Part shown: positions 1 through 39,996 of the stretch, in pieces
How the letters are laid out: each line of letters starts with the position of its first letter
How positions within the stretch are numbered: the stretch's first letter is position 1
Source of the DNA: Vulcanimicrobiota bacterium
GTDB lineage: Bacteria; Vulcanimicrobiota; Vulcanimicrobiia; Vulcanimicrobiales; Vulcanimicrobiaceae
NCBI GenBank assembly: GCA_027315245.1
Contig: DAHUYK010000156.1
Location: 1-39,996 of the forward strand
Reading direction: 5' to 3'
Length of the DNA stretch: 39,996 nucleotides
The notes under the pieces: generated by a model
What the model was told of the DNA's origin: nothing
The model's input: only the letters and a program-made list of their open reading frames with translations
Databases searched by the model: none
Made by a program: the position numbers and the translations under genes

Positions 1-118
1 GTTCGGGACCGCCGGTTGGCCGGCCATGATCGTTGCCGTGCCCGAGGGCAATACACGGGGCACCGAGTACCACAATTGCGGCAACGCTAGGGATGACCGC
101 TCTAAGACAAACAGTCAC
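1..118 (-). CDS. Partial ORF with signal-peptide-like N-terminus (MTVCLRAVIPSVAAIVVLGAPCIALGHGNDHGRPTGGPE...), truncated at window edge
   Basis: Own reading of the minus strand: GTG at 116-118, hydrophobic h-region, open to position 1; not in ORF track. Confidence 0.35.
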   Translation of the reverse strand, partial: MTVCLRAVIPSVAAIVVLGAPCIALGHGNDHGRPTGGPE

Positions 119-244
119 CCCATGAGCGTAGCGCGCGAAACGCAGGGGCGACAGAGAATAAAGCCTGGATGCTGGCGTAGGTAAAAGGTCCCAGGCCGCT
201 TCCTGCAGCCCTGTGCCCCATGTGTTGAGCCCCTCGTCCGGCCC

Positions 245-1111
245 TTACGAGTCGTTCGCGAAAAAACTTCCTTGCTGTGGGGCGCCGGCGTGTGCCGGCG
301 GTTGCGCGAGCAGTCGCGGTGCGGTGTCGCCGTACCGCCGCTGCAGAATGCCGCTCAGCGCCTCTGCGTTGCGCGCCGCTTGACCGCGTGCATGGTTATT
401 GAAAAAGACGAGCGTCGTCGCGGCCTGCTGCTCCACCTCCGCGATACGGTCGCTCCACTGCGTCAACTCTGCCTGTGTATACTCGTAGTCGTATCGCGTG
501 ACGTTCGTGCCCTTCCACCACGTGTGCACGTTGCGTCCGTGAAAGCGCACGTAGCCGATCGCTCCCGTCGCGTCGGAGGAGGGCCCGAGAAGGCGCTCGT
601 GCGGGGGCATGTCGACGTTGCAGTATCCAGCGCCGGCGTCTCGCAGAAGTGCTAGGGTCTGCGGCCGCTGCCATTCTCGCCGCCGAAACTCGACGACGAC
701 GGGTACGCCGTCGAATGCTTCGACGACACGGCGCAGGTACGTCTCATTCGATGGTGACGGTGCGAACGCGTTCGGAAACTGCGCCAGTACGCAGACGAGT
801 TTGCCGCACTCGCGTAGCGGCGCGAGCGCCGCAACGAGCCTTCGCGCATCGTCGTGGACGCGGAGCGCCGCGCTCTGCAGGTGCGTCACCGAAGCCGGGG
901 CCTTGACGGAGAATCGAAAGTCGCCCGGCGTACGTGCTGCCATCGACGCGAACGTCCGCGCCGGTGGAACGGCGTAGTAGCTCGTGTCGATCTCGACGGC
1001 GGAGAAGCGCCGTGCGTAGAACGGCAGCATCTCTGCCGAAGCTATCCCGGCCGGATAGAAGGACCCGAGCCAATCCCGGTACGCAAAGCCGCACGTTCCT
1101 ATGTAGATCAT
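245..1111 (-). CDS. DUF72 (YecE-like) family protein
   Basis: N-terminus IYIGTCGFAYRDWLGSFYP and internal VEIDTSYYAVP, RFSVKAP match the DUF72 pattern. Confidence 0.9.
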   Translation of the reverse strand: MIYIGTCGFAYRDWLGSFYPAGIASAEMLPFYARRFSAVEIDTSYYAVPPARTFASMAARTPGDFRFSVKAPASVTHLQSAALRVHDDARRLVAALAPLRECGKLVCVLAQFPNAFAPSPSNETYLRRVVEAFDGVPVVVEFRRREWQRPQTLALLRDAGAGYCNVDMPPHERLLGPSSDATGAIGYVRFHGRNVHTWWKGTNVTRYDYEYTQAELTQWSDRIAEVEQQAATTLVFFNNHARGQAARNAEALSGILQRRYGDTAPRLLAQPPAHAGAPQQGSFFANDS

Positions 1112-1138
1112 GAAACGACCCTTTACGGTCGCCGCGTA

Positions 1139-1525
1139 CTACTTCTTCGCGAGGACTTTCTTCTTACCGGCGACGGTGCGCTTGGGCCCCTTGCGCGTGC
1201 GCGCGTTCGTCTTCGTACGCTGCCCGCGAACGGGGAGACCGCGACGATGACGCAGGCCACGATAGCAGCCGATGTCCATGAGCCGCTTGATGTTGCCCTG
1301 CACCTCGCGGCGCAGATCGCCTTCGACGCGCAGCTGCAGCTCGTCGATGGCGTCGCGGAGCTTCTTTTCGTCTTCTTCGCCCATGTCTTTGATGCGCAGG
1401 TCCGGGCTGACGCCGGTATGCGCGAGCAGGCGGCGCGCCGTCGACGGGCCGATGCCGAAGATGTAGGTCAAGGCGACTTCCACGCGTTTCTCGCGCGGCA
1501 GATCGATACCGGCAATACGCGCCAT
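1139..1525 (-). CDS. rpsM: 30S ribosomal protein S13
   Basis: [25 protein letters not shown]...[34 protein letters not shown]. Confidence 0.97.
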
Positions 1526-1573
1526 ACTACGCTATGCCTCGCTGCATTGATTCGCTTCCTTTTCGTGTCATCA

Positions 1574-1690
1574 TCACCCCTGAACTTGCTTATGTTTTGG
1601 GTTGACGTCGCAGATCACCCGCACTTTGCCGTGACGCCGGATGACTTTGCATTTTTCGCACATTTTTTTGACTGACGGACGTACTTTCAT
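1574..1690 (-). CDS. rpmJ: 50S ribosomal protein L36 (zinc-binding form), 38 aa
   Basis: Own reading: [38 protein letters not shown]; below ORF-track length cutoff; between map and rpsM. Confidence 0.97.
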
Positions 1691-1696
1691 CTTTCG

Positions 1697-2500
1697 TTAC
1701 CTTGACAGAGCGCCGGCTTCGCGGAACTGCTCGACGGCGGGATGCTCTCCGAGTTCGCGCAACGTGAGGATCTTCGGACCCTCCTGCGTGACCGCGATCG
1801 TGTGCTCGAAGTGCGCTGCGAGTTTACCATCCGCCGTGACGACTGTCCAGCCGTCTTTCTGGATGACGACCCCGGGAGCTCCCTGAGTGATCATCGGTTC
1901 GATAGCAATGACGAGCCCCCGGCGGATCTTGGCACCCGAACCGCGGCGCCCGTAGTTCGGAACGTTCGGCTCCTCGTGCATCTCTCGCCCGACGCCGTGG
2001 CCCACCAGCTCCCGCACCACGCCGAAACCGTTGCTTTCGGCATGTTCTTGCACGGCGGCACCGATGTCGCCGACGTAGGCGTTCTCTTTGGCGGCGGCAA
2101 CTCCGATCATGAGGCACTCCTGCGTCACGGCCAGGAGCCGGCGCGCGCTCGCGGAGACGTCGCCGACCGGCACCGTCACGGCGCTGTCGCTCACGAAGCC
2201 CTCATACGTCGTGCCGATGTCGATCGAGAGCAAATCCCCGTCGCGCAGCACGTACGAGCCGGGAATCCCGTGGACCACTTCGTCGTTGACGGACGCGCAA
2301 ATCGAAGCGGGAAAACCTCGATACCCTTTGAACGTCGGCACGCCGCCGCGCTGCCGGATGCCGTGCTCCGCCATGCTATCGAGTTCGCGCGTCGTCACAC
2401 CGGGCCGAGCTGCTTGCATGAGTTCCGTCAGGACGTCAGCGGTGATCTTACCGCCGCGCCGGATCGTTTCGATCTCCCGGTTCGACTTCAGGGTGATCAC
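1697..2500 (-). CDS. map: Type I methionine aminopeptidase
   Basis: ASVNDEVVHGIPG, GHGVGREMHEEPNVPNYG motifs. Confidence 0.97.
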   Translation of the reverse strand: MITLKSNREIETIRRGGKITADVLTELMQAARPGVTTRELDSMAEHGIRQRGGVPTFKGYRGFPASICASVNDEVVHGIPGSYVLRDGDLLSIDIGTTYEGFVSDSAVTVPVGDVSASARRLLAVTQECLMIGVAAAKENAYVGDIGAAVQEHAESNGFGVVRELVGHGVGREMHEEPNVPNYGRRGSGAKIRRGLVIAIEPMITQGAPGVVIQKDGWTVVTADGKLAAHFEHTIAVTQEGPKILTLRELGEHPAVEQFREAGALSR

Positions 2501-3165
2501 GGCGTCCGCATCGGCGACGACGTCGCCTCCAGCGCGTGCAGCAGCTCCGCCGTCACCGTACCGATAGGACGTGACGCGTCGATCTTCAGATACCGGCGAG
2601 ACCGCGAATCGTTGTAGTACGCGATGAGGGGCATCGTCTGCTTCTCGAACACGTCGAGCCGGTGATGAACGATCGCCGGGGTGTCGTCCTCACGCTGTAT
2701 CAGCGGCCCACCGTCGTCATCGTCGACTGCGGTACGCTTTGGCGGGTTGAACCGCTCGTGATAGACACGCCCCGTGCGCGGATTCGTCCAGCGGCCTAAA
2801 AGCCGTTCCTCGAGCGTCGTCCTCGGCACGTAGAAGTAGATGGCATGCGGCAGCCCGCGGCCCGCGGCTTGCAAAAGGTGATCGAGCGCTTCTGCCTGCG
2901 CGACCGTGCGCGGAAAGCCGTCGAAGATGACGCCCGAACCGGCAGGCGGAAGATTCTTCTTCACCATTTCGACGATGAGGTCGTCGGGAACGAGTGCTCC
3001 GCGTTGTATGTACGGCTCCGCAGCCTTACCCAGCTCGGTCGCCTTCTCTCGTTCCTCGCGCAGCAGATCGCCGGTCGATACTTGCCGATAGCCGTATTGC
3101 TTGCGCAGAATCTGCGCCTGCGTTCCCTTGCCGGCTCCGGGAGCTCCGAAGAAGATGACGTCCAT
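2497..3165 (-). CDS. adk: Adenylate kinase
   Basis: FFGAPGAGKGTQA P-loop, STGDLLR, DGFPRT motifs. Confidence 0.97.
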   Translation of the reverse strand: MDVIFFGAPGAGKGTQAQILRKQYGYRQVSTGDLLREEREKATELGKAAEPYIQRGALVPDDLIVEMVKKNLPPAGSGVIFDGFPRTVAQAEALDHLLQAAGRGLPHAIYFYVPRTTLEERLLGRWTNPRTGRVYHERFNPPKRTAVDDDDGGPLIQREDDTPAIVHHRLDVFEKQTMPLIAYYNDSRSRRYLKIDASRPIGTVTAELLHALEATSSPMRTP

Positions 3166-3182
3166 TGCCTACGCCGGCAAGC

Positions 3183-4478
3183 TCATCGCTTGATGAACCC
3201 CTTGTAGTCGCGCATGGCCAGACGCGCCTCGATCTGATTGATCGTGTCCAGCGCAACGCCGACGACGATGAGCAGCGACGTCGAGCCGAGATAGAACGTC
3301 GTCACGCTCAGGCCCTGTTGGAGAACGCTCGGGAGCACCGCGAGTAGGCCGAGATAGATGGCGGCCGCGGTCGTGATGCGATAGAGTATCTTGTTGAGGT
3401 AATCGACCGTCGGCTGCCCCGGCCGGATGCCCGGAATGAACGAGCCGCTCTTCTTGAGATTGTCGGCGACGTCGCGCGTGTTCAGGACGACGGAACTATA
3501 GAAGAACGTGAACACGACGACGAGCAAAAAGTAGACGATGTTGTACAGCAGCGTGTTGGGCGCGAAATACGCTTGCAGCCAGTTCGAGACGTTCGCGAGC
3601 GGTCCGTGAGCGGTTCCTCCCCGGTTGAACCACGAGAGCGCCTGCTGCGGTAGCAAGAGGATCGAGATTGCGAAGATGATCGATATGACGCCTGCGTTGT
3701 TGAGACGCAGCGGGATGTACGTCGAACGTCCTGCGAACATTTTGCGTCCGACGACCCGACGTGCCTGCTGCACGGGTACGCGACGCTGGCCTTGATAGAG
3801 GAAGACGATCGAGATGATGATGATGATTGCCACGCCGATATACGCGACGAGGTTCGCAAGGCTCAGGCCGCCCTGGGCGGCGGTCGAGTACGTCTGCACG
3901 ACGTACGTCGGGTAGCGCAGCACGATGCCGATGAAGATGATGAGCGAGACGCCGTTACCGATGCCTCTATCGCTGATCTGCTCGCCGAGCCACATGAGGA
4001 ACAGGGTTCCCGCAACCATCGCGATCACGGCAAAGAGAAAATACTGCAGGCTCGTGTCGTAGAAGACGCCGCTCGAGCGCATGGTGTTCGCCATGAACGT
4101 CGCTTGAACGGAGGCGAGCACGATCGTGAGCCAGCGTGTGTACTGGCTGATCTTCTTGCGCCCTTCCTCGCCGCCTTTCTTCGCAAGCTCTTCGAGCTGC
4201 GGCAGCACGACGGTCATGAGCTGCATGATGATCGACGCATTGATGAACGGCGTGATGCCCATCGCAATGATGGAGAGCCGCTGCAAAGCGCCGCCCGATA
4301 GAAAGCCGAGCAAGTTGTAAAAGATGCCCTGCTGCAGCACGCGCTGCCAGGCCGTCTCGTTGACGTTGGGCAGCTGCACGTGGATCATGAAGATGAACCA
4401 CGCAAACGCAAAGAGAACGAACCCAGCGCGTTTGCGGATCTCGGGAACGAGCAGCGCCGCGCGCAGGTTATTGAGCAA
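3183..4478 (-). CDS. secY: Preprotein translocase subunit SecY
   Basis: Multi-TM; GITPFINASIIMQLM, GNGVSLIIFIGI, RPGQPTVDYLNKIL. Confidence 0.97.
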   Translation of the reverse strand: MLNNLRAALLVPEIRKRAGFVLFAFAWFIFMIHVQLPNVNETAWQRVLQQGIFYNLLGFLSGGALQRLSIIAMGITPFINASIIMQLMTVVLPQLEELAKKGGEEGRKKISQYTRWLTIVLASVQATFMANTMRSSGVFYDTSLQYFLFAVIAMVAGTLFLMWLGEQISDRGIGNGVSLIIFIGIVLRYPTYVVQTYSTAAQGGLSLANLVAYIGVAIIIIISIVFLYQGQRRVPVQQARRVVGRKMFAGRSTYIPLRLNNAGVISIIFAISILLLPQQALSWFNRGGTAHGPLANVSNWLQAYFAPNTLLYNIVYFLLVVVFTFFYSSVVLNTRDVADNLKKSGSFIPGIRPGQPTVDYLNKILYRITTAAAIYLGLLAVLPSVLQQGLSVTTFYLGSTSLLIVVGVALDTINQIEARLAMRDYKGFIKR

Positions 4479-4486
4479 CGCTGTTC

Positions 4487-5149
4487 CTACCCGGGCGTCT
4501 CTGGCGCCTCGAGCTGCGCTCCAGCCGCACCGAGCGCCTCACGTGCGCTCGCGGAGAAGACGACGTCGCGGAAGCGTAAGCCTTGGGGGAGCGACTTCCC
4601 GACCTCGGAACCGCCGAGAATCTTCACGCCGTCGAGCGTCTTCTTGAGCAGGCCACGCTCTCGCAGCGACTCGGGCGACACCTCGACGGACGGATCCCAA
4701 CGCGCGAGGCGATGGAGGTTCACGACGGCATACCGCGACCGGAAATGCCCGGTATCGCGCGCCTTCTGCGAGTATCCGCGGCGATGCGGCAGGCGGCGTG
4801 CCCACGGCGTTTGACCGCCTTCGAACGTCGGACCCTTGCCGCCGCCGGAGCGCACGGTCTGACCCTTGCCGCCCTCGCCGCCGGTCTTCACCATGCCGGA
4901 GCCGTGTCCGCGCCCGATGCGCTGCCGCTTGGGTCTGCTGCCCGCAGCCGGCACGAGCATACCAAGCCGCAGCCCGCCGCGCCCGGCAGTCAGTCCGGTG
5001 GCTCGCGGTGCAGGCGCCGCTTTCGCAGCCGGTTTTGCAGGCGCTTTCGAAGGCGTCGCTTTCTTTGCACGAGGCTTCGCAGCGGCGCTCTTCTTCATGC
5101 TCGCTGCAGGACGCGCCGGCGACTTCTTCGCCTTCTTCTTCTCTGCCAT
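4487..5149 (-). CDS. rplO: 50S ribosomal protein L15 with ~60-aa Lys/Ala/Pro-rich N-terminal extension
   Basis: Core GSRPKRQRIGRGHGSGMVKTGGEGGKGQTVRSGG; N-terminal AKKSPARPAASMKKSAAAKPRAKKATPSKAPAKPAAK. Confidence 0.95.
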   Translation of the reverse strand: MAEKKKAKKSPARPAASMKKSAAAKPRAKKATPSKAPAKPAAKAAPAPRATGLTAGRGGLRLGMLVPAAGSRPKRQRIGRGHGSGMVKTGGEGGKGQTVRSGGGKGPTFEGGQTPWARRLPHRRGYSQKARDTGHFRSRYAVVNLHRLARWDPSVEVSPESLRERGLLKKTLDGVKILGGSEVGKSLPQGLRFRDVVFSASAREALGAAGAQLEAPETPG

Positions 5150-5161
5150 GATAGGTCGCCG

Positions 5162-5677
5162 CTATGCGGCGAAAATCTCCTTCGCGGTTTTTCCGCGTAA
5201 CGCAGCAACCTGTTCCGCAGTCCGCAGTGACGCAAGCGCTTCCACCGTTGCCAAGACGACGTTCACGGGGTTGTTGCTGCCCAGCGATTTCGTTAGGATG
5301 TCGTGAATGCCGGCCAACTCAAGCACGGCACGCATCGAGCCACCGGCAATGACGCCCGTTCCGGGCGCTGCGGGCTTGAGCACGACGCGTGCCGCACCGC
5401 ACTGATGCGTCACGGCGTGAGGGATCGTCTTCTCAACCATCGGTACCGTTACGAGCGCTTTGCGGGCGCGCTCGACACCTTTGCGAATTGCTTCGGGCAC
5501 TTCGCCCGCCTTGCCGATCGCAAAGCCGACGCGTCCGTTGCGGTCGCCGACCACGACGAGCGCGCTGAAGCTAAAGCGCTTACCGCCTTTGACGACCTTC
5601 GCAACGCGGTTCACACGCACGACGGTTTCGTCGAATCCGCTGCCGTCGCGCTCGCGACCACCTCCACGATACTGCAT
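5162..5677 (-). CDS. rpsE: 30S ribosomal protein S5 (start trimmed to MQYRGGG)
   Basis: [44 protein letters not shown]; trimmed start avoids overlap with rplR. Confidence 0.96.
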
Positions 5678-5690
5678 CGACCCTCCTCTC

Positions 5691-6053
5691 CTAGAACTCG
5701 AGACCCGCTTCGCGCGCCGCATCGGCGAGCGCGCGCACGCGTCCGTGATACTTGTAACCGGCACGATCGAAGACGACGCGCGTCACACCCGCAGCTTTCG
5801 CCTTGGCTCCGACCGCAGCGCCGACTGCTTTTGCGGCGTCGACGTTCGTGTGCGAGCTCCGCGCTCCCACCGTCTTCTCTCGCGTCGAGGCAGCGACAAG
5901 CGTATGACCGCGGCTGTCGTCGACGACGGCGGCATAGATGTGGTGCAGCGTGCGCCGCACGAAGAGCCGCGGTCGCTCAGCCGTTCCCGCGACCTTGCGC
6001 CGCAGACGCTCGTGTCGCGAACGCCGCGCAGCGCTCTTGGAGCGTACGCTCAT
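5691..6053 (-). CDS. rplR: 50S ribosomal protein L18
   Basis: [40 protein letters not shown]...[28 protein letters not shown]. Confidence 0.97.
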
Positions 6054-6601
6054 TTCTTGCCTGCCTTCGCCGCCTTGCCGAGCTTGCGGCGCACGCGTTC
6101 GCCTTCGTACCGAATGCCTTTGCCCTTGTACGGCTCGGGCGCTCGTAGCGAACGAATTTCCGCTGCCACTTGTCCGACTTGCTGCTTGTTCGTACCGTCG
6201 ATATGGATTTTGTTCTGACCTTCGACTGAGATCGCAATGCCCTGCGGCGGCGCAAAGACGACCGGATGCGAGTAACCGAGGCTGAGGTTGAGCCGTTCGC
6301 CGGCCTTCGCGGCGCGGTATCCGACGCCGTGCAGCTCCAGGCTCTTGCGAAAGCCCTTGCTGACGCCCTCGATCATGTTCGCGATGAGCGTACGCGTGAG
6401 GCCGTGCGCGGCGCGATGCGCCCGCGCGTCTCCCCGCCGCTCGACGACGACCGCGTCACCGTCGACCTTTACGGTGACGACGTCGCGCAAGACGCGCTCG
6501 CGCAGCTCGCCCTTTGGACCCTTCACGTGCACCTCGCCGTCGCCTACCGTGACGTTGACGCCACCGGGAACGCGGACGGGCATCTTACCGATTCGTGACA
6601 T
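6050..6601 (-). CDS. rplF: 50S ribosomal protein L6
   Basis: [31 protein letters not shown]. Confidence 0.97.
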
Positions 6602-6616
6602 AACTCTGTACCAAGC

Positions 6617-7015
6617 CTACCAGACGTATGCGAGAACTTCGCCGCCCACGCCCAGTTTGCGCGCGCGCTTTCCGGACATGATGCCTTGCGGCGTCGAGAT
6701 GATGACCAAACCCAAGCCGCCCAGTACCCGTGGAATCGAGGTCCTCGGCGTGTAGACGCGCAGGCCGGGGCGCGAGATACGCCGCAATCCGGTGATGACT
6801 TTCTCCTTCTCCGGACCGTAACGCAGCGCTATACGCAGCATTCCTTGCGCCCCCTCGTTGACGCGTTCAAAGCCGTCGATGAAACCTTCCTCTTTGAGGA
6901 TCTCCGCGATTGCGCGCTTCACGCGTGACGCCGGCACGTCGACGCTGCGGTGATTCGCGGTGTTGGCGTTGCGAATACGCGTCAGCATGTCCGCGATCGG
7001 ATCGGTTAATGCCAT
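6617..7015 (-). CDS. rpsH: 30S ribosomal protein S8
   Basis: [15 protein letters not shown]...[28 protein letters not shown]. Confidence 0.97.
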
Positions 7016-7031
7016 GACGAACCTCCCGCCT

Positions 7032-7217
7032 TCACCACGACGCCTTGGTCACGCCGGGAACGACGCCCGCATGGGCCCCCTCCCGAAAGCATATCCGGCA
7101 CATAGCAAATCGCCGCAAGAACCCCCGCGGACGTCCGCAGATGCGGCAGCGGTTATGCTTGCGCACCGAAAACTTCGGCGTGCGTTGCGATTTGACGATC
7201 ATACTCGTTTTAGCCAA
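7032..7217 (-). CDS. rpsN: 30S ribosomal protein S14 type Z (zinc-binding), TTG start, 61 aa
   Basis: (M)[63 protein letters not shown]-track start is inside rplE. Confidence 0.95.
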
Positions 7218-7222
7218 GCTCT

Positions 7223-7780
7223 TTATCCTCTCGCGCGCTGCGCCTGCAGCGGCAGCCCCATGGCGACGAGAAACTCGCAAGCCTCTTCGTCCGTCTTCGC
7301 CGTCGTGACGATCGTGATGTCCATACCACGTGCCTTGTCGACCTTGTCGTAGTTGATCTCGGGAAAAACGAGCTGCTCGCGCAAGCCGAGATTATAGTTG
7401 CCGCGCCCGTCGAACGATTTCTGCGGTAGGCCGCGAAAGTCGCGTATGCGGGGCAGCACGATGTTGAACAGCTTGTCGAGGAAGACGTACATGCGGTCGC
7501 CTCGCAGCGTCACCTTCGCTGCGATGTTCACCCCCGCCCGCAGTTTGAACGCCGCGATGGATTTCTTCGCCTTCGCAACGATCGGCTTCTGACCGGTAAT
7601 CGCCGTCAGCTCCGCCACGGCGTTGTCGAGAGCCTTCGGATTGACGATTGCCTCACCGACGCTCATGTTGACGACGATCTTTTCGAGCTTGGGAACCTCG
7701 TTGACGTTCCCATAGCTGAAGCGGTCCTGCAGTTGTTTGCGTACGAGTTCCTCATAGCGGCCGCGCAGTCGTGAAGCCAC
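7223..7780 (-). CDS. rplE: 50S ribosomal protein L5 (GTG start)
   Basis: [17 protein letters not shown]...[28 protein letters not shown]. Confidence 0.96.
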
Positions 7781-7781
7781 G

Positions 7782-8138
7782 TCATGCCCCCTTCGCCGAC
7801 TCGCGGGCCGGCTCGCCACATCGCACGCAGATGCGCGCACGGCGGTGTTCCTTCGTCTCACCTCGCCGCAAGCGCGTCGGCGCCTTACATGCTTCGCAAA
7901 CGTACTGAAGCACCGAGATGGGAAGCGGAGCCTCTTTCTCCACGATCCCTCCGTTCCGTCCCGCGGCCCCCATGTTCGACTGCTGCTGCTGCGGTTTCGT
8001 ATGGCGTTTCACCACGTTGATGCCTTCGACCGTAGCCTGCCACGAATCGGCGAAGATCGCTTTGACGGTCCCGCGCTTACCTTTCTCCTTACCGCGGCGC
8101 ACTAGCACGGTGTCGCCCTTGAGAATCTGCGATTTCAT
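7782..8138 (-). CDS. rplX: 50S ribosomal protein L24 with C-terminal CxxC...CxxC zinc-ribbon-like tail
   Basis: [36 protein letters not shown]...[11 protein letters not shown]. Confidence 0.95.
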
Positions 8139-8512
8139 AACACCTCCGGTGCCAGCGACGCGATCTTCAAGAAGCCCCGATCGCGCAGCTCGCGCATGAC
8201 CGGTCCGAAGACGCGCGTCCCGCGCGGGTCCAAGTTGTCCTTCTCGCCCTTGATGATGACGCACGCGTTGTCGTCGCAACGCACGACGGAGCCGTCCGTG
8301 CGGCGGATCGGCGCAGTCGTTCGCACGACGACCGCCTTGACGACCTGGCCTTTTTTGACCGCCGCACCGGGGATTGCCGCCTTCACGGTGCCGACGATGA
8401 CGTCGCCGATGTGCGCGTACTGATGCCGCCCCCCACCTTGAATGTGGATGACGAGCAGCTCGCGCGCTCCGGAGTTGTCGGCGACCTTGAGCCGCGTCTC
8501 GTGCTGGATCAC
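8135..8512 (-). CDS. rplN: 50S ribosomal protein L14 (GTG start)
   Basis: [20 protein letters not shown]...[31 protein letters not shown]. Confidence 0.97.
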
Positions 8513-8778
8513 TTCGCGCGCTCCACGATTTGAATGAGGCGCCAGCGCTTGTCGCGCGACATGGGCCTGCACTCCTCTATGCGTACGGTGTCACCGGCAT
8601 GGGCCTCGTTGCGCTCGTCATGCGCCTTGAAGCGCGTCGACTTGCGTACGATCTTGCCGTAGATGCCGTGCGGCACGCGCGTCTCAGCGACGACGACGAT
8701 CGTCTTATCCATTTTGTCCGATGCGACGCGCCCGATCTTGACCCGGCGCCGGCCGCGCTCCTTACGCTGCTCCATCAC
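8509..8778 (-). CDS. rpsQ: 30S ribosomal protein S17
   Basis: [19 protein letters not shown]...[27 protein letters not shown]. Confidence 0.95.
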
Positions 8779-8980
8779 GGTCCGTTGTCTTCTTTTCTGA
8801 AATGACGGTTTGAATTTGCGCGAAAGAGCGTCGCATTTCGCGCACCTTCGAAAAGTCGGTGAGATGACCGGTTCGCAGAGCGAAGCGCAGATTGAAGAGT
8901 TCCGACTTCGTCTCCTTGGCTTTTTGCTCGAGTTCGGGGACCGTCAGCACGCGGAGCTCCGCTAGCGCGTTTCTCTTCAT
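8762..8980 (-). CDS. rpmC: 50S ribosomal protein L29
   Basis: [50 protein letters not shown]. Confidence 0.95.
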
Positions 8981-9396
8981 GCGCGCGTCTCCTCACGACT
9001 GATGATCTTCGTGCCGATGGGAAGCTTCGAAGCGGCAAGCTGCAGCGCTTCACGCGCCGTCAACGGCTCGACGCCCGCAAGTTCGAAGAGAACCCGGCCG
9101 GGGCGCACGACGGCAACCCAGAACTCCGGGTTGCCCTTACCCGAGCCCATGCGCACTTCGGCCGGCTTCTTGCTCACCGGTTTGTCCGGAAAGACCTTGA
9201 TCCAGACCTTTCCACCGCGCTTGATGTGACGCGTCATGGCGATACGCGCCGCTTCGATCTGCCGGTTCGTCATCCAACACGGCTCCATTGCCTGCAGTCC
9301 GTACTCGCCGAACGTCAGCGCGTTGCCGCGCGATGCGGTACCGCGCATGCGCCCACGTTGCGACTTGCGCCATTTCACGCGTTTGGGAGTCAGCAT
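8977..9396 (-). CDS. rplP: 50S ribosomal protein L16
   Basis: [19 protein letters not shown]...[47 protein letters not shown]. Confidence 0.98.
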
Positions 9397-10191
9397 TTAG
9401 GACGCGCCTCCTTCGCTCTGTGGCACGGGCTCTGCAGCAGGTACCTCGAGCGCCGGCTCGATCATCGGTGTCATCGCCGCCGGCTCCAAGGCCGGCTGCG
9501 GACGGCGTCCACGCCCGCCACGTTCGCGCCGGCGCTCGCCGCGTACGCCGTCACCCCGCGGTTGCTCCGGCAGCACCTCGCCGCGATAGATCCACACTTT
9601 GACCCCGATGCGACCGAACGTCGTGAACGCTTCGACGGTGGCATAATCGATGTCCGCGCGCAGCGTGTGCAGCGGCACTTTGCCGTCTGCATTGCGCTCC
9701 GTGCGCGCGATCTCTGCGCCGCCGAGGCGTCCCGAGACCTGAACCTTGACGCCGCGAGCCCCGGCCTTCATCGTCCGGGAGATCGCTTGCTTCATCGCAC
9801 GGCGAAACGCAATGCGCTTCTCGAGCTGGTCGACGATGTTTTGGCCCACCAAACGTGCGTCGAGCTCGGGATGTTTGATCTCCATCACGTTGACCTGCAC
9901 GTTCTTGCCGGTCAACTGCTCGAGGCTCTTGCGGATATCTTCGATACCGACGCCTCGTTTTCCGATAATGATGCCGGGCTTCGCCGTGTTGACGATGACG
10001 CGCGCTTGATTCGCACGACGCTCGATCTCGATCTTGCTGATTGCGGCCGAGCGCATCCACCGATTGAAGAACTTGCGAATCGCTACGTCTTCGTGCAGCC
10101 AATCGATGTAGTGCTTCTTCTCAAACCACCGGCTATCCCACGTCCGCGTGATGCCGATGCGCATGCCCACCGGATGAATCTTGTGCCCCAT
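9397..10191 (-). CDS. rpsC: 30S ribosomal protein S3
   Basis: [25 protein letters not shown] region [20 protein letters not shown]. Confidence 0.98.
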
Positions 10192-10199
10192 GAAACTCC

Positions 10200-10688
10200 T
10201 TACGCCTGCGCGCCCGCTGCGGCGGCCGCCGCGCGCTTGCGAGCTCGTGAAATCGGGCGCCGCGGCTGCTTGGCAGCGGCGGCAACGGCTGCTCCAGGAC
10301 GTGCGCGCCGGGTGCGCGCGGGTGGCTGCTCGCTCACGACCACCGTGACATGCGAGAGGCGCTTGCGCTTGAAGTATGCGCGGCCTTGAGCACGCGGATC
10401 CAACCGCTTCGTGAAGCGGCCGCCGGGCCCCCCGTCGACGGTAATGCGTGCGATGTAGAGAGCGTCGGCGTCCATGTTGTGGTTGGCGCCGGCGTTCGCC
10501 GTTGCGCTACGGACCAAACGCTCGATCGGCTCGGAGGCGTACACCCCCGAGAACTTCAAGAGAACGAGCGCTTCGCGAACGCTCTTGCCGCGAATCGCAT
10601 CCGCTACACGACGCAGCTTACGCGGCGCCATGCGGACGAACCGCAGGTGCGCAACGGCTCGCGGAGCGGCTTGCACGCTCTCGGTCAC
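10200..10688 (-). CDS. rplV: 50S ribosomal protein L22 with Ala/Arg-rich C-terminal extension
   Basis: [30 protein letters not shown]...[24 protein letters not shown]. Confidence 0.96.
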
Positions 10689-10975
10689 GACGGCGTCGCC
10701 GGCTTCACGGCCGACTTCTCGCCGCTGTGCGCGCGGAACGTACGCGTCGGCGCAAACTCACCGAGCTTGTGCCCAACCATGTTCTCGGTGACGTACACCG
10801 GCACGTGTGCCTTGCCGTTGTGCACCCCGATCGTGTGACCCACCATTGCCGGAACGATCGTCGAGGTGCGGCTCCACGTCCGAATGACGCGGCGCTCGCG
10901 CGTCTCGTTCAGCTTTTCGATCTTTTTGAGCAGATGGTCCGCCACGAACGGACCCTTTTTCAAAGAACGCGACAC
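10685..10975 (-). CDS. rpsS: 30S ribosomal protein S19
   Basis: [24 protein letters not shown]...[49 protein letters not shown]. Confidence 0.98.
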
Positions 10976-10988
10976 TAAGGAGTTCCCC

Positions 10989-11813
10989 TCACGACTTCCT
11001 CTTGCGAACGATCATCTTTGCGGTGCGCTTGTTGCGCCGCGTCTTTTTGCCCATCGTCATTTGGCCCCACGGCGTCGTCGGCGGCCGTCCCGACGTCGAG
11101 CGCGCCTCGCCGCCGCCGTGCGGATGATCGACGGGGTTCATCGCAATGCCGCGTACGCTCGGCCGCTTGCCGAGATGGCGGGAGCGCCCCGCTTTGCCGA
11201 TGATTTGATTCTCGTGATAGATGTTGCCGAGCTGCCCGATCGTCGCACGGCAATCAACGTGGATCATGCGCACTTCGCCCGACGGCATGCGTACCTGCGA
11301 GTAGATCCCCTCTTTTGCCATGAGCTGTGCGCCGACGCCGGCCGAACGGACGAGCCGGCCGCCCTGCCCAGGACGCAGTTCGATGTTATGGATCACGGTC
11401 CCGACCGGAATGCTCTTGATCGGCAGTGCGTTGCCGGTCTTGATGTCCGCCGCGGAGCCCGACTCGACGAGGTCGCCCACCTGCAGGCCGAGTGGGGCGA
11501 GAATGTAGCGCTTCTCTCCGTCCCGGTAGTGCAATAACGCGATACGCGCGGATCGATTCGGATCGTACTCGATCGTAGCGACCTTCGCGGGAACGCCGTC
11601 CTTGCTGCGCTTGAAGTCTATGAGCCGGTAGAGCTTGCGCGTTCCGCCGCCCTTGTGCCGAACGGTGATGTGCCCGTTGACGTTCCGGCCCGCGTGCTTT
11701 TTGCGGACCTCAACGAGCGATCGCTCGGGCTCGGCCTTGCTCAGCTCCGAGAAGTCGATCGTCGTGATGAAGCGCCGTCCGGGACTCGTAGGACGATATT
11801 TCTTTACTGCCAT
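10989..11813 (-). CDS. rplB: 50S ribosomal protein L2
   Basis: [14 protein letters not shown]...[29 protein letters not shown]. Confidence 0.98.
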
Positions 11814-11814
11814 G

Positions 11815-12123
11815 TTACTGCTCGAAGTAGTTCACGCCGGCAAGCTCGATTTTCTGGCCACTGCGCAGCGTGACGACGGCCTTCTTGAAGTCGCTTCGCC
11901 GGCCGCTCGTGCGAACGCGGCCACGAGCGAAGCTTCGCGACTTGCCGCGCACGTTGACGGTGTTCACTTTGAGAACGTTTACCTTGAAGACGCTCTCGAT
12001 CGCCTGGCGGATCTGTGTCTTCGTGGCGTCCGGGTGAACGGTAAACGTGTACTGTGACTCGACCGACTTCGCCATCGCCTTCTCGGTGATGCGCGGTGAG
12101 AGAATGACGTCGCGGGCTTCCAT
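11815..12123 (-). CDS. rplW: 50S ribosomal protein L23
   Basis: [51 protein letters not shown]. Confidence 0.97.
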
Positions 12124-12770
12124 TAAATTTCCATCGTCAGGCGGGCGACGATCGCGTCGTACGCTGCCGTCGTGAGCAAAAGCCGCTCAAAGCGAAGGAC
12201 GTCTTTGACGTCGAGTGCCCCGTCATGGGTGACGCCGACGCGACGCACGTTTTGCGCGCATCGAACGATGGCGCCTGCACTAGCTTCCCCTCGCGCGTGC
12301 ACGACGAGCGTGGACGGCGCTCTCTTCGCGGATTTGCGGTCTCCGAAGACGAGGCGGACGATATCCGCGGTCTTGCCCAGCGTAAGGCTCTGCGCATCGA
12401 TGAGCGTCACGGCGTCGCTGCCAAAGCGCTCTGCGAGTGCCGCGACGAACGCAGCGCGACGTTCCTTCTTGTTCAGATCCTCAGCGTAGCTGCGCGGCTG
12501 CGGTCCGAAGACCACGCCGCCGTGGCGCCACTGCGGTGAACGAATCGAGCCTTGACGCGCGCGCCCCGTGCCCTTCTGCCGCCATGGTTTCTTGCCGCCG
12601 CCTGCGATCTCGTCACGCTTCTTCGTTGAAGCGGTTCCCGCGCGTGCGTTCGCGAACTCACGATGCACGGCGCGGAAGATCACGTGCCGCTTCTCGCCGG
12701 CCTGGGCGAATAGTTCGGGAAGCTCCGCCTGACGCAACACCGCGCCGCTCGCGTCGATCACGTCGGGCAT
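12123..12770 (-). CDS. rplD: 50S ribosomal protein L4
   Basis: AGTASTKKRDEIAGGGKKPWRQKGTGRARQGSIRSPQWRHGGVVFGP. Confidence 0.98.
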   Translation of the reverse strand: MPDVIDASGAVLRQAELPELFAQAGEKRHVIFRAVHREFANARAGTASTKKRDEIAGGGKKPWRQKGTGRARQGSIRSPQWRHGGVVFGPQPRSYAEDLNKKERRAAFVAALAERFGSDAVTLIDAQSLTLGKTADIVRLVFGDRKSAKRAPSTLVVHARGEASAGAIVRCAQNVRRVGVTHDGALDVKDVLRFERLLLTTAAYDAIVARLTMEI

Positions 12771-13417
12771 TACGCCGTCGCTCCCGCAGGCTTCGCCTTG
12801 CTCTTCGCGCTCGAGCGCACGACGACGAACCCGTTCTTCGCGCCAGGGACCGGTCCGCGAACGAGGAGGAGATTGCGCTCGGCGTCCGCCCGCACGACCT
12901 CGAGGTTCCGATGCGTCGTGCTGTCGACGCCATAGTGTCCCGGCCGCCGGCTTCCTCGCGTCGTTCGGCCTGCGTTCGTATCGCCGTTCGACGCAGGCTG
13001 GCGATGGATCATCGACCCGTGACTCGCACCGCCTCCGCTGAAGTTATGGCGTTTGATGCCACCGGAGAAGCCATGCCCTTTGGAAACGCCGATGACGTCG
13101 ACGCGGTCGCCCGGTGCGAAGGCTGAAACCGTGATCGTTTGGCCGACCTCGATGCCGTCGATGTCGTCGCGGAACTCGCGCACGAAGCGCGGCGCCTCGA
13201 CGCCCTGCTTCTTATAATGTCCTGCCAGCGCTTTCGTGAGCCGGCGACGCTTGGCCGAGTCGAAGCCGAGTGCGACGGCGTCGTAGCCGTTGCTCTCTTT
13301 CGTTCTGCGCTCCACGACCGTGCAGGGACCCGCCGCAATAACCGTGACGGGGACAAAGCGACCGTCCTCGGTGAAGTAGCTGGTCATCCCTACCTTGCGG
13401 CCAAGGATGTTTTTCAT
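12770..13417 (-). CDS. rplC: 50S ribosomal protein L3
   Basis: MKNILGRKVGMTSYFTEDGRFVPVTVIAAGPC...VIGVSKGHGFSGGIKRHNFSGG. Confidence 0.98.
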   Translation of the reverse strand: MKNILGRKVGMTSYFTEDGRFVPVTVIAAGPCTVVERRTKESNGYDAVALGFDSAKRRRLTKALAGHYKKQGVEAPRFVREFRDDIDGIEVGQTITVSAFAPGDRVDVIGVSKGHGFSGGIKRHNFSGGGASHGSMIHRQPASNGDTNAGRTTRGSRRPGHYGVDSTTHRNLEVVRADAERNLLLVRGPVPGAKNGFVVVRSSAKSKAKPAGATA

Positions 13418-13511
13418 CGATCTCCTTCGACTAGGCTCTGGGGCTCTGGTCTGGCTTGATACACACGCAGCCTGGCGTATTGCCTGCGCCGCGCCGGACT
13501 ACAACCACGGC

Positions 13512-13540
13512 ACTATATCAGGGCTGCTTCCTCGCGTCAA
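13512..13540 (-). promoter_or_regulatory. Putative sigma70 promoter for rplC and downstream S10/spc genes
   Basis: Minus strand TTGACG (13535-13540), 17-nt spacer, TATAGT (13512-13517), preceded by TG (extended -10). Confidence 0.75.
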
Positions 13541-13541
13541 G

Positions 13542-13565
13542 GCGGCGCGTTTCGCGGCGCGTTTC
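13542..13565 (-). repeat. Perfect 12-bp tandem direct repeat just upstream of the rplC promoter
   Basis: gcggcgcgtttc x2 at 13542-13553 and 13554-13565. Confidence 0.9.
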
Positions 13566-13578
13566 GCCTCGCGGGGCC

Positions 13579-14739
13579 TTACGTGAACGCCGCCAGTCCG
13601 GTGATGGCGTGCCCTAGAACGAGCGTGTGGATCTCACTCGTCCCTTCGTACGTGGAAACGGACTCCAGATTGGCCATGTGGCGCATGACGGGGTACTCGA
13701 GCGTTACGCCGTTCGCCCCGAGAAGCGCGCGCGCCGATCGAGCGATGTCGAGCGCGGATTGCACGTTGTTGAGCTTGCCAAAGCTGATGTGAGGCGACTG
13801 GAGGCGCCCGTCATCTTTCATTCGGCCCAAGTGTAAGGCGAGCAGCGTGCCCTTTTGGAGTTCGAGGAGCATGGCAACGAGGCGTGCTTGGACGAGCTGG
13901 AACCCGCCGATCGGCCGGTCGAACTGCTCGCGGCTCTTGGCGTACTCGAGCGCGGCGGCATAGCACGAACGAGCTGCGCCCATCGCTCCCCAGACGATGC
14001 CGTAGCGGGCTTCGTCGAGGACGCGCAGCGGAGCACGCAGACCGCGAGCCTCCGGAAGCAACGCATCTGCCGGCAAGCGGCAGTCATCGAAGACGAGTTC
14101 GCTCGTCGTGCTCGCGCGCAAAGAAAGTTTGCGATCGATGTCGCGTGTCGTAAAGCCGCGCGTTCCTCGAGGTACGAGAAAGCCGCGAACGTCGTCGGCG
14201 GTCTGCGCCCAGACGACCGCGACGTCGGCCAGAGAGCCGTTCGTGATCCACATCTTCGTTCCACGCAGAATCCAATCGTCGCCGTCCCGCCGCGCCGCAG
14301 CCCGCATGCCTGCCGGATTGCTGCCGAAGTCGGGTTCGGTGAGCCCGAAACAGCCGATACGCTCGCCGCGCGCCATGGGTGCAAGCCATGTCGAGCGCTG
14401 CTCCTCGCTGCCGAACCGGTGGATCGCGTACATCGCAAGCGATCCTTGGACCGATGCGAAACTGCGCACACCGGTGTCGCCCGCTTCGAGCTCCAAGCAC
14501 GCAAGGCCGTACGCCACCGCACTTGCCCCGGCACACTCGTAACCGGAGAGGTGCATGCCGAGCACGCCCAGCTTTCCCAGTTCCCGCGCGAGTTCACGCG
14601 GAAACGTTCCCTCTTCGAACCATCGCGCGACGTTCGGAAGCACCCGCGCATCGACGAACGCACGTACCTGCGAGCGAACGAGCTTCTCTTCAGCGGTGAG
14701 CAGCGCGTCGATAGCGAGAAAATCCAGCGGATCGATCAC
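13579..14739 (-). CDS. Acyl-CoA dehydrogenase, glutaryl-CoA dehydrogenase-like
   Basis: GCFGLTEPDFGSNPAGM, GTKMWITNG, ARYGIVWGAMGAA, MANLESVSTYEGTSEIHTLVLGHAITG. Confidence 0.92.
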   Translation of the reverse strand: MIDPLDFLAIDALLTAEEKLVRSQVRAFVDARVLPNVARWFEEGTFPRELARELGKLGVLGMHLSGYECAGASAVAYGLACLELEAGDTGVRSFASVQGSLAMYAIHRFGSEEQRSTWLAPMARGERIGCFGLTEPDFGSNPAGMRAAARRDGDDWILRGTKMWITNGSLADVAVVWAQTADDVRGFLVPRGTRGFTTRDIDRKLSLRASTTSELVFDDCRLPADALLPEARGLRAPLRVLDEARYGIVWGAMGAARSCYAAALEYAKSREQFDRPIGGFQLVQARLVAMLLELQKGTLLALHLGRMKDDGRLQSPHISFGKLNNVQSALDIARSARALLGANGVTLEYPVMRHMANLESVSTYEGTSEIHTLVLGHAITGLAAFT

Positions 14740-14767
14740 CGCGTCTCCTACGAGCGAGTTAGGGACA

Positions 14768-15754
14768 CTAGCGGTTGACGAAACTCATGTCGGGATAGCG
14801 TGCACCGCTCGCTGCGTCCGGCGGAAAGACGGCGTCCAGCTCCTGCAAGTCGTCGGCGGAAAGGCGCACCTCGAGAGCACCGAGATTCTCACGCAGATAG
14901 GGTACGCGCTTCGTTCCAGGGATCGGGACGACGTCGTCCCCTTGCGTGAGCAACCACGCAAGAGCGAGCTGTGAGGGCTCGCAGCGCAGGCGTTTGGCCA
15001 TCGCCTCCACCTCGCGCACGAGCCGCAGATTCTTTTCGAAGTTCTCTGCGGCGAAGCGGGGCGAGTTCTTGCGGAAATCGCCGGATCCAAAATCGGCCGG
15101 GCTTTTGATGGCGCCGGTGAGGAAGCCACGCCCAAGCGGACTGTACGCAACGATCCCGATGTCGAGATCCCGCGCGGTCGCAAGCTGATCGTTCTCCTCG
15201 AGATCGCGCGACCAGAGCGACCATTCGTTCTGCAGCGCGCTCACGGGATGCACGGCGTGTGCCCGCCGCACGTTCTGCGCACTGGCCTCGGAGAGACCGA
15301 TGAAGCGCACTTTCCCCGCGACGACGAGTTCCGCCATGGCGCCGGTCGTCTCTTCGATGGGCACGTCCGTGTCGACCCGATGCTGGTAGTAGAGGTCGAT
15401 ACACTCGATCCCCAGCCGGCGCAGCGATGCGTCGCACGCGGAACGGACGTACTCCGGCCTCCCACTGATGCGACGCTCACCCGGCCGCTGCGGATCGCGC
15501 ACGAAGCCGAACTTCGTCGCGAGGATCGCCTCGCCACGGCGATTACGCATCGCCTTGCCCACGAGCCGTTCGTTGTCGCCGTATCCGTACATGTCGGCCG
15601 TGTCGAACAGCGTGACGCCCGCGTCGAGCGCTTCGTGGATCGTCCTGATCGACTCCGATTCCTCACCGAAGCCGTAAAACTCTGACATCCCCATACATCC
15701 GAGGCCGAGCGCGGAGACGACGAGTCCTTGCGAGCCGAGCTTTCTTTGTTTCAC
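14768..15754 (-). CDS. Aldo/keto reductase
   Basis: [67 protein letters not shown]. Confidence 0.95.
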
Positions 15755-15769
15755 GTGGAGCCTAGGAAC

Positions 15770-16195
15770 CTAGCGCCGCAAGACGCGGTTGATCTTATCG
15801 AACAGCGCTTCGGTCGAGCGTTCGAACTGGTCCTCGAAGCGGCGCCACAGCAGCCTGCCGTCGGTATCGGAGAGGGTACCTTCGATCCGGTACTCGAGCG
15901 TCGTCGTCTTGCCTTCGGTGTTGAGGTAGAACCCGTGCCGTCCCTCGACGCCATCGTTGAGGATGCGCCAGACGATGCGTTCCTCCGGTACGATCTCTGC
16001 AAGAACCCCGTGAATGCCGAGATGCCACTCCTCGGTCTTCCCGACGGTCATCGGGCCCGGCGAACGCATGAAGGGCTGCGACGCGAAGGGCCATATCTGG
16101 TCGGCGGACGTTCCCATCTCTTCCAGTAAGTGGAAGATGCGGCGCTTCGTGCCGGTGAACGTCCGAGGCCTCGACTCGCGCAGATCGATGGGCAT
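15770..16195 (-). CDS. SRPBCC/START-like domain protein (polyketide cyclase-type fold)
   Basis: Length and WHLGIHGVLAEIVPEERIVWRI...TTTLEYRIEGTLS pattern; family-level call only. Confidence 0.55.
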   Translation of the reverse strand: MPIDLRESRPRTFTGTKRRIFHLLEEMGTSADQIWPFASQPFMRSPGPMTVGKTEEWHLGIHGVLAEIVPEERIVWRILNDGVEGRHGFYLNTEGKTTTLEYRIEGTLSDTDGRLLWRRFEDQFERSTEALFDKINRVLRR

Positions 16196-16261
16196 AGCGA
16201 GCGGGTTCGCGGCCTGCCGCCATTGTCATCCCAAGCGTCGCCGGGCGAGGGCCGCCGAAAA

Positions 16262-16570
16262 CTACGCCTTGAGTTCGATGTCGACGCCTGCTGGCAGATC
16301 CAAGTGCATGAGCGCGTCCATCGTCTTCGGCGACGCCTGCAGGATGTCGATGAGGCGTTTATGCGTGCGCATCTCGAAGTGCTCTCGCGACTTCTTGTCG
16401 TTGTTCGTCGAACGCTGCACGCAGAAGCGATTGATCTCCGTCGGCAGTGGCACGGGACCGCTCACGAACGCCCCGGTGCGCTTCGCCGTCTCGACGATGC
16501 GCTCGGCTGACTGATCGAGCACGCGATGATCGTACGCCTTGAGGCGAATGCGAATCTTCTGCTTAGCCAC
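16262..16570 (-). CDS. rpsJ: 30S ribosomal protein S10
   Basis: [45 protein letters not shown]. Confidence 0.98.
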
Positions 16571-16600
16571 GATCTAACAATCTTCTTCCAACCATGATTG

Positions 16601-16757
16601 GTGACGCGAGGGCGAGGTCGGTCGAGTCGAGGAAGTTCGGACCGACGAGCGGAGACACGGACGTCGGGAGCGAGGAGGCCGAGCAGCAGGAGCGAGCCAT
16701 GGACGGCGAGCGACGAGCGGTTCCAAGACTCGATTGACCTCGACCCGGCCGCGTCAC
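16601..16757. other. Long imperfect inverted-repeat structure in the tuf-rpsJ spacer (rpsJ leader element, strand-ambiguous ncRNA, or MITE-like element)
   Basis: GTGACGCG(16601)/CGCGTCAC(16750), GAGGTC/GACCTC, GGTCGAGTC/GACTCGATT, GGAA/TTCC, inner CCGACG/CGTCGG. Confidence 0.7.
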
Positions 16758-16758
16758 A

Positions 16759-17958
<1,200 letters not shown>

Positions 17959-17982
17959 GTACGTCCTTTCTCGTTATCTAGG

Positions 17983-20085
17983 TTATGCCGCTGAACTTGG
18001 TTTCTTTTGACCGGACTTCGCGATGATCTCCTCGGTCACGGACTTCGGCGCCTGCTCGTAGTGCGAGAACTCCATCGTGTACGTCGCGCGTCCTTGCGTC
18101 GCCGAACGCATATCCGTCGCGTAGCCGAACATCTCCGAAAGCGGCACGTTCGCCGTGATCACCTGGGCCCCGCCTGGAGCGTCCTCCGTCGTCTGGATCA
18201 TTCCGCGACGGCGGTTGAGGTCACCCGTAATGTTGCCCATGAAGTCCTTGGGCGTCGTCACCTCGACCTTCATGATCGGCTCGAGCAGGACGGGCCCCGC
18301 CGCGCGGTTTGCTTCCTTGAACGCCATCGACGCCGCGATGTGGTACGCGACCTCGGAGGAGTCGACCTCATGGTACGACCCGTCGACGGCCGAGGCCTTG
18401 AAATCGAGCACCGGATAGCCCGCAAGGCAGCCGCTCATCGAGGCCTCGGCTATGCCTTCCCGGACCGCCTTTTGGTACTCCTTCGGAATCGAACCGCCGA
18501 CGATCTTCCACTCGAACACGAAACCGGTCCCGGCCGGTTGCGGCTCGACGACGAGCGTCACATCGCCGTATTGGCCTTTTCCGCCGGTCTGACGGATGAA
18601 CTTCCCGCGCTTTTCGACCTGCTTCGTGATCGCTTCTTTGTACGCAACCTGCGGCTTGCCGACGTTCGCTTCGACCTTGAACTCGCGGCGCAGCCGGTCG
18701 AGGATGATCTCGAGATGCAGCTCGCCCATGCCCGAGATGATGGTCTGTTGGGTTTCCTCGTCGGTCCGCATGCGGAAGGTCGGGTCTTCCTGAGCAAGGC
18801 GCGTCAGCGCCGTGCCGAGCTTGTCTTGGTCAATCTTCGACTTCGGCTCGATGGCCTGGGAGATGACCGGCTCCGGGAACGTGATCGACTCTAGCGCGAT
18901 CGGGGCCTTTTCCTCGCAGAGCGTGTCGCCGGTGCGCGTATCGGAGAGCCCGACGGCCGCCGCAATGTCGCCCGCGCCGATCGAATCGATGTCTTCGCGG
19001 TGGTTCGCATGCATCCGCAGGATGCGGCCGATGCGTTCTTTGCGGCCCGAGCGCGAGTTCAGCAGATAACTGCCCTTGTTCAGCGTGCCGGAATAGACGC
19101 GGAAGTAGGTGAGATTGCCGTACGGGTCGGTCGCGATCTTAAACGCGAGAGCCGCAAACGGCTCGCCGTCGTCGGGCTTGCGGGTCACCTCGGCGCCGAT
19201 CTTGGGATCCTTGCCCACGATCGGGCGCGCTTCGAGCGGTGATGGCAGATAATCGACGATCGCGTCGAGCAGCGGCTGAACGCCTTTATTTTTGAATGCC
19301 GAGCCGCAGAGCATCGGGAGCACGGTTCCCTCGATCGTCGCCTTGCGCAGCGCGGCTTTCATACGGTCCACAGGCAGCTCTTTGCCTTCGAAGAACATCT
19401 CGAGCAGCTCATCGTCCTGCTCGGCGATCGCCTCGACGAGCTCGCGGCGATACCGCTCCGCGAGATTGCGCAGATCGCCAGGCTCGACGGGGGCCTCGGC
19501 AATCTGCGTGCCGAGATCGTCCGAGTAGGCAATCTTCTTCATCGTGAAAAGGTCGACGACGCCCTTGAACGCGTCCTCTCCTCCGATCGGCACCTGCACC
19601 GGAACGGCGCGCGCTCCGAGCCGCTCGCGAATCTTCGCGACGACGTTGAAGAAATCGGCACCCATGCGGTCCATCTTGTTGACGAAGATGATGCGCGGAA
19701 CGCGGTACTTATTCGCTTGCCGCCACACGGTCTCCGATTGCGGCTGCACGGCCGCAACGGAATCGAAGATTGCAACGAGCCCGTCGAGAACGCGGAGCGA
19801 GCGTTCCACCTCGACCGTGAAGTCGACGTGCCCCGGCGTATCGATGATGTTGACGCGCGTGTCGCGCCAGACGCACGCCGTCGCGGCAGAGGTAATCGTG
19901 ATGCCGCGTTCCTGCTCCTGAACCATCCAGTCCATGGTGGCAGCGCCGTCGTGAACCTCGCCCAGCTTGTGGACGCGTCCGGTGTAGAAGAGAATGCGTT
20001 CCGTGCACGTCGTCTTGCCGGCATCGATATGCGCCGCGATACCGATGTTACGCGTGCGTTCGAGCGGGAAATCCCGTGTTGCCAT
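17983..20085 (-). CDS. fusA: Elongation factor G
   Basis: [48 protein letters not shown]. Confidence 0.99.
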
Positions 20086-20105
20086 GATCTACGTGCTGCC
20101 GCTGA

Positions 20106-20576
20106 TTACCAGCGGTAATGTGCGAAGGCTTTGTTCGCTTCGGCCATCTTGTGCGTGTCGTCGCGCTTTTTGATGGTCGCTCCGGTGTTGTTGGCTGCGT
20201 CGAGCAGCTCGCTCGCGAGCTTCTCCTCCATGGAGCGGCCTCCGCGAGAGCGCGCAAAACCGATGATCCATCGCATCGCCATCGCAGGACGTCGATCGGG
20301 TCGAACCTCCATCGGCACCTGGTAGGTGGCACCGCCGACGCGGCGCGGCCGTACCTCGACCAAAGGCATCGCGTTCGAAAGGGCCTGCTGGAAGACTTCG
20401 TACGCGTCGCGACCCGTCTTCTCGGCGACGATGTCCAGGGCGCCGTACGTGATGCGCTCAGCAGTCGACTTCTTGCCCCGCAGCATGATCTTATTAATGA
20501 AGCGCGCGAGAATACGCGAGTTGTATCGCGGATCCGGAAGGATCTGACGCTTGGGCGCGGGGCCCTTACGAGGCAT
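20106..20576 (-). CDS. rpsG: 30S ribosomal protein S7
   Basis: [40 protein letters not shown]...[16 protein letters not shown]. Confidence 0.98.
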
Positions 20577-21016
20577 TACTTCTTCTTCTCGCGCTTCGCA
20601 CCGTACTTGGAGCGGCCTTGCTTACGATTCGCCGTCCCTGCAGTGTCGAGCGTTCCGCGGATGATGTGATACCGGACGCCAGGCAGATCTTTGACACGGC
20701 CGCCGCGCACGAGCACGACCGAGTGCTCCTGCAGGTTATGACCGATCCCGGGGATGTACGCGGTGACCTCCTCACCGTTGGTGAGGCGAACGCGGGCGAC
20801 CTTACGAAGGGCGGAGTTCGGTTTCTTCGGCGTCACGGTCTTCACTTGCGTGCAGACGCCTCGCCGCTGCGGATTGCCTTGGACCTCGAAGCTGCGCGTG
20901 GGCAAGTCAGGATGACCCGGCTTAGGCCCCGTGAGGATCACACGGAAGGCGCGGGTTTTGACCTTGCGCTCGGTCTTCTCGCGACCGGCTCGGACTAACT
21001 GATTGATCGTCGGCAA
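20576..21016 (-). CDS. rpsL: 30S ribosomal protein S12 (TTG start) with N-terminal insertion
   Basis: [14 protein letters not shown]...[49 protein letters not shown]. Confidence 0.97.
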
Positions 21017-21070
21017 ATTTGGCTCACACAGGAGTAGGGCCGCACCTGCGCGGGCCCTTAGAACCTCGGC

Positions 21071-21099
21071 AGTATATCAAGGGGCACCGCGCCCGTCAA
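21071..21099 (-). promoter_or_regulatory. Putative sigma70 promoter for the str operon
   Basis: Minus strand TTGACG (21094-21099), 17-nt spacer, TATACT (21071-21076), TG extended -10. Confidence 0.75.
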
Positions 21100-21153
21100 C
21101 GGCTCAGCATGACGCGGGCGGTCGCTCGCTACTGCCGGTTGAAAACCATCGCG

Positions 21154-21906
21154 TCAGTTGCCTAGCCGCCTGCACGCCGCAAGAATGGATTGCGCGAGGG
21201 CCGTTCCTTCGGCTTTCACCTCGAGCACGTTCTCGGCGAGGATCTCGTCCCACAGCGCTTGGGGGGAACGGCTAAGGCGCAAGAGCTCGCGTGCCGCCGG
21301 ACCGCAGTATTGTTCGTAGTCGTCGCCGATCTCTCGAATTCGCCGGGCCGCGAGTCGCGCGGCGAGCTGCGGCACATGCGACGTCACCGCGACGATGCGG
21401 TCGTGCCTCGCGCCGTCACATGGAAAAGCGTCGGCTCCCATCCTCGAAATGAACGCGCGCAAACGCGCATCCAGCTTTTCGTCACCGCTTGGAACGTAGG
21501 CCCAACGACGACCGGCGAACAGATCCGCTCGTGCCGCTTGCGGCCCGCTCCCTTCGCTCCCGGCGAGCGGATGCGACGCAACGAAGTTGCCGACGCCCGT
21601 CGCCGATTCGACGACCACTCGCTTCACCGAGGCGACGTCGAGAAGCACGTCCCACGCGGGCGCTCGGCCACGCAGCGCGGTGAGTTCCTCGCAGGTCGCA
21701 CGCGGCGGAGTCGCTATGACGACAACGTCGCACTCCCGGTAGAGCCGCTCGCGCTCGACGGTTTCGTCAATTGCGCCGAGCGCAAGCGCGGCTGCTGCGG
21801 CGTTCTCATCTGCGTCGAAGCCGAGCACGCGCGTGCCGTCGTGCCGCGCGCGCAGACCGATGGACGCCCCGATGAGGCCGGTGCCGACGATGCCGAGCAC
21901 GCGCAC
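21154..21906 (-). CDS. tyrA: Prephenate dehydrogenase (TyrA family)
   Basis: VLGIVGTGLIGASIGLRAR, DVASVKRVVVE, SHPLAGSEGSGPQAARADLFAGRRW. Confidence 0.93.
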   Translation of the reverse strand: MRVLGIVGTGLIGASIGLRARHDGTRVLGFDADENAAAAALALGAIDETVERERLYRECDVVVIATPPRATCEELTALRGRAPAWDVLLDVASVKRVVVESATGVGNFVASHPLAGSEGSGPQAARADLFAGRRWAYVPSGDEKLDARLRAFISRMGADAFPCDGARHDRIVAVTSHVPQLAARLAARRIREIGDDYEQYCGPAARELLRLSRSPQALWDEILAENVLEVKAEGTALAQSILAACRRLGN

Positions 21907-21910
21907 CGGT

Positions 21911-22270
21911 TTACCGCGCGAGGTCGGGACGAAGGCTCACGGCGCGGTCGAGGTAGACGTGCTCGATTTCGTCCTGCGATCGGTCCGTGTTCACGTGCAT
22001 GAGTACGCGAATGATGCGTCCGAGCGCTCCCGGCACGTCGATTTCGCTAAAATGCAGCATCGGAACCGCAACCCAGCCGAGTTCGCGCGCGCCCATGGCA
22101 GGGAACGCCGCTCGGAGATCCGGCGTCAAGCTAAAGAGCACGGACGCGATATCATCCGACGCTACGCGGTTACGCTCCGTCATCTCCCGCAGCACGCGCT
22201 TCGTCGCCGAAAGAATCGCCTCGCTATCGTCGTCGTCAACGCTGATGGCGCCGCGGATGCCGCGAATCAC
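21911..22270 (-). CDS. aroH: Chorismate mutase, monofunctional AroH type (GTG start)
   Basis: VIRGIRGAISVDDDDSEAIL...LFSLTPDLRAAFPAMGARELGW...HVYLDRAVSLRPDL. Confidence 0.93.
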   Translation of the reverse strand: MIRGIRGAISVDDDDSEAILSATKRVLREMTERNRVASDDIASVLFSLTPDLRAAFPAMGARELGWVAVPMLHFSEIDVPGALGRIIRVLMHVNTDRSQDEIEHVYLDRAVSLRPDLAR

Positions 22271-24060
22271 TCGTGGACCCGAGCGAGGTCTGTCTCGGGC
22301 ACCGGAATGCGCGACAGATCGGCGACGATCGTGCTGAAATCCTCGAACGTTAGCGCCTGTTCCTTGTCGCTCTTTGCCTCCGAGGGGTTCGGATGCACTT
22401 CCACGAGCAGACCATGCGCGCCGACGGCTTTTGCGGCCCGGCAGAGCGGACGAATCCAACGTCTGACGCCGACGCCGTGACTTGGGTCGACGAGAACGGG
22501 AAGATGAGAGCGCTCGCGCAAGACCGGCACCGCGGAAAGGTCCAACGTGTTGCGCGTCGCCGGCTCGAACGTGCGAATACCGCGTTCGCAGAGCATGACG
22601 TTCGGATTACCTTCGGCAAGCACGTACTCGGCCGCAGCAAGCAGCTCGTCGATGGTTGCCGATAGACCGCGCTTGAGCAGAACCGGTCTTCCGGCCCGCC
22701 CAACTGCTTTGAGCAAGTCGAAGTTCTGCATATTTCTCGCGCCGATCTGCAGCACGTCGACGTGCTCGGCCATGCGGCTGACCTGATCGATCGTCATCAC
22801 CTCGCTTACCGTCGGTAGACCGCTCGCGCGACCCGCTTCCGCAAGCAAGGTTACGCCTTCCCAGCCGAGTCCCTGAAAGGCGTACGGGCTCGTTCGCGGC
22901 TTGAACGCGCCGCCTCGCAGCATGACGGCACCGCGCGACGCGACCTCTCGCGCGGTTTGCAGGATCTGTTCGCGCGATTCAATCGAGCACGGTCCCGCAA
23001 TGACGACGAACTCTCCGTCGCCGATGCGCACGTTTCCGACGCGCAGCACCGTGCCGTCCGGTTTCGTCGGCCGCGAAACGCGCGGAAAGGGTGTTTCGAA
23101 AGGCGGAACGATCGGCTCGATCGTACGCCGCTCCGGTATGCGCTCGAGCGACGCTGGAACGGGCGCGTCGCTCCCACCGGCCGGTTCTCCGGCATGCGCG
23201 TCGTAACTGCCGAGCACCGAGAGCGTCTTGCAGTGCGTCCGCAGCGATCGTAACGCCCCCGCGACCCGCTCCTCGCCGACGTCCCCGTCGAAGTCAATAT
23301 AGAAGATACGCTCTGCGCCATGCCCCAGGAACGGTTTGGACTCCAGTTTGTCGCCGTTGATGCCGGCCTCGGCGAGCAGCGACAGGCAGCGCGCGAGCGA
23401 GCCGGTCCGCTCCTCGACGCCGAAGATGAGCGAGGTCTTCCGCGGACGGCGTGCGCCGGCGGGCGCCGCGAACTCGGCCGTCAGCCCATGCTTCGGGCGC
23501 ACGATGAGAAATCGTGAGTACGTGGCAGGATGATCCGCGCAATGCGATGCGAGTTCAACGAGGTCGTAGATAGCCGCCGCCGCCGGCGGGGCGAGCGCGG
23601 CGACCTCCGGGCTGCCGCCGCGCGCGACTTCTCGCGCTGCGACACCGGTATCTTCACATGGAATGGCGCGTGCGTGCTCCAGGCCGCCGAGAAACTTCCC
23701 GCACTCCGCGATGACGAGCGGGTGTGCGAGCACTTCGCGCACGTCGCGCAGCGCAGCGCCACGCACGCCGAGCAAACGATGATCGGTCCTCCAAAGAACT
23801 TCGGCGACCGGCGCAAGCTCAAACTCGCCGATGAGATCGTACGCTTCACGTACGGTTCCACCGATCGCGTTCTCGATGGGAATGACGCCGAGGTCGGCGC
23901 GCAGGCTCGACAGCGTCGTTACCAACTCGCGATAGCTCGGCAGACCCAGCGTATTGCCCGTAATGCCGCGCTCGCGCATGAAGTGCTCGAGCACGAGCTG
24001 CGAGTAGGCTCCGTCGACGCCTTGATAGACCGCTATTGCCACGCCTCTCGCTTCGCGCAC
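22267..24060 (-). CDS. Fusion: prephenate dehydratase + ACT domain + class I (beta-type) DAHP synthase
   Basis: PDT: AVYQGVDGAYSQ, GVIPIENAIGGTV; ACT: ERTGSLARCLSLLAEAGINGDKLESKP; DAHPS: VIAGPCSIESREQ, GGAFKPRTSPYAFQGLG, CERGIRTFEPATRNTLDLSAVP, VDPSHGVG. Confidence 0.95.
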   Translation of the reverse strand: MREARGVAIAVYQGVDGAYSQLVLEHFMRERGITGNTLGLPSYRELVTTLSSLRADLGVIPIENAIGGTVREAYDLIGEFELAPVAEVLWRTDHRLLGVRGAALRDVREVLAHPLVIAECGKFLGGLEHARAIPCEDTGVAAREVARGGSPEVAALAPPAAAAIYDLVELASHCADHPATYSRFLIVRPKHGLTAEFAAPAGARRPRKTSLIFGVEERTGSLARCLSLLAEAGINGDKLESKPFLGHGAERIFYIDFDGDVGEERVAGALRSLRTHCKTLSVLGSYDAHAGEPAGGSDAPVPASLERIPERRTIEPIVPPFETPFPRVSRPTKPDGTVLRVGNVRIGDGEFVVIAGPCSIESREQILQTAREVASRGAVMLRGGAFKPRTSPYAFQGLGWEGVTLLAEAGRASGLPTVSEVMTIDQVSRMAEHVDVLQIGARNMQNFDLLKAVGRAGRPVLLKRGLSATIDELLAAAEYVLAEGNPNVMLCERGIRTFEPATRNTLDLSAVPVLRERSHLPVLVDPSHGVGVRRWIRPLCRAAKAVGAHGLLVEVHPNPSEAKSDKEQALTFEDFSTIVADLSRIPVPETDLARVHE

Positions 24061-24090
24061 GCCGGCGCCACACCATGCTATAGTGCGAAC

Positions 24091-25260
24091 GTGGCCGCAA
24101 GCGGAACGCTCTATGAAGAGACGCGCCTCACCGTCCTCGACGGACTACGCGGCGTTGCGGTTCTGCTCGTCCTCTGGTTCCACACATGGGAGATTTCGTG
24201 GCTGCCCGCTCCCGCGCCGTGGCTGCAGTTCCTTCCGGAGACCGGGTTCATCGGCGTGCACCTCTTCTTTTTCCTCAGCGGCTTCGTCATCACGTATCCA
24301 TTCATCCGCGCGCACGTGCGGCGGACACGCTCGCCGTCATGGGGTCACTTCGCGTGGAGGCGCGCGCTCAAGATCATGCCGTCCTACGTGCTTTCCATCG
24401 CCGTCGCCTATGCGATCGGGTACGCACAGCGGCAGGACGCCGCTCCGGCGGCCCAAGCCGTCGTGGCACACCTGCTGTTCATTCACACCTGGTTTCCGTC
24501 GCTCTACGGCTCGATCAACGGCGTCCTGTGGACGCTGGCGGTCGAGGTCGAGTTCTATGCGCTTTTCCCGCTTCTATGGTGGTGCTTCGCGCGCGCACCG
24601 TGGATGACGGCCGCAGCCATGATCGCCATCGCGATCGCGTGGCGCTACGCTCTCTCTGCGTGCTGTTACCACACGTTCTTTCCGTGGTACAGCGAAAATC
24701 TTCCGGGTTACCTTGACATCTTCGCGTGCGGCATGCTCGCTTCGTGGATCTACTGCCGCTACGCTGGCGGCCGCAATCCACTGCGACCGGCAGCGCCGGC
24801 GTTGTGGCTGGCAGGCGTCGCAGGCACCGTTGCGCTCATGGAGGGGCTCTATGCCTTTCGCCTGCACGACCAGTGGACGGTCGTTTGGCAAGTGTGGCGC
24901 CGTCAGTGGTTCGGCATGGCCTTCGCCGCCGTCGCGCTCGGAGCGCTGTGGAGTCCAAGGGTTCTACAACGCGTTCTCGCAAATCGCGCCTTCGTCTTTC
25001 TCGGCACGATCTCGTACAATCTCTATCTCTATCATCAAATGTTCGAGCGCGAGCTGCTATGGCTGCATGTTCCCGGCTACCGAGGCGATCCGCACCACGA
25101 CCCGCACTGGCAGATGACGTATACGCTCGTCGCCTTCAGCCTTACGATCGTGCAGGCCGCGCTCGTGACGTATCTCGTCGAACGCCCGCTTCTCCGATTG
25201 CCCGATCCGAGCGGATTCGGGGCACTCTTCCGATCATGGGTCAGCGCGGCCAAGCGATAA
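24091..25260 (+). CDS. Acyltransferase 3 (OafA/YrhL-like) membrane protein
   Basis: LTVLDGLRGVAVLLVLWFHTW, GFIGVHLFFFLSGFVIT, NGVLWTLAVEVEFYALFPLLW. Confidence 0.93.
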   Translation: MAASGTLYEETRLTVLDGLRGVAVLLVLWFHTWEISWLPAPAPWLQFLPETGFIGVHLFFFLSGFVITYPFIRAHVRRTRSPSWGHFAWRRALKIMPSYVLSIAVAYAIGYAQRQDAAPAAQAVVAHLLFIHTWFPSLYGSINGVLWTLAVEVEFYALFPLLWWCFARAPWMTAAAMIAIAIAWRYALSACCYHTFFPWYSENLPGYLDIFACGMLASWIYCRYAGGRNPLRPAAPALWLAGVAGTVALMEGLYAFRLHDQWTVVWQVWRRQWFGMAFAAVALGALWSPRVLQRVLANRAFVFLGTISYNLYLYHQMFERELLWLHVPGYRGDPHHDPHWQMTYTLVAFSLTIVQAALVTYLVERPLLRLPDPSGFGALFRSWVSAAKR

Positions 25261-25679
25261 TCGAAACGATCGTCGCGACGGCCATCGTCGTTCTCGTGCT
25301 CGGCGCCGCACTTTCGGCCGCCATCACCGCTAGCGCGCATTTCGGATCCGACCCCGCACGGACGGCATTAGACGCTGCGCTGCAGCGAGAGATGCGTACG
25401 GCGCGTAACCTCGTCAAATACGAACATGCGAGTTTGGCGCCGGCATCGATCGAGACGACCATACCACTCGCCGACGGGTCGCCGCTGCCGGCCACGCTGC
25501 ACCTGACGCTCGTGACGCCGTCGCCGGGCGGCATCGTCGTCACGATTGCCGCACAGGCAACGTGGAACGGCGCCGTAGAGCACCGGTCCATGACGAGCGG
25601 GCTCCTCGTTCCAGCACCTCTTCCCGGGACGTCGTCGACCCTTCCCGGCCTTGCACCCGCACCGACCGGCGCGCCGTAG
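25236..25679 (+). CDS. Prepilin-like protein
   Basis: MGQRGQAIIETIVATAIVVLVLGAALSAAITA: Gly then Glu at +5 and hydrophobic helix; overlaps acyltransferase 3' end. Confidence 0.65.
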   Translation: MGQRGQAIIETIVATAIVVLVLGAALSAAITASAHFGSDPARTALDAALQREMRTARNLVKYEHASLAPASIETTIPLADGSPLPATLHLTLVTPSPGGIVVTIAAQATWNGAVEHRSMTSGLLVPAPLPGTSSTLPGLAPAPTGAP

Positions 25680-25688
25680 AGAACCGCG

Positions 25689-26354
25689 TTGCTGCTGCGC
25701 GCACTCTTCGTCTCGTTCGCCTGCATCGTCGTAGCTCAGACGATGCTGCAGGCCGCTGCGGCGCTCGCGCTCACGGCGCTGCACCGGCAAAGCATCGCGG
25801 CCGCGTCCAGCGCCTTCGTCGACGCGACGCAGCGCGCGCAGGCGTACATTGCGAATGCAATCGTCCAAAACGCGCCGCTTTCCGGCGCTGTGCCGTCGCC
25901 GGAACCGACGTGCGTCGTGTCGGGCGACGCCGGTTGCACGCTCGTCGCGCACGAGACGATCGTCGTCGCAACGCCGGAACCCACGGCGTGTCCGCCAGCG
26001 GCATGCTACGGGTACGTGCAGTCGAACGATGCCGTCGGCGAAGGGCGCGCCGTTGCAACGATCGCCGCTTCGATCTCCGATGCAGCCGGCGAACAACTTG
26101 CGGCACGTGGCGGTAGCGTCGTCTTTCGCACGCTGCGCGTCGCACCGTACGCAGTCGCCGCGGGAGCGACCGACGCAACGCTCGACGACGGGGAGAGCGG
26201 AGCCGGAGACACGGGCGGCATAACCGCCGGCGTTTCCTCCGGAACCCTCATCGAGGTCGTCTACCGCAACGCAGCGAGCGGAGCGCTCATGCCGGCAAAT
26301 GTCTGGACCGGCTTAGCGCCTGGCTCGGCGCCGCCATCGGCTTGGAGTCCCTAG
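25689..26354 (+). CDS. Hypothetical secreted protein with N-terminal TM helix, possibly pilus-assembly (PilX-like)
   Basis: TTG start; hydrophobic N-terminus; abuts prepilin-like ORF. Confidence 0.5.
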   Translation: MLLRALFVSFACIVVAQTMLQAAAALALTALHRQSIAAASSAFVDATQRAQAYIANAIVQNAPLSGAVPSPEPTCVVSGDAGCTLVAHETIVVATPEPTACPPAACYGYVQSNDAVGEGRAVATIAASISDAAGEQLAARGGSVVFRTLRVAPYAVAAGATDATLDDGESGAGDTGGITAGVSSGTLIEVVYRNAASGALMPANVWTGLAPGSAPPSAWSP

Positions 26355-26370
26355 AGCCTGTAGGCTCTAG
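26351..26370. terminator. Perfect palindrome between convergent genes, possible bidirectional terminator
   Basis: CTAGAGCC-TGTA-GGCTCTAG contains both stop codons. Confidence 0.6.
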
Positions 26371-26744
26371 AGCATCGACTTGAAGAGCGTGTCGGTCAGC
26401 GATGCGATGACGGGAACGCGGACGATCTTGCCTTGGAAAGCCGTGATGAACGTCCAGAGCCATGCCGCGACGAACGCGACCCACAGCACGAACATGAGCA
26501 GCATGCGCAGGCCGAAGCCGGCTCCGTAGAGAGGCGTGTACGCCGCATTGAGCACGAACCACACGACCATGTAAACGAGACTCAGTACGATCGATTGCGC
26601 TGCCGCCCATCGTACGAACTTGTTCGAACCCCCACCGGCAAGCATGACGATGCCCCCGATGAATCCGAAGAGGTATGCCAGTCCCGCGGCGACGTTCGGC
26701 TCGAGCCCGAAGGGCGTATCTTTTGGGGGCGTCTGCGTGGCCAT
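26367..26744 (-). CDS. DUF4870-like membrane protein
   Basis: GLEPNVAAGLAYLFGFIGGIVMLAGGGSNKFVRWAAAQSIVL. Confidence 0.8.
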   Translation of the reverse strand: MATQTPPKDTPFGLEPNVAAGLAYLFGFIGGIVMLAGGGSNKFVRWAAAQSIVLSLVYMVVWFVLNAAYTPLYGAGFGLRMLLMFVLWVAFVAAWLWTFITAFQGKIVRVPVIASLTDTLFKSML

Positions 26745-26860
26745 GCACGATCTCCTTCTCTGAAAGCGATGCCTTCGCGACGGCATCTTCGAGAGGGCGC
26801 CTGCTTGCGCCTCGGCCCCAAGCAAGGAATCCGTTCCTCGGGACGAATGGCCGCCTGCTC

Positions 26861-27055
26861 GTGAGTAGAGGCTCTCGCCTGCGGTACGTGCTTCTCCTCG
26901 TACCATTCGTCGCGTATCTGGACCCGGCTTGGTACGACCGCATGGAGCCTCGCGTCCTCGGCTTTCCTTTCTTCTATGCGTACCAGCTCGGGTGGATCGC
27001 GCTCACGTCGATCCTCATCGGCGTCGTGCTCTTCTTGGGGCGACTGCGCCGATGA
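26861..27055 (+). CDS. DUF3311-like small membrane protein (symporter-associated)
   Basis: VPFVAYLDPAWYDRMEPRVLGFPFFYAYQLGWIALTSILIGVVLFLG; ATGA overlap with symporter. Confidence 0.75.
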   Translation: MSRGSRLRYVLLLVPFVAYLDPAWYDRMEPRVLGFPFFYAYQLGWIALTSILIGVVLFLGRLRR

Positions 27056-28572
27056 CGCACGCCGTCCGCAACGAGGTCTTCGCGGGCCTCGTTGCGTTCG
27101 TTAGCCTCATCGGGTTCTTCGCGGCGCGCTGGGGCTCAGGCAACCTGCGCCACCTCGACGAGTGGGCGCTCGGGGGGCGTCGATTCGGAACGATCGTCTC
27201 GTGGTTTCTCATCGGCGGCGACGTGTATACCGCGTACACGTTCATCGCGGTCCCCGCGCTCGTGTACGGCGCGGGCGCACTGGGCTTCTATGCGGTGCCC
27301 TATGCCGCGATCGCCTATCCCTTTGCTTTCGTCATCCTCTCGCGCTTTTGGAACGTCGCGCGCGCACGCGGGTACGTCACCTCGGCTGACTTCGTGCGCG
27401 AGCGTTTCGGAAGCCGTAGCCTCGAGATGGCGATCGCCGCAACGGGCGTGCTCGCATCGCTGCCCTACATCGCGCTCCAAGTCGTCGGCATGAAGGCCGT
27501 GCTCGTGCACCTCGGCGGCGCATTTGCCGTGAGCAACGGCGAGCTCGCCCTCACGATCGCATTCGTGCTTCTCGCAGCGTATACGTTCACGAGCGGACTG
27601 CGGGCTCCGGCGGCAATTGCGTTCGTCAAGGATACGCTCATCTACGCAACGGTCGTCGCCGCGATCGTCATCATTCCCGCGAAGCTCGGCGGATGGGGTC
27701 ACGTCTTCGATGCTGCTGGGGCAGCGCTCGCTGCGCGAGCGAAGCCAGCCTCTATTCTCCTCGCTCCGGACCAGCAGATCGCCTACGCGACCATGGCGTT
27801 TGGATCATCCCTTGCGCTCTTCGTCTATCCGCACTCAATAACGTCGGTGCTCGCCGCGAAATCCAGGGCGGTGGTCCAGCGCAACATGGCACTGCTTCCG
27901 ATCTACTCGGTGATGCTCGGTTTTCTCGCGCTACTCGGATACTGTGCGGTCGCCGCCGGCATTTCGACGAAGGACACGAGCAGCATCATCCCGCTCTTGC
28001 TCGACCGCTACTTTCCACCTTGGCTCTCAGGCGTGGCGCTGGCCGCAATCGTCATCGGAGCGCTCGTTCCGGCGGCGATCATGGCCATCGGTTCGGCGAA
28101 TCTCATTGCGAACAACATCTTTCGCGGATTCGATTCCGGCCGCGCGCACGGTGACGCGCATCTCTCCAAGCTCCTGACGCTGAGCATGAGCGCGTTCGCG
28201 CTCTGCTTCGTCATCTTCGTGCCGACCGCGTATGCAATCAACTTTCAACTGCTTGGCGGCATCTGGATGGTGCAGGTCCTGCCCGCGTTCGCGCTCGGCC
28301 TGTACACCCGCGCGTTCAATCCGGCAGCGCTCTTCGCCGGCTGGCTCGCCGCCATGACGGCATCGACCGCGATGGCCGTCGCAACGGCCGCCGGCGGCCA
28401 CGGCATCTCGCCGAACATGACGTTCGTCTTCTTCGGTCAGCCGGTAACGGCGTTCATCGCACTCTACGGACTAGCGATCAATCTCGCCGTCTGCAGCGTC
28501 CTTTCGCCGGTTTTTGCTCTGCTGCGCCTCGGCAAAGGGACCGATGCAACGACCGCCGCCGACTACGCTTGA
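27052..28572 (+). CDS. Sodium:solute symporter family protein, copy 1
   Basis: EWALGGRRFGTIVSWFLIGGDVYTAYTF; YVTSADFVRERFGSRSLE; many TM helices. Confidence 0.9.
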   Translation: MTHAVRNEVFAGLVAFVSLIGFFAARWGSGNLRHLDEWALGGRRFGTIVSWFLIGGDVYTAYTFIAVPALVYGAGALGFYAVPYAAIAYPFAFVILSRFWNVARARGYVTSADFVRERFGSRSLEMAIAATGVLASLPYIALQVVGMKAVLVHLGGAFAVSNGELALTIAFVLLAAYTFTSGLRAPAAIAFVKDTLIYATVVAAIVIIPAKLGGWGHVFDAAGAALAARAKPASILLAPDQQIAYATMAFGSSLALFVYPHSITSVLAAKSRAVVQRNMALLPIYSVMLGFLALLGYCAVAAGISTKDTSSIIPLLLDRYFPPWLSGVALAAIVIGALVPAAIMAIGSANLIANNIFRGFDSGRAHGDAHLSKLLTLSMSAFALCFVIFVPTAYAINFQLLGGIWMVQVLPAFALGLYTRAFNPAALFAGWLAAMTASTAMAVATAAGGHGISPNMTFVFFGQPVTAFIALYGLAINLAVCSVLSPVFALLRLGKGTDATTAADYA

Positions 28573-30094
28573 AGTGAAGGCCGCTCTTGTGCTGGCGCTC
28601 GGAGCGCTCGCCCTGCACGCCGTAACGGCGGGGCGCTACGGATACTTTCGCGACGAACTGTACTTCATCGCGTGCGCCCATCATCTCGCGTGGGGCTACG
28701 TCGATCAGCCGCCGCTCGTCGCGTTCGCTGCATGGCTCGCACAGCCGTTCGGGTTCGCACTCCTTGCGCTTCGCGCGGCGCCCATGCTCGCGGCCGCGCT
28801 GACCGTCGTCACGGTCGTTGCGCTGACACGCGAGCTCGGGGGCGGTCGCTTTGCGCAATGGACCGCCGGCGTACTGACCCTCCTTCTTCCTGCGTATCTG
28901 CTCCTCGGCAACACCCTCACGACGACATCGTTCGAACCGCTTACCTGGACGCTCACCGTGTACTGCGTGCTCCGTCTCGTCCGCAGCGCGCAGCCGTACT
29001 GGTGGATCGCGCTTGCGCTCGTCGTCGCGTTCGGACTCTACGGCAAATACACGATCGCGCTCTGGGTCTTCGCTCTCGTCATCGGGTTGCTCGCGACGCC
29101 GCAGCGGCGCGTTCTGGCAACGCCGTGGTCCGCCGGCGCCGCCGGGATCGCGCTGCTCCTCGTCACCCCGAACATCCTCTGGCAGGGTGCGCACGGATGG
29201 CCGATGCTACAGGTGTTGTCCGGAGACGCCGCGCACCGTCCCGAGCTGCAGAACGGCGTGCTCCTGGACGCGCGCGGATTCTTCACGAACACCGCGGCCT
29301 TTCTCGTGGAGCAAATGCTCGTCGCAAACCCGCTCGCAGCGCCGATCTGGGCTGGTGGCATCATCGCGCCCTTCTGCTTGCGGTCGCTCAAGGCTGCGCG
29401 CTTCATCGCGATCGCCGCCCTCGTCGCCTTCGCCGTCGCAATCGCCGCAGAGGCGAAAGGCTACTACGTCGCCGGCCTCTACGGCTCGCTCGTCGCTTGC
29501 GGCAGCGTTTGGCTCGAGCGCTGTGCGCTGTCGGTTCGGCGCACACTTGCCAGCGCAGCAGTTGCCTGCGGGCTCGTGGCGATGCCCTTCGCCATTCCCG
29601 TGCTGCCGGTGCAGGGGCTCGTCGCGTACAGCGCCGCACTCCACTTGACCGGCAATGCCGGTTCTCAGCAACATCTCGTGCAACCGGCCTTTGCCGAGGA
29701 GTTCGGCTGGAATCGCTTAGCGCGTGACGTCGCGCGCGTCTACGCGGCGCTTCCGCCTTCGCAGCGGCGCGCTGCAACCATTTACGCCGACACGTACGGC
29801 GACGCCGGCGCGCTTGACTTCTTCGGGCCGCGCTATCGTTTACCGCCTGCAATCTCGTCGCAGAACTCTTACTACCTGTGGGGAACGCACGGCGCGAGCG
29901 GACGCGTGCTCATCGCCATCGGTGCGACGCGCATCGCCTACCTGCGCCGTTACTATCGCCGGGTGCGGCTCGTCGCCACGTCGTTCGATCCGTATCGCTG
30001 GATCGTCGAAGGTCCCGCGCCGATCTATGTCTGTACGCAACCGATCGCGCCGCTGCAGTCGATCTGGCCCCATCTGCGCTGGTACGGTGCGTAG
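28544..30094 (+). CDS. Glycosyltransferase family 39 / ArnT-like membrane transferase
   Basis: GYFRDELYFIACAHHLAWGYVDQPPLVAF...LALVVAFGLYGKYTIALW. Confidence 0.85.
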   Translation: MQRPPPTTLEVKAALVLALGALALHAVTAGRYGYFRDELYFIACAHHLAWGYVDQPPLVAFAAWLAQPFGFALLALRAAPMLAAALTVVTVVALTRELGGGRFAQWTAGVLTLLLPAYLLLGNTLTTTSFEPLTWTLTVYCVLRLVRSAQPYWWIALALVVAFGLYGKYTIALWVFALVIGLLATPQRRVLATPWSAGAAGIALLLVTPNILWQGAHGWPMLQVLSGDAAHRPELQNGVLLDARGFFTNTAAFLVEQMLVANPLAAPIWAGGIIAPFCLRSLKAARFIAIAALVAFAVAIAAEAKGYYVAGLYGSLVACGSVWLERCALSVRRTLASAAVACGLVAMPFAIPVLPVQGLVAYSAALHLTGNAGSQQHLVQPAFAEEFGWNRLARDVARVYAALPPSQRRAATIYADTYGDAGALDFFGPRYRLPPAISSQNSYYLWGTHGASGRVLIAIGATRIAYLRRYYRRVRLVATSFDPYRWIVEGPAPIYVCTQPIAPLQSIWPHLRWYGA

Positions 30095-30129
30095 TCTCAT
30101 CGCCGCCCGCACGGGGCACTCGTGCTGGC

Positions 30130-32169
30130 ATGGGTGCGCGGGAACGGGGGTTTACGCTCCTCGAGCTAGCAATCGCGGTCGGCATCCTCGCATTGCTCGC
30201 TGCGGCGGGAGCATGGGCGTTCTCGTTGCACCCGGACGCACTCGCATCAGCCACCGACGATGTCGACGCGGCGCTCGCGTCGGCGCGCGCAATCGCAAGC
30301 GCTAGCGGCAACGGCGCAACGATCGTCTTCGCGCCGAGTACCGCGGGCGCCGGCTTTTCCGTGCGCGTCTACACCGGGCGTCCCAATGCGCCCGGCGCCG
30401 TCGTCCCGACGAATGCGATGCCGGTCGTCGCCGATGCGAACGTGCATGAAGCCAAGCTCGGCGATCCTCCGTTCGCGATCTTCATCGACAGTGCGGGCGA
30501 CGCGAGCGGGCAGGCAGCCTACCCTGCATTCGACGCAGGCGGCGCGGCGCGATTCTCCGTCATCGCGCAAGAGCCCGCCTGTCCGTCGGCCGGTTTCGTG
30601 CTGACCATCTCGATCGTAACGCCGCCGGTATCGCGCACGCGCGCGCTGCCGTGCCGCAACGCGTTGAGCACTGCGGGATCGCCCGATCCGTCGCCGACGC
30701 CGAACGTCCCAATCGTCACGCCGACCGCCTTGCTCTTTCACTGGCCCGCCGACGTGCAGCAACCCTTCGTCGCGACGGAGTGGGGATACACGCACTGGTT
30801 TGCTTCCTCGGCCGGTTTCGCGTGCGGTAACGGCGTCGCCGCCTTTCCGAACGTGCTGCCGTCACCGTACAGCGAGCCGCCGTCTTTGGCCGAAGCCGGA
30901 CTCGCTCCGTCGCCGCCGCCGGACGCTCCGTACTCGTATCCGAACTCCGGCGGCGCGAGCATGAACGACGCGCCCGCTGCATTTCCGCTGCAGCCGCAGG
31001 GCGCCGGGCTCTGCAGCGCCACCGTTGAAGATGCCTTCGGCCAGAGCGCTTCCACGGCTATCGCCGTAATGGGATGGCTCACCGCGACGTACGGATCGAC
31101 CGCCGTAACGCACGCGGCGGGAACGCTCGCGGTTCCCGCGACCGCTTTGCCGGCAGCGGGAAGCTCGGTCACGATCGCACTCGCAAAGAGCTTCGACAGC
31201 GCAGCGCTCTCACCGCAAGTCGCCTTCACTGGTTCGAGCGCCGTTCCGTGCGCCGCGGATATCAACGTGAGCAACGCGGCGGGTTCCACGCCTCCGACCC
31301 GTTCCTCGGCGCCGTCAACCGCGAGCCTTACGTTCACGGTCGTCGCATTGCCGCCGTCCGCTATGAACTGCACGGGCGTCATCTTCAATCACTACGCCGA
31401 TGGGGGCGCGCCCTCGGATGCAGCCGCGGAAGCCGGCGAAGGCGTGTCGTTTACGCTCTCGCTCGCACCGCCGACCGGTGCCCTCTCGACACTGGGAAAG
31501 ATCGTCTTCTGGCTGCCGTCCGGGAGCGGCGGCGCCTGCTCGTACGCACAGCTCTACTTGGAGAACGGAAACGCCGACGCGAACGCACCGAACTCGACCG
31601 ACGCATTCAATGAAACCGACGCAAACGGCTGCGTCACGAACGATACCGTGAAGCTTTGGGCGACCGAGCCGAACTACAGCGGCGTATTCGATCTCGTCAT
31701 CGGCAGTTGCGGACCATCCATCAATCCGGCGGCGCTCTCGTGGAGCGCCTCTTCCTCGACGGCCCTCGCGCCGGCATCGTCCACGCCATCGTGCCTGTTA
31801 GAAGTGCAATCGACGGATCGCTCTCTCTCGAGCGGGGGAGCACGCTCGGTCAGCGCCATCGTCAACTCCTGCTCCGGTGCGACGATGTCGGTTGGCATTG
31901 GGAGCGCTTGTTCAATCACCCTCCCGCTCTCGTGGGGAGAGCCACCGGATTGCACCCCGGGTGGTTCTGGTGGGGAATACGTAACCGTCAAGGTGACCGA
32001 AGATCCCACTCCCATGCTCGGTACGTTGACGCTCGTCGGTTCTACACAAACGGAAGGCACGTACCTTTGGACGAGGACGGCGCCTGGGACTGAAACGATC
32101 TCGTATATCGAACTCGACGAAGTCTGCCATCACACGGCATCATCCCATGGCACCATTACGCTCAACTAG
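30130..32169 (+). CDS. Giant GspH-like pseudopilin: prepilin N-terminus plus large Cys-rich ectodomain (679 aa)
   Basis: ERGFTLLELAIAVGILALLAAAGA class III signal; PDPSPTPNVPIVTPT linker; long Ser/Thr/Ala-rich beta-type sequence with many Cys. Confidence 0.8.
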   Translation: MGARERGFTLLELAIAVGILALLAAAGAWAFSLHPDALASATDDVDAALASARAIASASGNGATIVFAPSTAGAGFSVRVYTGRPNAPGAVVPTNAMPVVADANVHEAKLGDPPFAIFIDSAGDASGQAAYPAFDAGGAARFSVIAQEPACPSAGFVLTISIVTPPVSRTRALPCRNALSTAGSPDPSPTPNVPIVTPTALLFHWPADVQQPFVATEWGYTHWFASSAGFACGNGVAAFPNVLPSPYSEPPSLAEAGLAPSPPPDAPYSYPNSGGASMNDAPAAFPLQPQGAGLCSATVEDAFGQSASTAIAVMGWLTATYGSTAVTHAAGTLAVPATALPAAGSSVTIALAKSFDSAALSPQVAFTGSSAVPCAADINVSNAAGSTPPTRSSAPSTASLTFTVVALPPSAMNCTGVIFNHYADGGAPSDAAAEAGEGVSFTLSLAPPTGALSTLGKIVFWLPSGSGGACSYAQLYLENGNADANAPNSTDAFNETDANGCVTNDTVKLWATEPNYSGVFDLVIGSCGPSINPAALSWSASSSTALAPASSTPSCLLEVQSTDRSLSSGGARSVSAIVNSCSGATMSVGIGSACSITLPLSWGEPPDCTPGGSGGEYVTVKVTEDPTPMLGTLTLVGSTQTEGTYLWTRTAPGTETISYIELDEVCHHTASSHGTITLN

Positions 32170-32251
32170 CTTGGCGTAGGGGCGGAGGCGCTGAGCGCGG
32201 ATCACCTTGCTCCCCAGGTTATCGTCGTAAGGAGAGCGCACAGGTAGCGAC

Positions 32252-32440
32252 ATGACGCGCTGGCGCGCTGCCCTCCCCGCGCTCGTCCCCGTCGCAGCGC
32301 TTGCGTTCGGTGTGCCGCTCGTAAACCGGCTCGACCCGAGCGTTTTCGGCGTGCCGTTCGTCATGTTCTGGGTCGTCGCGTGGGTTGCGGTGACGCCCTT
32401 GTTCTTGTGGCTCGTCGGACGTTTGGAGCATCGCTGGTGA
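32252..32440 (+). CDS. DUF3311-like small membrane protein, second copy
   Basis: VPVAALAFGVPLVNRLDPSVFGVPFVMFWVVAWVAVTPLFLWLV; overlaps next symporter. Confidence 0.75.
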   Translation: MTRWRAALPALVPVAALAFGVPLVNRLDPSVFGVPFVMFWVVAWVAVTPLFLWLVGRLEHRW

Positions 32441-33891
32441 GCGGCGCAACGATCGCTCTCGGCATCGTGGCAGCGATCGTGGCGGCAACGATTCTTTTCG
32501 CGCTTCTCTCCACGCGCCGCGTGCGTGTCAGCCCGCAGGAGTTCATCGTCGGCGGCCGGTCTTTCGGCACGCTCTTTCTCTGGCTGCTGCTCGCAGGCGA
32601 AGTCTACACGAGCTTCACGTTTCTGGGCGCGTCAGGCTTGGCATACCTCCACGGCGCTCCCGCGTATTACATTCTTGCGTATGGCACGTGCGGATACGTC
32701 TTGGGGTACTTCCTCTTACCGAAGATCTGGCGCGTCGGGAAAGAACGCGGCCTGCTCACCGCGCCGGACTTCTTCGTCGATCGCTACGGGAGCCGCGCGC
32801 TGGGCGTCCTCGTCGCACTCGCACAGTTGACCTTCATGATCCCGTACGTCACCTTGCAGATATCTGGGCTGCAGATTCTGCTGCACATCGCGGGGTACGG
32901 CAGCTTCAACGCCACGGCCGCCGCGTGCATCGCTTTTCTCGCCGTCGCGCTGTTCGTGTTCACCGTCGGCCTGCGTGGTACGGCATGGGCGAGCGTCGTG
33001 AAAGACGGCCTCGTTCTCGCAGCGATCGCCTTCGTGGGGCTCGTTGTGCCGCTGCATTTCTTCGGCTCGCTGCCGCACATGTTCGCGCAGCTCCGTGCTG
33101 CGCACGCCGCCATGCTCACCCTCGCGCCGGCGGGCAGACCGTACGGCGCCGTATGGTACGTCTCAACGGTGTTGCTCACCGGCGCGGGATTTTACATGTT
33201 CCCGCAGTCGTTTGCGGCGGTGTACAGCGCGAAGAGCGAAGACGTGCTGCGTCGCAACGCCGTGCTCATGCCGCTCTACCAGGTCGTGCTACTCCTCGCG
33301 TTCTTCGCCGGGTTCGCCGCACTGCTGCTCGTGCCGGGGCTCAAAGGAGCGCAGGCAGATCAGTCGTTCATGCTCGTCGTGCAACACTTCTACGCGCCGT
33401 GGGTGCTCGGTGCGGTCGCGGGTGCGGGTGCGCTCGCCGCGCTCGTTCCCGCCTCGGCCCTGCTGCTTGCCACGGCGAGCGTCGTCGCGAAGAACGTGCT
33501 CGGCGACGCCTTCGGCGTCGCCCGGGGTGATGACGCGCGCGTGTTGACAACGCGCGTCTGTGTGCTCGGCATAGCCCTGCTCGCGCTCACGCTCTGGCTC
33601 TTCGAAAAAAGTACGCTCGTCGGATTGCTCCTCATCGTCTACAACGGCATCACGCAGTTCTTGCCGGGCGTCGTCTGCGCGTTCGCCTGGCCGCGCGCCA
33701 ACGCATGGGGAGTCGGCGCGGGCATCGTCACGGGCATCGCCACCGCCGTACTCCTGAGCACGAGCGCCACGCCCTGGGGCATCAACCCAGGGTTCGTCGC
33801 GCTCCTCGTCAACGTCGTTGTGCTCGTCCCGGTCTCTATCGCGACGCAAAGCAGTCGCGACAGTACACGGGCTTATCGCCCCGTGGATTGA
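32437..33891 (+). CDS. Sodium:solute symporter family protein, copy 2
   Basis: EFIVGGRSFGTLFLWLLLAGEVYTSFTFLGASGLAY; LLTAPDFFVDRYGSRALG; multi-TM. Confidence 0.9.
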   Translation: MSGATIALGIVAAIVAATILFALLSTRRVRVSPQEFIVGGRSFGTLFLWLLLAGEVYTSFTFLGASGLAYLHGAPAYYILAYGTCGYVLGYFLLPKIWRVGKERGLLTAPDFFVDRYGSRALGVLVALAQLTFMIPYVTLQISGLQILLHIAGYGSFNATAAACIAFLAVALFVFTVGLRGTAWASVVKDGLVLAAIAFVGLVVPLHFFGSLPHMFAQLRAAHAAMLTLAPAGRPYGAVWYVSTVLLTGAGFYMFPQSFAAVYSAKSEDVLRRNAVLMPLYQVVLLLAFFAGFAALLLVPGLKGAQADQSFMLVVQHFYAPWVLGAVAGAGALAALVPASALLLATASVVAKNVLGDAFGVARGDDARVLTTRVCVLGIALLALTLWLFEKSTLVGLLLIVYNGITQFLPGVVCAFAWPRANAWGVGAGIVTGIATAVLLSTSATPWGINPGFVALLVNVVVLVPVSIATQSSRDSTRAYRPVD

Positions 33892-34135
33892 ACGGCACCT
33901 CCGCGACGCCGCCGCAGCCGCTGCAAGTTGCAGTGAACATCTCGCGCACGCGCGGCGCCCCGGCGCTCGGAGCGCCTTGCCCCTGCGAGCGCATCGCCTT
34001 GCGCGCTTGACGACAGTCGGGACAACGGTTCGGCTTGTTTTGAAAGCCCTTCTGTTCGTAGAAGCGCTGCTCCCCAGCGCTGAACACGAACTGACGACCG
34101 CAATCCACACAGTTGAGCATTTCGTCTACATACAC
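33836..34135 (-). CDS. Zinc-ribbon protein with two CxxC pairs
   Basis: MLNCVDCGRQFVFSAGEQRFYEQKGFQNKPNRCPDCRQARK...CSGCGGVAEVPFNPRGDKPVYCRDCF. Confidence 0.88.
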   Translation of the reverse strand: MYVDEMLNCVDCGRQFVFSAGEQRFYEQKGFQNKPNRCPDCRQARKAMRSQGQGAPSAGAPRVREMFTATCSGCGGVAEVPFNPRGDKPVYCRDCFASR

Positions 34136-34147
34136 GGATATCGACTC

Positions 34148-34579
34148 CTAAAAGCAACGGGCCAGAGCGTCGACACCCTCTTCGAAGATGTAGAGCGGGC
34201 CGACCAAGAGGTAGATGAGGTTCTCCAGAAACTTCGGCTTCGTTCCCTCGATGCGATGTCCGACGAGCTGAAAGACCCAGCCGGCGACAAAGAGCGCCGC
34301 GTCGATCTGCCACTGCAATCTCGTCGCGATCGTGTACAATGCGGCGAAGACGAGCAGCGCGACGAATGCGCCGCGTCGATCGATCGCCACGTAATAGACG
34401 AGCGTGAGCACCGCGAGAACGATGGCAAGGTTAACGCTGCCGATGCGAATCTCGGCCGTGAGGCCAAGCAAACCGGCAACGATGAGGGGGATTCCGAGAG
34501 CGTGGCAAGCGCGATTCCGCGGGTCGTTGTGATACGACGCGTATTCGCTAAAGAGCCGAGCCTTGGAGCCCTTGGTCAT
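34148..34579 (-). CDS. Mpo1/DUF962-like membrane protein
   Basis: FSEYASYHNDPRNRACHALGIPLIVAGLLGL...AGWVFQLVGHRIEGTKPKFLENLIYLLVGPLYIFEE. Confidence 0.88.
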   Translation of the reverse strand: MTKGSKARLFSEYASYHNDPRNRACHALGIPLIVAGLLGLTAEIRIGSVNLAIVLAVLTLVYYVAIDRRGAFVALLVFAALYTIATRLQWQIDAALFVAGWVFQLVGHRIEGTKPKFLENLIYLLVGPLYIFEEGVDALARCF

Positions 34580-34602
34580 GCGACGTCCGATAGTTCCTAA
34601 GA

Positions 34603-34666
34603 GGGCGGCGTTTCTCCGGGCCGCCCGACGCCTCCCTGCCGGGTCGTGGGCACTTTCCGGAGAAAC
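34603..34666 (+). promoter_or_regulatory. Candidate H-type pseudoknot in the leader of the M20 amidohydrolase gene
   Basis: Stem GGGCGGC/GCCGCCC (34603-34609/34620-34626); loop GTTTCTCCGG (34610-34619) perfectly complementary to CCGGAGAAAC (34657-34666). Confidence 0.55.
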
Positions 34667-34675
34667 CGGCGAAAC

Positions 34676-35851
34676 ATGACGACCCTCGCGATCCCCAGTG
34701 AACTCGTGGACGACGTCGTGGCCGTGCGGCGCCATCTCCACATGCAGCCGGAGCTCGGTTTCGAGGAACAGCGAACGGCGGCGTTCGTCGCCCAGCGCTT
34801 GCGCGCGCTCGGGTATGAAGTGCACGAGCGCATCGCGACGACTGGGGTCGTGGGCGTGATGCGCGGCGCTCGTCCCGGCCGGACGGTCATGCTGCGCGCG
34901 GATATGGACGCACTCCCCGTCCGCGAGGAGTCCGAGCACCCGTACGTCTCCCGCGTCGACGGCGTCATGCACGCGTGCGGCCACGACGGTCACGTCGCGA
35001 TTCTCCTCGGTGCTGCAACGCTCGTTGCGAGTGCGCGGGATGAACTCTCCGGCACGCTCTGCTTAGTCTTCCAACCCGCCGAAGAGGGACGCGGCGGTGC
35101 CAAAGTGATGGTTGATGAAGGCATCATCGAACGCTTCGGCATCGAGCGCGCCTACGGACTGCACCTTTCGTCAAAGTATCCTGTGGGAACGCTCGGCTTT
35201 CGCGAGGGACCGATGTACGCATCGAGCGATTCGATCGAGATCGACGTCGTCGGCGTCGGCGGCCACGGGGCGGCACCGCACGAGACCGTCGACCCCATCG
35301 TAACGTCGGCGAACTTCATTACGGCCGTCCAGCAAGTCGTCTCACGGTCGCTCGATCCGCTCGAACCGGCGGTGGTGACAATCGGCGCCATTAACGGCGG
35401 AACGATCCACAACGTCATCCCGCGTCAATGCCGCATGCTCGGAACCGTCCGTGCGTTCTCTTCAGACGTGCGCGCCGCCATGCCCGAGCATATCGAGCGG
35501 GTGCTGCGAGCGTGCTGCAGCGCGACGGGCGCCACGTATGCCTTCGATTACGTCTGGCGCTATCCGGTAACGGCCAACGATCCCGATCAGACGGCCTACG
35601 TGCGCGCCGTCGCCGAACGCCTCGCCGGGCCGGCGCGAACGTTTACCGCCGATCGCCTCATGGGTGCGGAAGACTTTTCGTTCTTCGCGCAGCGCGTGCC
35701 GTCGTGTTTCTACATGCTCGGCGCGCGCTCGGGTCCCGCCACCGCGCACCCGCACCATTCGAGCTTCTTCGACATCGACGAGACCGCGCTGCCGACCGGC
35801 GTCGCGATGATGACGGCGCTTGCGCTCGACGCGGCGCGCTGCGCTCCATGA
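34676..35851 (+). CDS. M20 family amidohydrolase (hippurate hydrolase/IAA-amino acid hydrolase-like)
   Basis: RRHLHMQPELGFEE, LRADMDALPV, HACGHDGHVAILLGAA, FQPAEEGRGGAKVMVDEG, MGAEDFSFFAQRVP. Confidence 0.95.
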   Translation: MTTLAIPSELVDDVVAVRRHLHMQPELGFEEQRTAAFVAQRLRALGYEVHERIATTGVVGVMRGARPGRTVMLRADMDALPVREESEHPYVSRVDGVMHACGHDGHVAILLGAATLVASARDELSGTLCLVFQPAEEGRGGAKVMVDEGIIERFGIERAYGLHLSSKYPVGTLGFREGPMYASSDSIEIDVVGVGGHGAAPHETVDPIVTSANFITAVQQVVSRSLDPLEPAVVTIGAINGGTIHNVIPRQCRMLGTVRAFSSDVRAAMPEHIERVLRACCSATGATYAFDYVWRYPVTANDPDQTAYVRAVAERLAGPARTFTADRLMGAEDFSFFAQRVPSCFYMLGARSGPATAHPHHSSFFDIDETALPTGVAMMTALALDAARCAP

Positions 35852-36366
35852 CGCCGACGATCCCCGACGTCGTCGCGCCGGTCACCCTTGCCGATTACCT
35901 CGAGGTCATGACGCGCGCCGTCTTTCAGGCAGGCGTGAGCTGGAAACAGATCGCCGCACATTGGGAAGCATATCGCCGCGCGTTCTGCACCTTCGATCCG
36001 CAGCGCGTCGCCTCGTTCGACGACGCCGACGTTGCACGCGTGCTCGAGACGCCCGGCGTCCTGCACTCAACCCGCAAGATCCGCGCCACCGTGCACAACG
36101 CGCGCACGCTGCTCGCGCTCGACGCCGGCGCCGGGGGAGTGCGCGCCTATCTTCGCGGTTTCGACGAATACGCCGATCTCGCGAAGGATCTCAAACGCCG
36201 CTTTTCGTTCATGGGCGACATGAACGCCTGGTACTTCCTCTTTCGCATCGGCGAGCCGGTGCCGCGTTTCGAATCATGGGTCCAGACGATTCCGGGCACG
36301 CACCCGCGCATGCGCGAGATGGTCGAGCTGGCAAGACGACAAGGCCGCTCGAGCGAGCGGCCTTGA
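35848..36366 (+). CDS. DNA-3-methyladenine glycosylase I (Tag)-like HhH-GPD protein
   Basis: AVFQAGVSWKQIAAHWEAYRRAFCTFDPQRVASFDDADVARVLETPGVLHSTRKIRATVHNARTLL; ATGA overlap with M20 gene. Confidence 0.8.
   Translation: MTPTIPDVVAPVTLADYLEVMTRAVFQAGVSWKQIAAHWEAYRRAFCTFDPQRVASFDDADVARVLETPGVLHSTRKIRATVHNARTLLALDAGAGGVRAYLRGFDEYADLAKDLKRRFSFMGDMNAWYFLFRIGEPVPRFESWVQTIPGTHPRMREMVELARRQGRSSERP
36341..36364. terminator. Perfect 10-bp-stem hairpin at the 3' end of the Tag-like gene
   Basis: AAGGCCGCTC-GAGC-GAGCGGCCTT; no strong T-tract either side. Confidence 0.6.
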
Positions 36367-36392
36367 TCCGGGGGCTTTGCGCGTCGTGATGA

Positions 36393-37214
36393 TTACGGAG
36401 TCGGCGCTCCCGTACATGCCGGGGTCCCACCGCTGAGCGGACAGGGCGTCGGCACCGACGAGTCGTTCGCGGGCGTGATCGCGCGCACGTCGGCGGCAAT
36501 CGTCGCGTTCGCCGAACCGCGGTCATTATCCCAATCCGGAATCGTCGGGTAGAGCGGCGTTGCGCTGGCTTCCGCCGCGGAGATGTCGTTCATGAGCTTC
36601 GTCTCCTGCGACGTTGGCGAACTGCGCAGCTTCGACGTCCATGCCGCGATCGTATTGAAGTTCCAGTCGTCGAACGCGGTGTCGCTCTCGTTCTGCGCGT
36701 TCAAGAAGACGTAGAGCGCCGCTGCTGCCGTTGCGTTGTCGGTCGTGTCTGCGGAACCGGTACCCAAGTAGAGATTGTGGGACGATTGACTGCCGAGGAA
36801 GACGATGGTCCACGCTTCCTGGTGAGTCGTCGCGTTCGCGCCGATGACCATGTAGTTGCGACCCGGAACGATCGTATACGTTGGGTTCGGCGACGGCGGA
36901 ACCGCCGTTGCAGATGTGGCGATCGTGAAGTTGCCGCCGCCGTCGGCGGTCGTCGTTCCCGCTTGCGCGGAACAGCCGCAGGTGTAGACGACGTTCGCAT
37001 TCGCAAGCGCACTGCCGTTCGCCGATACCGTGCCGGTGATTCCGGTGCTCGGTGGAGACGTCGTGGGCGGATTCGTCGGCTGGCTCGTGGGCGGAGTGCC
37101 TCCGCCTCCGCCGCCCCCGCCGCCTCCGCTGCCCCCGCCGCCGCATGCAGCAAGCGCCGCTACGAGTGCGGCGATTCCGGTGAAGAGCGCGATGCGTGCT
37201 TTCGCAGTTCCCAT
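36393..37214 (-). CDS. Lipoprotein with poly-Gly linker and carboxypeptidase-regulatory-like domain
   Basis: Signal peptide with lipobox LAAC, GGGGSGGGGGGGGGG tract, ITGTVSANGSALANANVVY...TTTADGGGNFTIA. Confidence 0.75.
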   Translation of the reverse strand: MGTAKARIALFTGIAALVAALAACGGGGSGGGGGGGGGGTPPTSQPTNPPTTSPPSTGITGTVSANGSALANANVVYTCGCSAQAGTTTADGGGNFTIATSATAVPPSPNPTYTIVPGRNYMVIGANATTHQEAWTIVFLGSQSSHNLYLGTGSADTTDNATAAAALYVFLNAQNESDTAFDDWNFNTIAAWTSKLRSSPTSQETKLMNDISAAEASATPLYPTIPDWDNDRGSANATIAADVRAITPANDSSVPTPCPLSGGTPACTGAPTP

Positions 37215-37323
37215 TGCTTTAAACTCCGCGACGAAAGTAAGACAGCAGAGATCATCGCAGATGCAGACGGCGGCAACGAGGCCCGAGCGTCCCTCCACCC
37301 AAGGGAAGGGCGGGAACGATGTA

Positions 37324-39996
37324 TTAGGACGGCGAGGGCAGCGGCGACGGCTTCGACGGGACGATCGGCGAAGCCGGCGCTGTGCCGAACTGCGGACGGA
37401 TCATGTAGATCCCGAGCGTGCGCGTATAGTTCAGCTCCGGTACGCTTGCGCCGTCCCAGCCGCGTTGCGCAAGTTCCGCCGCGGTCGCTCCGGCGACGCG
37501 TCCGCATTCCAGAAGCGCCCCGAGCGTCGCGGGATCGCCGGGGTCGAGCTCGTACCACGTGCCGGCCTTCGCGACGTGCGCCGTAATCGTAAAGCTCGGC
37601 GCCGCCTTGCCTGCTAAAAAGTGGGCTCGCAGCTCGCCGATGAGCTCCACGGCCGTATCGTGCTCCGCCCCCGAGCACGCGCCGCCGCTGCGCACTTCGA
37701 AGGCGTTGCTCGGCGGTGCCGACGGCAAGACGTACACACGGAAGTTCTCCTGGCCCGGCTGCAGGCGCCGCGGCGCAAAATAGAGTCCGACCGACGGCAT
37801 GAACTCTATCTGGGGCACCATGAAGAGCTGCGTCTGCGGCTCGTAGAGATGGTGCGCGGCGATCTCGCCGGGGGTTGCGCGGTGCACGCTGAGGCACCCG
37901 ACGATCGGTCGCATGCGAGCGAAGGTGCGCGGCGTCACGGTGATCGCATACGCCGCTCCTAAGCCGTGGTATTCAAGCGTTGCATCCGGCACGGACGGCG
38001 CCGGCATCGTCGCCGGATAGCCGCTCGCCGACTTGGCAGCCTCGATGCGCGTTGTGAACGTAGCAAGCGCCGCTGCAAGCTGCCTCGCGTAGACGGCATC
38101 GCTTGCGCCACAGAGCGCTCCGCCGTTCTTCAGCGCGAAGGGTTGCGCCGGCGCGCTTGCGGGCAGTGGGGTGAAGACGTCCCGCAAGGGACCTCGCCCT
38201 GGGCCCGCGCCAGGACGTCCGAAGAACATACGTGGCCCGCGGTGTTCCGTCTCGGTTGCAAGCGCAGCCTGTGTCGTCTGCGGGCGAGCTCCTTGCCCGA
38301 ACGCCACCGTGTACGTTACCGAATACTCGCGCGGCTGCAGCGGCCGCGCAAGGTTCGGCAACACGCTGCCGCCCTGCGTGACGTACGGAACTTCCCACAT
38401 TGGGCTCGTAAAGACGCCACCGTAGGCATTCGTGACGTTGCTGGCGATCGCCGTCAGCGTTCCGTGCTCCAAGCTCACGCTCACGCCACCGTCCAGCGTC
38501 GTGTAGGCCGGCAGATGCTGGAAGTTGTTGCTGCCAGTGTACTGCGCATCGAGCAGATACTCGAATGCGGAACGGGGCGCTTTGTAGTCGAGGGTCATAC
38601 CGGCGCGGTTGAGCGGCACGTTGGGAATCTGCTTGCCCACAAGGATGAACGAGTACGGGTTGTCGATGCGCGGATCGACGGAGAAGACCGTCGCCTGCGT
38701 TAGATTATAGAACGGCTGCACGACGAGATCACCGAGCGTCAGGTACGAGGTGAGCTCGACGCCTTGATAGACGCGGCGCGTTCCCCCGATCGGCGTGTTG
38801 AAGTACAGCTGCGTCGCCGAAAACGGCGTTCCGGGCGGCGCGTTGCAGCCCCCGAGCGAATCCCAGATCGGCTGCACGAGCGAAGGATACGACGGCGGAA
38901 CGACGCCCAGGGCCGTGAGCACGGAGCCATTCACCTCAACGGGCAGGACGACGTCGTTCTCGACCTGCCGGTAGAGCGAGAGCGAGATATTGCCGCCGGA
39001 GAGCGTGTGCGTGTAGCTCGCGCGTAGCGAGGTGGAGTTGCTTGCCCCGGGCTGGTCGCCGGGAGCCTGTCCGTACGCGACGTTGCCATAGCAGTCGAAC
39101 TGCAACGACGCGGGATCGGTAAGAATCGTCTGCCGGAATCCACCCGCAGCGACGCCGCCCAAGGAAATGGATGCAGCGTACGTATCGCGCGGCGTCGGCC
39201 GCCACGTCGCGGCGGTCGTCCCGAGGAACGTCGACGGCGCGTACGATGCGTGGCTGATACCGAGAAGCTCGTTCAACGTCAGTTCGTCGCTCGAATGAAC
39301 CGTGTCGCTTATCTGCAGCGCACCGTACGACGATTGCGTCGCGCCGCGGTAGTAGGGAAAGGCTTGCGGCACGAGCGGCGTATTCGTATGCGAGTCCGTC
39401 GTACCGTATGCTTGGATACCGAACGTGTGACGCTGCCGCGCCGGAAGCGTCGCATCGACCGACCAACCAAAGGTGCCGCCTCCGGACGAGAAGCCCGTCG
39501 GCTCGGGAACGCCCGCGACGTAGCGGTTCAACTCGTTCAGGTACGTCTTCGAATCCATGCCGTAGATCGAGGCCTGCACCGTCGTCGCGCCCAGGAGTGC
39601 ATTGTCGGTCAGCGAGTACATGTTGAAGTCGCTCTCGTTCCCGTTGTTCGGTCCGTAGCCGCATGGCGTCGCGCCGTTGAGACGCAGGCAGACGAGACCG
39701 GTCGCGCGCGTGGAGTTCATGAACGTTGCGATGAGCGTCTGCGCGTCGCTGAAGGCATAGTGGAGCTTGACGAGATCGCCGCCGATCGTGCTCGCGCCGT
39801 TATGGATGTAATCCAGCCCGCTTGCGTCGAGATACCGCTGCCCGTCGACGAGGCTCGGGTTGTAGCGGTCGGTCGTCTCGACCGCTACGCCAAGCTTTCC
39901 ATCGGATCCGGTCTCCGCCAGCGAGTAGTTGTAGCGCCCGTACGATCCAGCCGAGAGCGTCGCGTATGTCAGCCAGCTCAGCGTCGGCTCCAGCGT
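37324..39996 (-). CDS. TonB-dependent receptor beta-barrel (5' end beyond window) with C-terminal extension
   Basis: ORF open to window edge (DLVKLHYAFSDAQTLIATFMNS...); barrel-like alternation; last strand near YSVTYTVAFG, then ~300-aa extension. Confidence 0.82.
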   Translation of the reverse strand, partial: TLEPTLSWLTYATLSAGSYGRYNYSLAETGSDGKLGVAVETTDRYNPSLVDGQRYLDASGLDYIHNGASTIGGDLVKLHYAFSDAQTLIATFMNSTRATGLVCLRLNGATPCGYGPNNGNESDFNMYSLTDNALLGATTVQASIYGMDSKTYLNELNRYVAGVPEPTGFSSGGGTFGWSVDATLPARQRHTFGIQAYGTTDSHTNTPLVPQAFPYYRGATQSSYGALQISDTVHSSDELTLNELLGISHASYAPSTFLGTTAATWRPTPRDTYAASISLGGVAAGGFRQTILTDPASLQFDCYGNVAYGQAPGDQPGASNSTSLRASYTHTLSGGNISLSLYRQVENDVVLPVEVNGSVLTALGVVPPSYPSLVQPIWDSLGGCNAPPGTPFSATQLYFNTPIGGTRRVYQGVELTSYLTLGDLVVQPFYNLTQATVFSVDPRIDNPYSFILVGKQIPNVPLNRAGMTLDYKAPRSAFEYLLDAQYTGSNNFQHLPAYTTLDGGVSVSLEHGTLTAIASNVTNAYGGVFTSPMWEVPYVTQGGSVLPNLARPLQPREYSVTYTVAFGQGARPQTTQAALATETEHRGPRMFFGRPGAGPGRGPLRDVFTPLPASAPAQPFALKNGGALCGASDAVYARQLAAALATFTTRIEAAKSASGYPATMPAPSVPDATLEYHGLGAAYAITVTPRTFARMRPIVGCLSVHRATPGEIAAHHLYEPQTQLFMVPQIEFMPSVGLYFAPRRLQPGQENFRVYVLPSAPPSNAFEVRSGGACSGAEHDTAVELIGELRAHFLAGKAAPSFTITAHVAKAGTWYELDPGDPATLGALLECGRVAGATAAELAQRGWDGASVPELNYTRTLGIYMIRPQFGTAPASPIVPSKPSPLPSPS

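Follow-up and report, generated by a model that had tools for sequence, protein, structure and literature searches.

A giant minor pilin with exchangeable ectodomains, probably a modular subunit of the type IVa pilus in Eremiobacterota

The 679-residue pilin encoded in the 39,996-nucleotide stretch of Vulcanimicrobiota DNA analysed here (the window) is most plausibly a modular minor pilin of the type IVa pilus of its genome, carrying a binding module at or near the filament tip; we put the probability of this reading at roughly 0.7. The gene lies at 30130-32169 on the plus strand (ATG at 30130, stop codon at 32167-32169), just as the original prediction had it, and the same frame is open further 5', to 29878; we place the start at 30130 because the leader motif, the relatives and a conserved upstream element agree there. 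The class III leader peptide MGARERG (30130-30150, +), followed by FTLLE, lies in a region recognised by both Pfam N_methyl (residues 4-26; 25.8 bits against a cut-off of 21.2) and NCBIfam TIGR02532 (GFxxxE; above cut-off), which bears out the canonical prepilin N-terminus first described. Cleavage would fall after G7, which, like E12, is invariant in an alignment of 31 relatives. The protein thus has the features of class III prepilins, namely a short basic leader with a terminal glycine, FTLxE and a hydrophobic helix (the last seen in the structural model), and a peptidase of family A24, the prepilin peptidase family, is encoded in the host genome (G000; 2.1 Mb, 96% complete).

The pilin module (residues 1-180; 30130-30669, +) comprises about 175 residues rather than the roughly 100 originally proposed, as judged from the alignment of 31 relatives and from the long helix and sheet of an AlphaFold2 model computed from an alignment of six sequences; across 31 sequences C151 is invariant and C175 nearly so. 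Short relatives of about 140-180 residues stop shortly past C175, the second cysteine, and because these pilin-only forms end there the graft point can be placed after C175 independently of structure prediction. A linker of low pLDDT, SPDPSPTPN (residues 181-194; 30670-30711, +), leads into an ectodomain of about 490 residues, in agreement with the predicted extra domain of more than 450. Its conserved part, D1-D2 (residues 195-448; 30712-31473, +; alignment of 18 relatives), includes confidently modelled beta strands at about 310-448, with pLDDT mostly 69-86 across residues 311-450; the earlier description of the ectodomain as beta/Ig-like is supported for this region, and for the remainder weakly. 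Model confidence is low over much of residues 177-304 and the whole of the variable C-terminal part (residues 449-679 plus stop; 31474-32169, +; pLDDT below 50), and residues 425-679 modelled by themselves gave no usable fold (mean pLDDT 40). Every segment of the protein is nevertheless under purifying selection, with dN/dS of 0.18-0.23 over residues 425-679, so the tail is not spurious; the concern that the C-terminus might be disordered or spurious is answered for its coding, but no fold could be predicted for residues 449-679.

The protein was also predicted to be Cys-rich, and its cysteines are present and seemingly paired, but the enrichment is mild (14 in total, or 2.1%, 12 of them in the ectodomain). 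Their number in the ectodomain is even in 21 of the 21 relatives with the same ectodomain, which looks like full disulfide pairing, with about one bridge per domain. Searches of Pfam, NCBIfam, PHROGs and PDB sequences gave no family match for the ectodomain. Foldseek with the full model returned generic tandem Ig-like proteins only (TM about 0.1-0.2 by query length), which we did not take as homologs.

Relatives of the giant pilin were found by tblastn in 62 of the 99 genomes of the family, same-genus copies being 60-62% identical across nearly their full length; those in the named collection belong throughout to Candidatus Eremiobacterota, and a search for plasmid-borne relatives gave no match. 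Homologs ending in the same domain, for which the original prediction had called, exist: 21 proteins share this ectodomain, and a D1-D2 profile detects it in about 30 of the family's genomes, while beyond the family it gives one clear match and a few weak ones. One ORF (L070:8285-9838, in G053:C3) bears the D1-D2 ectodomain but lacks an obvious pilin N-terminus; the full protein is encoded elsewhere in the same genome. Within this one Eremiobacterota family the pilin module occurs either without an ectodomain or with one of three mutually unrelated types (groups of 21, 3 and 3 proteins). On a tree of the pilin module the ectodomain labels are clustered (4 changes against a shuffled mean of 12.2), the one short sequence inside the large group, from locus L073, sitting on a very long branch whose position is unsure; because the ectodomain groups and the pilin-only forms cluster, we conclude that different lineages put different modules on the same pilin.

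This arrangement, in which a linker joins a pilin module to an additional C-terminal module, is that of the modular pilins; Pfam, NCBIfam and PDB sequences yielded no recognised functional domain in the added module, and the published description of modular pilins leaves room for modules so far absent from databases (PMC8179133). An alternative that we consider unlikely is that the ectodomain serves only to initiate or stabilise the pilus and has no binding partner outside the cell. Sets of minor pilins do prime other type IVa pili (PMC7541494), and the pilin-only relatives imply that the core task needs no ectodomain, but the swapping of unrelated modules on one pilin is easier to reconcile with variable ligands than with a structural task common to all.

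The type II/IV filament machinery on which the original prediction depended is present in the genome, as a type IVa locus on another contig (C96). This contig encodes PilB, a PilT-family ATPase (343 bits against a cut-off of 319), PilC/GspF, a sigma factor, a GspG/PilA-like pilin, a prepilin peptidase, PilM, PilN, a weak PilO/GspM and a secretin, so that PilB, PilT, PilC, PilD, PilM, PilN, PilO, PilQ and PilA are all represented, with PilO and PilQ matched weakly or below the family cut-off. Additional secretin, ATPase and peptidase genes, on contig C73, resemble a locus of the Tad type. Neither locus is linked to the giant pilin gene, whose neighbours vary among genera. PilB is encoded in about 27 of the 30 genomes that carry this ectodomain; we did not accept this co-occurrence as proof, since the association across genomes rests largely on one genus, g5, which lacks both the giant pilin and PilB (p 0.38 without g5), and PilB is missing from one genome (G065) that is 96% complete and encodes the giant pilin. 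A search for PilY1 found no match, but its control was silent as well, and absence is therefore not claimed. Also within the pilus locus (L087:4796-6062, -), a CcdA/DsbD-looking membrane protein and a TPR-like protein were noted by eye; these are possibly linked to disulfide formation in pilins.

It is improbable that the protein is instead a pseudopilin of a type II secretion system, its ectodomain picking up or expelling secreted cargo. The PilB, PilC and PilA of the locus do score about equally on the GspE, GspF and GspG models, but the PilT-family retraction ATPase scores above its cut-off and PilM/PilN accompany it; type II systems are not known to have either. A cultured member of the Eremiobacterota, moreover, forms type IV pili (PMC9758169). 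It is very improbable that the ectodomain binds DNA for import through a competence pilus, the receptor role that has been proposed for ComZ of Thermus thermophilus. ComEC occurs in 10 of 11 genomes tested and large pilins have precedent in that role (PMC6561018), but ComEC is also found in genomes without this pilus (G010, G018), and the ectodomain is strongly acidic (35 Asp+Glu against 8 Lys+Arg) and acidic in all relatives too, which speaks against a DNA receptor.

The assignment to a minor-pilin set comes from locus L073 of a relative (G027), where four consecutive genes encode a W-like, a V-like and an X-like pilin and a shortened version of the giant one. These are paired by tblastn with four in the host genome, W on contig C133, V and X in the window, and U, the giant pilin; the set W-V-X-U is thus a single operon in G027 and scattered in the host. 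The V-type minor pilin (MGQRGQAIIETIVATAIV..., 147 aa; 25236-25679, +) was identified by comparison with the L073 operon (E 0.001, a weak match, at the same position), and the X-type, GspK-like one (221 aa, start codon uncertain; 25689-26354, +) by its homolog in the L061 and L073 minor-pilin operons; neither matched Pfam or NCBIfam. The letters follow type IVa usage by position and mutual similarity, and profile matches are not their basis. The giant pilin is the fourth member beside J/W, I/V and K/X in the operon, its type being assigned by elimination; because a GspH or FimU profile match is missing from those listed for it, 'U-type' is a label and makes no claim of membership.

In the window, X and U are separated by genes for a DUF4870-like protein, an SSF transporter and a PMT_2 glycosyltransferase. 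The last (28514-30094, +) ends just 5' of the putative giant pilin promoter, and in nine loci, from several genera, a relative of it precedes the giant pilin gene in the same orientation; the enzyme may glycosylate the pilin, which is rich in Ser, Thr and Pro. A lipoprotein-like gene (cluster c4; L039:6907-7884 and relatives) lies convergent and just 3' of the giant pilin in 11 loci. Elsewhere in the window are a TonB-dependent receptor beta-barrel protein (37324-39720, -) and, in the adjoining gene (36393-37298), a protein with weak similarity to CarboxypepD_reg.

Upstream of the giant pilin lies a putative promoter (30094-30120, +), consisting of GTCT (30094-30097), 16 nt and GGGCACT (30114-30120), followed after 9 nt by the ATG; it is common to the relatives and to unlinked pilin genes, and GGGCACT also stands 9 nt 5' of the V-type start (25220-25226, +). 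The consensus for pilin genes is GTCC-N16-GGGCACT, usually with the start codon 9 nt further on. Of 33 U-type genes, 24 have the pattern GGG[CT]A[CT][CT] no more than 40 nt from the start, 21 of them at exactly 9 nt, whereas among 600 other predicted genes of these loci only 10 have it; since the 33 genes are related, they are not independent. The stronger point is that the element recurs in front of the non-homologous V, W and pilA genes; it singled out the W-type pilin in two genomes. At 12 of 35 sites, those of pilA and W genes among them, the block from -20 to -17 has the sequence GTCC. A genome-wide search, confined to the exact pattern GGGCACT-N9-RTG and to two genomes, gave three matches in the sister genome G084, all pilin genes, and seven in the host, of which three are pilin genes; the same pattern reversed, as a control, gave 9 and 3 matches. 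In four g12 loci (L049, L054, L046, L055) GGGGAAYA replaces GGGCACT and the GTC block is retained, and the sigma factor of these genomes may have shifted its preference.

That GGGCACT is a translation signal rather than a promoter is doubtful. The distance of 9 nt to the start codon, fixed in 21 relatives, would suit such a signal, but at pilA the element stands 22-34 nt ahead of the start codon, from which a Shine-Dalgarno-like GAGGAGG separates it in the host genome, and the second block, GTCC, keeps a fixed distance as a -35 element would. A sigma-54 reading of the GGCAC element was rejected, since sites viewed by eye had no fitting -12 element at the required distance.

A candidate reader of the element is encoded within the pilus locus itself: a sigma-70 family gene (L087:6360-7109, -, on contig C96), conserved in five genomes. 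In four of the five genomes checked (G000, G084, G066 and G074) the gene is flanked by pilC and pilA, and it is found, in G042, where the pilus locus is split, near pilB/pilT. Its product scores 39.8 on region 2 (cut-off 24) and 24.0 on region 4 (cut-off 24.1); the general sigma-70 model is above cut-off and SigBFG is the best match (118.8 against a cut-off of 234). SigB-type promoters read roughly GTTT-N14-17-GGGTAT, a form to which the pilin element appears close, and this SigB/F/G-like sigma factor is probably what reads GTCC-N16-GGGCACT.

On the preferred reading, that of a modular minor pilin, the N-terminal helix would anchor the prepilin in the inner membrane, and the prepilin peptidase would remove the leader after G7, a step proposed because motif and enzyme family are both present. 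Gene content suggests that the giant pilin, together with W, V and X, would start or cap a filament built by PilB and PilC and retractable by the PilT-family ATPase. The module of about 490 residues, presumably too bulky for the filament body, would be exposed at or near the tip and bind a surface or ligand, as the architecture, the exchange of modules on an orthologous pilin and the precedent of modular pilins suggest. Since a bulky C-terminal module has been modelled as clashing in the filament body (PMC8179133), a place at or near the tip is likely, and a flexible linker would make one in the body possible. Modular pilins are known as adhesins (PMC8179133), and adhesion is the most likely role; a binding protein tethered to a filament, perhaps a tip adhesin, as first envisaged, stays the preferred reading. 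The sigma factor of the locus would probably activate pilA together with the dispersed genes for minor pilins by way of GTCC-N16-GGGCACT promoters, from which the minor-pilin mRNAs would be nearly leaderless.

What had been put forward as a candidate for an undescribed extracellular system accordingly appears as a type IVa pilus subunit of a published design, the modular pilin, known from more than 1,200 proteins in 264 architectures (PMC8179133). Among its closest parallels are PilB and PilC of Streptococcus sanguinis (PMC8179133, PMC9934059), which share with it a class III leader, a small pilin module, a short linker, a bulky C-terminal module and the company of other pilin modules in one filament; unlike them, the giant pilin has no recognised vWA or lectin domain, belongs to Eremiobacterota and to a W-V-X-U set, and has its modules swapped within one family. 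The type IVb minor pilins CofB and TcpB (PMC8179133) likewise have extra beta domains missed by recognised family models, whereas the machine here is type IVa-like and no sequence match to them was seen. ComZ (PMC6561018) is also a large tip-type pilin with a big beta domain, but one inserted in the pilin sheet, where that of the giant pilin is appended at the end and acidic. PilY1 systems (PMC7541494) similarly present a tip function through a minor-pilin complex; here the large module belongs to the pilin itself.

The giant pilin is, in sum, an undescribed family or branch of the known modular pilins, with an unclassified ectodomain; a search of the open-licence literature turned up no account of it. 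What is newest in the finding is the apparent dedicated regulon: in the same literature we found no sigma factor in a type IV pilus locus serving scattered minor pilins, the closest case being SigF and pilA of the cyanobacterium Nostoc punctiforme (PMC6495340). There an alternative sigma factor likewise has a very small regulon around the major pilin, but no SigF consensus was found, whereas here the element covers minor pilins too and the pilus locus itself contains the sigma gene. Tentatively, the family may tune the tip of its type IVa pilus, perhaps without PilY1, by swapping ectodomains on one minor pilin, its scattered pilin genes held together by the sigma factor. The shared element offers a cheap and specific finder of divergent minor pilins that family libraries overlook, and one pilin with no module or any of three forms a natural series that tests how type IV pili gain functions. 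Because a cultured Eremiobacterota relative moves by type IV pili (PMC9758169), the pilus idea is open to testing, and it would show how a mostly uncultured phylum makes contact with surfaces.
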